Position numbers and translations under genes: made by a program
Notes under the pieces: model-generated
Told to the model about the DNA's origin: nothing
The model's input: only the letters and a program-made list of their open reading frames with translations
Database searches by the model: none
Part shown: positions 1 to 64,000 of the stretch, piece by piece
Layout of the letters: every line of letters starts with the position of its first letter
Position numbering within the stretch: the first letter of the stretch is position 1
Assembly (NCBI GenBank): GCA_002163135.1
Contig: MAAN01000022.1
Coordinates: forward strand, 1 to 64,000
From: Alphaproteobacteria bacterium 46_93_T64
GTDB taxonomy: Bacteria > Pseudomonadota > Alphaproteobacteria > Sneathiellales > Sneathiellaceae
Direction: 5' to 3'
DNA length: 64,000 nucleotides

Positions 1-2333
1 ATTTCAGCTGTTTTCACTTCAGGGGCTGGCGTGTCGGGTTCAAGCAGGCCACGGGACGCACGGCGTAATAGACCCGCTAGTCGGTCCAACATATCCAAGC
101 GAATAGCGAGATTTTTGAAAAGCGCATAACCTGCAGTCAGATAATATTCACGCGGCAAGCGTTCGGTGACTTCAAAAGAGACGCGGCCCGCTGGCGGAAG
201 TGCAGGAATGCTTTCCCGTTCTTCATGGATAGCCCATAATAGACAGCGCAGCGCAGTTGGATCTGGTTTAAGCAACAGCGGCATGAACACGTGTTCATAC
301 CCAACCCTCAAACCACCAAACTTAAGGCGTCCAAAATCTTTTTTGTCGAGAATTCGAATCTGGTCATTCAGTTTGAAACGCGGAAGCGCGCCGAGATTCT
401 CACTAACTTGAAACGCAATTCCCCTTGCGGCTCCTGTAAGTGGAAGATCTGCGAGTTTTACCAACGGGTTCAAGCGTTTTGAAACTTCTTGGGAAATCCA
501 GCCAGCCAGCCGTTTGTTGGCAGCTTCCAATGGGGCGCCATTTAGCTGTTCACTGGCAAGCAACGTGACTTTTGGCTTCAGGACGGACTCGCCCTTTAAT
601 AAGCGGCCAACTTGCATGCCATTCCAGGAAATCTCACCAAGCTCGTTTAGAGCGAAGGCGTTATCCTCTGCCAAAGCCATCTGCTGGGCACGCCCAGTGA
701 TCTCCTTTGCAACGGTCTTGTTGCCAATATTTTTCAAGGTGCGGGCTTCTGTGCTGTTTACAGACATATCTGATGCGAAACGCAACCCATTTAGTGTTCC
801 GATGAAATGGCCTTCTACATGCACATCACCGGCTTCGTTAATCACGGCTTCCAATTGACTACTGTCTTTCAGTTTTCGCACCAGTACAGCGGTGCGTCGA
901 TCTACAAATCTTTGCGTCAGTTGCTCATGTAGTGCATCCGACAGTTTATCTTCTATGCTACGCGCAGCGTCTTGCCAATGCTTATAATCATCAACCCACT
1001 CTGCGACATGCGAAATATACGTCCAGGTGCGTACATGGGCAATACGTGTTGCAAGAGTGTCAATATCGCCATCTGTCCGTTTTAACTTATTAAGATGTCC
1101 GGCGATCCAATCTGTTGGCAACTTACCGCTCGGACCTTGCAGATTTATAAAGATCTGTTTGAGGAGCCGGATATGAACATCATGCATCGTTTTTCGAAAA
1201 TCCGGGATTTGGCACACTTGCCATAGCTGACGGACTTTATGTGGCGTCCGTGAATAATGCTGGATCTCTTCATCCCGGGATAATGCTTTAAGAGCCTGAT
1301 AATCGTCTGGCTCGCGCGGAGAAATAAGTCCGCCAAAAGTGGGCGGACGTTCTAGACTTCTTGTAAGATCCCGAACGGTGTTGAAAGCTAACTCGTTGCT
1401 ACGCCAACGTAAATTTTTAAGAGGCTCAAATCTATGATCTTCTATTTGGTCGATAAGTTCTTCATCTAACGGCTGCACATTCGCTGTAACACCAAAACTT
1501 CCGTCATTCATATGCCGGCCGGCACGACCTGCAATTTGAGCCATTTCACCGGCACTCAAACTGCGCGACATCACACCATCAAACTTATAGGTGCTGGCAA
1601 AGGCCACATGATCGATATCCATGTTAAGACCCATCCCGATCGCATCGGTGGCGACCAGATAATCCACATCACCTGATTGATAAAGTTCGACTTGCGCATT
1701 TCGGGTGCGTGGAGACAGGCTTCCCATAACGACCGCCGCGCCACCGCGTTGCCTGCGAACGAGCTCAGCAATGGCGTATACATCGTTTGTTGAGAACGTA
1801 ACGATGGCAGATCTGGAGGGGAGACGTGATATTTTTTTCGGGCCTTTGTACGTTAATTGGGAGAATCGGTCCCGACTAACAAACTCAGCTTCTGGAACCA
1901 GCCGTTTAATCCAACCTCGAATAGTTTCTGCACCAAGAAACATGGTTTCTTGTTTGCCGCGTGCATAGAGCAGTCGGTCCGTGAAAACATGTCCGCGCTC
2001 CGGGTCCGCTGCTAACTGGATTTCATCGATGGCGACAAATTGAAATCCCCGATCCAACGGCATGGCCTCGACTGTGCAGACGAAATAAGACGCTTGCGGT
2101 GGTGTGATTTTTTCTTCGCCGGTGACAAGAGCTACATTTGCGGCGCCTTTTTGTGCGACAACACGGTCATATATTTCGCGCGCCAGTAATCTAAGTGGCA
2201 GCCCGATTATACCATCGCTATGGCCCATCATGCGTTCCACCGCTAAATGGGTTTTCCCAGTATTGGTTGGACCGAGAACGGCCGTAATCGAGCTATAGGA
2301 TTGGCTTGAACTGTGGGAGTTTAATTGGGGCAT
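1..2333 (-). CDS. SUV3-like DExH-box helicase-related protein (C-terminus beyond left edge)
   Basis: About 777 residues are visible on the minus strand, starting at an ATG at 2333 and running open past position 1, so the C-terminal part is missing from the window. The Walker A motif GPTNTGKT lies at residues 21-28. The DEIQ form of the Walker B motif is at about 103-106. The motif VI-type segment QIAGRAGR is at about 266-273. DEIQ plus GRAGR close to such an N-terminal P-loop is typical of the SUV3/SUPV3L1 superfamily 2 RNA helicases, which alphaproteobacteria carry as 'helicase-related protein' and mitochondria keep in the RNA degradosome. The bacterial substrate is not known to me. I see no frame break at the three motifs, all of which are in the same frame. 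It is transcribed divergently from scpA. Confidence 0.88.
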   Translation of the reverse strand, partial: MPQLNSHSSSQSYSSITAVLGPTNTGKTHLAVERMMGHSDGIIGLPLRLLAREIYDRVVAQKGAANVALVTGEEKITPPQASYFVCTVEAMPLDRGFQFVAIDEIQLAADPERGHVFTDRLLYARGKQETMFLGAETIRGWIKRLVPEAEFVSRDRFSQLTYKGPKKISRLPSRSAIVTFSTNDVYAIAELVRRQRGGAAVVMGSLSPRTRNAQVELYQSGDVDYLVATDAIGMGLNMDIDHVAFASTYKFDGVMSRSLSAGEMAQIAGRAGRHMNDGSFGVTANVQPLDEELIDQIEDHRFEPLKNLRWRSNELAFNTVRDLTRSLERPPTFGGLISPREPDDYQALKALSRDEEIQHYSRTPHKVRQLWQVCQIPDFRKTMHDVHIRLLKQIFINLQGPSGKLPTDWIAGHLNKLKRTDGDIDTLATRIAHVRTWTYISHVAEWVDDYKHWQDAARSIEDKLSDALHEQLTQRFVDRRTAVLVRKLKDSSQLEAVINEAGDVHVEGHFIGTLNGLRFASDMSVNSTEARTLKNIGNKTVAKEITGRAQQMALAEDNAFALNELGEISWNGMQVGRLLKGESVLKPKVTLLASEQLNGAPLEAANKRLAGWISQEVSKRLNPLVKLADLPLTGAARGIAFQVSENLGALPRFKLNDQIRILDKKDFGRLKFGGLRVGYEHVFMPLLLKPDPTALRCLLWAIHEERESIPALPPAGRVSFEVTERLPREYYLTAGYALFKNLAIRLDMLDRLAGLLRRASRGLLEPDTPAPEVKTAE

Positions 2334-2605
2334 AATGACCTATAAATAAACGAACAACTATGCATATTGGCACGTATAGTAGTGATAACAAGTTTCGGGC
2401 GGATCTGGAACCAGAGATTAAAGGATATTTCTGTACGCAAATGGCTTTGCCAAACGTTCGTTAGCTTTGTTGCCAAAAGTAGCGTATAGTCGCGCGCGCT
2501 TGAGTATGAAATAATCAAAAGCAAACAGGAATTCAGCTAACACCTAAAAATTGACAAATGGGTGCGCAGCGGTGCAGGATCGCGCCAAAAAAAGAGGAAT
2601 TAGAG

Positions 2606-4753
2606 ATGAGCGAGTTTCCAAAGCCTAGCCGTGCAGAGTGGGAAAAATTGGCTGAGAAGGAACTTCGTGGCAAGCCACTTGAAGATCTTCGATGGGATAC
2701 GCCAGAAGGAATTGCAGTCAAACCGCTATATACAGCTGATGATGTAAAAGATCTGCCGCTAGAGGATGAGCTCCCAGGATTTGCTCCTTTTAAGCGCGGA
2801 GTTCGGGCCACTATGTATGCTAATCGCCCTTGGACAATTCGTCAGTATGCGGGCTTTTCAACGGCTGAAGAATCAAACGCCTTCTATAAGAGAAATCTAG
2901 CCGCGGGCCAAAAGGGTCTTTCTGTTGCTTTTGATTTGGCGACCCACCGGGGTTATGATAGTGATCATCCTCGAGTTGTCGGGGATGTTGGTAAAGCCGG
3001 TGTTGCGATCGATTCTGTCGAAGACATGAAAATCCTGTTTGATAGTATCCCACTCGACAAAATGTCGGTTTCCATGACAATGAACGGGGCCGTGCTTCCG
3101 ATTTTGGCGAACTATATTGTCGCGGCAGAAGAGCAGGGTGTTTCACCTGATCAATTAACCGGAACCATTCAGAACGACATTCTGAAAGAATTTATGGTTC
3201 GGAACACGTATATTTACCCGCCAACCCCAAGCATGCGTATAATTGGTGATATTATCGGATATACGTCTAAAAACATGCCGCGTTATAACTCGATTTCCAT
3301 CTCCGGCTATCATATGCAAGAAGCAGGCGCCACACAGGTGCAGGAACTTGCTTTCACCATCGCTGATGGTTTGGAATATGCGCGTGCTGCCATGGCATCA
3401 GGCCTTAAAATTGATGATTTCGCCCCGCGCCTTAGCTTCTTCTTTGCCATTGGTATGAACTTCTTTATGGAAGTCGCGAAATTGCGGGCAGCACGTGTTC
3501 TTTGGACGCGTGTTATGAAGCAGTTTAATCCGCAAAACCCTTCGTCTCTTATGTTGCGAACACATTGCCAAACTTCAGGTGTGAGCCTGACTGAGCAAGA
3601 TCCATATAATAATGTGGTTAGAACTGCCTATGAAGCAATGGCTGCAGTCCTTGGCGGAACGCAAAGTTTGCATACAAATGCGCTCGATGAGGCAATTGCT
3701 CTGCCTACAGATTTCTCAGCGAGAATTGCTAGAAATACTCAACTGATTTTGGCCGAAGAAACAGGTGTTACAAATGTTATCGACCCACTGGGCGGTAGCT
3801 ATTATGTGGAAAGCCTGACCAACTCTCTTGTCGACGACGCCTGGAAAATTATTCAGGAAATTGAAGAACTTGGCGGTATGACCAAGGCCGTTGAAAGCGG
3901 AATGCCGAAACTTCAAATCGAAGAATCCGCGGCGCGCCGGCAAGCTAGTATTGACCGCGGCGAGGAAGCCATTGTTGGGGTGAATAAATACAAACTGGAA
4001 AAAGATGACAGTAACATCGATATTCTGGATGTAGACAACACGGAAGTGCTTCGCCAACAAGTCGCAAGGCTTGAGAAAATGAAGGCCGATCGCGATGAAA
4101 CCGCTTGTCAGGCCGCTCTTGCAGCACTCACAGAAGGGGCCGCTGGAAATGCCAATCTGCTGGAACTCTGCGTAAATGCAGCGCGTGTTCGAGCGACTGT
4201 TGGGGAGATTTCGGACGCAATGGAAAAAATCTTTACACGTCATCGTGCTGAAATTCGTTCTATCTCTGGTGTTTATGGTGCGGCCTATGAAGGCGATGCC
4301 GGTTTTGAAAAAATTCAGAAAGATATTGAAGAGTTTACGCAAGAACAAGGACGCCGCCCACGTATGCTGGTCGTTAAGCTTGGACAAGATGGCCATGACC
4401 GCGGCGCGAAAGTGATTGCCACAGCATTTGCGGATATTGGCTTTGATGTTGATGTTGGACCGTTGTTTCAGACACCAGCCGAAGCTGCCAAGGATGCCAT
4501 CGAAAGTGATGTGCATGTAATCGGTATTTCATCGCAAGCCGCAGGCCATAAAACGCTTGTTCCACAAATTATCGCGGAGCTGAAAGAACAAGGCGCTGAA
4601 GACATTATGGTTGTTTGTGGGGGTGTGATCCCTGCACAAGATTATGATGCTCTATATAGCGCTGGCGTTGCCGCTATTTACGGTCCCGGAACAAATATTC
4701 CAGCAGCAGCGGCAGAAGTGCTTGAACTCATAAGAAACAATCAGTCTGCTTGA
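2606..4753 (+). CDS. scpA: Methylmalonyl-CoA mutase, single-chain
   Basis: This adenosylcobalamin-dependent enzyme interconverts (R)-methylmalonyl-CoA and succinyl-CoA, the last step of propionyl-CoA assimilation. The 715-residue product has the substrate-binding TIM-barrel half ([17 protein letters not shown] at about residues 69-85) and a C-terminal B12-binding domain with the DGHDRG motif at about 595-600, where H597 is the expected cobalt ligand. The downstream SSQAAGH and CGG segments complete the B12 fold. An in-frame upstream ATG at 2558 exists, but the ATG at 2606 has a good ribosome site (AGAGGAATTAGAG) and gives the usual N-terminus. Its chaperone gene meaB lies 2.6 kb downstream. 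The 270-base gap before it must hold the promoter; I could not pick a convincing one. Confidence 0.95.
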
Positions 4754-4815
4754 CCTGACTACCCATTTCCTGCCTTAAATAGCGGATTAGAAATTCTCCG
4801 CAGAAGAGGCAGGAA

Positions 4816-5847
4816 ATGAAAGTTGTTTTTGATCCGGAACATTCCCGGCACCACCCCAAAACCTATATTAAAGCTGGAACGTTTCAGGAGCCGCAGGAAA
4901 TCCCAGCGCGTGCAGACGCGCTGCTTGCGGGATTACGCGACGCTGGCCATGACATTCTGGAAAGTCGGGATTTTGGGTCAAAGCCAAGAGCCGCAATACA
5001 TACACCCGGCTACCTTCATTTTCTGGAAACAATTTCAGATCGCTGGAAAAATGAGGGCATGGAGAATGCGGAAGTTCTGCCCAACATTCACCCGGGCCGT
5101 CACATGCGTTCGATGCCAACTGGGATTGTGGGTGAAGTTGGCTACTACACCACAGATATGTCCGCGCCTATTGGTGAGGGGACATGGGTGGCGAGCGTTG
5201 CTTCTTCCAACGTTGCGCTAACCGCGACTGAGTTGGTCATCGATGATTTAACCGCGAAGAAATCGGCATATGCGTTATGCCGACCCCCCGGACATCACGC
5301 CTATCAAGATCAAGCCGGCGGCTTCTGCTTTTTGAACAATGTCGCGATCGCGGCACAATATGCTTTAAACAAATCTAAGCGTGTTGCTGTTCTTGATGTG
5401 GATGTTCATCATGGAAATGGAACGCAAGGCATCTTCTATGATCGTGATGACGTTCTCACTATCTCCTTGCATTGTGACCCAACAGATTATTATCCGTTCT
5501 TCTCTGGGTACGCGCATGAACGGGGGAATGCCGCAGGTGAGGGGTATAATATCAATATCCCGATTAAACCTGAAAGTGGCGATGACATTTATTTAGGGGA
5601 GCTTGAAAAAGCAAAAACCGCGTTAAAAGCCTATGCCCCTGACGTTTTGTTTGTGGCTTTAGGATTGGATGCTTTCGAAGGGGACCCGTTAATAGGCTTG
5701 AAAGTGACAACAGCTGGTTTTAGCAGAATAGCTAATTCAATAGCAGAATTGGATCTACCAACAGTTCTAGTCCAAGAGGGTGGCTATAATCGGGATCATC
5801 TAGGCGCGAATATTAACAGTTTTATCGCGGGATTTGAAGGCAGATAG
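4816..5847 (+). CDS. Histone deacetylase/acetylpolyamine amidohydrolase family protein
   Basis: A 343-residue zinc-dependent amidohydrolase of the arginase/deacetylase fold. Visible active-site features are RPPGHHA (His160-His161), LDVDVHHGNGT (zinc ligands expected at D196 and H198), GLDAFEGDP (third ligand D285) and QEGGY (Tyr324 as transition-state stabiliser). The overall shape, with an N-terminal 'FDPEHSRHHP' segment and about 340 residues, resembles bacterial acetylpolyamine amidohydrolases more than eukaryotic histone deacetylases, but the substrate cannot be told from sequence. The ATG follows GAGGCAGGAA, a strong ribosome site. It lies 62 bases after scpA in the same direction and converges on cdd. 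Confidence 0.88.
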   Translation: MKVVFDPEHSRHHPKTYIKAGTFQEPQEIPARADALLAGLRDAGHDILESRDFGSKPRAAIHTPGYLHFLETISDRWKNEGMENAEVLPNIHPGRHMRSMPTGIVGEVGYYTTDMSAPIGEGTWVASVASSNVALTATELVIDDLTAKKSAYALCRPPGHHAYQDQAGGFCFLNNVAIAAQYALNKSKRVAVLDVDVHHGNGTQGIFYDRDDVLTISLHCDPTDYYPFFSGYAHERGNAAGEGYNINIPIKPESGDDIYLGELEKAKTALKAYAPDVLFVALGLDAFEGDPLIGLKVTTAGFSRIANSIAELDLPTVLVQEGGYNRDHLGANINSFIAGFEGR

Positions 5848-5860
5848 GTAGGGTAAAATT

Positions 5861-5890
5861 CCGGGCAGTTCAGAAAGTAAAACTGTCCGG
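5861..5890 (-). terminator. Possible terminator between convergent deacetylase and cdd genes
   Basis: CCGGGCAGTT and AACTGTCCGG form a 10-bp stem (one G-T pair) with a 10-base loop. It overlaps the last codons of cdd. On the minus strand it is followed by AATTTTACCC, a weak U-tract; on the plus strand there is none. Confidence 0.4.
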
Positions 5891-6274
5891 AAGAAGAGCG
5901 TTCATATCTGTCGTGACAAGGGTGTCTGTGCCGCAATAATGAACAACGGTGTCTGCTTTAGAAAATTCAGCCATTACCTGACGGCAGGCACCGCACGGCG
6001 AACAATGAACGGTCTTTCCTTCTGAGTTTCGGTTGGTGACATAAACTTCTGCAATTTCCAAATTACTGCCTTCTTCGGCGACGGCCTTTCCGATGGCATT
6101 GCGTTCCGCACAGACGGTTAATCCGGAAGAAATGTTTTCAACATTACAGCCTGTATAGATTTTTCCTGTTTTCGAAAGAATAGCGGCGCCAACCGAAAAT
6201 CCAGAATAGGGGGCATGGGCATTGCCAACCACAGATTCTGCTTTCGTTTTTAATTTGTCTAAATGCGTGCTCAT
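5870..6274 (-). CDS. cdd: Cytidine deaminase
   Basis: A 134-residue tetrameric-type cytidine deaminase that converts cytidine and deoxycytidine to uridine forms in pyrimidine salvage. The zinc site is clear: CAE at residues 55-57 (Cys ligand and catalytic Glu57) and PCGAC with Cys94 and Cys97. The substrate-binding segment GCNVEN is at 42-47. Length matches the family. It is downstream of the proline racemase-family gene with an 11-base gap, so the two are probably co-transcribed, although no metabolic link is obvious. Confidence 0.95.
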   Translation of the reverse strand: MSTHLDKLKTKAESVVGNAHAPYSGFSVGAAILSKTGKIYTGCNVENISSGLTVCAERNAIGKAVAEEGSNLEIAEVYVTNRNSEGKTVHCSPCGACRQVMAEFSKADTVVHYCGTDTLVTTDMNALLPDSFTF

Positions 6275-6285
6275 TTTAAAAGTCC

Positions 6286-7293
6286 TTATCGAAGCAGGAA
6301 ACCGCCTGCCAACATGTCGTCGTCTTCCATTGTGAATTCAGCTGTGCCGGAATAATGTGCGCGGCCACTAACCTCAACTGTTACGGCATCAAAACCTTCC
6401 AGTCTACCCGTAGTGACGATTTTTCCGCTGAAGATAGAATCGGTCAGACTTTCAAACGTAAATTGTTCCCCAATTTCTGCATTCCCTCTCGCGGCGGCAA
6501 GTGCCATTCTGGCGGTGACGCCTGAACCTGTAGGGCTTCTATCTACTTGTCCATCCGCGAAAATACATACATTCCGACTTGCGTTTCCATCGGCGCCAAT
6601 GTGGCCGTCTGTAAATATAATACCATAAAGAAAACCAAGATCCTCTTCCTCAGGATGCGTGATTTTTACCTGTGCTCGAATAGCCGCAGCGATTTGATTT
6701 GCAGCATTCACGAGAGACTGAACAGGGGACGTATCTAAATCAAGGCCGACCGTCGCAGCCTCAAGGATGCCATAGAACGCACCTCCATATGCGATATCCA
6801 GCTCAACCGGGCCGAATTCAGCAGTATCAACAAATTGATCAAGCTTATAGGCAAAGGCAGGGACGCTTTCAAAACGCACGGCACCGCTATGTCCATCTGT
6901 GACATCAACTTCAGCACTGACTAATCCGCAGGGGCATTGGATCTTTATCGGTACATGGTGTCGCCCATCGGCATGGACGAGGCCACTGTCCACGGCAAAT
7001 CGGCCTAGAGCAATCACAGCATGGCCGCACATTGTACTATAGCCTTCGTTGTGCATAAAAATCACGCCAAAATTCGCATCAGGATGATCAGCAGGAACGA
7101 GTAAGGCACCGTACATATCCTTGTGACCACGTGGCTCAAACATCAGGAAGCGGCGATACTGGTCGGCATTTTCTTTTAAGTAGCGGCGTTTATCAAGCAA
7201 TGTACCTGTGCCCGGGAGAGGAATACCGGATGTGATGATGCGCAGAGGTTCACCTCCTGTATGCATCTCAACTGTTTTGATCGGTTCGATCAT
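6286..7293 (-). CDS. Trans-3-hydroxy-L-proline dehydratase (proline racemase superfamily)
   Basis: A 335-residue proline racemase-fold protein. True proline racemases and 4-hydroxyproline epimerases use two active-site cysteines. Here the first motif is MCGH with Cys89, but the second reads DRSPTGSG, so the second position is Thr255. The Cys/Thr pair is the known signature of trans-3-hydroxy-L-proline dehydratases, which dehydrate trans-3-hydroxy-L-proline to 1-pyrroline-2-carboxylate. I therefore call the dehydratase rather than the racemase; this is inference from residues. No pyrroline-2-carboxylate reductase gene is nearby. It is divergent from meaB. Confidence 0.85.
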   Translation of the reverse strand: MIEPIKTVEMHTGGEPLRIITSGIPLPGTGTLLDKRRYLKENADQYRRFLMFEPRGHKDMYGALLVPADHPDANFGVIFMHNEGYSTMCGHAVIALGRFAVDSGLVHADGRHHVPIKIQCPCGLVSAEVDVTDGHSGAVRFESVPAFAYKLDQFVDTAEFGPVELDIAYGGAFYGILEAATVGLDLDTSPVQSLVNAANQIAAAIRAQVKITHPEEEDLGFLYGIIFTDGHIGADGNASRNVCIFADGQVDRSPTGSGVTARMALAAARGNAEIGEQFTFESLTDSIFSGKIVTTGRLEGFDAVTVEVSGRAHYSGTAEFTMEDDDMLAGGFLLR

Positions 7294-7394
7294 AGGTTTC
7301 TCCTAACGCGAAACTGCAAAAATACAGATACCATCTTCTAATTGTGTTGGCATTCTTCTTGACGGAAGCGTCTGTTTTTTCCATACCCAATAGT

Positions 7395-8405
7395 ATGACT
7401 GAAAAAAGAAAAAATAATGGCCCTGATATTCAGGATATGGCTGAAAGAATCAGAAAGGGCAACAGGCGTGCGCTTGCGCGAGCAATTACGTTGGCTGAAT
7501 CAATTCGGGACGACCACCAAGTTGACGCTCAAAAATTGTTGGGAATCCTACTTCCCGATACGGGTAATTCAATTCGTATTGGCATTTCGGGGACACCCGG
7601 TGTTGGGAAATCAACATTTATCGAAGCATTTGGGCGATTTTTAACCGCTCTTGGGAAAAAGGTGGCGGTTCTGACTATTGATCCGTCGTCGAAACGAACC
7701 GGAGGTTCCATTCTTGGGGATAAAACTCGGATGGAAGAACTTTCCCGTGACCCGAATGCGTTTATCCGCCCGTCCCCTTCTAGTGGGTCGCTTGGAGGGG
7801 TTGCCCGGCGTACACGTGAAGTGATGCTGATATGTGAGGCAGCAGGATTTGATGTGATCTTGATCGAAACTGTTGGTGTCGGGCAATCTGAGACTACTGT
7901 CGCGGATATGGTAGACGTCTTTTTGTTATTACTTGCTCCTGCGGGCGGGGATGAATTGCAGGGAATTAAGCGTGGGGTCATGGAACTTGCTGACATTGTT
8001 GTGATCAATAAAGCGGATGGTGATCTTATTCCGATAGCGCGTAGAGCTGCCTCTGAGTATCGGGGAGCTATTAGCCTAATGCGACCCAAGAGCAAGAACT
8101 GGAGTCCAAAAGTATTGATGACTTCTGCTCTCAATAAGGTTGGTGTGGACGAACTGTGGGATACGATAGGCGAATATTGCGAGGCCAGGTCTCAAGAAGA
8201 CGAGCTGAATTTACAACGTAAAGAGCAATCGTCAGCCTGGATGTGGTCTGAATTGGAGGAATCACTTGTGAATCGGCTTAAATCCAATACACATGTCTCT
8301 GCGAAATTGGCGGGCATGGAGGCTGATGTGAAGGCAGGTAAAGTTAGTCCAACAGCAGCTGCGCGCGAACTTTTGAGCATTTTCCTTGATAAACAGGAGA
8401 AGTAA
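7395..8405 (+). CDS. meaB: MeaB/ArgK-type GTPase, methylmalonyl-CoA mutase chaperone
   Basis: A 336-residue G3E-family P-loop GTPase. The Walker A motif GTPGVGKS is at residues 66-73, followed by the switch-type segments VLTIDPSSKRTGGSILGD and ETVGVGQSE and the base-recognition motif NKAD. MeaB proteins load, protect and reactivate the B12 cofactor of methylmalonyl-CoA mutase, whose gene lies upstream in this window; three intervening genes separate them. The open frame extends to an ATG at 7344, but the ATG at 7395 gives the family's usual N-terminus. Neither start has a strong ribosome site. Confidence 0.93.
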   Translation: MTEKRKNNGPDIQDMAERIRKGNRRALARAITLAESIRDDHQVDAQKLLGILLPDTGNSIRIGISGTPGVGKSTFIEAFGRFLTALGKKVAVLTIDPSSKRTGGSILGDKTRMEELSRDPNAFIRPSPSSGSLGGVARRTREVMLICEAAGFDVILIETVGVGQSETTVADMVDVFLLLLAPAGGDELQGIKRGVMELADIVVINKADGDLIPIARRAASEYRGAISLMRPKSKNWSPKVLMTSALNKVGVDELWDTIGEYCEARSQEDELNLQRKEQSSAWMWSELEESLVNRLKSNTHVSAKLAGMEADVKAGKVSPTAAARELLSIFLDKQEK

Positions 8406-8448
8406 CGAAGAAGATGCGGAGAAAAGAGACTTTTTTACCCAAATACAC

Positions 8449-8477
8449 TTGACGGAACCGGTCCCATTCCTTAAAAG
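8449..8477 (+). promoter_or_regulatory. Candidate rpmB promoter
   Basis: TTGACG at 8449-8454 is a good -35 element. The -10 at 17-bp spacing (TAAAAG, 8472-8477) is poor. It is placed correctly for transcribing rpmB, but only the -35 is convincing. Confidence 0.3.
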
Positions 8478-8488
8478 CCGTCTTCATG

Positions 8489-8516
8489 ACCGGCACTTTC
8501 GCCGGTATTTGTTTTT
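8489..8516 (+). terminator. Hairpin between meaB and rpmB
   Basis: ACCGGC-ACTTTC-GCCGGT is a perfect 6-bp stem followed by ATTTGTTTTT. It could end the meaB transcript, or sit in the leader of rpmB if the promoter at 8449 is real. Confidence 0.5.
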
Positions 8517-8537
8517 ATTATTCTAATGAGGTGTGCT

Positions 8538-8825
8538 ATGGCCCGTCGTTGTGAATTGACAGGTAAAGGTGTTCAGGCCGGCAACAATGTCAGCCATGCC
8601 AAGAACAGATCTCGTCGCCGCTTTTTGCCTAATGTGCAAGCTGTACGGTTGATGTCCGACACTCTCGGCCGCTTCTTCAGCATGAAAGTGACCGCGGCAG
8701 CTCTTCGTTCAGTCGAGCATAACGGTGGTTTGGATAATTTCCTACTAAAAGCTAAGGACGAAAAATTGTCTTTGCAAGCGCGCCGTTTGAAACGCGATGT
8801 TAAGAAAGCTGCTGTCGCTGCATAA
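8538..8825 (+). CDS. rpmB: 50S ribosomal protein bL28
   Basis: A 95-residue basic protein starting [11 protein letters not shown], the standard bL28 N-terminus, followed by [11 protein letters not shown]. It is a structural protein of the large ribosomal subunit. The frame extends to an ATG at 8526, but the ATG at 8538 gives the conserved start and has GAGGTG upstream. It stands as a single-gene unit with a strong terminator directly behind it. Confidence 0.97.
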
Positions 8826-8851
8826 GCAACACTGTTTTCTTTAAATAATTC

Positions 8852-8886
8852 AAAAGCGAGTGAGCCTCTGGCCGCTCGCTTTTTTA
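8852..8886 (+). terminator. Rho-independent terminator of rpmB
   Basis: AAAGCGAG pairs with CTCGCTTT around a loop that can form a further GCC/GGC pairing, and a run of seven T follows. It is 26 bases after the rpmB stop. Confidence 0.85.
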
Positions 8887-8987
8887 TTGCAGGTACTCCA
8901 TTTTTTTGAATTGGAGATAAGCAGCTCTTGCCTCCCATATAATGTCTCCTACCTTTTGTAGTTGTAGAACTGACAGGGAGACAAATA

Positions 8988-9752
8988 ATGCATGCGCGAC
9001 GCGATATCCTGAAGTCTGTGGGAGTGTTGCCTCTGGCAGCTGTGCTGGCCTGTCCAATGCGGGCGCAGGCCGCAGCCTCGACACTATCTGAAATATCTTT
9101 AACGTTATCAGGCGGGGACATTGTTAAGGCGGCAATTGCATACCCCAATGTGACGCCAGCTCCCGCTGTGTTGCTTATCCATGAGTGGTGGGGGCTTAAT
9201 AATCAAATTAAAGCTGTCGCTGCTGAGCTGGCCCGTATGGGCTATGTTGCCATTGCTGTGGACTTATATGATGGTAATGTCGCCAAGACACCGGATGATG
9301 CCCGTAAATACATGAAAATGGTTGCCGCAGATAAGGCCATGGAAACTCTCAAGTCGTGGGTGGACTGGTCGAGGTCAAATCAGAAAACGACAGATAAACT
9401 CGCCACTATTGGATGGTGCTTTGGGGGCGGTTGGTCTTTAAACGCCTCAATTGGATCCAGTGTTGATGCAACGATTATCTATTACGGTAATGTCGCACGC
9501 AACGTAGCTGATCTCAAAAATCTAAATGGCCCAGTTCTTGGGCATTTTGCAATGCAAGATAAATGGATCAACCAGAATATGGTTGGAGAGTTTTATTCAG
9601 AAATGCAAAAAGCCGGACAACCCATACCTGAAATCCACTGGTATGATGCGGATCACGCCTTTGCAAACCCTTCCGGTGGAAGGTACGACGAGGAAGATGC
9701 AAAACTCTCGTGGGAGCGAACTACTGAATTTTTAAAGTTACATCTGTCTTAA
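8988..9752 (+). CDS. Exported dienelactone hydrolase family protein
   Basis: A 254-residue alpha/beta-hydrolase. The N-terminus (ARRDILK, then a hydrophobic stretch and an AQAAA cleavage region) looks like a twin-arginine signal peptide, so the enzyme is probably exported folded. The dienelactone-hydrolase Cys triad is visible: Cys144 in GWCFGGG, Asp191 in QDKW and His223 in DHAF, with Glu66 in the HEWWG segment. The family hydrolyses dienelactones and other lactones or esters; the substrate here is unknown. A clear ribosome site (AGGGAGACAAATA) precedes the ATG. It converges on cobT with a 10-base gap. Confidence 0.9.
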   Translation: MHARRDILKSVGVLPLAAVLACPMRAQAAASTLSEISLTLSGGDIVKAAIAYPNVTPAPAVLLIHEWWGLNNQIKAVAAELARMGYVAIAVDLYDGNVAKTPDDARKYMKMVAADKAMETLKSWVDWSRSNQKTTDKLATIGWCFGGGWSLNASIGSSVDATIIYYGNVARNVADLKNLNGPVLGHFAMQDKWINQNMVGEFYSEMQKAGQPIPEIHWYDADHAFANPSGGRYDEEDAKLSWERTTEFLKLHLS

Positions 9753-9762
9753 ACCTAGGGTG

Positions 9763-11622
9763 TTACCAGCGTGTGCCGGTTTTTTTCGCGGTTTTTTTCT
9801 CATCAAATAGATCTGCTAATTGCTCCATCATCACGCCGCCCAGCTGTTCCGCGTCAATGATTGTGACCGCTTGTTGATAATAGCGGGTCACGTCATGGCC
9901 GATTCCAATAGCAATAAGTTCCACTGGGGATCTTTTTTCAATCCAAGCAATAACGTCACGTAAGTGTCTGTCGAGGTAATTGCCGGGATTTACCGACAGT
10001 GTGCTGTCATCAACAGGGGCACCGTCTGAGATAACCATCAGGATCCGGCGCTGTTCTGGCCGAGCCAATAGCCTGTTATGTGCCCACATCAGGCCTTCGC
10101 CATCGATATTTTCTTTCAGCAAACCCTCTTTCAGCATCAACCCTAAGGATTGGCGGGACCGGCGATAAGGGTGATCGGCTTGTTTGTAGACGATGTGGCG
10201 CAAATCATTAAGACGACCCGGGTTGGCCTCTTTACCTCCCTCGAGCCACTTCTCACGAGATTGGCCCCCTTTCCACGCGCGTGTGGTAAAGCCCAGAATT
10301 TCAACTTTCACAGAGCAACGTTCAAGCGTTCTGGCCAGAATATCTGCTGAGATTGCGGCAATAGAAATTGGACGTCCCCGCATGGAACCGGAGTTGTCAA
10401 TGAGCAGGGTAACAATGGTGTCGCGAAAATCTGTGTCTTCTTCCTGTTTGAAAGAGAGAGGCAAGAGGGGGTCAGCAACAACCCGTGACAGGCGGGCGGC
10501 ATCCAAAATGCCTTCCTCCAAATCAAAGGACCAGGATCTGTTCTGCTGCGCTTGTAATTTACGTTGCAAGCGATTAGCTAGGCGGCTCACTAAACTATGC
10601 ATGCTGGAAAGCTGCTGATCCAGTTGCTGGCGCAATCTGTTCAGTTCTTCAGGCTCGCTCAAATCAGAAGCTTGCACAACTTCATCAAATTCAGTGGTAA
10701 ATGTCTTGTAAACCGGACCTTCAACAAAGTTTCTAAAATCATCCGGGTAGGATGGCTTTTTGTCTTTTCCAGCTTCTTCGCCCGAACTGGCGCTTTCCTG
10801 ATCAGCACTTTCTCCGGCTTCCGTATCAGAGCTATCGTCACCAGCCCCTTCCTGAGCCGAAGCGTCTTCGGCAGCGCTTGCATCTTGTGCCTCGTCGTCG
10901 CCTTCAGCACCGCTGCTCTCTGCTTCGGGTTCGCCTTCGTCGCCATCGCTGTCAGAATCGTCCTGACTATCCATACCATCGGCATCGTCATAAAGATCCA
11001 GATCTTTAAGCAACTGTTTAGTGGCTGCAGCAAATTTGGTTTGATCTGCAGCGGTGTCAATGAGCGCCTGAAAATCTTCACCGCCTTTTGTTTCAAGTTC
11101 CTCACGCCATAAATCAACCATGGCTGCTGCGCTGCTGGGAACCGGCGTACCTGTCAGTTTTTCGCGAATGAGTAGTCCAAGGACGTCGGCAATTGGCGCG
11201 TCGGCCTTATCGTAAACACGATCAAATCCAGATTCTTTGCATCGGCTATCCAGTTGTCGATACAAGTTGTCGGAAACACCTTGCATACGGTTTGCGCCAA
11301 GGGCTTCCACTCTCGCCTGTTCGATAACATCGAAAACAGCCTTGGCATCGCCTCCCATCGGCACAAGTTTAGAATGGAGTGCATCATCATGATAACGCAT
11401 ACGAAGCGCGAGGCTGTCTGACTGTCCACGAATTTTATGAATGTCACCTTCGCTCAGATCACGCGCAGGGTTTGGAAGCCGTGCACGGTGATCGGACAGA
11501 CCTGATTGGTCTGTGCCATAAGTGACCTCAAGCTCCTTGTCCTGAGACATGGCCCGCATAGTCGATGTGACCGCCCGTTTAAAAACGTCGGCGGCACTTT
11601 CTTTGTTCTTGGACAGAGACAC
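9763..11622 (-). CDS. cobT: Aerobic cobaltochelatase subunit CobT
   Basis: A 619-residue protein with the CobT layout: an N-terminal domain, a very acidic low-complexity linker at about residues 215-290 rich in D, E, S and A, and a C-terminal von Willebrand A domain with the MIDAS motif DNSGS at 409-413. CobT works with the AAA+ subunit CobS and the large subunit CobN to insert cobalt into hydrogenobyrinic acid a,c-diamide in aerobic B12 synthesis. CobN is not in this window. The start is a GTG 4 bases after the cobS stop, so translation is coupled. The pathway supplies the cofactor needed by the mutase encoded upstream. Confidence 0.94.
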
Positions 11623-11626
11623 TTTA

Positions 11627-12622
11627 TTAAACCGTTATGTTAGCCGCTGATTCTGGCAATTCTTGGCCAAAACTACGCTGGTAATATTCAGCAACCACCG
11701 GGCGTTCCATTTCATCACATTTGTTTAAGAATGTGACACGGAAGGCAAAGGCAACATCTCCAAATATTTCCGCATTTTCAGCCCAGGTGATGACTGTACG
11801 TGGGCTCATAACTGTGGAAATATCTCCGCCAACGAAGCCGGACCGTGATAGATCTGCACATGCAATCATTGACCGAATGGTTTTGCGACCTTCTGCAGTG
11901 TCGTAGCTCGGTAACTTCGAGAGAACAATCTTGGTTTCAGCCTCTTCTGACAAGTAGTTCAGTGTTGCGACAATGCTCCACCGATCCATTTGCCCTTGAT
12001 TGAGCTGCTGAGTGCCATGGTAGAGACCTGTTGTGTCACCAAGACCTACTGTGTTCGTTGTCGAAAACATTCTGAATGCTGGATGCGGGCGGATGACACG
12101 GTTTTGGTCAAGCAATGTCAATTTGCCTTCAACTTCTAGAACGCGTTGAATAACAAACATAACATCTGGACGTCCCGCATCATATTCATCAAATACAAGA
12201 GCTGTTGGGGATTGCAGTGCCCACGGAAGAATGCCTTCACGGAATTCTGTAACCTGTTTGCCATCCCGTAATACAATGGCATCTTTACCAACAAGATCAA
12301 TTCTTGAAACATGGCTATCAAGATTGACACGTACGCATGGCCAGTTAAGGCGTGCTGCGACCTGCTCGATATGCGTGGACTTACCTGTTCCATGGTAGCC
12401 CTGCACCATTACACGGCGATTAAACGCAAAACCTGCGAGAATGGCCATTGTGGTGTCATGGTCAAAAACATAAGTAGGATCCAAGTCAGGCACCAGCTCA
12501 GTTTTTTGGCTGTAGGCAGGAACCTTAAGGTCGCTATCGAGTTTAAAAACGTCCCGTACAGATACTTTAATGTCGGGCATGTTAATTTCCGGATTTTTTC
12601 CGGCGAGTTCTAGTGGCGTCAT
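11627..12622 (-). CDS. cobS: Aerobic cobaltochelatase AAA+ subunit CobS
   Basis: A 331-residue MoxR/CobS-type AAA+ ATPase. Walker A is GYHGTGKS at residues 75-82 and Walker B is VFDEYD at about 143-148. The N-terminal ~40 residues contain the CobS-specific segment [17 protein letters not shown]. It drives ATP-dependent cobalt insertion together with CobT, whose gene follows after 4 bases. GGAACAGTT supplies the ribosome site before the ATG. A J-domain gene lies 43 bases upstream in the same direction. Confidence 0.95.
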
Positions 12623-12665
12623 AACTGTTCCGTATACTGATCAGATGTTATTATTTACGGTGTTT

Positions 12666-13262
12666 TTAGGAGGGAGTGCAAGAAAGAAGGTGCGTGTAGG
12701 CCTGGTTAATGTTTTTTAGAATTTCTTCAGCCTGTTTGTCACCCCCTCGAATATCGGGATGAAATTTTTTTGCTAGCTCTTTTCGGCGTTTTTTAATCTC
12801 CGGAAGGGTGCTATCGGGTTTTAAGTCAAGTGTTGCCAATGCAGATCGATGCTCTTCGTCAATGATAACACTTTCCTTAGGGCCACTTGTCCTATTATTT
12901 TTTTCTGCGTGCTCGCCAAAACCGCCGTCACGTTGGAAATCAAACGGGTCGTCGAAATGAGGACTACGTTTAGCGCTGCTTGTACGAGTGCCAAGCTGCC
13001 ATGTTGGTCTATGGCCAGTAATGTCTTCATCTTTGTAACGCAGAACTTCATCGTCGCTCATGCCGTCAAAAAAGTTCCAACTCTTGTTGAATTCACGAAT
13101 ATGTTTCATGCAGAACCAACGATAGTCTTCAGGGCCGCCTCTATCAAGCATGCGTGATTTAGGCGCACGAAATTCACCTTCGGCCTCGCAATCTAAGTGA
13201 TCACAGGCGCGTTCAGTCTCTAGGGTCATGCTTTTTTTATATGAAGAGCTAGATTTATTCAT
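12666..13262 (-). CDS. J-domain-containing protein
   Basis: A 198-residue protein with a C-terminal J domain (about residues 140-195) that contains the HPD tripeptide in KKFHPDIRGGDKQ, the element that stimulates Hsp70/DnaK ATPase. The N-terminal 140 residues (LDCEAEGEFRAPKSR, WFCMKHIREFNKSWNFF) are a conserved alphaproteobacterial extension with few Cys and His residues. A specific client is unknown. It is the first gene of the likely J-domain/cobS/cobT operon; the same neighbourhood recurs in many alphaproteobacteria as I recall it. Its upstream border is marked by the terminator of the regulator gene. Confidence 0.88.
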   Translation of the reverse strand: MNKSSSSYKKSMTLETERACDHLDCEAEGEFRAPKSRMLDRGGPEDYRWFCMKHIREFNKSWNFFDGMSDDEVLRYKDEDITGHRPTWQLGTRTSSAKRSPHFDDPFDFQRDGGFGEHAEKNNRTSGPKESVIIDEEHRSALATLDLKPDSTLPEIKKRRKELAKKFHPDIRGGDKQAEEILKNINQAYTHLLSCTPS

Positions 13263-13354
13263 TCCACATGATACCGCTTTTCGGGCGCATGAGGCAAGAT
13301 CAACTGCATGAATATGGTGGAATTATTTTGGGAAAGTGTGAGGTTTGTAAGTTA

Positions 13355-13393
13355 GAAAAAAAACGCGCCTGCGAGCAAGAACTCGCAAAGCGC
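13355..13393 (-). terminator. Rho-independent terminator of the XRE-family regulator
   Basis: Read on the minus strand, GCGC-TTT-GCGAG-TTCTTG-CTCGC-AG-GCGC forms an interrupted 9-bp stem followed by G and eight T. It begins about 14 bases after the regulator's stop codon. Confidence 0.8.
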
Positions 13394-13406
13394 ATTAATT
13401 ACTGTG

Positions 13407-13838
13407 TTACTCAGCAACTGGGTTTCGTAAAGCGCGAGCCAGATGACTCAGAGCATCCTGATACCGCTCGTTTTCAATTAGAGAGAAATTTCGGGCCATT
13501 TCCAGACACATTCTCTGACGAGTGGATGTCTCGGTTGTACCCGTTGGCTCCAACCCTTCGAAAAAATAATTAATGGGGACATTAAGTGCACTTGCGATGC
13601 TATATAAACGTCCAGCGGATATACGATTGATGCCGCGTTCATATTTATGGGCCTGTTGATAGGTTACACCGATTAGATTGGCCATTTGTTGCTGGGTGTA
13701 TCCCAGAAGAACTCGTCTTTCGCGAATTTTGTTACCAACATGCTTATCAACGATGCGTACCGGTACTTCTTCATCAGCATTGTTTTCAACATCTTGGGCG
13801 ACTTGTACATGTTTACGAACATTAGCGTGGACTGTCAT
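13407..13838 (-). CDS. XRE-family helix-turn-helix regulator (PraR-like)
   Basis: A 143-residue protein with one XRE/Cro-type DNA-binding domain at about residues 34-92 (VGNKIRERRVLLGYTQQQMA, then YQQAHKYERGINRISAGRL). The segment 'KYERGINRIS...RLYSIASALNVPINYFFEGL' is the pattern of the alphaproteobacterial PraR/SinR-like family, known in rhizobia for controlling biofilm, quorum sensing or symbiosis genes. The target in this organism is unknown. GGAGAG 5 bases before the ATG is a good ribosome site. It sits alone, with its own terminator, between the J-domain gene and bolA. The opposite-strand 101-codon frame overlapping its 3' end is not a gene. Confidence 0.9.
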   Translation of the reverse strand: MTVHANVRKHVQVAQDVENNADEEVPVRIVDKHVGNKIRERRVLLGYTQQQMANLIGVTYQQAHKYERGINRISAGRLYSIASALNVPINYFFEGLEPTGTTETSTRQRMCLEMARNFSLIENERYQDALSHLARALRNPVAE

Positions 13839-14046
13839 TTTTCTCTCCAGCTCTATTTCTGTGATTTATACAACCTGTACTGCGCACGTATACGATTAAA
13901 CTAATGTAAGATAAAATCAAAATGGTATTCGCGCAACTTATATTTCTTCTAATATTGCTAATACCACCTAAGATGCGTAAATCATAAGTAGATAAAATTC
14001 ATCCTGCTATGGTAAGGTATTGTTTTTTATAGGAAATGGAAAGTTC

Positions 14047-14319
14047 ATGACTGCAGCTAAACGAATTGAAAATAAACTGAATGATGCATTTTTTCCTGAG
14101 AAACTCGTTGTAATTGACGAGTCCCATTTACATGAAGGTCATGCAGGTGCCCGCGTTGGCGGTGAATCTCATTTCAAAGTTGAAATCGTTGCAGTTGAAT
14201 TCGAGGGAGCATCGCGCGTTGCTCGCCAGAGATTAATCTACGCAGCGTTGAGCGAAGAAATGTCGACCTATATTCATGCTCTTTCTATTGATGTAAAGGC
14301 CCCTTCCGAGGTTAAGTAA
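14047..14319 (+). CDS. bolA: BolA family protein
   Basis: A 90-residue BolA-fold protein with the characteristic HAGARVGGESHFKVEIV core (His and Glu residues that help bind a [2Fe-2S] cluster with monothiol glutaredoxins) and the ending region SRVARQRLIYAAL. BolA proteins act in iron-sulfur trafficking and stress or morphology control. The frame opens at 14020, but the ATG at 14047 gives the usual length and follows AGGAAATGGAAAG. It is divergent from the XRE-family regulator. Confidence 0.92.
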   Translation: MTAAKRIENKLNDAFFPEKLVVIDESHLHEGHAGARVGGESHFKVEIVAVEFEGASRVARQRLIYAALSEEMSTYIHALSIDVKAPSEVK

Positions 14320-14406
14320 TTGTTTTTTATCTATTGAAGGCCAATATTCAATTCCTATATGCAACTTATAAGTGTTTTAATTTGTTGTTTAATACTTGGA
14401 GTTGGT

Positions 14407-14712
14407 ATGAGTAAAATTGAGAAAAATCAATCACTGATCAATGGAAACGTTACCATTCTTGATCCCCATGATGGTAAAAAAAGACGCACAAGTATTCGCC
14501 TAGAAGCTATTGAATGGGATACGATGCGCCGAATTTGCGGTTTGAACCGAATTACAATTCATGATTTTTGTAGCCGTGCTGATGCCCATCCAAAACGCAT
14601 TGAACACTCTCGAACTTCGCGAATAAGAGCGGCCATTCTTCAGTACTGCCTTGATAAGGGTGAAGTATTTTCTACGCCAGTACGAAGAGAAGTAGAAACG
14701 GTAAGGATATAA
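14407..14712 (+). CDS. Ribbon-helix-helix domain protein
   Basis: A 101-residue protein starting MSKIEKN after TTGGAG. The stretch KKRRTSIRLEAIEWDTMRR (about residues 24-42) has the alternating beta-strand then helix of a ribbon-helix-helix (RHH_4-type) DNA-binding domain, and a second helix follows around DFCSRADAHP. Such small proteins are common in alphaproteobacteria as putative transcription factors of unknown target. No toxin gene is adjacent, so it is not obviously an antitoxin. Its last 41 bases overlap the 3' end of the convergent AEC transporter gene. Confidence 0.72.
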   Translation: MSKIEKNQSLINGNVTILDPHDGKKRRTSIRLEAIEWDTMRRICGLNRITIHDFCSRADAHPKRIEHSRTSRIRAAILQYCLDKGEVFSTPVRREVETVRI

Positions 14713-15550
14713 AAGACAGCAGCGTCGACACCAGAATTGTTCCTGCCATTTGCGCTGCAGAGCGATCATACCGCAAAGCAATCAGGTAATTGAAAACGGC
14801 GACTGGCATTGTGCATTCCAAAATCACAACCCCTCGCGCAGCTCCTTCAAGGCTGAAGAGGGTCGCCAGCGCGACGCCTACAGCGAAGCCAATGCCAAGT
14901 CGCAATACTGATAGTAATGTCGCCTGTTTCAAGTGCTTGATCGACAAATTAGATAAACTGACGCCAAGTGCCATTAGCATCAGTGGTATGGTAAATCCAC
15001 CAAGTAAATCTGTTGTATTAATGACCCATTTGGGGACCTCTATTTCAAAAAATTTGAGGAAAAGGGCGATGCCAACAGCATAAATCAAGGGAGTTTTGAG
15101 GAGTTGCGTAAAAGAGCCCGTCCCCGATGCCATCCATATCCCAAGAGTAAATTGCAATATTGCATAGACGGCAAAATATGCGAGGGCCAGCGTTAATCCA
15201 ACATCACCGAAAGCAAAAAAGCAAAGTGGCATTCCCATGTTGCCGGTATTTGGAAAGACGATCGCAGGCAAGAAATCTCGAATATCCAGTCGGCATAATT
15301 TCAAGACAATACAGCCGATGACAAAGAAACAAGCGAAAGAATATACTGCGAGCAACCCAAATTCGAGGAAAGACGAGAGGCTCATTTTCAACTGAACCAA
15401 TGTAGTAAAGATCAGCATTGGCGCGCCGATATTAGTTACAAGCCCTGATATGGTTTCCATATGAAAGGCATTGCCTCGTTTCGCCCAAAGGAAACCGAGC
15501 CCGGCGCACAGAATAACCGGCGCTATGATATTGAATAAAATTTGAAACAT
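14672..15550 (-). CDS. AEC family transporter (auxin efflux carrier-like permease)
   Basis: A 292-residue, almost wholly hydrophobic protein with about ten predicted membrane segments. Typical AEC features include the NTGNMGMP motif in the first half, a region of non-helical break seen across PIN/AEC carriers, and the MLMALGVSLSN segment in the second half. Bacterial members export or import small organic anions such as malate or malonate; the substrate here is unknown. Convergent overlap of 41 bases with the ribbon-helix-helix gene. Confidence 0.88.
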   Translation of the reverse strand: MFQILFNIIAPVILCAGLGFLWAKRGNAFHMETISGLVTNIGAPMLIFTTLVQLKMSLSSFLEFGLLAVYSFACFFVIGCIVLKLCRLDIRDFLPAIVFPNTGNMGMPLCFFAFGDVGLTLALAYFAVYAILQFTLGIWMASGTGSFTQLLKTPLIYAVGIALFLKFFEIEVPKWVINTTDLLGGFTIPLMLMALGVSLSNLSIKHLKQATLLSVLRLGIGFAVGVALATLFSLEGAARGVVILECTMPVAVFNYLIALRYDRSAAQMAGTILVSTLLSFISLPFLLLFVLA

Positions 15551-15585
15551 GGGTGTCGTCTAATGCTACCAGGATTAATGGTGAA

Positions 15586-16863
15586 TTATTGGTGGAGTTT
15601 AGTAACCCTTAATTGGGTGATTTGGTTTCTTTCTTTTGTCATTATTTCGAATTTATACCCAACAAAGTTGAAAACTTGACCTTCTTCAGGAATAATTCGG
15701 GCTTCATGAATAACTAAACCTGCGATCGTAGCGGCTTCTTCATCAGGAAGTGTCCAGTTAAATTTGCGATTGAGATCGCGAATGGTGACAGAACCTTTTG
15801 TAAGGACACTGTCGTCCTGTAGTACTTCAACACCAGCGACCTCGACATCATGTTCATCTGAAATGTCACCGACGATTTCTTCTAGGATATCTTCAAGTGT
15901 TACAAGTCCCATTAAAGCGCCATATTCATCGACAACCAGCGCGAAATGAGCATGACGATCCAAAAACGCGTTCAATTGATTGCGCAGTGTGGTTGTTTCA
16001 GGAACAAAATAAGGCTCTGATGCGATATCTTCAATGGTGAGTGAAGAATAGTCACCCTTTAACGGAATAACAGCCCGGAGTAAGTCTTTAGCGTGAATAA
16101 CCCCAACAATATTTTCAGTTTCCCCGCGCCAGAGTGGTAAGCGAGTGTACGGGCTGGTTAGTACTTGGTCGATAATTTCCTCAATAGGTTTACTGGCGTC
16201 GATGGTTTTTACATTTTTACGATGTGTCATAATCTCGGATAAGTCGACCTCATCCATATCCAAGATTGTTCCAAGCATGTGCTTTTCAAGCATAATGACG
16301 CCAGCATCTTCAGAATGCAGGTCAATGGCTCCACGCAGTTCATCTTGTGCAGCGTCAGATAGAGTATCTGGATGATCGTCTAGTTGTTGCACGCCAAGCA
16401 ACCGCAAAGTGAAATCTACAACCATGTTTACCCCAAGCACAAACGGTGCAAATGTAAATACAAATGGTCGCAACACAGGGGCGACAAACCTCGCAACACG
16501 GACAGGACGGCGCAGAGCATAAGTCTTAGGCAAAACTTCGGAAAAAATAAGGATTAGGGCTGTCATTATTAGCGTAGCATAAGCAACACCGATATCCCCG
16601 AATAGAGATATCAACATGCTGGTTGCCAAGGCTGACGCCAGGATGTTGACCAAATTATTACCCAACAAAATTGCACTGATCAATTTTGTTTTCTGGTCGC
16701 GGAGACGATTGACTTGGGCTGCGCGCCTGTCACCTGATTGCTCCATTTGATGCAATCGCGCACGCGAAGCGGCAGTGAGTGCTGTTTCTGAGCCAGAAAA
16801 AAAGCCGGAAAGTGCCAGAAGAACAATGATGGCACTGATTGACAGTATTAGTTCAAGATCCAT
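15586..16863 (-). CDS. HlyC/CorC (CNNM) family transporter
   Basis: A 425-residue protein with the standard three-part plan: an N-terminal DUF21/CNNM membrane domain (about residues 1-190, with the FSGSETALTAASRARL motif near 23-38), a pair of CBS domains (about 205-330, including VVDEYGALMGLVTLEDILEEIVG) and a C-terminal CorC_HlyC domain (about 345-425). CNNM/CorC proteins are linked to Mg2+ and Co2+ efflux. The MFS-type haemolysin name is historical. It is 27 bases downstream of aroB in the same direction, so read-through from the shikimate genes is likely. Confidence 0.92.
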   Translation of the reverse strand: MDLELILSISAIIVLLALSGFFSGSETALTAASRARLHQMEQSGDRRAAQVNRLRDQKTKLISAILLGNNLVNILASALATSMLISLFGDIGVAYATLIMTALILIFSEVLPKTYALRRPVRVARFVAPVLRPFVFTFAPFVLGVNMVVDFTLRLLGVQQLDDHPDTLSDAAQDELRGAIDLHSEDAGVIMLEKHMLGTILDMDEVDLSEIMTHRKNVKTIDASKPIEEIIDQVLTSPYTRLPLWRGETENIVGVIHAKDLLRAVIPLKGDYSSLTIEDIASEPYFVPETTTLRNQLNAFLDRHAHFALVVDEYGALMGLVTLEDILEEIVGDISDEHDVEVAGVEVLQDDSVLTKGSVTIRDLNRKFNWTLPDEEAATIAGLVIHEARIIPEEGQVFNFVGYKFEIMTKERNQITQLRVTKLHQ

Positions 16864-16890
16864 TGTTTGGTCTGATTACCCCTTATCCCG

Positions 16891-18033
16891 TTATTCTGTG
16901 AATTGATCCAACATAGTCAGGATATCTTGTTGTTCAACATCTTGAGTAACAAATGCTTCACCGATCGCCTTCATCAAAATGAATGTCAATTTGCCTTGGT
17001 CCACCTTTTTATCTTGATGCATGTGTTTAAGAAGGGTTGCGGGCAGCCACTTGACACCTTCGATAATAGGAAGTGATTGCATCATACCGACGCGATCGTA
17101 ATGTGCGGCAACTCTTACGCAATCTTGCCCATCCATGAGGCCCGATTTAGCGGATAGTTCCATAGCCATTAACATACCGACAGCGACACCCTCTCCATGA
17201 ACTAGATGGGGTCCGTATTTGGTTTCTGCTTCTAAAGCGTGCCCGAATGTGTGTCCCAAATTTAAAAGGGCCCGAACGCCTTGTTCTTTTTCGTCTTCGG
17301 CGACAATGCGTGCTTTTGCGGTAACGCTAGTTTCAACTGCTCGAATTCGGGCAGCGATGTCCCCATCCACCACGGATAAACCGTTTTCCTCAAGCCATTC
17401 AAAGAAATTGAAATCCCCCAAAAGTGCGTATTTTACAACTTCGGCATAACCTGCCAAAACATCGCGTCTTGGTAAAGTGTCTAAAAGTGTCACATCTGCT
17501 AAAACGAGTTTCGGTTGGTAGAAGGCACCAATTAGGTTTTTACCGTGGGAGCTATTAATTCCGGTTTTCCCTCCAACTGAACTATCCACCTGTGATAGAA
17601 GTGTTGTTGGAATTTGAATGAAATCCACACCACGCCTAAGCGTTGCCGCTGCAAATCCTGTCAGATCACCGACAACACCGCCGCCAAATGCGATAAGGCA
17701 TTCATCCCGGCTGATTTGTGCTGCGAGCAATTGATCAAGAAGGTCGCCGAAGTGATGAAGGCTTTTGGTTTTCTCACCCACGGGCAATATGACAGTAGTA
17801 AATTCTATTTCTTGATCAGACAAAGAGTGTTGAAGAGTTTCCAGATGCAATTTGGCAACCGTCTCGTCAGTTATGATGGCGACACGTTTTTTCCGAAGAA
17901 TTGGTGCAATTAAAGCGCCGGCTCGAGGCAATAAACCACCTCCGATGATCACGTCGTAGGAACGCTCTCCCAGTGATACTTTTACTTTTGCATCGTCAGC
18001 GTCACCGATTTTTGTCTTTGCAGACTGTTGCAT
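16891..18033 (-). CDS. aroB: 3-dehydroquinate synthase
   Basis: A 380-residue NAD+- and metal-dependent enzyme that closes DAHP into 3-dehydroquinate, the second step of the shikimate pathway. Family motifs are GEKTKSLHHFGDLLDQLL, AFGGGVVGDLTGFAAATLRRG, the PTTLLSQVDSSVGGKTGIN segment and NLGHTFGHALE with a metal-ligand His. AAGGAAAGTAG before the ATG is a good ribosome site. The order aroK-aroB on the minus strand is the common proteobacterial arrangement; the gap is 45 bases. Confidence 0.96.
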   Translation of the reverse strand: MQQSAKTKIGDADDAKVKVSLGERSYDVIIGGGLLPRAGALIAPILRKKRVAIITDETVAKLHLETLQHSLSDQEIEFTTVILPVGEKTKSLHHFGDLLDQLLAAQISRDECLIAFGGGVVGDLTGFAAATLRRGVDFIQIPTTLLSQVDSSVGGKTGINSSHGKNLIGAFYQPKLVLADVTLLDTLPRRDVLAGYAEVVKYALLGDFNFFEWLEENGLSVVDGDIAARIRAVETSVTAKARIVAEDEKEQGVRALLNLGHTFGHALEAETKYGPHLVHGEGVAVGMLMAMELSAKSGLMDGQDCVRVAAHYDRVGMMQSLPIIEGVKWLPATLLKHMHQDKKVDQGKLTFILMKAIGEAFVTQDVEQQDILTMLDQFTE

Positions 18034-18078
18034 CTACTTTCCTTGAACAAATTTGGTGTTACAGAATTTTGTTTAATC

Positions 18079-18651
18079 TTAATCTTCGCTGAGGGCTCGC
18101 GTGATTTTGTCCACAACCAATTCATGTGGGCCTTCGCTACTATCAACAATGATGTCGGCTTCAGCATAAACGGGATAGCGGCTTTTCATCAGGTCATCCA
18201 AAATTTGACGGGGATCACCTTGTTGAAGGAGTGGACGGGTATTTCTTTTTAAACACCGTTTTAACAACGTGTCCAAATCGGCCCGAAGCCAAACCGATCG
18301 TCCCTTGTTCCGGATGAGATCTCGGGTCTCTTGATCCATGTAGGCTCCGCCACCCGTCGCTAGAACGTGCCGGGGGCCATCCAACAAGCGTGAAATAACC
18401 TTACGTTCTCCGTCACGGAAGGCAGCTTCTCCATGAATTTCAAAAAATTCCGGGATGGTCAGGTTCGACGCTTGCTCGATCTCTGTGTCGGCGTCTTTAA
18501 ACGGCAAATTCAGCGCAGTGGCAAGCCGCCGGCCAACGGAACTTTTCCCAGCTCCCATTAGACCGACTAGAATGATTGTTCTGTCACCAATATCTTTCGC
18601 CTCAACTTCCTCAAAGGCGTCACTTACTATCGTCATGTTGTCACTTTTCAT
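18079..18651 (-). CDS. aroK: Shikimate kinase
   Basis: A 190-residue P-loop kinase that phosphorylates shikimate at O3. Walker A GLMGAGKS is at residues 30-37. The shikimate-binding segments are DADTEIE, FRDGERKVI and TGGGAYMD, and a lid region with RNTRPLL follows. Either the ATG at 18651 or the one at 18636 could be the start, since neither has a strong ribosome site; about 20 extra N-terminal residues are usual in alphaproteobacteria. It heads the aroK-aroB-CorC gene run. Confidence 0.95.
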   Translation of the reverse strand: MKSDNMTIVSDAFEEVEAKDIGDRTIILVGLMGAGKSSVGRRLATALNLPFKDADTEIEQASNLTIPEFFEIHGEAAFRDGERKVISRLLDGPRHVLATGGGAYMDQETRDLIRNKGRSVWLRADLDTLLKRCLKRNTRPLLQQGDPRQILDDLMKSRYPVYAEADIIVDSSEGPHELVVDKITRALSED

Positions 18652-18801
18652 AATTTGATATTAGCTAACTGCACACCTTCACTCGAAGGCTGTTGAAGTA
18701 ACTTATAAAGGCGTGCTAGTTCTTTTAGCCAAATTTATGCCATAATCGCAGCTTAGCAAAACAAATAGCAAGGATATTACATCTGATATCCTGGAATATG
18801 T

Positions 18802-18807
18802 TATAAT
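18802..18807 (+). promoter_or_regulatory. Candidate -10 element upstream of the small membrane gene
   Basis: A perfect TATAAT lies 22 bases before the start codon at 18829. No recognisable -35 is found at 16-18 bp, so the support is weak. Confidence 0.3.
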
Positions 18808-18828
18808 GTTAGGAGTATCTCGGGGAAA

Positions 18829-18969
18829 ATGTCTAAATTCTCACTCTTTCTTCTCTTTTTGATTGCCGGTCTTATTGTAGGCGGCGGCGTATTCTTATCG
18901 GCATGGGACATCCCTGCGCCGACTGTACCGGTAGAGAGGGTAATTCCCAATGACCAGTTCCCCAAATAA
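18829..18969 (+). CDS. Small single-pass membrane protein (46 residues)
   Basis: This short frame begins with ATG after CGGGGAAA, a good ribosome site, and encodes 46 residues. The pattern is MSKFS, then an uninterrupted hydrophobic stretch of about 20 residues (LFLLFLIAGLIVGGGVFL), then a short tail APTVPVERVIPN. That is a single-pass membrane protein or an uncleaved signal anchor. It overlaps the next gene by 20 bases, which implies coupled translation. Small proteins of this kind are seen at this place upstream of xerC/xerD in related alphaproteobacteria as I recall; function unknown. Confidence 0.7.
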   Translation: MSKFSLFLLFLIAGLIVGGGVFLSAWDIPAPTVPVERVIPNDQFPK

Positions 18970-20773
18970 ATCGCTGTATTTGGGAGCGGTTGTTGCACTG
19001 CTTGTTAGCAGTTCTTTTTCAGTAACCGTTGGCGCTCAGGAAAAACCTAGAAGCCTCGTCCCGACATTTGTTGAAGAACAAACGGGTCCTACTCCGAAAC
19101 TCGTCCCCAATCCGTTGCAGGCGGAAAAGCCTTTGTCTGTTTTGGTGCCGGAATCGCCCACCGTAAAGAATAAAGCTGAGCCTGTGAAATCTGGTGATTT
19201 TGTGGTTCAACAACTGGATGCTATTCATCCAGCAACAATTGGACTGATCAATTCTGATAACGGTAGTCTTGGTCAAAATATGTGGCAGGGGACAAGTACT
19301 CAACTTGCTGCTGTGCTCGTGGATAAAATCAAGCGGCCAGATCACTCACCCCAAATGCTGGATTTGTATAGGCGATTACTTCTGACTGGTGCCGTTCTGC
19401 CAGATACGGGGGCAGATGCAGAAAAGCTATTGGATCTGCGTATCTCAAGCTTGATCGGGGCAGGATGGTTTGACGAAGCACGGTCACTTCTAAAACGATT
19501 ACCCCAAAACGCAGAGACAACAGAACGTCAAAAATTCAGCGCGAATCTGGATCTTTTACAAGGCAAGGAAAAAGAAGCGTGTCGTGTTGCATATAGTCAG
19601 AAAAACGAAGCCAACGAAGATAGTTTCTGGAAGAAACTGGATATTTTCTGTCGTGTGCTCGCCGATGATTTCGATAAGGCGGAGCTTGGAGCCGCACTTT
19701 TGGAAGAAGATGGAGAGAGTGATTCCCTATTCTTCACCATATTTGCAGCCCTTGTAGGTGACAAAGTCGATTATTCTACGATTGAGGGGTCAGTTTCTGC
19801 GCTGCACTTTGCGATGCTCCGTCATTCAAAAGGTCAGTTTGAAAGAAGCTTAGTCGAGAACTCTGGGTTGGATGTACAAAAATCCATGCTTGCTCTTAAG
19901 GAGCGCGCTGGGGCAAGTGCATTGCCGATTGCCCTAAACCTTGTTCGTGCCGATGGCGTAGATACGACTGCCTTTATTGCTGAATATACCCCAAGCCCTG
20001 TTGACGATCAAAATCCGCAAGCAGCAGACGCTGATACCTATACGGTGATGTTGGATTTGTTGAAAAGTGCCGAGACGGATAGTGACAGGGCTATTTATAT
20101 TCAGGCTCTTTGGCAAAAAGCAGCGGATGCGGGAGATCTGTTCGCTGTATCCGCGTTGACTTTGCCTGTTCTTGAAACCTTGCCAGTTGGCAATTACGGT
20201 GCTGATTTTAATCACAAGGCAGTTCAATTATTCCTCGTGCATGGCAAGCAAAGCAAAGCACAGGAATGGGAGCGGGCATCGCGTAGGGCTGCATTTCAAG
20301 GAACACCCGATGAACGGTTAGCTGCAAGAAAAGGGATTGCGATCCTTGATAATTTCATCCTTTTGTCTGGCGCTAAAGGAATTGCGCGCTGGAATGCAGC
20401 AAGTTTTCCCAATTGGCGGAAAATAACTTCGGAGGATGAAGGACAAGCAGAAAAAGCGGCTTTCCTGCTTTCGATGATGGAAGTGTTTGGTTATTCCGTT
20501 ACCGAAGAAAACTGGGATAACCTCCTCTTAATGGACCAGAAATTAACAGCATCAAACAGCAATCATGCTCTGGAAAATAATCTCGTTATGGCAGCAGTTC
20601 AGGGCTTTGTGGGTAAAACTGTAGCCTTGTCGCTTCTAGCACTGGGAGATGAGGGGCCAGACAAAGTATCCCTCACCACATTACGTGCAGTGACATCGGC
20701 GCTGAAGAATGTTGGATTGGTCCAAGAGGCGCGACAACTGGCGTTAGAGGTGGCCGTTCTGCGAGGACTGTAA
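18950..20773 (+). CDS. Hypothetical exported protein upstream of xerD
   Basis: I do not recognise a named family beyond the alphaproteobacterial protein often found before xerC/xerD. The 607-residue product begins with a Sec-type signal (hydrophobic LYLGAVVALLVSSSFSV, cleavage probably after GAQ). A proline-rich segment follows (about residues 35-75), and the rest is predicted mostly alpha-helical with repeated A/L-rich pairs, suggesting a tetratricopeptide-like solenoid. A periplasmic scaffold role is possible but unproven. It overlaps the small membrane gene upstream and ends 2 bases before xerD, so the three form one transcription unit. Confidence 0.75.
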   Translation: MTSSPNKSLYLGAVVALLVSSSFSVTVGAQEKPRSLVPTFVEEQTGPTPKLVPNPLQAEKPLSVLVPESPTVKNKAEPVKSGDFVVQQLDAIHPATIGLINSDNGSLGQNMWQGTSTQLAAVLVDKIKRPDHSPQMLDLYRRLLLTGAVLPDTGADAEKLLDLRISSLIGAGWFDEARSLLKRLPQNAETTERQKFSANLDLLQGKEKEACRVAYSQKNEANEDSFWKKLDIFCRVLADDFDKAELGAALLEEDGESDSLFFTIFAALVGDKVDYSTIEGSVSALHFAMLRHSKGQFERSLVENSGLDVQKSMLALKERAGASALPIALNLVRADGVDTTAFIAEYTPSPVDDQNPQAADADTYTVMLDLLKSAETDSDRAIYIQALWQKAADAGDLFAVSALTLPVLETLPVGNYGADFNHKAVQLFLVHGKQSKAQEWERASRRAAFQGTPDERLAARKGIAILDNFILLSGAKGIARWNAASFPNWRKITSEDEGQAEKAAFLLSMMEVFGYSVTEENWDNLLLMDQKLTASNSNHALENNLVMAAVQGFVGKTVALSLLALGDEGPDKVSLTTLRAVTSALKNVGLVQEARQLALEVAVLRGL

Positions 20774-20775
20774 GC

Positions 20776-21678
20776 ATGTCTCTCTATTGGGTGGAGAATT
20801 TTCTTGAAATGTTGGTGCTGGAGCGAAATGCTGCTGCAAACACCATCGAGGCTTATCGCCGGGATCTTGAAGGTTTAACTGAGTTTCTTGAAATGCGTGG
20901 GAGCAGTTTTACCGATGTCTCAAGTGAAGGGGTAAGTGATTATATAAGATCACTGAACGCTCTGGGACTTGCAAGCGCAACTCAAGCGCGGCATTTAAGC
21001 GCTTTAAAGCAGTTCTTTTCTTTCCTTCTATCTGAAGATTTTCGAAAAGATGATCCCGCGATGAACGTGGACGCGCCAAAAAGCGGTCGACGTCTTCCAA
21101 AATATCTTTCCGTTGAAGAGGTTGATCGCTTGCTGGAAGGATGTGTGGGAGAGGCCGCTGATGATCTTCGAATGTCAGCGTTGCTTCATATGCTTTATGC
21201 GACAGGAATGCGTGTGACGGAACTTGTCTCTCTTAAATTTCCGCCGACTGCAAAGGATGAAAACTTCCTTCTTATTCGCGGGAAAGGGGACAAAGAACGC
21301 CTGGTGCCAATGAATGGGACCGCAAAAGAAGCACTCTTTGATTACGTTGAAATCCGCGATGTCTTTCTAAAAAAAGAAAAACATTCCCCATGGTTGTTTC
21401 CGTCTCGCGGAAAAGAAGGGTATTTGACGCGGCAAAGATTTGGGCAAATGTTAAAGGCGTTAGCGCTTAAAGTGAATATTAGCCCCGGCCGTGTATCACC
21501 GCATGTTTTACGGCATGCTTTTGCAAGCCATTTACTTGCGAATGGAGCCGATTTGAGATCTTTACAAAAGATGTTAGGGCATGCGGATATATCAACGACA
21601 CAGATATATACACATGTGCTTTCTGAACGCTTGATCAGTCTAGTAAATACGCATCACCCTCTCGCAGGTGCAAAATAA
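20776..21678 (+). CDS. xerD: Site-specific tyrosine recombinase XerD
   Basis: A 300-residue tyrosine recombinase. With its partner XerC it resolves chromosome dimers at dif under FtsK control. The N-terminal SAM-like core-binding domain spans about residues 1-90 and the catalytic domain about 105-300. All catalytic residues are visible: Arg146 (GMRVTEL), Lys170 (GKGDKERL), His243 and Arg246 (HVLRHAFASHLL), His269 (LGHADIS) and the nucleophile Tyr278 (QIYTHV). Distinguishing XerD from XerC is by similarity only. No integron, phage or att site is nearby, so it is a housekeeping recombinase. Confidence 0.88.
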   Translation: MSLYWVENFLEMLVLERNAAANTIEAYRRDLEGLTEFLEMRGSSFTDVSSEGVSDYIRSLNALGLASATQARHLSALKQFFSFLLSEDFRKDDPAMNVDAPKSGRRLPKYLSVEEVDRLLEGCVGEAADDLRMSALLHMLYATGMRVTELVSLKFPPTAKDENFLLIRGKGDKERLVPMNGTAKEALFDYVEIRDVFLKKEKHSPWLFPSRGKEGYLTRQRFGQMLKALALKVNISPGRVSPHVLRHAFASHLLANGADLRSLQKMLGHADISTTQIYTHVLSERLISLVNTHHPLAGAK

Positions 21679-21773
21679 ATATGCCGTTTGCTTGACTCTT
21701 TCACGCAGTTGCAGCAATTTTCTTGCTGAGAAATACAAAAATTTATAAGAAACATACAAAGTGAGATCAGATT

Positions 21774-22760
21774 ATGAGTTTTACCATCCCCGAATTATGC
21801 CCGTCGCGTTTGAACCGTTGTGAACTTGCAGTTCCCGGATCAAGCCCGAAATTCTTTGAAAAAGCGGCTAAATCTGACGCTGATGTGATTTTCTTGGATC
21901 TTGAGGATTCTGTTGCACCAAGTGATAAAGATCAGGCTCGCATAAACATAATTGGAGCCCTGAATGATATCGACTGGGGCGACAAAATAATATCTGTTCG
22001 CATCAACGGACTGGATACTCATTATATGTACCGTGATGTTATTGATCTCGTTGAAAAAGGTGGTGAACGTCTGGATTTGATAATGATCCCGAAAGTCGGA
22101 ACGGCATCCGATGTATATGCTTTGGATATGCTGACAACACAGGTTGAAAATGCTGTTGGCCGAAAAAAGAAAATTGGCTTTGAGTTGATTATCGAAACAG
22201 CTTTAGGCATGCAAAATATTCATGAAATTGCGGCTGCCAGCAAGCGGAATGAGAGCCTGCATTTCGGAGTTGCTGACTATGCGGCCTCGACAAAAGCACG
22301 GACAACATCCATCGGTGGTCCAAACCCCCTTTACGGAGTTCTGACCGATCCTGCTGAAGATGGCAGTCGTGACTATCACTGGGGTGATATGTGGCATTAC
22401 GCTATTGCACGCATGGTAGTCGCCGCACGTGCCAATGGTCTTCGCGCGATCGATGGTCCATTCGGTGATTTCTCTGATCCAGATGGATACACAGCGCATG
22501 GTAATCGTGCTGCAATTCTTGGCTGCGAAGGCAAATGGGCTATTCATCCGAGTCAAATCGGACTTGCCAATGACATTTTCACACCTGCGGAAAAAGAAAT
22601 TATAAAAGCACGTCGGATCCTTGAGGCAATGGAAAAAGCACAAGCTGAAGGCGCCGGCGCTGTTGCCCTCGATGGCGGTTTGATTGACATTGCGTCGATC
22701 AAACAAGCGGAAGCGCTCGTGCATCAGGCAGATATTATTGCAGCTCGCGCCGCAAAATAG
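21774..22760 (+). CDS. mcl: L-malyl-CoA/beta-methylmalyl-CoA lyase
   Basis: A 328-residue CitE-like CoA ester lyase. The opening (CELAVPGSSPKFFEKAAKSD, then FLDLEDSVAP) carries the Mg2+-binding acidic residues. The segments VRINGLDT, MIPKVG, FELIIETALGM and the closing GKWAIHPSQI and DIASIKQAE match Mcl1-type enzymes of Rhodobacter as I remember them. These cleave beta-methylmalyl-CoA to glyoxylate and propionyl-CoA, and L-malyl-CoA to glyoxylate and acetyl-CoA. Propionyl-CoA then feeds the methylmalonyl-CoA mutase encoded in this window. The gene stands alone, with its own terminator. Confidence 0.88.
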   Translation: MSFTIPELCPSRLNRCELAVPGSSPKFFEKAAKSDADVIFLDLEDSVAPSDKDQARINIIGALNDIDWGDKIISVRINGLDTHYMYRDVIDLVEKGGERLDLIMIPKVGTASDVYALDMLTTQVENAVGRKKKIGFELIIETALGMQNIHEIAAASKRNESLHFGVADYAASTKARTTSIGGPNPLYGVLTDPAEDGSRDYHWGDMWHYAIARMVVAARANGLRAIDGPFGDFSDPDGYTAHGNRAAILGCEGKWAIHPSQIGLANDIFTPAEKEIIKARRILEAMEKAQAEGAGAVALDGGLIDIASIKQAEALVHQADIIAARAAK

Positions 22761-22797
22761 GCGCCACCATTTTGCCGCAAATGGCACTTAGTTAGAG

Positions 22798-22837
22798 AAT
22801 AGGCGGAACGTTTGTTGACTGGAGCGTTCCGCCTATT
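22798..22837 (+). terminator. Strong hairpin terminator after mcl
   Basis: AATAGGCGGAACG and CGTTCCGCCTATT form a perfect 13-bp stem with a 14-base loop, followed by TATTACTCTTTC. It lies between mcl and accA. Confidence 0.75.
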
Positions 22838-22879
22838 TATTACTCTTTCAATTAGTACCTTGCGAACAAGAGTTGAGAC

Positions 22880-23839
22880 ATGGATAACTTTCTAGATTTT
22901 GAAAAGCCTATTGCAGCCCTGGAAGGTAAAATCCGGGATCTTGAAAGCCTGGATAGCGGAAGCGATCTGGAGATCAACGACGACGTTGCGAAGCTGCGTC
23001 AGAAAGCTAGCCAGCTTTTAAAGAATACATATACCAAGCTAACACCCTGGCAAAAAACTCAGGTTGCCCGTCATGTTGATCGGCCAAAATTAAACCGAAT
23101 TATTGCTGAGCTAATTGAAGACTTTACGCCCCTTGCAGGCGATAGAGGTTTCGCTGAAGATCTTGCTATTAATGGGGGCCTTGGACGTTTTCGCGGTAAA
23201 ACCGTTATGGTTATCGGGACCGAAAAAGGCCACGATCTCGAAACGCGTCTAAAACACAATTTTGGTATGGCACGGCCGGAAGGCTACCGCAAAGCACAAC
23301 GCCTGATGAAAATGGCTGACCAATTTGGTGTTCCCGTTCTCACATTCGTTGATACTTCTGGGGCATATCCCGGAATTGGTGCGGAAGAACGCGGTCAAGC
23401 AGAAGCCATTGCTCGCTCAATTCAGGTTAGTATGGATTTGCGTGTACCTGTCATTGCCTCGATTGTTGGTGAAGGTGGATCTGGCGGGGCGGTCGCATTG
23501 GCCACTGCCAATAAAATTCTCATGTTCGAAAATGCTATTTACTCTGTGATTTCGCCAGAAGGCTGCGCTGCTATTTTGTGGAAAACCCGCGAAAAAGCAC
23601 AAGATGCTGCCACTGCGATGAAGCTTACTGCACAAGATTTGCAGGGGCTGGGAATTATTGATCGCATTATCGAGGAACCACTTGGGGGTGCGCAGCGAGA
23701 TGTGAGCGGCGCAATTTTGTCGCTTGGTGATGCAGTAGAAGAAGAACTTGATGCTTTGCTCAAAAAAGAGCCAGGTGAACTTCGAGAAGAACGTCGTCGC
23801 AAGTTTCTTGCTATGGGCCGCTTGGATGGTGTCGAGTAA
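22880..23839 (+). CDS. accA: Acetyl-CoA carboxylase carboxyltransferase subunit alpha
   Basis: A 319-residue AccA. With AccD it transfers the carboxyl group from biotin to acetyl-CoA, the first committed step of fatty-acid synthesis. Clear marks are LDFEKPIAALEGKIRDLE at the start, the YRKAQRLMKMADQFGVPVL segment, FVDTSGAYPGIGAEERGQ and the oxyanion-hole GEGGSGGAVALA region. Length matches the family. It is followed closely by a GNAT gene. Confidence 0.96.
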   Translation: MDNFLDFEKPIAALEGKIRDLESLDSGSDLEINDDVAKLRQKASQLLKNTYTKLTPWQKTQVARHVDRPKLNRIIAELIEDFTPLAGDRGFAEDLAINGGLGRFRGKTVMVIGTEKGHDLETRLKHNFGMARPEGYRKAQRLMKMADQFGVPVLTFVDTSGAYPGIGAEERGQAEAIARSIQVSMDLRVPVIASIVGEGGSGGAVALATANKILMFENAIYSVISPEGCAAILWKTREKAQDAATAMKLTAQDLQGLGIIDRIIEEPLGGAQRDVSGAILSLGDAVEEELDALLKKEPGELREERRRKFLAMGRLDGVE

Positions 23840-23855
23840 TCGGCATCGCATAACT

Positions 23856-24359
23856 ATGCCTTTAAATCTCACGCAATCGGCTCGTAAGATTGAAGCGGGC
23901 GAGTTGGAGACATTCAAAGCGTTAAGGCTTGAAGCACTACGTACAGAACCAAATAGTTTTGGTAGCCGATTTGAGGATTGGGAAAATCGACCCCAGGAAG
24001 ATTGGCTGTTAGAGTTACGATTTTGTAATGTCTTCGCCGCGTTTCACGGAAATGAGCCAGTCGGCCTTATGGGTATGATACCACTGCAGGTATCTGAAGA
24101 ATTTCGGAGTGGCAAGCTTGTGATGGTATATATCCAGCCCTCAGAAAGAGGAACTGGCGTAGCCTCGCTTCTGTTGAAAGAGCTAGTGGTATTCACGCGG
24201 ACTCTGAACTTAAGTCAAATGAGCCTTACTGTTGGGAAAGAAAACCACGCTGCAATTCGCTTTTACCAGAAATCCGGATTTGTTGAAGTGAACTCAACCT
24301 CCAATCCTAATGGATCTCGTATTGAAGAGATATTGATGATCCGTTCATTGACAGATTAA
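23856..24359 (+). CDS. GNAT family N-acetyltransferase
   Basis: A 167-residue acetyltransferase. The acetyl-CoA-binding motif A is in VYIQPSERGTGVASLLLKEL (about residues 93-112), which gives the R/Q-x-x-G-x-G/A loop. The motif B segment NHAAIRFYQKSGF follows at about 131-143. The substrate cannot be inferred. The open frame continues upstream into accA, but the ATG at 23856, 16 bases after the accA stop, gives the proper start. A terminator follows directly. Confidence 0.82.
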   Translation: MPLNLTQSARKIEAGELETFKALRLEALRTEPNSFGSRFEDWENRPQEDWLLELRFCNVFAAFHGNEPVGLMGMIPLQVSEEFRSGKLVMVYIQPSERGTGVASLLLKELVVFTRTLNLSQMSLTVGKENHAAIRFYQKSGFVEVNSTSNPNGSRIEEILMIRSLTD

Positions 24360-24388
24360 AAGGGCACCTGAGCAGGTGCCCTTCTTTA
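24360..24388. terminator. Bidirectional terminator between GNAT and SDR genes
   Basis: AGGGCACCTG-AG-CAGGTGCCCT is a perfect inverted repeat with a T-rich flank (TCTTTATT) on the plus strand and an A-rich left flank (AAA), so it can serve both convergent genes. Confidence 0.8.
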
Positions 24389-24389
24389 T

Positions 24390-25232
24390 TTAGGATGTTT
24401 TCGCGAGAAACGCAGCGCCTAGCTGTTTCATGGATTCCTGATGCGGAGTCCAGTGACGACCCGCAATCATACCGCCATCAACGACAAGATCTGTAGCGTT
24501 GATAAAGCTGGAATCATCTGACGCAAAGAAAACTGCGGCACGAGCGACATCTTCTGGAAGACCCGCCCGTGGTATAGGTTGTGCGCCTGAAAGTAATTCG
24601 CCTGCGATACTTGCTGTATCGTCAGCAGCTTGCCCTTCAAGACCTAATGCTTTGCCGAAAATCCCAGTGGCTGTCGCACCGGGTGAGATGGAATTAACGC
24701 GCACATTGGATTCTCCAAGTTCCATGGCGGAACTCCGGGTCATTTGAAGAACCGCAGCTTTTGCCGAGCTATAAACCATAGACGAAGAATACCCGGCGAG
24801 ATGCCCTGCGATACTGGCGTTATTTATGATGCTGCCAAAACCCTGTTTTTTCATAATAGGTGCAACATGCTTGGTGCCGAGTAATACACCACCGTACAAA
24901 ACGGCCATAGCCTGCATAGCTCCCTCGTAATCTATGGTCTCAACACTTCCAACCGGGGCAGGGCCACCAGCATTGTTAAATAGAACGTCGATCTTTCCAA
25001 ATTCACTTACAGTATCGTTTATGAGCGCTCTAACGTCTTCTTCTACAGATACATCTGCGCGTTTAAAGTGAACCTTGTCTCCCAAACGAGCCGCAATTTC
25101 GTTTCCCTCTTTTATCCGGCGTCCTGCAAAAACAACAGTAGCGCCTTCTTCTGCAAATAGTTCGACAGATCTAAGTCCGATACCGCTAGTACCACCCGTA
25201 ATAATTGCGACTTTACCGTCAAGCTTACCCAT
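24390..25232 (-). CDS. SDR family oxidoreductase
   Basis: A 280-residue classical short-chain dehydrogenase/reductase. The cofactor motif TGGTSGIG is at residues 12-19, NNAG at about 86-89 and the catalytic Ser140, Tyr154 and Lys158 (YSSAK) are in place. An Arg-rich AGRR segment after beta-2 hints at NADP(H) or NAD(H) use but does not settle it. The C-terminal extension (RHWTPHQESMKQLGAAFLAKTS) is longer than in simple members. Substrate unknown. No clear operon partners. Confidence 0.88.
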   Translation of the reverse strand: MGKLDGKVAIITGGTSGIGLRSVELFAEEGATVVFAGRRIKEGNEIAARLGDKVHFKRADVSVEEDVRALINDTVSEFGKIDVLFNNAGGPAPVGSVETIDYEGAMQAMAVLYGGVLLGTKHVAPIMKKQGFGSIINNASIAGHLAGYSSSMVYSSAKAAVLQMTRSSAMELGESNVRVNSISPGATATGIFGKALGLEGQAADDTASIAGELLSGAQPIPRAGLPEDVARAAVFFASDDSSFINATDLVVDGGMIAGRHWTPHQESMKQLGAAFLAKTS

Positions 25233-25377
25233 AATATTTTTCCTTCTTCTTTTAATTTTTTGGCATAGCGTAATTTAAAATCCATTGTTAGGTTAGTAAA
25301 TAACAGCGGCGTTTTCTACCCGCTATACTAAAAATATGTTACGGTTGATTGAGTTAAGTTAATAAGGGGATTCCGAC

Positions 25378-26595
25378 GTGCTTTATCATTTGGTGATTGT
25401 TGCCGCCTACGCGATGACTTCGGTGGTTGTTGGGCGTCAATTGCCAGCCTTTTTTCCAGAACTCGACCTGATTGCAAGTTATTGGATCGGTGGGAGTTTT
25501 TTCCTCGTCTGTGCACTTGCTCATGAATTTGTTATGCGACGCGTTGAGCGTGTAGAACTTCACAGAGAAATTAAGGTTATCAGACGCGATTTGTCTGCTG
25601 CTGAAAGCGGTTTGGAACGTTTTGAAACCATCCTTGGTGGACTGGCCGGAGAAAACGAGAATATGGATGGATTTGCATCCGAAATGAAGTTGCTTCGAAA
25701 ACTACTTAATCAGCTCAGCTCCGAAATGAAGAAAGAAACCTATTCGGTGCCAGCGAAGACACGCGGTTCCGAAGAAGCCTTTGCTGTTAAATCTCGGCCA
25801 TCACTTGTAGCGACACCTCCACAAACTATCGAAGAAAATGATGAAGAACGACGGGCCGAGATATTAGAAATAGTGCGTTCCGGATTGCAGGAAAACAGGG
25901 TGGACCTTTATTTGCAACCGATTGTACGGTTGCCACAGCGGCGAGCCAGATACTATGAAGCCTTCTCGCGGATCCGCGGAAAAGAAGGTGAAATCATTAC
26001 GCCGCGGCAATATCTTGCAATTGCAGAAGAAGCCGGCCTCGTCGGGACAATCGATAATTTATTACTTATCCGGTGTGTTCAGCTTATCCGTCGTGTGCGT
26101 CAAAGAAACAGCGATGTTGGTTTTTTTGTAAATGTGTCTGCGCGCACAATGCGTGATACAGCTTTTTTTCAACAATTCGTTGAATTTCTGGATCGAAACA
26201 ATGATTTGACTGAAAATCTAATACTGGAATTTGCACAGGAAGATATCGATGCCGCAACCGATCAGGTGAAGGAAGGTTTGGCAATGTTATCAAATATGGG
26301 GTTCACGTTTTCCATGGATCAGGTTGTGAGGCTGGATATGGATTTTCAGCAATTGGCAGACGATAATTTCCGCTACTTGAAGGTTTCTGCTTCAGATTTG
26401 TTGCCTGGTGGATATGGTCTTCCCATGAACATACATCCAGAAGATTTACATGAAGCCCTAGCCAGGGCTAAGGTCGAGCTTATAGCTAGTCAGGTAGAGG
26501 ATGAAGACACTGTGATTGGATTGCTCGATGCTGACGTCAGCTTTGGGCAAGGCTATCTGTTTGGTGTCCCGCGGCCCCCACAAAGTTCAGTCTAG
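25378..26595 (+). CDS. Membrane-anchored protein with a degenerate EAL domain
   Basis: A 405-residue protein with a GTG start after AAGGGG. Two hydrophobic segments lie at about residues 3-20 and 34-50, a coiled-coil-like helix at 54-120, a linker, and an EAL-type domain at about 155-400. The catalytic signature is broken: EAL reads EAF (194-196), the paired DDF aspartates read DQ (314-315), and the Glu before the last motif is Ser371. Asn252, Glu284, Lys335 and the QGYLF motif (391-395) remain. Loss of metal ligands argues against c-di-GMP hydrolysis; binding of c-di-GMP or a partner-protein role is possible. Confidence 0.8.
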   Translation: MLYHLVIVAAYAMTSVVVGRQLPAFFPELDLIASYWIGGSFFLVCALAHEFVMRRVERVELHREIKVIRRDLSAAESGLERFETILGGLAGENENMDGFASEMKLLRKLLNQLSSEMKKETYSVPAKTRGSEEAFAVKSRPSLVATPPQTIEENDEERRAEILEIVRSGLQENRVDLYLQPIVRLPQRRARYYEAFSRIRGKEGEIITPRQYLAIAEEAGLVGTIDNLLLIRCVQLIRRVRQRNSDVGFFVNVSARTMRDTAFFQQFVEFLDRNNDLTENLILEFAQEDIDAATDQVKEGLAMLSNMGFTFSMDQVVRLDMDFQQLADDNFRYLKVSASDLLPGGYGLPMNIHPEDLHEALARAKVELIASQVEDEDTVIGLLDADVSFGQGYLFGVPRPPQSSV

Positions 26596-26700
26596 GTAAC
26601 GTCACAGACAACAAAATCTTTGTTTGACGCGTTTGTATTGCGTCACTATTCCTATGCTGTATTCATGAAATATCCCTGTCTTTAAGTATCTGGAAACCGT

Positions 26701-27576
26701 ATGCCCTTCGAAATTGTACCTAGTTTAGCCCCAATTGCTCATAAATATGATGCCTTTATTTTAGATCTTTGGGGAGTTGTCCATAACGGACAAAAGCCGT
26801 TTGAAGGTGTACTGGATTGTATGGCGGAGTTGCGGGTCGATGGGAGGCCAGTTCTATTATTATCCAATGCCCCGAGAACCAGCGGTTTCGTAGTTGAGTT
26901 TTTAGAAGGTATCGGGGTCGAGCGGGGGTGTTACGATAAAATTCTGACGTCCGGAGATATGGCACGAATTGTTCTTGAAGACAAAAGATTTGAGTTCCTC
27001 AAAGGGAACGCTAAAAAATTCTATCAGATTGGCGCTGTCAGAGACAAAGGATTGGACGATGGGCTCGATTATACTAAGACAGCAAACCTTGAAGACGCGG
27101 ACTTTCTGATTTGCACAGGACTTGCCAATGATGAAGTTGAGACACCTGAAGATTACAGAACTTTTCTTGAACGTGCAGTAACATTAAAACTTCCCATGTT
27201 GTGTGCGAATCCCGATCTGACCGTTATGCGCGGCGAGAGAACTATATTTTGCGCGGGAGCCCTAGCTCAATTGTTTGAAGAGCTCGGTGGTGCGGTTGAG
27301 TTGTTTGGCAAGCCATATCCATGGGCGTATAAAATGGCCAAGGAAGCTCTTGGTCTTGACGACGATGCACGAATTCTTGCTGTGGGTGATAGTATGCGTA
27401 CTGATATCAAAGGTGCGAACAGCGCTGGAATAGATAGTGTGTTAGTTAGCAGTGGTATTCACGCCGAAGAGTGGGGACTAATGTCCGGAGAGGCGCCAAC
27501 TAAAGAACAGGTACTCACGCTTACAGCACAGCATGGTTTCAATCCTACTTTTGTTGCCGGAGGCCTGCGCTGGTAA
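26701..27576 (+). CDS. HAD-type sugar/nucleotide phosphatase, NagD-like (TIGR01459 family)
   Basis: A 291-residue class IIA HAD phosphatase. The nucleophile motif is DLWGVVHNG (Asp22, with Trp in place of the usual second-turn residue, as seen in the TIGR01459 family), the second motif is LLSNAPR, and the last is VGDSMRTDIKGA. The cap domain in the middle is the NagD type. Substrate unknown. It follows the EAL gene after 105 bases and ends at a strong bidirectional terminator. Confidence 0.87.
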   Translation: MPFEIVPSLAPIAHKYDAFILDLWGVVHNGQKPFEGVLDCMAELRVDGRPVLLLSNAPRTSGFVVEFLEGIGVERGCYDKILTSGDMARIVLEDKRFEFLKGNAKKFYQIGAVRDKGLDDGLDYTKTANLEDADFLICTGLANDEVETPEDYRTFLERAVTLKLPMLCANPDLTVMRGERTIFCAGALAQLFEELGGAVELFGKPYPWAYKMAKEALGLDDDARILAVGDSMRTDIKGANSAGIDSVLVSSGIHAEEWGLMSGEAPTKEQVLTLTAQHGFNPTFVAGGLRW

Positions 27577-27582
27577 TTTAAA

Positions 27583-27612
27583 AAAAAGCCGCTGTGGTGA
27601 CAGCGGCTTTTT
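27583..27612. terminator. Bidirectional terminator between HAD and cheZ-like genes
   Basis: AAAAAGCCGCTG-TGGTGA-CAGCGGCTTTTT is a perfect 12-bp stem with A and T runs on both sides, placed between two convergent genes. Confidence 0.92.
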
Positions 27613-27632
27613 AATTAAAAACGAATGAAGAG

Positions 27633-28283
27633 TTAGTTAAACAGGGCGTCAATGTCATCCTGTCCAATATTTTCTTCTAACTCAGTTTTTTCATCTGATT
27701 TTTTTTCTGGCTGTTCGGAATCATCAGTAGTTATGTCCTCCTCGGCGGCCGCCGGTTCAGGGGCGGTAGCAAACATATCATCGACAAAATCTTGGTCGAC
27801 ACCCTCACCCTCAAGCGCTGGTCCGTTCAGCAATGCTGCTTCTTCGTCCAGTTCCTCAGTCAGACCATTCAGTGGCCCTTCGCCGTCTTCATGGCCCCAA
27901 GCTGAAGTAAGTTTGTCCAAATAGGTCTCGATATATTCAAGCGTAGAGACAACTTTGCTAATGCGCTGACCAGTTATATCCTGAAAAGAACATGCCTCAA
28001 AAATTTCCATGCATGCGTCACTTACGACATTTGCATCGGTTACTTTTGCATCCATAATTTTCTCAGCTGCTTCCATAATTTGATTGGTCGCATGCTCAGT
28101 GGATTGGACAATGGCATCTAATTCCTTGCCGGCTCTTGGCAGCTTGTCATGCTTTAAATCACTCGGCCTGATCTGAGAAATTTCAGACCTTGCCGAGACA
28201 ATAAATTTTACAAGATCAAGACAGTCCAGGTGCAGACTTTGAATTTCTTCACGTAATGAACCAATATCGTCTTGGGATTCCAT
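27633..28283 (-). CDS. CheZ-like CheY-phosphate phosphatase
   Basis: A 216-residue, largely helical protein. The segment ACSFQDITGQRI at about residues 97-108 carries the CheZ active-site pattern D-x-x-x-Q (Asp102, Gln106) used to dephosphorylate CheY-P. A Glu/Asp/Ala-rich linker follows, and the protein ends QDDIDALFN (208-216), which resembles the FliM peptide that binds CheY. Its start overlaps the cheY stop by one base (TAATG), so the two are translationally coupled. No methyl-accepting protein, CheA or CheW is nearby. Confidence 0.85.
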   Translation of the reverse strand: MESQDDIGSLREEIQSLHLDCLDLVKFIVSARSEISQIRPSDLKHDKLPRAGKELDAIVQSTEHATNQIMEAAEKIMDAKVTDANVVSDACMEIFEACSFQDITGQRISKVVSTLEYIETYLDKLTSAWGHEDGEGPLNGLTEELDEEAALLNGPALEGEGVDQDFVDDMFATAPEPAAAEEDITTDDSEQPEKKSDEKTELEENIGQDDIDALFN

Positions 28284-28669
28284 TAGAAGTCGCCCAGTAC
28301 TGCCGCCATTTTGGTTTTTAAAGTAGCTGCGTTGAATGGCTTAACAATGTAGTTGTTAACGCCTGCTTTTTTCGCTGCGATAACGTTGTCTGTCTTGGAC
28401 TCAGCGGTAATCATGATGAAAGGCGTTGCTTTCAGTGTTTCATCCGCGCGAACTTCCTGAAGAAGTTGGTAACCGGTCATTGGTTCCATATTCCAATCAG
28501 AAATAACCAGCCCATAGGAAGCTGTGCGCATTTTAGAAAGTGCCGCGGAACCGTCTGTCGCCTCGTCTACGTTGTCAAAACCCAACTGCTTAAGCAAATT
28601 TCGAATGATGCGTAGCATAGTTTTGTAATCATCAATGATTAGGATCGGCATGTTCATGTCGACGGCCAT
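28283..28669 (-). CDS. CheY-type single-domain response regulator
   Basis: A 128-residue receiver domain with no output domain. The acidic pair is Asp13-Asp14, the phosphate acceptor is Asp58 (SDWNMEPMTG), the switch Thr88 is in MITAE and Lys110 is in the VKPF motif. The WNMEPMTG sequence is that of chemotaxis-type CheY. Paired with the CheZ-like phosphatase downstream, it probably controls flagellar rotation or another motility output. Because other chemotaxis genes are absent here, its kinase is encoded elsewhere. Confidence 0.93.
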   Translation of the reverse strand: MAVDMNMPILIIDDYKTMLRIIRNLLKQLGFDNVDEATDGSAALSKMRTASYGLVISDWNMEPMTGYQLLQEVRADETLKATPFIMITAESKTDNVIAAKKAGVNNYIVKPFNAATLKTKMAAVLGDF

Positions 28670-28813
28670 AGGTATACCCTCTTATAAATTAGTCACATTC
28701 TTCTATAATTCGATTTGAGACCGCTGCTATGCAGTGGCGCTCTAATGGTCAAACACTACGAACTGAACCTAAAAAAATGGTTAATAGATCAGTTAACAAA
28801 GCAGAGAAATTGA

Positions 28814-28843
28814 GGAAAATTTCATTTGTTCTGAAAATTTTCC
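28814..28843. repeat. AT-rich inverted repeat in the cheY/MaoC intergenic region
   Basis: GGAAAATTT and AAATTTTCC form a perfect 9-bp inverted repeat with a 12-base spacer. It lies in the 280-base divergent gap 28670-28949 together with A- and T-rich DNA in which I see no gene. It could be an operator or just AT-rich promoter DNA. Confidence 0.3.
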
Positions 28844-28949
28844 AATTTTTGACCAAAAACTGCCATTTGATGCTTTTATTAACAATACTTGCGAATAACC
28901 GCTAAAGGCCTTTATATTGCAATGCAAAAAGGATTATGGAGAGGTAAGC

Positions 28950-29384
28950 ATGTCGACCTTTGACGAATTACACGGTTTTTTTCTGGAAGATTTAAATGTT
29001 GGGATGAGCGATTTGTTCGCGAAAACCATAACTGAAGCAGATATTGTTATGTTTGCCGGTGTTACAGGTGATACAAATCCTGTTCACCTGAATCAGGAAT
29101 TTGCAGAAAATACCATGTTTAAAGAGCGGATTGCGCATGGCATGCTATCTGCGGGCCTGATTTCTACCGTGTTTGGGACAAAATTACCTGGGCCAGGCGC
29201 TATATACATGAATCAAAGTTTGAATTTCAAGGCGCCTGTATGCATCGGTGATACAGTTGTTGCAAAAGTAGTCTTGAAAGAAATTAACGGTCGTCGCGTT
29301 TCATTCGATTGTACATGCTACGTTGGCGAAACATTGGTTATGGACGGCGAAGCGACTTTGATGGTTGCGAAGAAGCCAAAGTAA
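28950..29384 (+). CDS. MaoC family (R)-enoyl-CoA hydratase
   Basis: A 144-residue hot-dog-fold hydratase. The hydratase-2 catalytic segment is FAGVTGDTNPVHLN with Asp41 and His46 in place. The family hydrates trans-2-enoyl-CoA to (R)-3-hydroxyacyl-CoA; PhaJ-type members feed polyhydroxyalkanoate synthesis, but the exact substrate is open. The ATG at 28950 has GGAGAGG upstream and gives the normal length; the upstream in-frame ATG at 28917 is not needed. ribF follows after 20 bases. Confidence 0.88.
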   Translation: MSTFDELHGFFLEDLNVGMSDLFAKTITEADIVMFAGVTGDTNPVHLNQEFAENTMFKERIAHGMLSAGLISTVFGTKLPGPGAIYMNQSLNFKAPVCIGDTVVAKVVLKEINGRRVSFDCTCYVGETLVMDGEATLMVAKKPK

Positions 29385-29404
29385 GTATGAGCGGAGCCGA
29401 ATTT

Positions 29405-30397
29405 ATGAAAATTCAAAGAAGCTATACCGATGTGCCGGAAAAATTCTTCGGTTCTGTCCTAGCCATCGGAAATTTTGATGGTGTTCATCTTGGGCATCAA
29501 GCCGTCATTGCAGCGGCTCAAGCGAAAGCTGATGAGCTGGGTAAACCGGCAGGTGTTTTAACGTTCGAGCCCCATTCCCGTGAATTTTTTGCACCGGATG
29601 CACCTCCTTTCCGTTTGTCCACGCTTGAAACTCGGGCGGCCCATTTGAATTGGTTGGGGGTTGATATTATGGCGGCCCTGAAATTTGATCGGGAATTTTC
29701 GCAAAAATCGGCTGAGGATTTTGTAAAAGATGTCCTGGTTGATGGCTTCAAGGTTAGTCACGTTGTCGTTGGATATGATTTTATTTTCGGACACAAACGT
29801 CAAGGCACCACCGTCATATTGACAGAGCTCGGGAAGAAATATGGCTTTGGGGTGAGTGTCATAGAACCTGTCGGAGAACAAACGTTGATATTCTCGTCCA
29901 CCGCTATTCGCGAATGCCTTGCTGACGGCGATCCTACGAAGGCTGCTACTTTGTTGGGGCATTGGTGGGAGATTGAAGGGGAAGTCATTAGGGGCGATCA
30001 AAGAGGTCGGACAATAGGTTTCCCAACGGCTAATATTCCAATAACACATTACCATCAACCAAAGCTTGGAGCCTATGCTGTGCGTGTCGGATTGACGGCG
30101 GAGGATGGAACAACCTCTTGGGTTGCGGCTGTTGCAAACTACGGGAAGCGCCCGACATTCGATAAAAAAGATCTTATTTTGGAAGTTCATTTGCTTGATT
30201 TTGATCAAGATTTATATGACAAACATATCCGTGTTGCATTTGTCGATTTCCTACGCCCGGAAATGAAATTTTCAGGAATCGAAGAGCTGCAAACGCAAAT
30301 ATCCAAGGATGTTTCTACTGCAATTGAGACGCTTGAACGGTATGAAATGCGCCAAAACAAATACGCCGATAAGAAACTTTCACGAAGCCAACATTAA
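29405..30397 (+). CDS. ribF: Bifunctional riboflavin kinase/FAD synthetase
   Basis: This enzyme phosphorylates riboflavin to FMN and adenylylates FMN to FAD. The 330-residue product has the nucleotidyltransferase domain first (AIGNFDGVHLGHQAVI at about residues 16-31, and the VVGYDFIFGHKRQG and FSSTAIRE segments) and the riboflavin kinase domain last (GRTIGFPTANIPI, NYGKRPTFD). Three ATGs are in frame. I chose 29405 because GCGGAGCC lies 10 bases before it; 29387 has no ribosome site. It follows the MaoC gene closely, so co-transcription is likely. Confidence 0.95.
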   Translation: MKIQRSYTDVPEKFFGSVLAIGNFDGVHLGHQAVIAAAQAKADELGKPAGVLTFEPHSREFFAPDAPPFRLSTLETRAAHLNWLGVDIMAALKFDREFSQKSAEDFVKDVLVDGFKVSHVVVGYDFIFGHKRQGTTVILTELGKKYGFGVSVIEPVGEQTLIFSSTAIRECLADGDPTKAATLLGHWWEIEGEVIRGDQRGRTIGFPTANIPITHYHQPKLGAYAVRVGLTAEDGTTSWVAAVANYGKRPTFDKKDLILEVHLLDFDQDLYDKHIRVAFVDFLRPEMKFSGIEELQTQISKDVSTAIETLERYEMRQNKYADKKLSRSQH

Positions 30398-30535
30398 GAA
30401 AAGCTGAGAAAACAGCATTTCCGCCAACTGAGCTCTCGACACAAAATACCTGACTTGATACAACATGCCCATGAAACAACAGCGAAATCTGCACATTCCT
30501 GCACGTCTTTATGGCGGTGCAATATGCCGAATTAT

Positions 30536-30567
30536 TTGCCCGGCCTTAAATTTATAAGGCCGGGCAA
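30536..30567. repeat. Perfect 13-bp hairpin upstream of ileS
   Basis: TTGCCCGGCCTTA-AATTTA-TAAGGCCGGGCAA is a perfect inverted repeat. It has the strength of a terminator but no T-run on either side. It sits in the 274-base gap between ribF and ileS, where I see no other gene. It may end the ribF transcript or fold in the ileS leader. Confidence 0.5.
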
Positions 30568-30671
30568 GTTTGGCTGTTCGCACAAGTTTTGCGATAAGTA
30601 CATCAAATGGGGCGTTTGTATTTGCCCGCTTTAATAAAATCTATGACTACTGTTAGGATCAGTTCGCTGCA

Positions 30672-33494
30672 ATGAGCACTGACTATAAATCAACACTATT
30701 TTTGCCAAAAACAAACTATCCAATGAAAGCTGGCCTGCCGAACAAAGAGCCGGGCCTTCTGGAGTATTGGGAAAAAATCGACTTGTTTAAAAAACAACGC
30801 GAGCAATCCAAAGATCGTGAGCAATTTGTTTTGCATGACGGCCCTCCCTATGCCAACGGGCATCTTCACATGGGGCATGCACTTAACAAAGTTTTGAAGG
30901 ATGTTATTAATCGCAGTCAGCAGATGCTTGGGAAAAGCGCCCATTATGTGCCGGGCTGGGATTGTCATGGGTTGCCAATTGAATGGAAAATCGAAGAAAA
31001 ATACCGCAAAGCAGGTAAAAACAAGGACGAAGTCCCTGTTGTTGAGTTCCGTCAGGAATGCCGAGATTTTGCCGCTAAATGGGTAGACATTCAACGCGAA
31101 GAGTTTAAGCGCCTTGGTGTGATTGGTGATTGGGAAAACCCATACCTTACCATGAGCTTTGACGCAGAAGCACAGATCGTCCGCGAATTGCTTAAATTTG
31201 CCATGAACGGCGGATTGTACCGTGGATCAAAACCAGTTATGTGGTCGCCTGTAGAAAAAACGGCGCTCGCAGAGGCAGAGGTTGAGTATCACGATCATAC
31301 TTCAACAACCATTTACGTGCGTTTCCCCGTCGCCAAAGGTGCTGACCAATTTATGGGCGGAAGCGTGGTTATCTGGACAACGACACCTTGGACAATGCCG
31401 GGCAACCGGGCCGTGGCGTTTGGAAATGACATTAACTATGTTGGTGTGGAAGTTACGGAAATTGTAGAAGGCTCTCTCGCTAAAGTCGGTGAGAAGTTAT
31501 TCCTTGCGGCAGATCTTGTCGATGATTTGAAACAAGTGTGTGGCATCGCGAATGTTACGACCGTTTGGAAAGGGCTTGGTACGGAACTTAAAGGTCTGAT
31601 CTGCAAACATCCATTTGCAGGACAAGGCTATGAATTCGATGTACCGCTATTGGACGGCGAGCACGTAACGGTTGAGGCTGGTACTGGCTTCGTTCATACA
31701 GCGCCGGGCCACGGTCAGGAAGACTATGAAGTCGGTTTAGTATACGATTTGGAAATCCCGCAAACTGTCGATGAAGACGGGACTTTCTATAAACACGTCC
31801 CACTGTTCGCCGGTGAACATGTTTATAAGTGTAACGATCACGTTGCTGATGAACTTGAAAATGCAGGGGCGTTGCTAAAACGCGGCAAGATCAAGCATTC
31901 TTATCCGCACTCTTGGCGCTCTAAAGCGCCGTTGATATACCGCAATACAAGTCAGTGGTTCATTTCTATGGAAACGAATGATCTGCGGGCTAAAGCGCTA
32001 AAAGCGATTGATGATACGAAGTGGTATCCAAAAGCTGGACATCGTCGTCTCTACAGCATGGTTGAAAATCGCCCCGATTGGGTTCTTTCCCGCCAGCGCG
32101 CTTGGGGCGTTCCAATTGCGATTTTCGTGAATAAGGAAACAACTGAAATTCTTCGCGATCCAGAGGTTAATGAACGTATTGTTCAGATCACTGAAGAAGA
32201 AGGTTCAGATGCGTGGTTTGCATCAGGGCCGGCGCGTTTCCTAGGAGATAAATACAATGTCGATGACTATGAAATGGTCATGGATATTCTGGATGTGTGG
32301 TTTGATTCGGGTAGTACTCATGCCTTTACCCTTGAAAACCGTCCTGAAATGAAATGGCCCGCGGATCTATATCTGGAAGGTACGGATCAGCATCGGGGTT
32401 GGTTCCATTCATCTTTGCTGGAATCTTGTGGAACCCGTGGCCGTGCACCATATGACGGCGTGCTAACACATGGTTTTGTTCTCGATGGTAAGGGCCGTAA
32501 AATGTCCAAATCAATGGGGAACACAATTTTACCAGAAAAAATCATCAAACAAAGCGGTGCAGATATCTTACGCCTTTGGGTCGTTGCATCGGATTATACT
32601 GATGATATGCGTATCGGTGATGAGATTATCCGTGGTCAAGTGGACAGTTATCGCCGTCTTCGCAATACCTTGCGCTTTATTCTTGGCAATTTGGCCAACT
32701 GGGATGATGCGGAAAAAGTTGAAACCTCTGAGATGCCTGAGCTTGAGCAGTGGGTATTACACCGGATATTTGAGCTAGACGTGCAAATTCGTAAAAACTG
32801 CGCAGATTATGAGTTCGGCCGGATGTTCACGACAATCCATAACTTTTGTACATTGGAATTGTCTGCGTTCTATTTCGATATTCGAAAAGACGCCATGTAT
32901 TGTGATGGTGAGAATGATCTCCGTCGTCGCTCTGCACGGACTGTTCTTGATCAGTTGTTCCATTGCCTGACGTCATGGCTTGCCCCTATCTTGGTGTTCA
33001 CGGCAGAAGAGACATGGTTGTCTCGTTTTCCAGAGGATGAAGGTTCTGTACATCTCAATCAGTTCTCTGAAATTCCAGCAAACTGGCAAAATGATGCGCT
33101 TGACGCGAAATGGGCAAAGGTGCGTGCATTCCGTCGGGTAGTGACAGGTGCATTGGAGATCGAGCGCAGAGAAAAACGCATCGGTTCCAGCTTGCAGGCC
33201 GCGCCGACTGTGTATGTTAGTGATGAGTTTGCAGCCGTTGTCGACGGTCTTCCGCTCGACGATATCTGCATAACATCAGGACTTGTTCTCAGTGGTGATG
33301 CTGCGCCGAGCGAGGCCTTCACACTTGAAGATGTAAACGGTGTTTCTGTTATCCCTGCGCTTGCTGAAGGTGAAAAATGCGACCGTTGCTGGAAAATTTT
33401 GGATGAGGTTGGAAAAAACGAAGAATATTCAACCCTCTGTGTCCGTTGTGCCGATGTAGTGGATGATCTGGATCTGGAAGCGGAGGCCTCGTGA
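30672..33494 (+). CDS. ileS: Isoleucyl-tRNA synthetase
   Basis: A 940-residue class I synthetase. The HIGH motif reads HMGH at residues 66-69, the KMSKS motif is at 610-614, and the editing domain (CP1) lies between, with WTTTPWTMPGN and the TAPGHGQEDYEVG segment. The C-terminus carries a zinc-knuckle with CDRCWKI and CVRCAD, as in eubacterial type-1 IleRS. It charges tRNA-Ile and deacylates valyl-tRNA-Ile. lspA starts inside its stop codon. No T-box leader is visible, as expected for a proteobacterium. Confidence 0.97.
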   Translation: MSTDYKSTLFLPKTNYPMKAGLPNKEPGLLEYWEKIDLFKKQREQSKDREQFVLHDGPPYANGHLHMGHALNKVLKDVINRSQQMLGKSAHYVPGWDCHGLPIEWKIEEKYRKAGKNKDEVPVVEFRQECRDFAAKWVDIQREEFKRLGVIGDWENPYLTMSFDAEAQIVRELLKFAMNGGLYRGSKPVMWSPVEKTALAEAEVEYHDHTSTTIYVRFPVAKGADQFMGGSVVIWTTTPWTMPGNRAVAFGNDINYVGVEVTEIVEGSLAKVGEKLFLAADLVDDLKQVCGIANVTTVWKGLGTELKGLICKHPFAGQGYEFDVPLLDGEHVTVEAGTGFVHTAPGHGQEDYEVGLVYDLEIPQTVDEDGTFYKHVPLFAGEHVYKCNDHVADELENAGALLKRGKIKHSYPHSWRSKAPLIYRNTSQWFISMETNDLRAKALKAIDDTKWYPKAGHRRLYSMVENRPDWVLSRQRAWGVPIAIFVNKETTEILRDPEVNERIVQITEEEGSDAWFASGPARFLGDKYNVDDYEMVMDILDVWFDSGSTHAFTLENRPEMKWPADLYLEGTDQHRGWFHSSLLESCGTRGRAPYDGVLTHGFVLDGKGRKMSKSMGNTILPEKIIKQSGADILRLWVVASDYTDDMRIGDEIIRGQVDSYRRLRNTLRFILGNLANWDDAEKVETSEMPELEQWVLHRIFELDVQIRKNCADYEFGRMFTTIHNFCTLELSAFYFDIRKDAMYCDGENDLRRRSARTVLDQLFHCLTSWLAPILVFTAEETWLSRFPEDEGSVHLNQFSEIPANWQNDALDAKWAKVRAFRRVVTGALEIERREKRIGSSLQAAPTVYVSDEFAAVVDGLPLDDICITSGLVLSGDAAPSEAFTLEDVNGVSVIPALAEGEKCDRCWKILDEVGKNEEYSTLCVRCADVVDDLDLEAEAS

Positions 33495-33976
33495 GCTCTG
33501 CTTTCAAATTGGGTCTGATTATTACCTTGCTTAGTGTAGGTATTGATCAGGCCTTTAAGATCTATATGGTCGACTATATGGCGGCCTATCCATTTGGAAT
33601 TGAAGTAACGTCATTCTTCCGGCTGGTAATGGTTTGGAATAGTGGCGTCAGTTTCGGTATGTTCGCTGGCGGGGAAACCACACGCTGGATCTTGATCAGT
33701 CTTTCTACAATCATCAGTATCGTTTTGCTGATTATGATGACCCGTGCTGCGCGGAAATTTCTTGCATCTGGGCTTGGTCTCGTTCTTGGTGGTGCCATTG
33801 GAAATATCATTGACCGTATCCATTTTGGGCGTGTCGCAGATTTCTTTGATTTCGATCTAATCGTTATGCGCTGGCCCGCCTTTAATATTGCTGATGTTGC
33901 AATTGTGTGTGGTGTTGCCATTCTGTTAGTGGACAGCTTGTTTTTTGATGATAAATCGTCTAACAATAAAACCTGA
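33491..33976 (+). CDS. lspA: Lipoprotein signal peptidase II
   Basis: A 161-residue four-pass membrane aspartyl protease that cleaves signal peptides of prolipoproteins after lipidation. Catalytic Asp117 is in RVADFFDF and Asp135 in FNIADVAI; WNSGVSFGMF is the conserved active-site loop. It starts with a GTG that overlaps the ileS stop (GTGA), so the two are translationally coupled. The lipoprotein encoded downstream is a substrate candidate. Confidence 0.96.
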   Translation: MSSAFKLGLIITLLSVGIDQAFKIYMVDYMAAYPFGIEVTSFFRLVMVWNSGVSFGMFAGGETTRWILISLSTIISIVLLIMMTRAARKFLASGLGLVLGGAIGNIIDRIHFGRVADFFDFDLIVMRWPAFNIADVAIVCGVAILLVDSLFFDDKSSNNKT

Positions 33977-33992
33977 TTCAAGGGGTGTAGTT

Positions 33993-34583
33993 ATGGCTAA
34001 GTCGGGTAACGTTGCGAGTATTATTATTCTGTCTGTTTTGGCGTTGGTGCTAAGTGGATGTGAAAACACACGTCAAGCATTGGGTATCGAAGGCAAACGG
34101 GCTCCAGATGAATTTGCGGTTTTGACCAAAGCACCGCTTATTATTCCTCCTGATTTCTCGTTGCGTCCGCCAAGCCCTGGGCAAAAAAGCCCTCGTGACG
34201 AATTGGCGCGTTCATCAGCGAGATCGGCATTGTTCGGACGCAAAGCTTCAACAGGCGTCATTACACAAGAAGAAGCTAATGCTGCGGGAACTTCAGCAGG
34301 CGAGCTCGCATTACTACGTCAGGCCGATGCTGTAGATGTGGATAGTTCTATCCGCGATATCGTGAATGAAGAAACAGGTGTTCTTGCAGAAGACGATAAG
34401 TCATTGATTGAACGGGTTATGTTTTGGCAGAAGCAGCCAGCCTATGGCAACGTTGTTGATCCCTCTAAAGAGAAAAAACGTATTCAGGAGAATGCGGCCC
34501 TTGGTAATTCAGCAGGCGACGGCGCAGCTACTCCGATTATCGAGCGCCGCAAGCGGGCCTTGCTTGAAGGTATTTTCGACTAA
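33993..34583 (+). CDS. DUF3035 family lipoprotein (BamF-like)
   Basis: A 196-residue lipoprotein. The signal peptide ends in the lipobox LSGC with Cys23. The segments PLIIPPDFSLRPPSPG and SSARSALFG in the middle are the DUF3035 pattern, a family I recall as related to the alphaproteobacterial BamF subunit of the outer-membrane beta-barrel assembly machine; that link is from memory. Its position after lspA and before two M16 peptidases is a conserved alphaproteobacterial order. AAGGGGTGTAG precedes the ATG at 33993; the longer frame from 33945 is not used. Confidence 0.8.
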   Translation: MAKSGNVASIIILSVLALVLSGCENTRQALGIEGKRAPDEFAVLTKAPLIIPPDFSLRPPSPGQKSPRDELARSSARSALFGRKASTGVITQEEANAAGTSAGELALLRQADAVDVDSSIRDIVNEETGVLAEDDKSLIERVMFWQKQPAYGNVVDPSKEKKRIQENAALGNSAGDGAATPIIERRKRALLEGIFD

Positions 34584-34618
34584 AATTGTGGTTTTAGGCT
34601 GAAATTATTCCCGGCTTA

Positions 34619-34645
34619 TCGCGCGATTCAATAAAGATCGCGCGA
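34619..34645. repeat. Inverted repeat between the DUF3035 and M16 genes
   Basis: TCGCGCGAT and ATCGCGCGA form a perfect 9-bp stem with a 9-base loop. There is no following T-run, so it is not a good terminator. It lies in the 147-base gap before the first M16 gene. Confidence 0.4.
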
Positions 34646-34730
34646 ATGTGAAACTAATCGCTGTCACACGCCTTGCATTCCAGTCCAATGTTCCCTTTAT
34701 TAAAAGGGTCAAGAGGATGAAGGGGACTCC

Positions 34731-36089
34731 ATGAAAAGAATGACCATTGTTGTCAGTATTTTACTGACTGGCTTGCTGTTGACGTCAGGCGTGACGGCTC
34801 AAACACCAGAGAAAAAGTATCCAACGTTATTTGATCCAAAAACAACAACTTTGGAAAATGGGATGGAAGTGGTGGTTATCGAGGATCATAGGGCTCCTGT
34901 TGTGACGCATATGGTCTGGTACCGTATAGGTGCTGCGGACGAGCCATCGGGAAAATCTGGGATCGCCCATTTTCTTGAGCATCTAATGTTTAAAGGAACG
35001 CGGAAAGTCGCCAACGGAGAGTTTTCTAAAATTGTTGCCCAAAACGGTGGGCAGGATAATGCCTTCACCTCACAAGATTATACCGCGTTTTATCAGAATG
35101 CCAGTGTCGACAAATTGCCGCTTCTCATGGAAATTGAAGCGGATCGGATGCAGGGTCTTATTCTCAACGACAAGGCGGTTGGGGCTGAACTCCAAGTGGT
35201 TCTGGAAGAACGATCTCAACGTACGGACAACAACCCAACAGCGTTGATGAGGGAGCAATTGAATGCAGCGATGTATTTGGCTCATCCATACGGTATTCCG
35301 GTAATTGGATGGCGAAATGAGCTCGAAAAACTGACAACTGAAGATGCCATCAATTGGTATAAAACATACTACGCGCCAAACAATGCTATTTTGGTTGTCG
35401 CGGGCGATGTTAACGCTGAGCAGGTTTTCGAGCTTGCAAAGAAATATTATGGCCCTCAGAAAGCGATGGAACTTCCAAAGCGGGAGCGCTTGAAGGAACC
35501 TCCGCAGCTGGCTAAACGCATTGTTGTTATGCGCGATAAAAGGGTGCGCGAGCCGTCTTGGAGGCAATCATACCTTGCACCAACGGGACGAACTTCAGAC
35601 GTTAAAACTGTTCGCGCACTGGAAGTTCTCAACGAAATCTTGAGCGGCGGTGTCACCGGACGCCTGTATTCAAAATTGGTCATAGATGACAAAGTTGCCG
35701 TTGGTGCGGGTGCTTACTACGATTCCAGCTCTTACGATCAATCAAGTTTTACTTTTTACGGAACGCCTGCGAACGGTTTTGATCTTGAGACTGTGGAAGC
35801 TGCTGTCCTTAAAGTAATTAATGACGTTCTTGAAAATGGTGTGTCTGAAGATGAGATAAAGGCCGCAAAAAAACGGATGATGGCCTCAGCTATTTATGCC
35901 CGGGATAGTATAAGCGGAGCCGCGAATATATTCGGCGGTGCCTTGGCTAGAGGTGAGAAAATAGAAAACGTGGTTCATTGGCCAGAGCAAATTTCAATGG
36001 TAACAGCAGAAGAGATTTCAGAAGCCGCGAAATTAGTTTTCATTGAGCGACAGTCAGTGGTCGGCAAATTACTGCCGGAGGAGAAATAG
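34731..36089 (+). CDS. M16 family zinc peptidase, catalytic subunit
   Basis: A 452-residue pitrilysin-family protein. The inverted zinc motif HxxEH is HFLEH at residues 80-84, inside GIAHFLEHLMFKGT, with the third-ligand Glu expected in the LQVVLEERSQRTDN helix. A signal peptide (LLTGLLLTSGVTAQ) directs it to the periplasm. It carries two M16 domains (about 35-240 and 255-445). It forms a pair with the non-catalytic M16 gene directly downstream; such pairs act as dimers or larger assemblies. Substrate unknown. Confidence 0.92.
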   Translation: MKRMTIVVSILLTGLLLTSGVTAQTPEKKYPTLFDPKTTTLENGMEVVVIEDHRAPVVTHMVWYRIGAADEPSGKSGIAHFLEHLMFKGTRKVANGEFSKIVAQNGGQDNAFTSQDYTAFYQNASVDKLPLLMEIEADRMQGLILNDKAVGAELQVVLEERSQRTDNNPTALMREQLNAAMYLAHPYGIPVIGWRNELEKLTTEDAINWYKTYYAPNNAILVVAGDVNAEQVFELAKKYYGPQKAMELPKRERLKEPPQLAKRIVVMRDKRVREPSWRQSYLAPTGRTSDVKTVRALEVLNEILSGGVTGRLYSKLVIDDKVAVGAGAYYDSSSYDQSSFTFYGTPANGFDLETVEAAVLKVINDVLENGVSEDEIKAAKKRMMASAIYARDSISGAANIFGGALARGEKIENVVHWPEQISMVTAEEISEAAKLVFIERQSVVGKLLPEEK

Positions 36090-36090
36090 A

Positions 36091-37410
36091 ATGAAAATAT
36101 TTGTCTTTCTTTGGATCGCCGCCATTGCAACCCTCACCGGTTTTGTTCCGAGCGCATTGGCCACTAACATTCAGGAAATTACGAGCCCCGGTGGCATTAA
36201 GGCATGGTTTGTCGAAGAAAAATCCATCCCAATTCTGAGTATGGAAGTGATATGGAAAGGTGGCGCAAGTACTATTCCAGCAGAGAAGGCGGGTCTCGCT
36301 AATCTTCTGGCCTCAACAATGGATGAGGGAGCTGCAGATCTGGATAGTAAAGCATTTCAGCAACGTTTGTCTGATTTGGCAATTTCGCTTTCATTCGGTG
36401 CGTCAAAAGATACGTTTAGCGGTAGCCTTAAAACACTATCGGAAAATAGAGAAGAGGCATTTCGTCTTTTCGAGCTGGCTATTAATTCGCCGCGTTTTGA
36501 TGAAGAACCGGTTGGCCGCATCAAAAGTCAAATTTTAGTTGGACTCAACAGAAAGCTGTCTAAGCCTAATAATCTCGTTCGTCGGGCCTGGTTTGAGGTA
36601 GCATTTCCCGGGCATGCCTATGCCATTCCTACGGATGGGACTATCGAGACAGTAAAGCCACTAACGCCTAAAGATCTGCGTGAATTCAAGAAAAAGCAGA
36701 TTGCACGAAGTAATATGGTTGTATCTGTGATCGGCGATATAGATGCTGACGAATTGGGGCGCTTATTGGATAAAACGTTTCTTAAACTTCCAGAAAACCC
36801 GGATCTGAGTTTTCCGAATGACGTAGAAGAAGTTAAGGGACCTATACTTAAAGTTATACCGCTTGATATTCCGCAAAGTGTTGTTGTTTTCGGCGGTAAT
36901 GGTATTAAACGGGAAGATCCTGATTACTATGCAGCATATGTTCTCAATTACATTTTGGGCGGGGGAGGGTTTGAATCTCGTTTGACAGCTGAAATTCGAG
37001 AAAAACGTGGTTTGGTGTATTCTGTTTATAGTTATTTGGCCCCTTTACAGAATGCAGGATTGCAACTCGGCGGGTTTGGGACGAGCAACGCTTCTGTTGC
37101 TGAAGCTATTGAGTTGGTGAAAGCCGAACTGCATAAAATTCGAGAAGCCGGCGTTACTGAAACTGAATTAGAGGCCGCCAAGAAATATCTAAATGGCTCC
37201 TTCCCACTTCGCTTGTCTTCTAATTCACGGATCGCTAACATAATGGTGAGCATGCAATTGTTCAATTTGCCAATAAGCTATTTGAATAAACGGCCGGAAT
37301 TAATCAACGCAGTAACACTTGATGACATAAAGCGAGTGGCATATCGGTTGATGGATCCCGATGCGATGATCATTACGATTGCGGGAAAACCTTCGGGTTT
37401 GGAGAATTAA
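36091..37410 (+). CDS. M16 family peptidase homologue lacking the zinc motif (partner subunit)
   Basis: A 439-residue M16 homologue with a signal peptide (cleavage probably after ALA). At the site of HxxEH it reads NLLAS (residues 71-75, in GLANLLASTMDEG), so the zinc ligands and catalytic Glu are gone. The C-terminal R/Y-type region (SFPLRLSSNSRIA) remains. It should complement the catalytic subunit upstream, as in known two-gene bacterial M16B pairs. It starts with an ATG right after the upstream stop with a strong GGAGGAG; the frame opens earlier but the earlier ATG lies inside the upstream gene. Confidence 0.92.
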   Translation: MKIFVFLWIAAIATLTGFVPSALATNIQEITSPGGIKAWFVEEKSIPILSMEVIWKGGASTIPAEKAGLANLLASTMDEGAADLDSKAFQQRLSDLAISLSFGASKDTFSGSLKTLSENREEAFRLFELAINSPRFDEEPVGRIKSQILVGLNRKLSKPNNLVRRAWFEVAFPGHAYAIPTDGTIETVKPLTPKDLREFKKKQIARSNMVVSVIGDIDADELGRLLDKTFLKLPENPDLSFPNDVEEVKGPILKVIPLDIPQSVVVFGGNGIKREDPDYYAAYVLNYILGGGGFESRLTAEIREKRGLVYSVYSYLAPLQNAGLQLGGFGTSNASVAEAIELVKAELHKIREAGVTETELEAAKKYLNGSFPLRLSSNSRIANIMVSMQLFNLPISYLNKRPELINAVTLDDIKRVAYRLMDPDAMIITIAGKPSGLEN

Positions 37411-37514
37411 AATTGATGGATTGTTTACCATCGGTAGGTAATAGTAGGTCGATCGAGTTGTATTAGTTCAGTGTATAATCTTACTTAAACAAGTCTTCAG
37501 GCCTGAGTAAAAGC

Positions 37515-38798
37515 ATGACATACAAGCAAACATTCGAAAATTGTTTCTCTTCCACTGAAAATGGGGATCAAGATTGGGTTAGGACTGCTTTCATGAAAGC
37601 GCTATCTCAGACTGAAACCATCGCCTCTTCGTTATCTGTTCTTAAAGATGAGGGGCGGCTTCCCATTCTAGAATTGCCAGAAAAATTGGATGATTTGACG
37701 GCTTTAAGTGAACACCCATTTGTTACTGAAAAGGACTATAACCGCTTTGTCGTGGTAGGTATCGGTGGCTCGTCTCTTGGAGCCCAAGTACTTGTTAATA
37801 TTCGAAATAAGGATGACGCACCTTATTTGCATTTTTGGGATACTCTTGATTACCACGTTATGCGTCCACATCTCTCAGGATCCAAATTAAAAGAAACACG
37901 CTTCTTGCTTGTGTCAAAGTCTGGGACAACACCTGAAATTCTGGCCCAAGTTCTTTTGGTCATAGAGGCCTTGAATAACGAGGGCGGGATGCGGGCTGTT
38001 AGCCAGCAGTGCCTAGTGATTTGTGAGCCAGGAGATAATCCGCTGGGTTATATTGCGGATAAATGGAATATACCGCGACTTGATCATGATCCTGATGTTG
38101 GTGGACGATACTCCGCATTTTCGCTCGTTGGGGCACTCCCGGCATTAATCGCAGGTATTGATATGAACGAAGTTCGTCGAGGAGCAAAAGAAGTTCTTGA
38201 TGATACATTGACTAACCCGGAATCTGCGCCGCGGGTCTCTGCTGCCCTAAATCATGCGCTGAGTGATATATGCGACGTCAGAATGAATGTTTTAATGCCA
38301 TATTCTAAACAGTTAGAGCCTTTTACCCATTGGTTTCGTCAACTTTGGGCAGAAAGTGTTGGTAAAGAAGGGCGAGGAAGTACACCGCTTAATGCACTTG
38401 GGCCCATTGATCAACATAGCCAACTTCAGCTCTGGCTTGATGGTCCTAATGACAAATTCTTTACGCTCATCATAAATCAGGATGATGATGCAAGTCCGCT
38501 TATGGATGTCTCCTTAGCCGATAATATCCCCGAACTTGATTATCTGAAGAATCACCGGATCAGTGATGTCGTACATGCTGAGGCACATGCAACAGCGAAA
38601 ACACTGGCGGATCGTGGTAAATATTTGCGTTGTATTTACATAGAAACACTGGATGAGCGTACCATTGGTGCCCTGATGATGCATTTTATGTTGGAAACTA
38701 TCTTTACCTGTCACCTTTTGGGGGTTAATCCTTTCGATCAGCCAGCCGTCGAGGAAGGCAAGAGATTGACCAAAATGTATCTTAAGGGTGAAGGATGA
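37515..38798 (+). CDS. pgi: Glucose-6-phosphate isomerase
   Basis: A 427-residue phosphoglucose isomerase that interconverts glucose-6-phosphate and fructose-6-phosphate. Sugar-phosphate contacts are visible in VGIGGSSLGA, SKSGTTPEI and GGRYSAFS. The catalytic region has LWAESVGKEG and PIDQHSQLQLW (the His of the ring-opening step). It is shorter than the ~550-residue E. coli enzyme and closer to the short bacterial type. The last 4 bases overlap mutL (ATGA), so the two are coupled. Confidence 0.92.
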   Translation: MTYKQTFENCFSSTENGDQDWVRTAFMKALSQTETIASSLSVLKDEGRLPILELPEKLDDLTALSEHPFVTEKDYNRFVVVGIGGSSLGAQVLVNIRNKDDAPYLHFWDTLDYHVMRPHLSGSKLKETRFLLVSKSGTTPEILAQVLLVIEALNNEGGMRAVSQQCLVICEPGDNPLGYIADKWNIPRLDHDPDVGGRYSAFSLVGALPALIAGIDMNEVRRGAKEVLDDTLTNPESAPRVSAALNHALSDICDVRMNVLMPYSKQLEPFTHWFRQLWAESVGKEGRGSTPLNALGPIDQHSQLQLWLDGPNDKFFTLIINQDDDASPLMDVSLADNIPELDYLKNHRISDVVHAEAHATAKTLADRGKYLRCIYIETLDERTIGALMMHFMLETIFTCHLLGVNPFDQPAVEEGKRLTKMYLKGEG

Positions 38799-40654
38799 AC
38801 CTCCGGAGATTACCGGACAATATTGTCAACCAGATAGCAGCGGGCGAGGTTGTTGAACGACCAGCATCTGCTGTGAAGGAACTGGTAGAGAACGCTATTG
38901 ATGCTGGCGCGGATCGTATTGACGTTGTCATGCGAAATGGTGGACGCTCGCTTATTTCCATTACGGATAATGGCAAAGGCATGAGCTCTGATGAGCTCAA
39001 ACTCTGTTTTGAGCGCCATGCAACCTCCAAACTTCCCGATGAGGATCTTGTTAATATCCAGCATTTAGGGTTCAGAGGCGAAGCGATCCCATCCATTGCA
39101 TCTGTCAGTCGCATGTCTATTGCGACCAAAACGATCGACGATGAGAGTGGTTGGCGCTTGACAGTTGAAGGCGGTAAGCATGGTGAGGTAGAGCCCATTG
39201 GGCTTCCGGCAGGCACACGCGTTGAAGTGAGAGACATTTTCTTTGCAACACCTGCACGCCTTAAATTTTTAAAAAGTGAACGCGCCGAATTTGGGGCTGC
39301 CCTTGATGTCATGCGCAGGCTTGCGATGGCCTATCCTGCGATTTCTTTTTCCTTGTCTGATGAAAAGCGAACAGCTTTAAAAGTACATGCAGCGCAAGGC
39401 GACTTGTTTGAAGCGTGGCTGGATCGCTTAGGTGCGATTATGGGCAGAGAATTTTCTGAAAATGCACTGAAGATTGACGCGGAACGTAATGGCGTTGTTT
39501 TAAGTGGCTATGCTGGAGTACCAACTTTTAATCGCGGAAATGCTGCAATGCAGTTCATGTATGTGAACGGTCGCCCGGTTAAAGACAAGCTATTCACAGG
39601 CTCTGTGCGCGCGTCCTACATGGATCTGCTCGCTCGAAATCGGCATCCCCTGCTGGCATTATTTCTGGAAGTGCCTGCGGATCAGGTGGACGTCAACGTA
39701 CACCCGGCGAAAGCCGAAGTACGTTTCAGAGATTCAGGTGGCGTTCGTGGTCTTATCATCGGGGCACTTCGAAATGCCTTGGCTGAAAATGGACACAGAG
39801 CCTCTTCAACAGTGGGATCACAAGCACTGGGCGCATTTGAACCTCAGGGCATGCATTTTCAAATGCAATCCAGACCTCCCCAACAAGTAAGTATGGGGAA
39901 CTGGTCATCGGTTGGCTCAAACTCTATTCCTTCAGGTGTCGCTGAGGACGCGACGACCTATCATGCGCCGTTGATGGGAAATACTGCCGTTGATGGTACA
40001 ATGATGATGCATCCTTCTGCTCCGCCGCCTATGCAGGGGATGGCGGACGCGGAAACAGTCAGAGAACTTGAACAATATCCATTGGGTGCGGCGCGAGGCC
40101 AATTACACGAGACATACATCGTAGCTCAGACACAAGATGGCATGATTTTAGTCGATCAACATGCTGCTCATGAACGTCTGGTTATGGAACGTATGAAGAA
40201 AGCATTCGCGGAGAAATCTGTGAGCCGCCAATTGCTCTTGTTACCTGATGTGGTGGAAATTGACGAGATTGCAGCGGAGCGTGTTTGTGCACGTGCAGAA
40301 GAACTGGCGGAAATGGGGCTAGTCATCGAGCCTTTTGGAACTGGAGCAATTGTAGTCCGCGAAACCCCTGCGATGTTGGGAACCTGCGATGTTAAGGGTC
40401 TCATTCAGGATTTGGCGGATGATTTGTCAGAGTTCGATACGGCTTTGTCTCTTAAAGATCGGATGGATGATGTGTTTGCCACTATGGCCTGCCATGGATC
40501 CGTGCGTGCTGGTCGACGTTTGACCATTGATGAAATGAATGCGCTTCTCCGAGAGATGGAGGTAACGCCGCATTCTGGGCAGTGTAACCATGGACGCCCC
40601 ACCTATGTTCAGTTAAAGCTGACAGATATTGAAAAACTCTTTGGTCGGCGATAG
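38795..40654 (+). CDS. mutL: DNA mismatch repair protein MutL
   Basis: A 619-residue GHKL ATPase. The N-terminal ATPase has IAAGEVVERPASAVKELVEN (about residues 14-33), DNGKGM and FRGEA. The C-terminal domain carries the endonuclease motif DQHAAHERLVME, which matches DQHA(X)2E(X)4E, plus ACHGSVRAGRRL and the CNHGRPT motif. MutL with these motifs nicks DNA itself and does not need MutH. The linker at about 330-440 is low complexity. It overlaps the pgi stop by 4 bases, which couples it to pgi for no obvious functional reason. Confidence 0.96.
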   Translation: MNLRRLPDNIVNQIAAGEVVERPASAVKELVENAIDAGADRIDVVMRNGGRSLISITDNGKGMSSDELKLCFERHATSKLPDEDLVNIQHLGFRGEAIPSIASVSRMSIATKTIDDESGWRLTVEGGKHGEVEPIGLPAGTRVEVRDIFFATPARLKFLKSERAEFGAALDVMRRLAMAYPAISFSLSDEKRTALKVHAAQGDLFEAWLDRLGAIMGREFSENALKIDAERNGVVLSGYAGVPTFNRGNAAMQFMYVNGRPVKDKLFTGSVRASYMDLLARNRHPLLALFLEVPADQVDVNVHPAKAEVRFRDSGGVRGLIIGALRNALAENGHRASSTVGSQALGAFEPQGMHFQMQSRPPQQVSMGNWSSVGSNSIPSGVAEDATTYHAPLMGNTAVDGTMMMHPSAPPPMQGMADAETVRELEQYPLGAARGQLHETYIVAQTQDGMILVDQHAAHERLVMERMKKAFAEKSVSRQLLLLPDVVEIDEIAAERVCARAEELAEMGLVIEPFGTGAIVVRETPAMLGTCDVKGLIQDLADDLSEFDTALSLKDRMDDVFATMACHGSVRAGRRLTIDEMNALLREMEVTPHSGQCNHGRPTYVQLKLTDIEKLFGRR

Positions 40655-40675
40655 TAAGTTTTCAGGAATTAGTGA

Positions 40676-41872
40676 ATGTTAAATTCAGAATCCCGCTCCT
40701 TTGATGTTGTTGTCATTGGTGCAGGTGCGGCAGGAATGATGTGCGCCATAGAAGCAGGAAAACGGGGCCGGTCGGTTCTGCTTCTTGAAAAGACAGATAA
40801 ACCGGGCAAAAAAATTCTAATCTCTGGTGGTGGTCGATGTAACTTCACCAACTTGTTTGCAGCACCAGACCGATATGTTTCTGATAACAAGCACTTTTGT
40901 AAATCAGCCCTGCGTAGTTATACGCAGAACGATTTTATAGCACTGATTGAAAAGCATGGTATTGCGTATCATGAAAAGAAATTAGGCCAATTGTTTTGTG
41001 ACAAAAGTGCCTCGGGAATTACTGAGTTACTACTGGATGAGTGTGACACTACAGGTGTGACCTTATGGTGTGATGCTGGAGCAGAGAGTATCTCCAAAAA
41101 CGAAAATAGTGTTTTTGAGCTAGTAGTTGGAAGGCAGAAGGTTCAAGCAAGTTCAATCGTTATTGCAAGCGGCGGATTGTCGATCCCGAAAATGGGAGCA
41201 AATGATTTCGCGTACCGAATTGCAAAAAACTACGGCATGAAAATGACGACGCCACGGCCGGGATTGGTTCCCTTTACGTTTGAGCCTTCGGACATGGATC
41301 GCTTCGCAGACCTTACCGGAATATCAGCAGATGTGCTGGTGAAAATTGGAAAAGTATCCTTTCGCGAAAATGTTCTATTCACGCACCGGGGGGTAAGTGG
41401 TCCTGCAATATTGCAAATCTCCTCCTTTTGGAAGCTGGGTGATACTGTTCAAATCGATTTTCTGCCAGACACAAATCTTATGGAGGACTTGCAGCGGTTG
41501 AGGCGTGAAACTCCTAAAAACGGTGTCAAAAAATATCTATTACAGCTTTTGTCTAACCGCTTGATGGAAAAGCTTTTGGAGAATGTAGGAGAGCTCCCTG
41601 AGTTTGGAAATTGCTCAGACAAATTGTTTGAGAAGATAGTTAAAGGCATCAAAAATATTGAAATTACCCCGAACGGAACAGAGGGGTACCGCAAAGCCGA
41701 GGTCACTGTCGGCGGAATTTGTACGAGCGAATTAAGTTCTAAAACAATGGAAGCAAAGAAGGTTGCGGGACTTTATTTCATTGGCGAGGCTGTAGATGTG
41801 ACTGGTTTTTTGGGGGGCTATAATTTCCAATGGGCTTGGTCTTCAGGCTTTGCAGCAGGGCAGTATGTTTGA
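40676..41872 (+). CDS. NAD(P)/FAD-dependent oxidoreductase, HI0933/YhiN family
   Basis: A 398-residue flavoprotein. The dinucleotide-binding motif VVVIGAGAAGMMCAIEAGK lies at about residues 11-29, and KILISGGGRCNFTN and GEAVDVTGFLGGYNFQWAWSSGFAAGQ are signatures of the HI0933/YhiN family. The reaction is not established. It follows mutL by 21 bases and overlaps the PhyH-type gene by 8 bases, so it belongs to the pgi-mutL-flavoprotein-PhyH run. Confidence 0.85.
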   Translation: MLNSESRSFDVVVIGAGAAGMMCAIEAGKRGRSVLLLEKTDKPGKKILISGGGRCNFTNLFAAPDRYVSDNKHFCKSALRSYTQNDFIALIEKHGIAYHEKKLGQLFCDKSASGITELLLDECDTTGVTLWCDAGAESISKNENSVFELVVGRQKVQASSIVIASGGLSIPKMGANDFAYRIAKNYGMKMTTPRPGLVPFTFEPSDMDRFADLTGISADVLVKIGKVSFRENVLFTHRGVSGPAILQISSFWKLGDTVQIDFLPDTNLMEDLQRLRRETPKNGVKKYLLQLLSNRLMEKLLENVGELPEFGNCSDKLFEKIVKGIKNIEITPNGTEGYRKAEVTVGGICTSELSSKTMEAKKVAGLYFIGEAVDVTGFLGGYNFQWAWSSGFAAGQYV

Positions 41873-42683
41873 TCTTACTGCGGCTGAGTGGCGTGGCATT
41901 TGCCCTGATTTGAGTGTTGGGCAAGAGGTTGCTGCTGATGAAATCGTTTTTAAACTATCAGAGCTAGATTCCATTGCAGATCAATTTTGGAAAAATGGTT
42001 ATTTGAACCTTGCGCCGCAATTCGATGCAGTTGAAATCAACACATTGATATCAGGCTTGGAGGCCCTCAAAGACCATAATATTCCTCCAGTTTTTATATA
42101 CATTTTTGATCAGCCTTGGGCATTGTTTGAGAAACTTCGGCATTTGGTTCAACATTTTTTGGGCCAAGAATATGCACTTCTCCCAAATTTTTGGGCGTGG
42201 CATTTGACTGAAACCGGCCAAACGGGGTGGCCACCCCACCGTGATTGCGATGCGGAAACGGTTTTTGACATCGGGTCCGACAAAATGTTGATGAGTTTAT
42301 CTTTATGGATACCGCTGAACGATGTGGATAAAGATAATGGCTGTATGTATGTGATCGGGCGCCAACAAGAAGAGCAACTTTCAAAAGATATCAAGCTAGA
42401 AAAAGAGGCATTGCGACCCTACGCTACACCGCTCTCAGCTAAAGCAGGTTCTGTGCTAGGCTGGCCGCAAGATCTAGTCCACTGGGGAGGAGAATTTACT
42501 GAAAAAGCAAAATCTCCCCGAATGAGTCTGTCTTTTGAGTTTCAGAACTCTTCATTCGATCCGCTAATAGCTCCATTTCTTGATACTGGAAAGCCACCTG
42601 TGTTTGAGGAGAGACTAATCTTGCTAAAGGCACAGTTTGAGAAGTATCGACATATTGATCCGGGATTACGCTCTACTATTTAG
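41865..42683 (+). CDS. Phytanoyl-CoA dioxygenase (PhyH) family protein
   Basis: A 272-residue Fe(II)/2-oxoglutarate-dependent dioxygenase. The iron triad is visible: His125 and Asp127 in PPHRDCD and the distal His206 in DLVHWGGEF, with Arg219 (SPRMSLSFEF) as the 2-oxoglutarate anchor. The family hydroxylates acyl-CoAs, amino acids and many small molecules; the substrate is not predictable. I chose the ATG at 41865, overlapping the upstream stop by 8 bases; a TTG at 41850 is possible but less likely. It converges on rsmD with a 4-base overlap. Confidence 0.85.
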   Translation: MFDLTAAEWRGICPDLSVGQEVAADEIVFKLSELDSIADQFWKNGYLNLAPQFDAVEINTLISGLEALKDHNIPPVFIYIFDQPWALFEKLRHLVQHFLGQEYALLPNFWAWHLTETGQTGWPPHRDCDAETVFDIGSDKMLMSLSLWIPLNDVDKDNGCMYVIGRQQEEQLSKDIKLEKEALRPYATPLSAKAGSVLGWPQDLVHWGGEFTEKAKSPRMSLSFEFQNSSFDPLIAPFLDTGKPPVFEERLILLKAQFEKYRHIDPGLRSTI

Positions 42684-43246
42684 AGCGCTTTTAAAAACAC
42701 CAATCTGGCGGCTCCATATTTTCTCTCGTCTAGTAACTCGAAGCTACTTGGACAGTCAAATTTCTCTTTGGCCGCAAGTTCCACAACGCAGATCGTTCCT
42801 GTGTGGGTCCAGCCACCTTCCACTAGTCCCTCAAGCGCGGGCTCAGCAAGGCTTTTGTTATAGGGTGGGTCCATCAGAACAAGATCAACGGAGTTACCAG
42901 CTTTACCGGGCTTTGTGCCATCTCGTAGAAGCATGTCTGCGCTTCGACCTGCATCGAATGCAGAAATATTCTGCTTAACTAATTTCAGTCCGCCAACGTG
43001 ATTATCGATAAAGGTTATATGGGTCGCACCGCGTGAGAACGCTTCCATTCCGAGGGCGCCAGTCCCAGAAAAAATATCCAGAACTCGGGCGCCTATTGGT
43101 AGTGGTCCCTCATCGGTCCGATACTCGCTTCCATGGCCCAGAATATTGAATAAGGCTTCGCGTGTACGATCGGCCGTTGGTCGAATATGTCCATCTTCAG
43201 GCAAGGCAAGTTTCTTGCCGCGATATGTGCCGCCAACGATCCGCAT
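42680..43246 (-). CDS. rsmD: 16S rRNA (guanine966-N2)-methyltransferase
   Basis: A 188-residue SAM-dependent methyltransferase that modifies G966 of 16S rRNA. It starts MRIVGGTYRGKKL. The SAM-binding motif I is VLDIFSGTGALGMEAFSRGA and the catalytic motif IV is DPPY, in LVLMDPPYNKS. It starts one base inside the stop of the pseudouridine synthase gene, so both rRNA-modification genes are coupled. Confidence 0.94.
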   Translation of the reverse strand: MRIVGGTYRGKKLALPEDGHIRPTADRTREALFNILGHGSEYRTDEGPLPIGARVLDIFSGTGALGMEAFSRGATHITFIDNHVGGLKLVKQNISAFDAGRSADMLLRDGTKPGKAGNSVDLVLMDPPYNKSLAEPALEGLVEGGWTHTGTICVVELAAKEKFDCPSSFELLDERKYGAARLVFLKAL

Positions 43247-44313
43247 TACCGAATTCTCTTGCGTGTTTGTTTTGAAGAAGCAGATGTTTTACGGCGGTTT
43301 TTCCGATCCATATCTTGAGTTGGTCGTTTGCCGCTTTCCGGGTTTTCTTCTCGCGACGTTGGTCGTTTGCCGCGTTCCGGGTTTTCTTCACGTGACATTG
43401 GTTGCTTGCCGCGTGTATTTCTTTCCATCCGTTCAGCTGGTGTAAGGGGACCTTTCTTTTTAGGTGCCGCAGCTTTCTCAGGTTTTGCTTTATTCAGATT
43501 TTTAGGTGCGTATTGACCTTGATCTTTGGGCTTGCGGCTTCGGGCCGGGGCGATTTCATGATCATCATCATCATCTTCAAATTTTTCCACGCCCATTTGC
43601 TCTCGCAAAATTTTGGATTTAACTTCCTCAACTTCACCCGTTTCTAGTTCCCCTAACTGTAGCGGCCCATAAGAGACACGGATCAATCGCAAGACAGTAA
43701 AGCCAAGATGATCCATTACTTTGCGGATTTCCCGGTTCTTTCCTTCTCGCAAAGAAATGGTCATCCAAGAGTTCGCCCCTTTACTGCTATCTAGTGTTGC
43801 TTCGATACCGGCATAGCGGATGCCTTCGATTGTAAGTCCTTTTTCGAGGATTTTTAAAGTGTGCTCTTTCGGATGGCCATGCACACGCACACGGTATTTA
43901 CGTTTCCAGCCCGTTGCGGGAAGTTCCAAGCGGCGAGCAAGCTCACCGTCATTCGTCAAAAGAAGCAGGCCTTCGGAATTCAAGTCAAGTCTTCCGACAG
44001 AAATAACCCGGGGCAATTCTTCGGGCAAGTCGTCAAATACAGTATCACGACCTTTTTCATCGCGGTGACTGGTAACCAGACCAACAGGCTTGTGGTACCG
44101 CCATAATCTTGGGCGTTCCAGCTTCGGAAGCGGATTGCCGTCCACGATAATGGTGTCTGTTTCGGTTACAGTGAACGCGGGGCTTTCAAGTTTTTCCCCG
44201 TTTACCACAACACGGCCATCTGTGATCCAGCGTTCGGCATCTCTGCGAGAACATAACCCTGCACGGGCCATACGTTTCGCTATGCGTTCGGATTTTTTTG
44301 TCTCGTCGGTCAT
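43246..44313 (-). CDS. RsuA/RluB-family rRNA pseudouridine synthase
   Basis: A 355-residue pseudouridine synthase. The S4 RNA-binding domain is at about residues 10-60 (MARAGLCSRRDAERWITDG) and the catalytic domain follows, with GRLDLNSEGLLLLTNDG holding the catalytic Asp. RluB, RluF or RsuA cannot be separated by sequence alone; alphaproteobacterial neighbours usually call it RluB. The C-terminal ~115 residues are basic and low complexity (RGK, SREENP, KRP repeats) and include a 13-residue tandem repeat. It overlaps both neighbours. Confidence 0.9.
   Translation of the reverse strand: MTDETKKSERIAKRMARAGLCSRRDAERWITDGRVVVNGEKLESPAFTVTETDTIIVDGNPLPKLERPRLWRYHKPVGLVTSHRDEKGRDTVFDDLPEELPRVISVGRLDLNSEGLLLLTNDGELARRLELPATGWKRKYRVRVHGHPKEHTLKILEKGLTIEGIRYAGIEATLDSSKGANSWMTISLREGKNREIRKVMDHLGFTVLRLIRVSYGPLQLGELETGEVEEVKSKILREQMGVEKFEDDDDDHEIAPARSRKPKDQGQYAPKNLNKAKPEKAAAPKKKGPLTPAERMERNTRGKQPMSREENPERGKRPTSREENPESGKRPTQDMDRKNRRKTSASSKQTRKRIR
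43320..43413 (-). repeat. 39-bp tandem repeat inside the RsuA/RluB tail
   Basis: About 2.4 copies of a 39-bp unit (43320-43358, 43359-43397, partial 43398-43413) encode SREENPERGKRPT-type 13-residue repeats. The copies are about 90% alike. Confidence 0.85.
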
Positions 44314-45026
44314 GGCTTTGAAGCCTCCGCAATAAAGGCATCGAAGATTTTTCGGTCACCTTCTGAAATTAGATATTCTGGATGCCATTGAACACCAAGG
44401 CAGAAACGATATCGATCGTCTTCAATGCCCTCGATCACCCCATCATTGGCAATGGCGTTTACGATGATGTTTTCCGGGGCATCTTTGGCTGCTTGATGAT
44501 GGGCACTGTTTACTGGCAATGTCCCTGTTCCCACAATCCGGTGTAGCAATGTACCAGGGGTTACCTTTACATTGTGACCAGCTTCGGTTCGCGGATTTGG
44601 TTGTTCGTGAGCAAGTGGTTCAGATATTTCGTCAGGAATATGCTGGATCAATGTACCGCCGAGTATAACATGGAGTAATTGTTGTCCACCACAAATACCC
44701 AAAACAGGTTTATTTGCTTTTAGCATCGCAACCGTCACGTTTTTCTCAAATGTTGTCCGGCGGTCTTTTGTCACGACAGTTTCGTGACGCGAGGTTGCCC
44801 CAAACATGGACGGATCTACATCAAAAGCCCCGCCAGTTACCACAAGACCATCTAACTTGGCGCAGTAGTCTTCGGCAAGGTCAGGTTCATGGGGCAGAGG
44901 GATAGGTATTCCACCGCTCGCAGTAATTACATCTGCATAATTTTGCCGAAGGGCATACCACGGCATGTTGGAATATCCACCGGGGTCTTCGGAATCTAAA
45001 GTGATGCCAATAAATGGTTTTATCAT
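44310..45026 (-). CDS. Gamma-glutamyl-gamma-aminobutyrate hydrolase-like class I glutamine amidotransferase
   Basis: A 238-residue peptidase C26/GATase1 protein. The nucleophile Cys112 lies in VLGICGGQQLLHVILGG, and the His-Glu pair in GVQWHPEYL completes the triad. PuuD-type enzymes split gamma-glutamyl-GABA in putrescine breakdown; other members hydrolyse folate or other gamma-glutamyl compounds. No puu genes are nearby, so the substrate stays open. Its stop overlaps the pseudouridine synthase start by 4 bases. Confidence 0.87.
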   Translation of the reverse strand: MIKPFIGITLDSEDPGGYSNMPWYALRQNYADVITASGGIPIPLPHEPDLAEDYCAKLDGLVVTGGAFDVDPSMFGATSRHETVVTKDRRTTFEKNVTVAMLKANKPVLGICGGQQLLHVILGGTLIQHIPDEISEPLAHEQPNPRTEAGHNVKVTPGTLLHRIVGTGTLPVNSAHHQAAKDAPENIIVNAIANDGVIEGIEDDRYRFCLGVQWHPEYLISEGDRKIFDAFIAEASKP

Positions 45027-45140
45027 GTCTCCTTGTAAGCTCCTATTCGTGGCAACTCAATAGAAGAAGCCGCTTAGAAATAATTATCTGACCAGAGGCT
45101 TGTCGCTTGACGAGATAGAATACAAGCGTCACTTTAGGGT

Positions 45141-45599
45141 ATGGATTTTGAAATAACGAACTACATGGAAGACGCGCTGCATACAGCGGAACTTTCGGCC
45201 CATCGGGGGGAAGTTCCTGTTGGTGCCATAATTGTAGACACGAAAACAGGCAGGATTATCGCAAAGACCGGTAATCAGATGATTGGTCGGCATGATCCAA
45301 CAGCTCATGCAGAAATGCTTGCAATCCGCGCTGCAGCCAATATGGTTGGAAGCCAGAGATTGGTCGATTGCGACATGTATGTAACTTTGGAACCCTGCCC
45401 TATGTGCGCGGCAGCGATTTCTTTAGCCCGTATCCGCAGACTTTATTTCGGTGCGTTTGATCCGAAAGGCGGCGGTGTGGAATATGGTCCTCGGATATTT
45501 GATCAATCCACGTGCCACCACAAACCCGAAATATACGGGGGAATTGGCGAAGAACAGGCAAGCCAACAATTAAAAGAATTTTTTGCCTCCCGGCGATAA
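45141..45599 (+). CDS. tadA: tRNA adenosine(34) deaminase
   Basis: A 152-residue zinc deaminase that converts A34 to inosine in tRNA-Arg(ACG). Zinc and catalytic residues are HAE (His56, Glu58) and PCPMC (Cys86, Cys89). The segment FDPKGGGVEYGPRIF near 113-127 and the C-terminal IGEEQASQQLKEFFASRR helix match TadA. It is divergent from the GATase gene and stands 42 bases before the acyl-CoA dehydrogenase gene. Confidence 0.93.
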   Translation: MDFEITNYMEDALHTAELSAHRGEVPVGAIIVDTKTGRIIAKTGNQMIGRHDPTAHAEMLAIRAAANMVGSQRLVDCDMYVTLEPCPMCAAAISLARIRRLYFGAFDPKGGGVEYGPRIFDQSTCHHKPEIYGGIGEEQASQQLKEFFASRR

Positions 45600-45641
45600 A
45601 AATAAGAACAGAACGAACAACAACAAAAACAAGGAAGCGTC

Positions 45642-46844
45642 ATGAATTTCGAATATTCCGATAAAGTCAAAGAACTCCAAGAACGTGTGCAAGCTTTCAT
45701 GGATGAACATATTTATCCGAATGAAGATTTGTTTTACGAGCAAGTAAACGAAGGCGATCGGTGGGAGCCGACAGCTATTCTTGAAGAACTTAAACTCAAA
45801 GCAAAAGAAGCAGGCCTTTGGAATCTTTTCCTACCAGAAAGTGATCTGGGCGCTGGACTTACGAATCTGGAATACGCCCCCCTCTGTGAAATCATGGGCC
45901 GGGTTTCATTTGCACCTGAAGTATTTAACTGCGCAGCGCCAGATACTGGAAACATGGAAGTGTTTGAACGCTATGCAAGTGAAGAGCTGAAAGAGCGTTG
46001 GTTGAAGCCACTTCTCAATGGTGAAATTCGTTCTGCTTTTGCGATGACAGAGCCCGCAGTTGCGTCTTCTGATGCGACAAACATTGAATCAGACATTACA
46101 CGTGACGGCGATGAATATGTCATCAACGGCACGAAGTGGTGGACTTCCGGTGCGATGGATCCTCGCTGTAAAGTGCTGATTTTCATGGGTAAAACTGATA
46201 AAAGCGCGTCGATTTATAATCAGCAGTCAATGATTGTGGTTCCAATGGATACCCCGGGTATTAACGTAAAACGGTTCCTTCCTGTATTTGGTTATGATCA
46301 TGCTCCGCATGGTCATGCTGAAGTTGAGTTTAAAAACGTTCGCGTCCCAGCGGATCATATTCTGCTTGGCGAAGGTCGCGGTTTTGAAATAGCACAAGGA
46401 CGGCTTGGCCCTGGCCGTATTCACCATTGCATGCGTCTTATCGGTGTTGCAGAACGTGCGCTTGAAAAATTGTGTATTCGCGTTCAAAGCCGTGTTGCTT
46501 TTGGCAAGAAAGTTTCAGAACAGACTGTTACTTTGGAGCGCATTGCAGAATCCCGTGGGATGATTGAACAAGCTCGTCTTTTGACGCTTAAAGCGGCATA
46601 CATGATGGACACAGTTGGCAACAAAAAAGCGAAAGCGGAAATTGCCATGATCAAAGTTATCGCGCCAAATATGGCTTGCCAAATCATTGATTGGGCAATC
46701 CAGGCCCATGGTGGTGGCGGTGTTACAAGTGACTTTGGTTTAGCATCAGCCTATGCCGGCGCACGTACTTTGCGTCTTGCAGATGGTCCGGATGAAGTTC
46801 ATCGCAACCAAATCGGACGCTTGGAACTTAAGAAATACAGCTAA
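45642..46844 (+). CDS. Acyl-CoA dehydrogenase, ACAD11-like
   Basis: A 400-residue flavoprotein dehydrogenase. The N-terminal helical domain starts [26 protein letters not shown]. The substrate/FAD region has [14 protein letters not shown] and [11 protein letters not shown], and the C-terminus ends [21 protein letters not shown]. The style (length, PDEVH ending) matches ACAD10/11-type rather than the short-chain mitochondrial enzymes. AAGGAAGCGTC before the ATG is a good ribosome site. Two APH-family kinases are encoded just downstream on the other strand, the same two activities that are fused in ACAD10/ACAD11. Confidence 0.9.
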
Positions 46845-46851
46845 GTTAATT

Positions 46852-46870
46852 TGCCCGGCTTGCTGGGCGA
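46852..46870. repeat. Small hairpin after the acyl-CoA dehydrogenase gene
   Basis: GCCCGGC and GCTGGGC around TT form a stem with one G-T pair. No T-run follows, so it is probably not a terminator by itself. Confidence 0.3.
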
Positions 46871-46888
46871 GCTAATAATTAATGAAGG

Positions 46889-46920
46889 AGCCTCTGCCGG
46901 TGCAGAGGCTTTTTCTTTGC
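46889..46920 (+). terminator. Rho-independent terminator of the acyl-CoA dehydrogenase gene
   Basis: AGCCTCTGC and GCAGAGGCT form a perfect 9-bp stem with a 4-base loop, followed by TTTTCTTT. It shows that the next small gene starts after it, at 46984, not at the upstream in-frame ATG. Confidence 0.88.
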
Positions 46921-46983
46921 ATCAGGGCAATTGCTCTTATATACATGCGAACTCTAGTTCGTGTTTTTGAAAGTCACTATATT

Positions 46984-47214
46984 ATGTTCAAGACAGTTGG
47001 TTGGGTAGTCTTAGCGATTATCATTGTAATCGTCGGCTTCCAGTATCAATACGAAAGTCTTGATCCTTGCGAATGGATGACACAGGAAATAGCGATGAGC
47101 GCTGGCATCCCGGGCGTAAGTGGCCTTGGCAGCACTGCGGGTGCGATGATGGGCAAAGGTGAATGCCTTCAAAACTGGATGGACCTTCGGGTCAAAGGTG
47201 CAGAAAGCCAATAG
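46984..47214 (+). CDS. Small single-pass membrane protein with two conserved-looking Cys
   Basis: A 76-residue protein with no named family that I recognise. One membrane segment (VGWVVLAIIIVIVGF, about residues 4-18) is followed by a periplasmic tail. Two Cys residues sit in DPCEW and GECLQNW and could form a disulfide. The region between is Gly/Ala/Ser-rich. The open frame begins at 46882, but that ATG lies inside the terminator stem of the gene before it. It converges on the first kinase gene. Confidence 0.6.
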   Translation: MFKTVGWVVLAIIIVIVGFQYQYESLDPCEWMTQEIAMSAGIPGVSGLGSTAGAMMGKGECLQNWMDLRVKGAESQ

Positions 47215-47260
47215 GCCGGGAAAAACCCAGCCTATATAATCTAGCATTTTACTGACATGC

Positions 47261-48307
47261 TTACGCTTTCAGGATGCTCTTAGCCCCTAAATCAGACAAC
47301 ATTGTTGCAAAAGCAGCATAGGTTTTTGCACGATCAGAACTTGCATTACCATCAAGTCCTCGTTTGTAAACACCTTGGACAATCGCAGCTAATCGGAAAA
47401 ACGAGAAGGCGATGTAGAACGGCCAATTGTCGATACCATCGCGTCCCGTTCGTTTGCAATATGCCTCGATATAGGCTTGTTCAGATGGTATCCCGCTGGC
47501 TTCATAATTTGTGGTTACCAACCCACCGGACGATGGGTGCATGAAATGGTAGGTCATGCAGTTATAGGCGAGATCTGCCAACGGATGTCCGAGGGTACAA
47601 AGTTCCCAATCCAGCACTGCAACGACCTCGGGCTTTGTTGGATGAATAATCATGTTTTCCAAGCGATAATCGCCATGGCAAATAGTGTTGACGAGATCTT
47701 TTGGCATATTTTGAGGAAGCCATTCGATCAGTTTTTCCATAGTTGGAACAACTTCGGTCTCAGACGCTCGATATTGCTTGGTCCATCGCCCGATTTGCCG
47801 CTCAAAATAATTTCCCTGTTTGCCAAAGTCCGTCAGTCCAGCTGCTTCGACATCAACATTGTGCATTTTTGCCAACGTATCATTCATCGCATCGTAGATG
47901 GCAGACCGCTCAGTCGCATCCATTCCAGGGAGTTCAGGCTTGCGCAGGATCCGTCCTTCTACTTTTTCCATAACGTAGAACGGCGTCCCGATAACTTCCG
48001 AGTCTTCACATAGGCTGTATGTTTTAGCGACAGGCACATCTGTATCTTGCAACGCTGACATGATGCGGTATTCACGCTCTACCGCATGGGCGGAAGGCAA
48101 AAGGATCCCCGGAGGTTTCTTCCGCATGACATAGTCCTGATCCGGTGTATGGAGCAGAAAAGTTGGATTTGACTGACCGCCTTCAAATTGGCTGACACTC
48201 AGCGGGCCAGAATAACCGTCGACATTGTCTTGCATATAGGCCACAAGGCTGCCCTCGTCAAACTTGTGGGCATCCCGAACTGCAGTGATTTCTGCATCAT
48301 CAGCCAT
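47261..48307 (-). CDS. APH-family phosphotransferase, ACAD11-kinase-like (1)
   Basis: A 348-residue kinase-fold protein. The catalytic loop is HGDYRLEN at residues 211-218 and the metal-binding motif is DWE at 233-235, followed by LGHPLADLAY. The segment GGQSNPTFLL near 43-52 and RKKPPG near 62-67 are typical of the ACAD10/11 kinase domain and of LvaA-type kinases, which phosphorylate a 4-hydroxyacyl-CoA so that a dehydrogenase partner can remove the phosphate. An antibiotic-resistance role is unlikely. It is 34 bases downstream of its paralogue. Confidence 0.87.
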   Translation of the reverse strand: MADDAEITAVRDAHKFDEGSLVAYMQDNVDGYSGPLSVSQFEGGQSNPTFLLHTPDQDYVMRKKPPGILLPSAHAVEREYRIMSALQDTDVPVAKTYSLCEDSEVIGTPFYVMEKVEGRILRKPELPGMDATERSAIYDAMNDTLAKMHNVDVEAAGLTDFGKQGNYFERQIGRWTKQYRASETEVVPTMEKLIEWLPQNMPKDLVNTICHGDYRLENMIIHPTKPEVVAVLDWELCTLGHPLADLAYNCMTYHFMHPSSGGLVTTNYEASGIPSEQAYIEAYCKRTGRDGIDNWPFYIAFSFFRLAAIVQGVYKRGLDGNASSDRAKTYAAFATMLSDLGAKSILKA

Positions 48308-48341
48308 GGAGTTTCCTTTGCTCTTTTGTTTTGTTGGTTGG

Positions 48342-49409
48342 CTATTTATTTAAAATTAACTCTACTTGTTCCCAGCCTTTTAGCGCAAGCGGTTTGGCAC
48401 GTTGCCCCATATCCTTAGCATGCTGGCTAGAGGCGGTTCCATCGACAACTCGGCCCATGATACCTTGCAAAATGGCGGAAAGGCGGAACATATTATACGC
48501 CATGTAGAAATCCCAATTGGCGATACTGTCACGCCCCGTACGCTCGCAATAAAGATCTACATACTCTTCTTCGGTTGGAATACCAAGAGATGGCAAATCC
48601 AGCCCTTTGAGGCCTCTGAACAGTTCAGGCTCTAACCGCCAAGTCATACAATGATACGAAAAATCAGCAAGTGGATGGCCCAAAGTCGAAAGTTCCCAGT
48701 CGAGAATAGCAATGACTTCTTTGCTGCCTCGGTCAATGATGGTGTTATCCAAGCGATAATCGCCATGAACTATTGATGTTTCATCTCCATCAGGAATATT
48801 TTGTGGTAGCCATTCCATAAGATTGTTCATAGCGTCGATGTTTTCGGTTTCAGACGCCTTATACTGTTTGGTCCAGCGATTAATCTGACGCGAAAGGTAG
48901 TCAGTTGGTTTGCCAAACCCTTCGAGACCAGCGGCTTTGTAATCTACTTGATGTAATTTCGCGATTGCCCCGTTCATGGAATTAAAGGCGGCAAATCGTT
49001 CTTTGTTATTCAAGTGGGGAAGGGCCGGGTCCCATTCGATATCACCATCCACAAAATCCATTATATAGAATATTGTACCGACAATAGTTTCATCCATGCA
49101 TAGGCAATAAGTACGCGGAACAGGAACGCCTGATCCTTGAAGGCCGGTCAGAACCTTGTATTCACGATCTACAGCGTGAGCAGAGGGTAGCAATTTTCCG
49201 GGAGGTTTTTTGCGAAGAACATATTTTTTTGTAGGGGTTACCAGAAAATAACTGGGGTTTGATTGTCCTCCTTTAAACTGACGAATCTCTAACGGACCTT
49301 CAAACTCATCCACATGTTTTGACATGTAGGCTTCAAGGATAGTTGTGTCGATCTTGTGTCGCTCTTGAACATCCATTGTCCCTGAAAAGTCGGAAGATGA
49401 GTTTGTCAT
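48342..49409 (-). CDS. APH-family phosphotransferase, ACAD11-kinase-like (2)
   Basis: A 355-residue paralogue of the preceding gene with the same plan: FKGGQSNPSYFL near residue 46, RKKPPG at 66-71, HGDYRLDN at 215-222 and DWE at 237-239. The similarity over the full length (LGHPLADF, CERTGRDSI) marks a tandem duplication. Both copies keep all catalytic residues, so both are probably active. It lies 17 bases downstream of purD's stop, in the same direction, so purD transcription may run into it. Confidence 0.87.
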   Translation of the reverse strand: MTNSSSDFSGTMDVQERHKIDTTILEAYMSKHVDEFEGPLEIRQFKGGQSNPSYFLVTPTKKYVLRKKPPGKLLPSAHAVDREYKVLTGLQGSGVPVPRTYCLCMDETIVGTIFYIMDFVDGDIEWDPALPHLNNKERFAAFNSMNGAIAKLHQVDYKAAGLEGFGKPTDYLSRQINRWTKQYKASETENIDAMNNLMEWLPQNIPDGDETSIVHGDYRLDNTIIDRGSKEVIAILDWELSTLGHPLADFSYHCMTWRLEPELFRGLKGLDLPSLGIPTEEEYVDLYCERTGRDSIANWDFYMAYNMFRLSAILQGIMGRVVDGTASSQHAKDMGQRAKPLALKGWEQVELILNK

Positions 49410-49426
49410 TCTTTTTTATCCTTTTA

Positions 49427-50704
49427 TTATTTTTCTTCGCGCGCGATAGCTCTCCAGCCGATATCGGAACGGCAGAAACCATCAGGCCAGTTTATTTTAT
49501 TAATTGCGCTGTAGGCTATTTTTTGTGCTTCGGTAACGCTTTTCCCAGTCGCCGTAATGCCCAGAACGCGCCCGCCAGTTGAGAGAATTTTCTGATCTAC
49601 CTTTTTAGTACCAGCATGCAAGACCGTTACACCATCCATTTCGTTCGCTTCTGCCAAGCCACCAATTTCGGTGTTCTTAACGTAGGCATCAGGGTAGCCA
49701 TTTGCAGCCATCACGACCACCAAAGCCGCTTCGTCTTTCCATGAAACGGATACGCCAGACAGGTTTCCGTTCGCAGTTGCCCGAAGAGCAGGCAAAATAT
49801 CACTGTTGAGGCGGGCACATAGAACTTGAGTTTCCGGGTCGCCAAAACGGACATTATATTCGATTAGTTTTGGACCGTCTTCGGTGATCATGAGGCCCGC
49901 ATATAGAACGCCAGTATAGGGTGTGCCGCGTGCTGCCATCGCAGCGACAGTTGGTTTGATGATTGTCTCCAATGTGGTCTGGATCATTTCATCAGTCATA
50001 ACAGGTGCAGGTGAATAGGCACCCATACCCCCAGTATTCGGTCCGGTATCACCATCACCAACGGCCTTGTGGTCTTGCGCTGTGGCTAGTGGGAGAATGT
50101 CAGTTCCGTCAGTCAAAACAAAGAAACTGGCTTCTTCACCTTGCATAAATTCTTCAATAACGATTTCGGCACCGGCGCCGCCAAATTTTCCTCCGAGAAT
50201 GTCATCAACAGTTGCCTCTGCCTCTGCCATGCTTGTTGGAATTATGACGCCTTTACCCGCAGCAAGGCCATCGGCCTTAATTACAACAGGTATGGATTGT
50301 GTTTTAAGATATTCTTTCGCGGCTTTCGCATCTGAAAACCGCTCGTATGCAGCGGTTGGAATATCAAATTCACGGCAAAGGTCTTTCATGAAACCTTTCG
50401 ATCCTTCAAGCGCAGCGGCGTTTGCACGTGGACCAAATGCCTCAATACCTGCAGCGGCCAGATCATCTACGAGCCCGGCGACAAGCGGGGCTTCTGGGCC
50501 AACAACAACAAATTCGATAGCGTTACTTTTACAAAAATCGATTACATCGTCTGATTTTTCAGTATTCAGAGAGACACATTTTGCCACATCTTGAATGCCA
50601 CCATTACCCGGTGCACAGTAAAGAGTTTCAATTTCGGATGATTTTCCAAGCGCCCAGCAAAGCGCATGTTCACGGCCGCCAGAGCCAATTACCAATACAT
50701 TCAT
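49427..50704 (-). CDS. purD: Phosphoribosylamine-glycine ligase
   Basis: This ATP-grasp enzyme joins 5-phosphoribosylamine and glycine in purine synthesis. The product of about 425 residues starts MNVLVIGSGGREHALCWAL, and has the ATP-grasp segments VIKADGLAAGKGVI and YNVRFGDPETQ. I chose the ATG at 50704 by similarity to PurD N-termini. A GTG at 50716 has a better-placed ribosome site (AGGAAAATA) and would add 4 residues, so it cannot be excluded. It is divergent from xseA. Confidence 0.95.
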   Translation of the reverse strand: MNVLVIGSGGREHALCWALGKSSEIETLYCAPGNGGIQDVAKCVSLNTEKSDDVIDFCKSNAIEFVVVGPEAPLVAGLVDDLAAAGIEAFGPRANAAALEGSKGFMKDLCREFDIPTAAYERFSDAKAAKEYLKTQSIPVVIKADGLAAGKGVIIPTSMAEAEATVDDILGGKFGGAGAEIVIEEFMQGEEASFFVLTDGTDILPLATAQDHKAVGDGDTGPNTGGMGAYSPAPVMTDEMIQTTLETIIKPTVAAMAARGTPYTGVLYAGLMITEDGPKLIEYNVRFGDPETQVLCARLNSDILPALRATANGNLSGVSVSWKDEAALVVVMAANGYPDAYVKNTEIGGLAEANEMDGVTVLHAGTKKVDQKILSTGGRVLGITATGKSVTEAQKIAYSAINKINWPDGFCRSDIGWRAIAREEK

Positions 50705-50801
50705 TTTAAGATGCACTATTTTCCTGTTTCGTTGTCCCCGTCAGTGGGTGTAAAGTTTGTAGCATACCAACGGGACGATACAAATAATCTAAAGGCTCTA
50801 A

Positions 50802-52244
50802 GTGTCAGATTCACCATTTTCCGAAAAATCGAATATTCATGAGTTCACTGTTTCTGAATTGAGCGGTGCCCTGAAACGTACTGTAGAAGATCAGTATGGT
50901 CATGTTCGCGTGCGCGCTGAAATCTCTGGGTTTAAGCAGGCTGCCTCAGGCCATATATATCTTGCTCTGAAAGATGAGAAGGCAGTTTTAGACGGTATCA
51001 TGTGGCGCGGTGTGGCACAGAAGCTGAACTTTAGGCCGGCAGATGGCCTCGAAGTTATTTGTACTGGAAAACTCACTACATATCCCGGCCGTTCGAAATA
51101 TCAGATGGTAATTGAGCGTATGGAACCCGCGGGTGTCGGTGCATTAATGGCTCTGCTTGAAGAGCGAAAGAAGAAGCTCGCTGCAGAAGGGTTGTTTTCG
51201 CCAGAGCGGAAAAAGCCACTGCCTAATATGCCTGAAGTAATTGGCGTGGTGACATCGCCAACGGGTGCGGTGATTCGAGATATCCTTCATCGACTTCGGG
51301 ATCGCTTTCCGACTCATGTGTTGCTTTGGCCCGTGCTTGTGCAGGGAGAAAGTGCCGCCGGTCAAATTGCAACGGCAATTCGCGGATTTAATACAATACC
51401 TCAAGGTGGGCCTGTTCCGCGCCCAGACTTGATAATCGTTGCAAGAGGCGGTGGTAGTCTCGAAGATTTATGGGCATTTAACGAAGAAGAAGTTGTCCGG
51501 GCTGCTGCAGAAAGTGACATTCCTCTGATTTCTGCTGTGGGACACGAAACTGATACGACACTCATTGACTATGTATCTGACAGACGCGCCCCGACGCCTA
51601 CGGCCGCGGCCGAGATGGCGGTGCCAGTTCGGTCGGATCTGTTGAATTATGTTGGGGATCTGGATCTTCGTATTCGTCGAGGCCTTACGCGTGCAATAGC
51701 TGATAAGAAAGACCGATTGTCAGGACTTGCACGAGGACTACGTGATCCACAATCCATGATCGCAGACAAGGCACAACATCTGGATCATCTGGATAGCCGT
51801 CTTCGGAGTGCCGTCAGTAATTCAGTGACGATGCGGCAACAGCGTTTCACAAGCGTTGCCGCCCAATTGAGGCCGGATTTGCTTCGGCGTGGTTTTAGTC
51901 AAAACACCGAACGGCTTGGGAATTATCAAGCTCGCATGGATCGCGCCATTTCGGTGACACGCGTTCGGGCCAATGATAGGTTGGTTGCCGGGGTGAGAAT
52001 GCTAGAAAGTCTTTCTTTTCTGCGGGTGCTCTCTCGTGGGTATTCCATTGTTAAGGACGCGGATGGGGGTGTTATATCTTCCGTCAGCAAGATTGTCGAA
52101 GGACAAAATGTGGAAGTTCAATTCCATGACGGCTCGACTTCAGCTGTTATTAACGAAACTGATAATCCGCCTTTAAAGAAAAAAACGATAAAGCCAAAAA
52201 GCAAAAAGCCTGTGAATAAACCGGAACAGGGAAGCTTGTTATGA
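50802..52244 (+). CDS. xseA: Exodeoxyribonuclease VII large subunit
   Basis: A 480-residue XseA. The N-terminal OB fold has HEFTVSELSGALKRTVE and VRAEISGFK. The catalytic part has GVVTSPTGAVIRDILHRLRDRFP, the ARGGGSLEDLWAFNEE motif and GHETDTTLID. The helical C-terminal part ends in a lysine-rich tail. With XseB (not in this window) it degrades single-stranded DNA in both directions. A GTG start is used. Its stop overlaps the M23 gene start by 4 bases. Confidence 0.95.
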   Translation: MSDSPFSEKSNIHEFTVSELSGALKRTVEDQYGHVRVRAEISGFKQAASGHIYLALKDEKAVLDGIMWRGVAQKLNFRPADGLEVICTGKLTTYPGRSKYQMVIERMEPAGVGALMALLEERKKKLAAEGLFSPERKKPLPNMPEVIGVVTSPTGAVIRDILHRLRDRFPTHVLLWPVLVQGESAAGQIATAIRGFNTIPQGGPVPRPDLIIVARGGGSLEDLWAFNEEEVVRAAAESDIPLISAVGHETDTTLIDYVSDRRAPTPTAAAEMAVPVRSDLLNYVGDLDLRIRRGLTRAIADKKDRLSGLARGLRDPQSMIADKAQHLDHLDSRLRSAVSNSVTMRQQRFTSVAAQLRPDLLRRGFSQNTERLGNYQARMDRAISVTRVRANDRLVAGVRMLESLSFLRVLSRGYSIVKDADGGVISSVSKIVEGQNVEVQFHDGSTSAVINETDNPPLKKKTIKPKSKKPVNKPEQGSLL

Positions 52245-53056
52245 TCCGCCTTGTGATCTTGTTTTGCCTGATTGCTCTGCCTGTGCGTGCAAGCGTTGAA
52301 CTGTTGGAACTCTCAGGTTCCTTTACTCAAGGTGGGCTTGTCTTGGGGAAAACGGTACCAGGCTCGACGGTCTCCTTGGACGGAAAACGGGTTCGGGTAT
52401 CGCCAAACGGTCAATTTGTCTTTGGGTTTGGGAGAGATTTTAAATCGGCTGCGCATATAGAAATTACGCTCGCCAATGGTGAACAAATTATCCGCGATAT
52501 TCAGGTTAGCGCACGAAAATATAAAACGGAAAAAGTGAACGGCCTATCTCCCTCAAAAGTTACTCCCAGCGAGAAATTTTTAAAGAGAATCCGAAAAGAA
52601 AACGGCGAAATCGCTCGTGTTCGCTCGATCGATACTGAAAATGAATGGTTTAATTCAGGCTGGATTTGGCCAGCTGTCGGTCGGGTTAGTGGCGTTTTTG
52701 GTAGTCAGAGAGTGTTAAACGGTATTCCCAAAAGGCCGCATTTTGGGTTAGATGTCGCAGCTCCTGTTGGAACGCCAATTGTTGCATCAACTGACGGGAT
52801 TGTCCGCATGGCGGAAAAGGATCTATATTATACAGGGGGGACGATTATGATCGATCACGGTCATGGACTAGTCTCTGTCTACTCACACCTTTCTAAACTG
52901 AATGTTGAGAAAGATACCTTTATCCGTCAAGGAACCAAAATTGGTGAGATCGGCAAAACTGGCCGCGCCAGCGGACCTCATCTGGATTGGCGATTGAATT
53001 GGTTTAAAGAACGTCTTGATCCGGAGCTTTTGTTGGGAGTGATGCCCACAAACTGA
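52241..53056 (+). CDS. M23 family metallopeptidase with HxD in place of HxH
   Basis: A 271-residue exported protein: a signal peptide (VILFCLIALPVRA), an N-terminal beta-rich domain at about residues 20-95, a linker, and a LytM/M23 domain at about 140-265. Zinc ligands His167 and Asp171 are in RPHFGLDVAAP, and His216 in VYSHL. The last motif, usually HxH, reads GPHLDW, so the second His is Asp249; His247 is kept. I recall this variant in other alphaproteobacterial members. It may be a cell-wall endopeptidase or a cofactor for one. It is coupled to xseA. Confidence 0.85.
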   Translation: MIRLVILFCLIALPVRASVELLELSGSFTQGGLVLGKTVPGSTVSLDGKRVRVSPNGQFVFGFGRDFKSAAHIEITLANGEQIIRDIQVSARKYKTEKVNGLSPSKVTPSEKFLKRIRKENGEIARVRSIDTENEWFNSGWIWPAVGRVSGVFGSQRVLNGIPKRPHFGLDVAAPVGTPIVASTDGIVRMAEKDLYYTGGTIMIDHGHGLVSVYSHLSKLNVEKDTFIRQGTKIGEIGKTGRASGPHLDWRLNWFKERLDPELLLGVMPTN

Positions 53057-53059
53057 GCC

Positions 53060-53857
53060 TTAGGGACGTGGCTCAAAATCTTTTAGCAGGTCCATCAAGA
53101 TGGGATGCATGGCTGTTCCGCTAGAGATTACCGTATCGTGGACCGGATTTTTCTGATTATAGACTAGCGTCTCATTTTTTGAGGTCGTTGAAATCCCCCC
53201 AGCCTCTGACAGGATCAGATCGGCTGCGGCAATATCCCAATCGCTTTTAGCAGAGAGTGAAAGAGACGCGTGATACTCCTTACTCGCGACAACGGCCATC
53301 CGGTATGCAATAGAGTTAAGGTGGCTGAATTTTGCATCTGGTGCATCTTCAAGCCAGTTGTGCCACTCGAATGCTTTCCGGCTCGCAAGTAACTTCGCAC
53401 CGTCTAGATCCGATTTCACACTACAATCGAGTTTGTTTCCGTTAAGGGTTGCACCTTGTCCGATAACTGCTTGAAAAAACTCTTCTGTAACTGGGTTAAG
53501 TAGGGCCGCGCAGACCGGTTTACCGTTTTCAACGAGTGCAGCTGACACAGTGAATTCTGGTTTGCCAGCGATGAAGGAGCGGGTTCCGTCAATAGGATCG
53601 ACAACCCAAACACGTTCTTTGCTTAAGCGTGCCGAATTGTCAGCAGTCTCTTCCGATAACCAGCCATAGTCGGGGTGAGCATCAAGAAGGGTTTCTTTCA
53701 AATATGTATCGATGGCAAGGTCAGCCTCGCTTACAGGGTCTCCGGGCTTCTTCTCCCAGCTTTTAACCTCGCCATGATAATATTTAAGTGCAATTTTTCC
53801 GGCTTCAGTAACTGATCTTACGAGTTCATTTTGCTCTTTAATAAAACGGTGTGTCAC
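53060..53857 (-). CDS. cysQ: 3'(2'),5'-bisphosphate nucleotidase CysQ
   Basis: A 265-residue inositol monophosphatase-family enzyme that removes the 3'-phosphate of PAP made during sulfate assimilation. Metal-binding motifs are LSEETADN (Glu), VVDPIDGTRSF (the D-P-I-D-G-T core) and SDWDIAAADLIL. CysQ is called over plain inositol monophosphatase because of the SFIAGKPEF segment and length; this is moderate certainty. Its start overlaps the pmbA stop by 4 bases, so the two are coupled. Confidence 0.88.
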   Translation of the reverse strand: MTHRFIKEQNELVRSVTEAGKIALKYYHGEVKSWEKKPGDPVSEADLAIDTYLKETLLDAHPDYGWLSEETADNSARLSKERVWVVDPIDGTRSFIAGKPEFTVSAALVENGKPVCAALLNPVTEEFFQAVIGQGATLNGNKLDCSVKSDLDGAKLLASRKAFEWHNWLEDAPDAKFSHLNSIAYRMAVVASKEYHASLSLSAKSDWDIAAADLILSEAGGISTTSKNETLVYNQKNPVHDTVISSGTAMHPILMDLLKDFEPRP

Positions 53858-55209
53858 GTGCCTGCTACCATCATCCCTTCAATCCGCAAAGAGGGAGCGT
53901 TCGTTCCGAATTTAAATTCGAGATCATCGGCTGGCGTCAAGTTCATGAACATCTCTTTGAGATTGCTAGCAACAGTGAGTTCTGAAACCGGGAACGCGAT
54001 CTCCCCGTCTTCGATCCAGAAGCCTGAAGCGCCGCGGCTATAGTCGCCGGTTACTCCATTTACGCCAAATCCGATTAGGCTGGTAATATACAAACCCGAT
54101 TTTATGTCTTTGATGAGATCTTTAAAGCTCAGATCGCCAGCTTCCATATACAGGTTGGTTGTTGACGAGCCGGGAGGTGAAGAAGTTCCTCTTGACGCAC
54201 GCCCGTTGGTCGTGAGACCGAGCTGCTTGGCTGACGCACTGTTCATGATCCAACTGGTCAGATCGCCTTTTTCGATTAGGTTGAGGCGGCTATTCTTGAC
54301 ACCTTCGCCGTCAAATGCTTTGGACGCCGCGCCGCGAATTCTATGAGGGTCGTCAACTATGTTGATGCTGGGCGCAAAAATTTGCTTCCCCATTTCATCT
54401 TTCAAAAAACTTGTCCCGCGGGCAACAGCGGCGCCAGAAATAGCACCTGCAAAATGTCCGATGATACTACTGGATACACGGTTGCTATAGATCACAGGTA
54501 CATTGGCACTTGGCATTTTTTGCGGGTTCAAATTCTTAACTGTCCGCTCACCTGCCAGTTTTCCAATTGCTGCGGGATCACGTAAATCTTCGAAATGACG
54601 GCGACTGTCATAATCATAGTCCCGCTCCATCTTCGTGCCTTCACCGCCAATTACCGAGACCCCAACGGAATAATTTGAGCCTGAGTAAGTTCCGCGAAAT
54701 CCGCCGGATGTGGCAAGGGCAATGGATGTATGGCCAAAGGAGGCGCTGGCACCTTCAGAATTAGTAATGCCTTCAACGGCAAGGGCAGCTTCTTCTGCGA
54801 TGCGTGCACTTTGTGCAAGTTCATCGGCGCTTAGTTCTCTAGCATCATAAAGATCGAGTTCGGGGATATCTTTTGCGAGCAAGGTTGCATCAGCAAGGCC
54901 GCAATATTCGTCCTCAGGCATGTTACGGGCCATAGAAAGAGCGCGATCAACAAGTTCATCTAGGATTGTATCTTTTGTATCATTCGAAGATACAAAAGCT
55001 TGTTGCTTGCCAATGAGAACACGTAGCCCTAAATCATGTGCTTCTGAACGTTCCACTTCCTCTAGGTCACCTAGGCGATATGAGACACTGGTCGAAGTTC
55101 CCTGAACGCGCACAGCATCAGCAGCTTCCGCCCCTTTCGCGATGGCTTTTTGTACCAGCTCTTCCAGTATGTTGAGTGAATTTTGCTCGTTGGCTTTGTG
55201 ATCGGACAT
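53854..55209 (-). CDS. pmbA: TldE/PmbA metalloprotease subunit
   Basis: A 451-residue TldD/TldE family protein. TldE carries no HExxxH motif and acts with TldD, whose gene is in this window at 61738-63171. The pair degrades unfolded peptides and, in known cases, matures microcin B17 or removes CcdA. Family segments are SASFGHTSIALATSGGFRGT, NRVSSSIIGHFAGAISGAAVARGTSF and VTGDYSRGASGFWIEDGEI. No peptide antibiotic cluster is nearby, so a housekeeping role is assumed. Confidence 0.93.
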   Translation of the reverse strand: MSDHKANEQNSLNILEELVQKAIAKGAEAADAVRVQGTSTSVSYRLGDLEEVERSEAHDLGLRVLIGKQQAFVSSNDTKDTILDELVDRALSMARNMPEDEYCGLADATLLAKDIPELDLYDARELSADELAQSARIAEEAALAVEGITNSEGASASFGHTSIALATSGGFRGTYSGSNYSVGVSVIGGEGTKMERDYDYDSRRHFEDLRDPAAIGKLAGERTVKNLNPQKMPSANVPVIYSNRVSSSIIGHFAGAISGAAVARGTSFLKDEMGKQIFAPSINIVDDPHRIRGAASKAFDGEGVKNSRLNLIEKGDLTSWIMNSASAKQLGLTTNGRASRGTSSPPGSSTTNLYMEAGDLSFKDLIKDIKSGLYITSLIGFGVNGVTGDYSRGASGFWIEDGEIAFPVSELTVASNLKEMFMNLTPADDLEFKFGTNAPSLRIEGMMVAGT

Positions 55210-55274
55210 GATTTTCCAGCAAATTATGAGATTGGTTATGTTCTTAAAGTAAGGAGTGACGGCGCAAAATGAAA

Positions 55275-56045
55275 TCAGAAAATTTCGAAATACCCATTTA
55301 CACCGTCGACCAAAAGTTTGATGCCTGTTGCAAATAGGAGAATATAAGCGATCCGATAGAAGATAATCTCTGGAACTAACTTATGAGCTTTAACACCAAG
55401 CCAAACACCTAAGGGCGCTAAGGGGACAAGGACCAGAGACGTTCCCAAGTTTTCAGAGGAAAACTGCCCAAGGTATGTGTAAGGGATCAATTTCACATAA
55501 TTAACGGCGAAGAAAAACCACACAGACGTTCCAACAAACAGGGTTTTGTCGATTTTTTGTGGCAACATATAAAATTGAAGAGGTGGTCCCCCGGCATGGG
55601 CAACAAAGCTTGTGAAGCCTGCAAGACTTCCCCAAAAACTCCCTTTGACGAAACTTGGACCAATTTTCTTTTCTGAAATCTTGGTTTTGAACCAATAATT
55701 TAGTGTGAAAATTACGGCAATGGCGCCGATCATTATGCGCACAATATCATCGTTCAATATTGAGAACATAAGGGCACCAATGGTAATTCCTGCAATGGCT
55801 CCCGGCAACAGATAGGCAAGGTTACGCCAATCAGCGTGTCTGCGATACGCAATTAACCCAAAGATATCCATTGTGCATAAGATAGGTAGTATTATAGCCG
55901 CGGCTTGAACTGGAGGAATGGCAAGGGTGATTAGCGGCACACCTAGCATACCAAGGGAGCCTGCGAACCCGCCCTTGGAAATGCCAATAAGTAAAACTGC
56001 CGGAATTGCAACCGAATAGAAAAATGGGTCCGAAATGAAATTCAT
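55275..56045 (-). CDS. TSUP family membrane protein (sulfite/sulfonate exporter-like)
   Basis: A 256-residue protein with about seven or eight membrane segments. The TauE/SafE signature is visible in the repeated segments GISKGGFAGSLGMLGVPL (about residues 22-39) and GSLAGFTSFVAHAGGPPLQFYML. TSUP members move sulfite, sulfolactate or other organic anions. The substrate is not clear. It is 7 bases after ubiD in the same direction, so it belongs to the ubiA-ubiD-TSUP run. Confidence 0.86.
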   Translation of the reverse strand: MNFISDPFFYSVAIPAVLLIGISKGGFAGSLGMLGVPLITLAIPPVQAAAIILPILCTMDIFGLIAYRRHADWRNLAYLLPGAIAGITIGALMFSILNDDIVRIMIGAIAVIFTLNYWFKTKISEKKIGPSFVKGSFWGSLAGFTSFVAHAGGPPLQFYMLPQKIDKTLFVGTSVWFFFAVNYVKLIPYTYLGQFSSENLGTSLVLVPLAPLGVWLGVKAHKLVPEIIFYRIAYILLFATGIKLLVDGVNGYFEIF

Positions 56046-56052
56046 TGAATAT

Positions 56053-57561
56053 TTATTTCCAGATTGCTTTTCCGCTTCCCGGAAGACCCAATTTTTCCCA
56101 CATCTGGTCGATTTTGTTTACAATATCGTCGTCCATCCGGATTTTTTCGCCCCATTCGCGTTTTGTCTCTGGTGGTAATTTGTTGGTGGCATCAAGGGCA
56201 ACTTTGCCGCCCAGACCAGATTCAGGAGACGCAAAATCCAAATAATCGATCGGCGTTCCTTCTATCATTGTAATGTCACGGACGGGATCCATTCGTGTGG
56301 ACACTGCCCACATGACATCTTTCCAGTCTCTGGCGTTAATATCATCATCCACAATGATAAGAAATTTGGTGTACATAAACTGGCGGAGGAAGGACCATGC
56401 GCCCATCATCACGCGCTTGGCATGACCGGGATATGCTTTCTTCATAGAGATGACGGCAATGCGATAGCTGCAGCCTTCAGGTGGCAGCCAGAAATCTACA
56501 ATTTCAGGAAATTGTTGCTGAATAAGCGGGATGAAAAGCTCGTTCAAGGCCTGTCCCAGCACACTTGGCTCATCTGGCGGACGGCCGGTGAAGGTTGACA
56601 GGTAAATAGGTTTTTTCCGCATAGTAATTGCGGTGATCGTAAAGACAGGGAAAGGCTCGACTGAATTATAATAGCCCGTATGATCTCCGTAAGGGCCTTC
56701 ATCGCCATACTCATCAAGGGAGACATAACCTTCCAAAACGATCTCGGCTGTGGCGGGCACTTTCAAGGGAACCGTTTTACAGTCTACAAGTTCAACTTTC
56801 TGACCGCGCAACAGACCCGCAAATTGATATTCTGATAGCGTCTCCGGAATAGGGGTGACGGCAGCTAAAATAGTTCCGGGATCCGCGCCGATTACAACAG
56901 CCGCCGGAAGTGGTTCAGCCTTTTCCTTGCCCCAGCGCTGGTAATGTTGCGCACCACCACGATGTTTTAACCACCGCATCAGTGTTTTATTCTTACCAAG
57001 TTTTTGCATCCGGTAAATGCCGAGGTTAAAGCCATCGGTTTTACCATCCCCGGGTCCTTTTGTGACAACCAAGGGCCACGTGATCAACGGAGCAGGTTCG
57101 CCGGGCCAGCAGGTCTGAATTGGCAAGTCATCCAGATTGATGTCATCACCCGTTAAAACAACTTCCTGACAAGGTGCGTTTCGTACTGTTTTGGGGCGCA
57201 TTGTCATTGCACTTTTCAAAACAGGCAACATTCCCATCGCCTCACGGATGCTAGCAGGGGGTTCTGGTTGGCGCAAGAAAGCCAATGTTTCACCAACCTC
57301 GCGAAGCTCTTCAGGCTTACGGTTCATACCCATCGCAACGCGATCAACTGTTCCAAACAAATTGACCAATACGGGCATTTTCGCGGGCTCACCGGTTTCT
57401 GTTACCGGATTTTCGAAAAGAACGGCCGGGCCGTCTTCTGCAAGTAAACGGGTCTGAATTTCAGTCATTTCCAGATCCGTGGAAACTGGCTCCGTTACAC
57501 GGATTAACTTTCCTTCTTTTTCAAGAAGGTCCATGAAATCCCTTAAAGAGGCATAAGACAT
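56053..57561 (-). CDS. ubiD: UbiD family prenylated-FMN decarboxylase
   Basis: A 502-residue UbiD. In ubiquinone synthesis it decarboxylates 3-polyprenyl-4-hydroxybenzoate using prenylated FMN made by UbiX (not in this window). Key segments are [17 protein letters not shown] at the start, [43 protein letters not shown]-type [15 protein letters not shown] with active-site Glu residues, and TGRPPDEPS. It lies 10 bases after ubiA and 7 bases before the TSUP gene, on the same strand. Confidence 0.94.
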
Positions 57562-57571
57562 ACGAAATTCC

Positions 57572-58516
57572 TTAAACGAGAACGTTGAATTTTCCCGCTA
57601 CAATAGCGAATAGAACTAAAGCGCCAAATAATTTGTTGGATTTGAACAACATGAGGCATTTATCGGCATCGTTAATATCAAGGCTGCGCAACTGCCAAAG
57701 AAGATGAGCTGCAGCGCCTGAAATCAGGATGTAGAACAGAATAGAAAGATTCGTCAAATACGCACAAACGACAATTGTACTGAGTGTTATAACGTAAAAT
57801 CCAAGTAGCCAGTGTTTTGTTGCTTCTGCAAATTTGAGAGCTGTAGATTTCACGCCGATCAGTGCGTCATCTTCTTTATCCTGATGGGCGTAAATTGTAT
57901 CATATCCCAATGTCCAAGCAATACCGCCGACATATAAAATAACAGGAACGATGGTGAGCTCTCCTGTTACTGTAGCCCAACCTAAAAGTGCCCCGTAGTT
58001 AAATGCAAGTCCCAAAAAGAACTGGGGCCAATAGGTGAAGCGTTTTGCAAACGGATAGATGATCACCAAAACAAGGCTGCAAACACCGACAATTATGGCG
58101 AAGGTGTTGAACTGGAGAAGAATAAGTAAGCCGATGAGGCATTGAAACCCGAGCCATATAAACGCTTGAAAAACATTGACTTGACCGCTTGGAATAGGGC
58201 GTTTCTTAGTGCGCTCAACCTTCCCGTCATAGTTTCTATCTGCAATGTCATTTAGGGTGCAGCCAGCGCCCCGCATAACAAAGGCACCGATAGCAAACAG
58301 GATAAATAGGACCGCATCGGGGACAGAGCCGGCAGGTGCGGCAAGAGCGATTGACCACCAACAAGGATATAAAAGCAGCCAAGTTCCGATAGGCCGGTCA
58401 ATACGCGATAATTTAAAATAGGGTTGCAAATAAGCGGGCGCGTAGCGATCGACCCAGTTTTGCTTGCTGGCATCAGCGATAATGCGATCTTGGTTTTTCG
58501 TGTTGGGATCTTGCAT
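57572..58516 (-). CDS. ubiA: 4-hydroxybenzoate polyprenyltransferase
   Basis: A 314-residue membrane prenyltransferase that attaches the polyprenyl chain to 4-hydroxybenzoate. The first Asp-rich motif [19 protein letters not shown] holds the NDxxDxxxD pattern and the second is [12 protein letters not shown]. About eight to nine membrane segments are visible. The order ubiA-ubiD puts two consecutive ubiquinone steps together. The ribosome site is weak. Confidence 0.95.
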
Positions 58517-58630
58517 TTTGTTGCGCTCAGTTTCCTTGTGTAATGTGAGGTTTACCGCAAAGACTGGATGACATCACCTGTTGTTTGAGGTTATACCGCC
58601 TTAACATTAAATTTCGAGAGATTTTTCGTT

Positions 58631-59371
58631 ATGGCACAGAAGCAATTTTCCGTTCGTATATATATTGACGCAGATTTATCGCAAGATAAGGGCGTTGTTT
58701 TGGATAAGACGCAGGCCCATTATGTCGTGACAGTTATGCGACGGAAAATTGGCGATGAAATTGTCTTGTTTAACGGCCGAGATGGAGAGTGGGTTGGCAA
58801 GGTGCAGGAAGTGCGCAAGAGTCACGCACTTATCAACTTGATTAGTTGCCTGCGTGAGCAAGCAGCTGAACCCGATATTCATTTGGTCTTCTCGCCTGTC
58901 AAAAAAATTCAAAATGCACTTATCGTTCAAAAAGCAACTGAGCTTGGTGTGTCTGAGTTGATCCCTGTTCAAACTCTCAGAACTAATTCTGACAGACCTC
59001 GTGAAGACAAAATGGTGCTACAAGCAATTGAAGCGGCCGAACAGTCTGAGCGACTGACCATTCCTATTATACAGCAAACACAAAAACTCGAAAAATATTT
59101 GGCAAAGATGGAACCGGATCGGGCTCTTATTTTTTGCCATGAGCGCCACGATAGCAAAGATCCCATCTCTGTGTTATCTGGATTAACAATTTCAAATAAG
59201 TTTGCAGTTCTGGTCGGACCCGAAGGTGGTTTTTCTGATGCCGAGCGCAAAATGATTATGAGTTGTGATAATTCGCACACTTTGGGATTGGGACCGAGAA
59301 TTTTGCGGGCAGAAACCGCAGTAGTCTCCGCTCTCTCACTGTTACAGGCAGTTCGCGGTGATTGGCAATAA
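58631..59371 (+). CDS. rsmE: 16S rRNA (uracil1498-N3)-methyltransferase
   Basis: A 246-residue SPOUT-fold methyltransferase that modifies U1498 of 16S rRNA. The N-terminal PUA-like domain covers about residues 1-70. The SAM-binding knot is in VLVGPEGGFSDAERKMI (about 190-206) and GLGPRILRAETAVVSALS (about 217-234). The order rsmE-gshA is common in alphaproteobacteria. It is divergent from ubiA. Confidence 0.95.
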   Translation: MAQKQFSVRIYIDADLSQDKGVVLDKTQAHYVVTVMRRKIGDEIVLFNGRDGEWVGKVQEVRKSHALINLISCLREQAAEPDIHLVFSPVKKIQNALIVQKATELGVSELIPVQTLRTNSDRPREDKMVLQAIEAAEQSERLTIPIIQQTQKLEKYLAKMEPDRALIFCHERHDSKDPISVLSGLTISNKFAVLVGPEGGFSDAERKMIMSCDNSHTLGLGPRILRAETAVVSALSLLQAVRGDWQ

Positions 59372-59523
59372 CGTGTGTTTGATGTTTGTTGTGTAAAAGC
59401 AATTGGTTTAGAAATAAATTTTTTCCGGTTTTGTGCTTGATGCATCAATTTCAATCTATTACTTCATATAAAAGATCTTTGAGTGGGCGCTCATACGAAC
59501 TGTAAAAAAGCAGAGGAAGCAAT

Positions 59524-60891
59524 ATGTCTGGTCCGGCTACTGGAAAAGCGATTGAAGTCGAGAATAAGGCTCAACTCGTAGAATTTGCTGAAAGCGGAAG
59601 TAAGCCAAAATCTGACTGGCGAATTGGTACCGAGCATGAAAAGTTCGGTTTTGATCTGAAAACCCTTAAAAGCTTACCGTATGAAGGACCAAGCGGCATT
59701 AAAGCCATGCTTGAAGGGCTGCAACGCTTTGGTTGGCAGCCGCAATTTGAAGGCGATAGCGTTATCGCGCTTACCATGGACGGGTATTCCGTAAGCTTGG
59801 AACCTGGCGGGCAATTGGAACTTTCGGGCGCCCCACTAGAAACGCTGCACCAAACATGTACTGAAGTGCATACTCATTTGGCGCAGGTCCGTGAAGTTGG
59901 CGACGAAATCGGTGTCGGCTTTTTGGGGCTCGGCTTTAATCCAAAATGGACGGTTGAACAAACACCAATTATGCCTAAAGGCCGATATGGTATCATGAAA
60001 GCCTATATGCCGACACGTGGTCAGCATGGACTGGATATGATGTTCCGCTCTTGCACAGTTCAAGTGAACCTTGATTACGGTTCTGAAGCTGACATGATCA
60101 AGAAGTTCCGAACGAGCTTGGCGTTGCAGCCATTAGCAACCGCACTATTCGCAAATTCCCCGTTTACTGAAGGCAAGCCTAACGGGCATCTAAGTCATCG
60201 CAGTCATATTTGGACAGACACCGATCCAGATCGTACTGGGATGCTGCCATTTGTTTTTGATGACGGATTTTCTTTTGAGCAATATGTGGACTATGCGCTG
60301 GATGTCCCAATGTATTTCGTCTATCGGGATGGAAACTATATAGACGCCTCTGGACAATCTTTCCGCGACTTTATCAATGGCCGACTACCTGCCCTGCCGG
60401 GGGAGCGTCCAAATATGGTTGATTGGGATAATCACCTGACAACGTTATTTCCAGAAGTACGCATGAAACGCTTCCTTGAGATGCGTGGCGCCGATGGCGG
60501 CCCATGGCGCCGACTTTGCGCCCTGCCGGCTTTCTGGGTGGGCTTGCTTTATGACGATGCAGCGTTGAACGCTGCGTGGGACCTAGTGAAAAATTGGACA
60601 ACTGAAGAACGTCAGGCTATGCGTGATGGTGTGATCACTCATGCTCTTGCGACGAAAATCCCTGGCGGCCGTACAATGCGTGAGTTGGCGGCAGAAGTTC
60701 TGGAAATTTCAGCTGCTGGTTTGAAGGCACGTAAACGCCTAGATAGCTTTGGCGAAAATGAGGTTCATTTCCTCAACGCTTTAAGAACAACAGTTGAGCT
60801 TGGTATCACACCGGCAGAAGAAATGCTCGTACGCTTTCATGGTGAATGGGGCGGAACTGTTGATCCTGTCTATAAAGAATATGCCTACTAA
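59524..60891 (+). CDS. gshA: Glutamate-cysteine ligase, plant/alphaproteobacterial type
   Basis: A 455-residue gamma-glutamylcysteine synthetase that performs the first step of glutathione synthesis. The GCS2-type family is shown by [13 protein letters not shown] (about residues 32-44), [17 protein letters not shown] (about 86-102), and [13 protein letters not shown]. This lineage is distinct from the E. coli GshA. GAGGAAG before the ATG is a strong ribosome site. gshB is not in the window. It converges on the cytochrome gene with a 9-base gap. Confidence 0.95.
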
Positions 60892-60900
60892 GGCGAATTT

Positions 60901-61725
60901 TTAATCCAGATTGCTGATGAAATCTTGTGTAGCCTTTAGGGCGACGCTAGGTTTTTTGAGTATCAAATTCTGAATAGCCTTTAGATCTCGCGCCATCCTG
61001 CTCAATTTGGAGTGGGCTGCAGGGGTAGAGATTGCTCGCCTTCCTAATTCTTCTCGGATAAGGCGTCCAACTCTTTGTGCGCTCTCTGTATCTTCATTTT
61101 TCAATGGCTCCAATAACAGTGAAAAATGATCGGATAAAGTTGTTTCATCATGTTCTGACATGTCTTGAGACCTAGTGCTTTCAAGCAAATTCATATAGGT
61201 GAGAAGTGCAGACAATTCAGAAGGTTGTATGCTGGGTCCAGCAAATTCTTTTGATATGACATGACGTGTAAAGGCATCCAGAGTGGGTAAAGTCTTTAAT
61301 GTGCCGTAAGGCGCGGTGTGGCTGACGCCTCGCAAAGATGGGATTGGGATTGGATTGAAAGATCCGTCATCAGTACCACTTTCCCAAAAAGAATGTGTTA
61401 CATCGACCGTGCCTGGAGCGCCCGACAAACCGTTCATGTAAAATCTTGTATTTACATGTCCGTTTGGATGGCAGCTATTACAGGAGAGACCGATACGCAC
61501 AGCTTTCTCACCAAGAAGCGAGGGGCTGTTGAATAAGAGTTTCCCAAGCAGAGGTTTTCCCTTTAACGGAATGTTATTTGTGAGCCATTCGTCAGGAGTA
61601 GGACCCGGGTCAATCGAGCTGCCGGACGGGAGCCAATTTGCGGGATCGGCTAAGGAGAGAGGCGGGGCTAAGCAAATTGTAACTGTACCAAACATAACAG
61701 CCAAATCTATGCGAAGCCCTGCCAT
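60901..61725 (-). CDS. Exported monoheme cytochrome c with MauG/CcpA-like domain
   Basis: A 274-residue protein with a signal-type N-terminus (LAVMFGTVTICLAPPLSLA). There is one haem-binding CNSCH motif (Cys82, Cys85, His86). The later segment IPSLRGVSHTAPYGTLKTLPTLDAFTRHV resembles the second domain of the di-haem cytochrome c peroxidase/MauG family, in which two CxxCH motifs are normal. Only one motif is present, so it may be a half-size relative. Its partner and reaction are unknown. It is 12 bases downstream of tldD in the same direction. Confidence 0.75.
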   Translation of the reverse strand: MAGLRIDLAVMFGTVTICLAPPLSLADPANWLPSGSSIDPGPTPDEWLTNNIPLKGKPLLGKLLFNSPSLLGEKAVRIGLSCNSCHPNGHVNTRFYMNGLSGAPGTVDVTHSFWESGTDDGSFNPIPIPSLRGVSHTAPYGTLKTLPTLDAFTRHVISKEFAGPSIQPSELSALLTYMNLLESTRSQDMSEHDETTLSDHFSLLLEPLKNEDTESAQRVGRLIREELGRRAISTPAAHSKLSRMARDLKAIQNLILKKPSVALKATQDFISNLD

Positions 61726-61737
61726 AGGTTTGAAGGA

Positions 61738-63171
61738 CTAGCTTGCTGTTCCGCCGACAGTTAAGCCGCCGAGTAGCATTGTTGGCTGGCCGACACCAAC
61801 GGGAACGCTTTGGCCTCCTTTGCCGCAAGTTCCAATGCCGCTATCCAGTGCCATATCATTACCGACAGCCTTAACCTTTTTCAAGGCCTCACTCCCCGTG
61901 CCGATCAATGTTGCACCTTTTACTGGAGCCGTGATTTTGCCGTTTTCAACCAAATACGCCTCTGTACACGAGAAGACAAATTTCCCAGAGGTAATGTCAA
62001 CCTGTCCGCCGCCGAAATTAACAGCATACAATCCGTTTTTAACGGAGGATAGAATTTCTTCAGGATCCCTGTCTCCATCCAGCATGTAGGTATTTGTCAT
62101 CCGAGGCATGGGTTGATGGGCAAAGCTTTCACGGCGACCATTTCCCGTAGGTTCCACACCCATCAATCGAGCATTTTGACGATCCTGCATATAGCCAACC
62201 AGAATTCCGTCCTCGATTAAGGTTGTGCAAGAACTAGCGGTTCCTTCGTCATCTACACTTATAGATCCACGGCGGTCTGGTATTGTGCCGTCATCAACAA
62301 CTGTGACGCCGGGGGCTGCAACGCGTTCCCCGATTAGGCCAGAGAAGACAGATGTTTTCTTTCTGTTAAAATCACCTTCCAGTCCATGGCCAATGGCTTC
62401 ATGCAGGATAATTCCAGGCCAACCCGGACCCACAATGACATCCATCTCGCCGGCAGGAGCATCAACACTGTCCAGATTAACAATGGCTTGGCGAAGCGCC
62501 TCATCAACAGTTTCTTTCCAAGTATTTTCTTCCAGATAGAAATTATAACCTGTGCGGCCCCCTGTTCCGTGGCTGCCATTTTCGCGCCGCCCATTTTGCT
62601 CAACGACAACCGACACATTCAGTCGCACCAGTGGACGAATATCGCCAGCTCTAGCGCCTTCACTTCGTATGATTTCGATAGCTTGCCATGATCCGGTAAG
62701 AGATGCGGAAACTTGCACAATGCGTGGATCTTTCGCACGGGCATAGGCGTCAATCTCTGCGAGAGTTTTAACCTTCACATCAAAAGGGATTTCGCTCAAC
62801 GGATTGTCTTCTGAATAAAGAGCGCGGTTGGCACCCGCAGGAGGCAGTGCAATGGAGCCACTTTTACCAGAAGTAACTGCGCGAACCGTTTCCGTAGCCT
62901 TGCTAATGGCTTCTTCACTTAACTCAGAGGCGTGGGCGAAGCCGGTCGCTTCGCCGGATACTGCCCGCAGCCCGAAACCTTGTGTTGTATCGAAACTGGC
63001 ACTTTTCAGGCGGCCGTCATCAAAGGAGAAACCTTCAGATTGGCGATACTCGAGAAACAGTTCTCCGTCGTCGGCCCCCTCAAGTGCTTTTGAGACCAGT
63101 TTTTCAGCCGCAGATCTGTCCATCCCTGTATCTTCAAAGAATAGTTTGTCGGCCGTTTTTATGTCAGTCAC
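61738..63171 (-). CDS. tldD: TldD metalloprotease subunit
   Basis: A 477-residue TldD. The zinc motif HEAIGH is at residues 257-262, followed by GLEGDF, and the C-terminal segment CGKGGQSVPVGVGQPTMLLGG is typical. It forms the active protease with TldE/PmbA, encoded at 53854-55209. A GTG start is used with GGAG 10 bases upstream. It is divergent from coxB across a 474-base regulatory gap. Confidence 0.95.
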   Translation of the reverse strand: MTDIKTADKLFFEDTGMDRSAAEKLVSKALEGADDGELFLEYRQSEGFSFDDGRLKSASFDTTQGFGLRAVSGEATGFAHASELSEEAISKATETVRAVTSGKSGSIALPPAGANRALYSEDNPLSEIPFDVKVKTLAEIDAYARAKDPRIVQVSASLTGSWQAIEIIRSEGARAGDIRPLVRLNVSVVVEQNGRRENGSHGTGGRTGYNFYLEENTWKETVDEALRQAIVNLDSVDAPAGEMDVIVGPGWPGIILHEAIGHGLEGDFNRKKTSVFSGLIGERVAAPGVTVVDDGTIPDRRGSISVDDEGTASSCTTLIEDGILVGYMQDRQNARLMGVEPTGNGRRESFAHQPMPRMTNTYMLDGDRDPEEILSSVKNGLYAVNFGGGQVDITSGKFVFSCTEAYLVENGKITAPVKGATLIGTGSEALKKVKAVGNDMALDSGIGTCGKGGQSVPVGVGQPTMLLGGLTVGGTAS

Positions 63172-63645
63172 TTGAGGCTCCAGTTTACAAAACGAAATAG
63201 TGGATAATTTGTATCTAACTAAGAATATGTGGGTTTGTTAGTCAAATGTCGAGAGAGCTATTTAAACATATTGAATCAGATGAAGCAGATTAGCGGCATT
63301 AATAATGCGACATTATGTCACATCTTGAATGGAGTAAGGGGAAACCCCTAGCACGTTTATTTTCTAATATTTTCGTTTAGATATGTATCTAAACTATTGT
63401 TTTTATGCGTCAAAAATGCGTTTTACACAATTCTGTAGTGCTTTTGTAAAACGTCTGACCATATTAATTGCACAGTTGCCCTTGTTCTTTGGGACATCCT
63501 TAGTGTAATTTCCGCAACAAATTGATCTAAATCATTTTTGATTTGCATCAGCAGACTAGGTATAAAGCAAAGACAGATAGAATTCCGAACGAGTATTTGG
63601 TGCGGAGTTCCAATAAGATTAAGAAGCTATTAGAGACGGGAACTA
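63172..63645. other. tldD/coxB divergent intergenic region
   Basis: This 474-base stretch has no convincing gene. It is AT-rich. It holds a GACAT-T-ATGTC dyad at 63309-63319, a small AGGGG-AAA-CCCCT hairpin at 63337-63349, and two FNR-like sites followed by TATAAA close to coxB. Promoters for tldD (minus) and coxB (plus) should both be here. Confidence 0.6.
63522..63566 (+). promoter_or_regulatory. Two tandem FNR/FixK-like sites and -10 element of coxB
   Basis: TTGA-N6-TCAT at 63522-63535 and TTGA-N6-TCAG at 63538-63551 each match the FNR/FixK-type half-site TTGA-N6-TCAA at all but the last base. TATAAA at 63561-63566 is a likely -10. With a start near 63573, the first site is centred near -44 and the second near -28, which would be close to the class II position for the upstream one. 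Regulation is inferred only. Confidence 0.5.
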
Positions 63646-64000
63646 ATGATGGCTATTGTTAAAAATATTGTCGCACTATTTACTGCGTTTGCAGTAACAG
63701 CGTTGACAATGGGCAGCGCAGTTGCAGCTAAAGGACAAGCAGAACCTTGGCAGCTTGGATTTCAAGATGCGTTTTCTCCTGTTGCTCATCTTCAACAGGA
63801 TTTCCACGACACATTGATGATTTTGATCACGGCAATTACGCTTTTTGTGTTGGCGTTGATGATATATGTTGCGGTACGTTTCAATCGTAAAGCAAATCCG
63901 ACACCTTCCAAAACAAGCCATAACACTATGATTGAGATAGTTTGGACAATCGCTCCAATTCTTATTCTTATTGTTATTGCCGTTCCATCATTGAAGCTTC
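63646..64000 (+). CDS. coxB: Cytochrome c oxidase subunit II (5' part)
   Basis: The first 118 codons of CoxB, cut by the right edge. A signal peptide (MAIVKNIVALFTAFAVTALT, cleavage probably after AVAA) precedes PWQLGFQDAFSPVAHLQQ and the first membrane helix (TLMILITAITLFVLALMIYV). The EIVWTIAPILILIVIA segment is the second helix with the conserved WTIAP. The periplasmic CuA domain lies outside. It is the likely first gene of an aa3-type oxidase operon. ATG at 63646 or 63649 (MMAIV) is possible. Confidence 0.92.
   Translation, partial: MMAIVKNIVALFTAFAVTALTMGSAVAAKGQAEPWQLGFQDAFSPVAHLQQDFHDTLMILITAITLFVLALMIYVAVRFNRKANPTPSKTSHNTMIEIVWTIAPILILIVIAVPSLKL

Follow-up and report, generated by a model that had tools for sequence, protein, structure and literature searches.

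Two ACAD11-type kinases beside an acyl-CoA dehydrogenase: a probable split ACAD10/ACAD11 pathway in an alphaproteobacterium

An acyl-CoA dehydrogenase gene (ACAD) that lies beside two related kinase genes (K1 and K2) in Alphaproteobacteria bacterium 46_93_T64 raises the questions of which reaction the products share and why there should be two kinases. Positions are those of the window, the whole 64,000-nucleotide stretch analysed here (Table 1). Judging from sequence comparison, we think it highly probable that these genes form a split bacterial ACAD10/ACAD11 pathway, in which K1 and K2 would phosphorylate 4-hydroxyacyl-CoA and ACAD would yield 2-enoyl-CoA, perhaps with a division of substrates between the kinases. 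4-Hydroxy fatty acids have no direct entry into β-oxidation, and the kinase/ACAD route feeds them in. As described in the available portions of two papers, this chemistry is known from ACAD10/11 of mammals and from a pair of Burkholderia orthologues, and the route for 4-hydroxy fatty acids was assigned in mammals in 2024–2025 (PMC12440821, PMC11342911). The reaction chemistry is thus already known, while a conserved two-kinase arrangement, of which our literature search found no description, is apparently undescribed.

Table 1. Features of the ACAD–kinase locus (window positions)
Feature	Position	Strand	Basis and remarks
ACAD, acyl-CoA dehydrogenase of ACAD10/11/LvaC type	45642-46844	+	ORF 400 aa; Pfam, residue mapping
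K1, ACAD11-type kinase (APH fold), putative 4-hydroxyacyl-CoA kinase	47261-48307	-	ORF 348 aa; D213, N218, R170
K2, putative second ACAD11-type kinase, K2 lineage	48342-49409	-	ORF 355 aa; D217, N222, R174
purD, phosphoribosylglycinamide synthetase	49427-50716	-	probably heads a purD-K2-K1 unit; upstream of K2, conserved
Deaminase (tadA by our reading)	45141-45599	+	Pfam cytidine/MafB19-type deaminase; conserved beside ACAD
Terminator-like hairpin, 3′ of ACAD	46884-46915	+	folding energy against shuffles
Small ORF, up to 89 aa	46945-47214	+	no Pfam match; membrane-protein-like by our reading

The three open reading frames were confirmed where an earlier note on this DNA had placed them, and its description of the kinases as tandem APH-fold paralogues also holds, with Pfam APH (PF01636) found in both (E 6e-56 and 2e-50) and 51% identity over 336 residues. 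K2 starts 17 nt past purD and K1 34 nt past K2, and from these short gaps purD-K2-K1 looks like a single transcription unit. ACAD is on the opposite strand to both kinases, 42 nt downstream of the deaminase gene. The dehydrogenase had been credited with a terminator of its own, and a strong hairpin with a U-tract directly past ACAD (−23 kcal/mol, z −4.3 against shuffles) bears this out. The hairpin is absent from the list of the consensus terminator scan, probably because its stem continues into the T-run. Promoter and terminator scans returned fewer sites than in shuffles and were set aside, and comparison with PHROGs gave no match. The small ORF between ACAD and K1 is kept in 17 of 18 named Sneathiella-like loci. 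Genes surrounding the locus include purD, xseA, the deaminase, a peptidase C26 and a pseudouridine synthase; the housekeeping character of neighbours such as purD, xseA and tadA, and the opposite strands of ACAD and the kinases, speak against the assigned role.

The N, M and C domains of acyl-CoA dehydrogenases are all found in ACAD by Pfam. Its top PDB matches are 4HR3, mouse ACAD11 (8V3U/8V3V) and human ACAD11 (2WBI), with E values of 5e-138 to 2e-141, and the next-best match after this ACAD11-type group is at 1e-39; these values and a tree in which three ordinary ACADs from this genome served as outgroup both put ACAD nearer ACAD11 than the ordinary enzymes. Five of five mapped residues are kept, ACAD R254, R259, H262, R265 and D381 corresponding to mouse ACAD11 R626, R631, H634, R637 and D753. 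Among these are the phosphate-binding R626, H634 and R637 (HCMR motif) and the catalytic base, which is Asp and not Glu, and the R..H..R and Asp residues are kept in 63/63 ACAD-type sequences of the comparison set (query counted). Based on the catalytic Asp and the R/H/R residues, ACAD is assigned to the ACAD10/11/LvaC kind. The helix-breaking proline of human ACAD11 (Pro463) is also present, within FAPEVFNC, at a position matched by eye. A second ACAD, encoded on contig C38, is 63% identical to that of the window and has the same R/H/R/Asp residues, with IGAEVFNC in place of the proline site, so the statement that there are two kinases for one dehydrogenase is not supported at genome level.

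Both kinases find their best matches in 3DXP and ACAD11 (E 6e-80 or better), and identity to the kinase domain of mouse ACAD11 is 45% for K1 and 40% for K2. The catalytic D220 and N225 positions are occupied by D213/N218 in K1 and D217/N222 in K2, and the CoA-contact R176 position by R170 and R174. An Arg-Glu pair on αC is kept in both (Arg at chain position 83, or 84 with one added); the CoA-contact "R86" of the cited paper was mismatched in number in our mapping, and the Arg was identified by its description. The catalytic Asp and Asn, the αC pair and the CoA-contact Arg are invariant in 23/23 K1-type and 34/34 K2-type rows. We predict that K1 and K2 are probably both active kinases. Nine positions are type-specific, every one past residue 245, and the two proteins appear to be long-diverged and to differ consistently in the C-terminal lobe.

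In the proposed pathway, K1 and/or K2 would use ATP to convert the 4-hydroxyl of 4-hydroxyacyl-CoA, giving 4-phosphoacyl-CoA. ACAD, with FAD, its aspartate base and the R/H/R phosphate pocket, would then eliminate the phosphate with no net oxidation, and the 2-enoyl-CoA product would pass to β-oxidation. K1 and K2 may divide their substrates by 4-hydroxy enantiomer, chain length or bulk of the tail, and such a split in preference would, in our view, be the most likely reason for two kinases.

To examine conservation of the cluster, we used a sample of 289 alphaproteobacterial genomes. Kinase and ACAD occur together in 107, with the kinase alone in 3, ACAD alone in 8 and neither in 171 (Fisher p 4e-65, for genomes that are not independent). 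The two genes lie within 10 kb of each other in 47 of the 99 genomes that have both among the matches listed. Conservation of the cluster, one of the checks proposed for this locus, is therefore seen in both co-occurrence and linkage. Taken with the diagnostic residues, co-occurrence makes conversion of 4-hydroxyacyl-CoA through 4-phosphoacyl-CoA to 2-enoyl-CoA the likely role of the module. An ACAD10/11-type kinase and dehydrogenase module, as the earlier note had it, thus stands on residues, co-occurrence and linkage, with its count of one dehydrogenase given up. The different substrate ranges that it suggested would be compatible with these results.

The gene context varies among bacteria. 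The split module is found in conserved context in Sneathiella, Rhodobiaceae-like bacteria and Pelagibacteraceae, and the arrangement purD-K2...ACAD-tadA is common to our source bacterium and Pelagibacteraceae. A plasmid of Sphingobium herbicidovorans carries 3-hydroxyacyl-CoA dehydrogenase, ACAD, kinase and α/β hydrolase in that order, with overlapping gene ends, and the cluster also contains a ferredoxin and a P450. A point against the assigned role is that Cupriavidus pHG1 carries an ACAD of the ACAD10/11 kind with no kinase nearby among the genes listed, in an incomplete gene table. Fused bacterial kinase-ACAD proteins were also considered, as several matches in the class sample fell within open frames of up to 982 aa. 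By tblastn, none of the seven loci opened (L134-L139, L155) holds both a kinase and an ACAD of the present type; the motif pattern found a kinase or an ACAD in five, never both, and gave no match in L136 and L139.

It is possible, though rather unlikely, that there is no substrate split and that K1 and K2 are redundant, dosage copies or halves of a heterodimer. Every mapped catalytic residue is present in both, the genes are 34 nt apart and probably co-transcribed, and ACAD11 kinase domains dimerise via the αC helix according to the available text of PMC12440821. One kinase type also suffices in most genomes, as typing by score in 104 genomes gave 70 with the K2 type, 58 with the K1 type and 28 with both, and in Sneathiella glossodoripedis (L052) K1 is in two pieces, which reflects either a broken frame or faulty assembly. 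However, despite their 51% identity the tandem is kept in all 23 genomes of the family that carry the kinases (as judged by coordinates, with a broken K1 in one), and all 14 tandem pairs in the class sample, four of them from the genus of the source bacterium, are K2-type then K1-type, which exceeds what dosage needs. The nine type-specific positions likewise suggest a functional difference. These 14 pairs, together with the K1 and ACAD11 clade described below and the context shared with Pelagibacteraceae, also rule out a recent local duplication.

We regard it as distinctly unlikely that the module acts on other CoA substrates, such as sterol-side-chain or bulky hydroxyacyl-CoAs, instead of simple 4-hydroxy fatty acids. 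The Sphingobium cluster, with its hydrolase, ferredoxin and P450, could target terpenoids or xenobiotics, but the kinase-ACAD pair is also kept in Pelagibacteraceae, which to our knowledge are not known for sterol degradation. For ACAD10/11-like enzymes, the helix-breaking proline has been proposed to enlarge the cavity, with sterols as possible substrates (PMC11153573, available portion). Against this, 4-phosphoacyl-CoA has been shown to be handled by an R/H/R pocket and an Asp base of just this kind, and a head-to-head assay of ACAD10/11 revealed no ordinary dehydrogenation (PMC12440821). Against the role assigned here, the same paper refers to older experiments where a truncated ACAD11 took unsubstituted long chains.

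Finally, the best Pfam name of the kinases is just APH. K1 scores 190 bits with APH and passes the ecdysteroid-kinase-like cut-off (31 against 22; residues 167-251), with choline kinase slightly below its cut-off (25 against 29) and NCBIfam homoserine kinase at 21 against 271, and in K2 APH alone passes. That K1 and K2 act on antibiotics or small molecules like ordinary APH-type enzymes and lie near ACAD by chance is very improbable, since the weak NCBIfam APH(3′) matches (43 and 33 bits) are far under the cut-off of 205, the ACAD11 and 3DXP matches reach E 6e-80 or better, and kinase and ACAD co-occur across genomes; the proposed comparison of the kinases with ACAD11 thus came out in favour of the ACAD11 type.

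The lva operon of Pseudomonas putida contains kinase, ACAD, lvaB, lvaD, lvaE and transport genes. It is a dedicated catabolic operon, unlike the window with its housekeeping neighbours, among which lvaB, lvaD, lvaE and the transport genes are absent. LvaA and LvaC are similarly a split kinase and ACAD with like reaction logic (PMC12440821, PMC11342911, available portions), and by the printed identities LvaA is 29% identical to ACAD10/11 kinases (PMC11342911), lower than K1 and K2 to mouse ACAD11. Mouse and human ACAD11 and ACAD10 have the same two domains and the same mapped catalytic and phosphate-binding residues as the window genes, but in a fused kinase-ACAD, with an additional HAD domain in ACAD10, whereas in the window kinase and ACAD are encoded separately and on opposite strands, the kinases number two and there is no HAD. 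The Burkholderia pseudomallei orthologues, a split kinase and ACAD that replaced ACAD10 domains in vitro, have one kinase in the available description (PMC11342911) as opposed to two here.

The kinase tree places 3DXP with Burkholderiales kinases, and both with those of Pelagibacteraceae in the K2 group. Its eukaryotic side consists of mouse ACAD11. The kinase of mouse ACAD11 joins the K1-type rows in a single clade (100/99), in which it adjoins two K1 rows at 95/90. Since an alternative tree with ACAD11 outside the K1 rows was not rejected (AU p 0.21), the ACAD11 kinase may lie within K1 or form its sister group. In the ACAD tree, which raised warnings of long branches, ACAD11 falls without resolution close to the base, next to 4HR3, and given these two results an alphaproteobacterial (mitochondrial) origin of ACAD10/11 was set aside. 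A bolder reading, which we hold to be improbable, is that an ancient K2-K1 pair, in place beside ACAD from early in Alphaproteobacteria, serves two substrate classes (e.g., enantiomers, or short and long chains), with the ACAD11 kinase from the K1 side and the ACAD10 kinase from the K2 side. If true, the bacterial pair would be the split counterpart of ACAD10 and ACAD11.

K1 and K2 are a natural pair in which the determinants of substrate preference in ACAD10/11 kinases can be cleanly compared. Furthermore, the presence of the split module in Sneathiella, Rhodobiaceae-like bacteria and Pelagibacteraceae suggests that this route may be widespread among marine bacteria.

The dehydrogenase (ACAD, of the ACAD10/11/LvaC type) and the two ACAD11-type kinases of APH fold (K1 and K2) that the earlier note had placed in this locus were all three confirmed as open reading frames at their positions. 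The plus strand carries, in order, a tadA-like deaminase, ACAD, a hairpin and a small ORF, and the minus strand carries, in reading direction, purD, K2 and K1. The gaps are 17 nt between purD and K2, 34 nt between K2 and K1 and 42 nt between the deaminase and ACAD, and 416 nt separate the ACAD stop from the K1 stop. The small ORF was found by tblastn in 17 of 18 named Sneathiella-like loci at 48–78% identity. A phytanoyl-CoA dioxygenase-like ORF (PF05721, E 2e-7) lies a few genes away from the module. Searches with K2 matched named Sneathiella records at no more than 83% identity and reached 89% with a bin from an uncultured alphaproteobacterium; on sequence grounds, the source of the window is a Sneathiella-like alphaproteobacterium.

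Features of the kinase–dehydrogenase locus and of related loci (L, opened locus)
Feature	Location	Strand	Remark
Phytanoyl-CoA dioxygenase-like ORF	window 41850-42683	+	
tadA-like deaminase	window 45141-45599	+	
ACAD	window 45642-46844	+	
Hairpin	window 46884-46915	+	
Small ORF	window 46945-47214	+	at most 89 aa; ACAD-K1 interval; without Pfam match
K1	window 47261-48307	-	
K2	window 48342-49409	-	
purD	window 49427-50716	-	
Second ACAD of the source genome	L129:5190-6401 (G000:C38)		divergent from adjoining LysR-type regulator
dddP, Sneathiella chungangensis	L064:10269-11597	+	between K1 and ACAD
M24-family ORF, S. litorea	L058:10203-11594		matching K1-ACAD slot
Third kinase	L132:7537-8532		
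Third kinase	L133:7040-8023		

Against the PDB, the top tier of ACAD matches consists of 4HR3 and ACAD11 entries (E 5e-138 to 2e-141), and the second tier begins at E 1e-39. By alignment, ACAD residues R254, R259, H262, R265 and D381 correspond to mouse ACAD11 R626, R631, H634, R637 and D753 (paper number = chain number + 1). According to PMC12440821, R626, H634 and R637 touch the phosphate in a model, non-conservative changes at these three had the strongest effects, and D753 acts as catalytic base. The three phosphate-contact residues and the Asp are conserved in 63 of 63 ACAD-type sequences (at least 50% identity to the query, query included, identical sequences dropped), three of which escaped the first motif pattern and had their residues confirmed one by one. 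The cavity-widening proline of ACAD11, its position matched by eye, falls within FAPEVFNC of the window ACAD.

There are 28 ACAD matches in the source genome, the closest other copy being 63% identical, on another contig (C38), and the next 31%. This second ACAD retains the R/H/R/Asp residues in a ten-letter stretch (not shown) and in ADGPDQVH, but has IGAEVFNC in place of FAPEVFNC and is therefore without the proline. Across the genus, matches at 61–65% identity occur in 20 of 24 genomes, two of them with an internal stop. An ACAD match at E ≤ 1e-90 is present in each of the 25 genomes searched from the family. The earlier description of two kinases for one dehydrogenase thus applies to the locus only, and not to the genome, since a second close ACAD lies on C38.

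The top matches of K1 and K2 alike are 3DXP and ACAD11, with 45% (K1) and 40% (K2) identity to the mouse ACAD11 kinase domain. For K1, the APH model (190 bits) scores far above both the ecdysteroid-kinase-like model (31, over its cut-off of 22) and choline kinase (25, slightly under its cut-off of 29). The catalytic Asp, the next Asn, the R176-equivalent Arg and the alpha-C Arg-Glu pair are present in 23 of 23 K1-type and 34 of 34 K2-type rows, a count that left out six rows (one SAR86, four distant kinases and 9O56), with mouse ACAD11 viewed apart. Neither K1 nor K2 looks like a pseudokinase from these sequences.

In a 59-row kinase tree, 21 K1-type rows group with mouse ACAD11 in a single clade (bootstrap 100, SH-aLRT 99), which sits among K2-type rows including Pelagibacteraceae, Burkholderiales and 3DXP at a weakly supported junction; a faster 64-row tree gave the same picture. 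Mouse ACAD11 sits on a long branch, and the data do not reject a topology in which it lies outside the K1-type rows (p 0.21). Nine alignment positions distinguish the two types at ≥75%, all beyond K1 residue 245 (placed by homology in the C-lobe). Of these nine, mouse ACAD11 shares five with K1 and none with K2, and its residue differs from both at the remaining four. Typing by score rather than by tree (higher-scoring query by at least 15 bits, a few matches having one query only) assigned K2-type to 70, K1-type to 58, both to 28 and neither to 4 of the 104 genomes among the matches listed. Tandem pairs within 3 kb, again among the matches listed, read K2 then K1 in 14 of 14 cases, as taken from strands, four of them from this genus. 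Given the separate lineages and this uniform order, the K2–K1 pair in the window is an ancient arrangement and did not arise by recent local duplication. A third, more distant kinase of this family (45% to K2) occurs in 3 of 24 genus genomes, and the two such sequences included in the tree belong to neither the K1 nor the K2 group.

The cluster is conserved across the family, as the earlier note had proposed to check: kinases were found at E ≤ 1e-40 in 23 of 25 genomes, as a tandem pair by coordinates in 23 of 23, with ACAD near and convergent in 21 of 23 and on another contig in the other two (G015, G018). The two genomes with no kinase match at that threshold are 56% complete (G017) and 98% complete in 580 contigs (G024); the second match is partial in G005, and K1 of Sneathiella glossodoripedis (L052) is in two pieces. 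More widely, at one fixed pair of cut-offs (kinase E ≤ 1e-80, ACAD E ≤ 1e-120), in a set of 289 alphaproteobacterial genomes that includes four of this genus, 110 have the kinase and 115 have ACAD: 107 have both, 3 the kinase alone, 8 ACAD alone and 171 neither (Fisher p 4e-65, a value that ignores kinship among related genomes). One of these searches scored up to six candidates per genome. A kinase–ACAD pair within 10 kb occurs in at least 47 of the 99 genomes that carry both genes (among 150 matches listed for each), and the at least 56 such pairs among the matches listed comprise 42 convergent, 12 same-strand and 2 divergent.

Published work (PMC12440821 and PMC11342911) already describes the chemistry as well as the split form in bacteria and the fused form in eukaryotes. 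There, ACAD10/11 show no kinase activity on the free acid (PMC12440821), the ACAD10 kinase yields approximately fourfold more product from R- than from S-4-hydroxyhexanoyl-CoA, and each ACAD10 domain can be replaced by its Burkholderia pseudomallei orthologue (both PMC11342911). Applied to this locus, a kinase would most likely use ATP to form 4-phosphoacyl-CoA, ACAD would abstract a proton and expel phosphate while FAD returns to its starting state, and the 2-enoyl-CoA product would enter β-oxidation. Our preferred reading of the two kinases is that K1 and K2 may split the substrates between them. As support for the kinase–ACAD mechanism, the Sphingobium herbicidovorans plasmid pMSHV carries 3-hydroxyacyl-CoA dehydrogenase, ACAD, kinase and alpha/beta hydrolase genes with overlapping ends, followed beyond the hydrolase by a sugar phosphate isomerase/epimerase, a ferredoxin and a P450. 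Two further neighbourhoods are less informative: on Tistrella pTM2, ACAD is followed by a gene annotated (annotation only) as HPr kinase, and on Cupriavidus pHG1 there is no kinase among the listed genes near ACAD, with 1.2 kb free of listed genes behind it. A literature search mostly outside subscription papers found no description of the two-kinase arrangement, or of the module in Sneathiella or Pelagibacter; PMC11153573 names a Sneathiella ACAD as the nearest bacterial match to human LCAD.

The surroundings of the module were compared in 79 named loci, an uneven sample of those nearest to K2. Where visible, purD is directly upstream of K2 in 14/14 Sneathiella-like, 3/3 Rhodobiaceae-like, 23/24 Pelagibacteraceae and 3/30 other loci, and the deaminase adjoins ACAD in 16/16, 2/2, 23/23 and 1/16, respectively. 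ACAD, where present, is convergent in the first three groups (16/16, 3/3 and 24/24), and the 17 other ACAD-bearing loci have kinase and ACAD on the same strand in 14 and convergent in 2. Because the purD and deaminase context is common to Sneathiella-like, Rhodobiaceae-like and Pelagibacteraceae loci, it argues for old vertical inheritance. The slot between K1 and ACAD holds a DMSP lyase DddP gene in S. chungangensis (model NF043017, 691 bits, cut-off 600) and an M24-family ORF in S. litorea. Other genes occupy the slot elsewhere: an aminotransferase V in two Pelagibacteraceae loci, and genes for a PAS histidine kinase and a GST in L083 and L142. Pelagibacteraceae loci each have a single kinase at E 1e-25, and the two of these kinases in the tree are both K2-type. 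Pelagibacteraceae (25 loci among L092–L128) retain a kinase of this family together with ACAD in the purD...tadA context, and this retention suggests that 4-hydroxyacyl-CoA catabolism may take place in tiny marine genomes.
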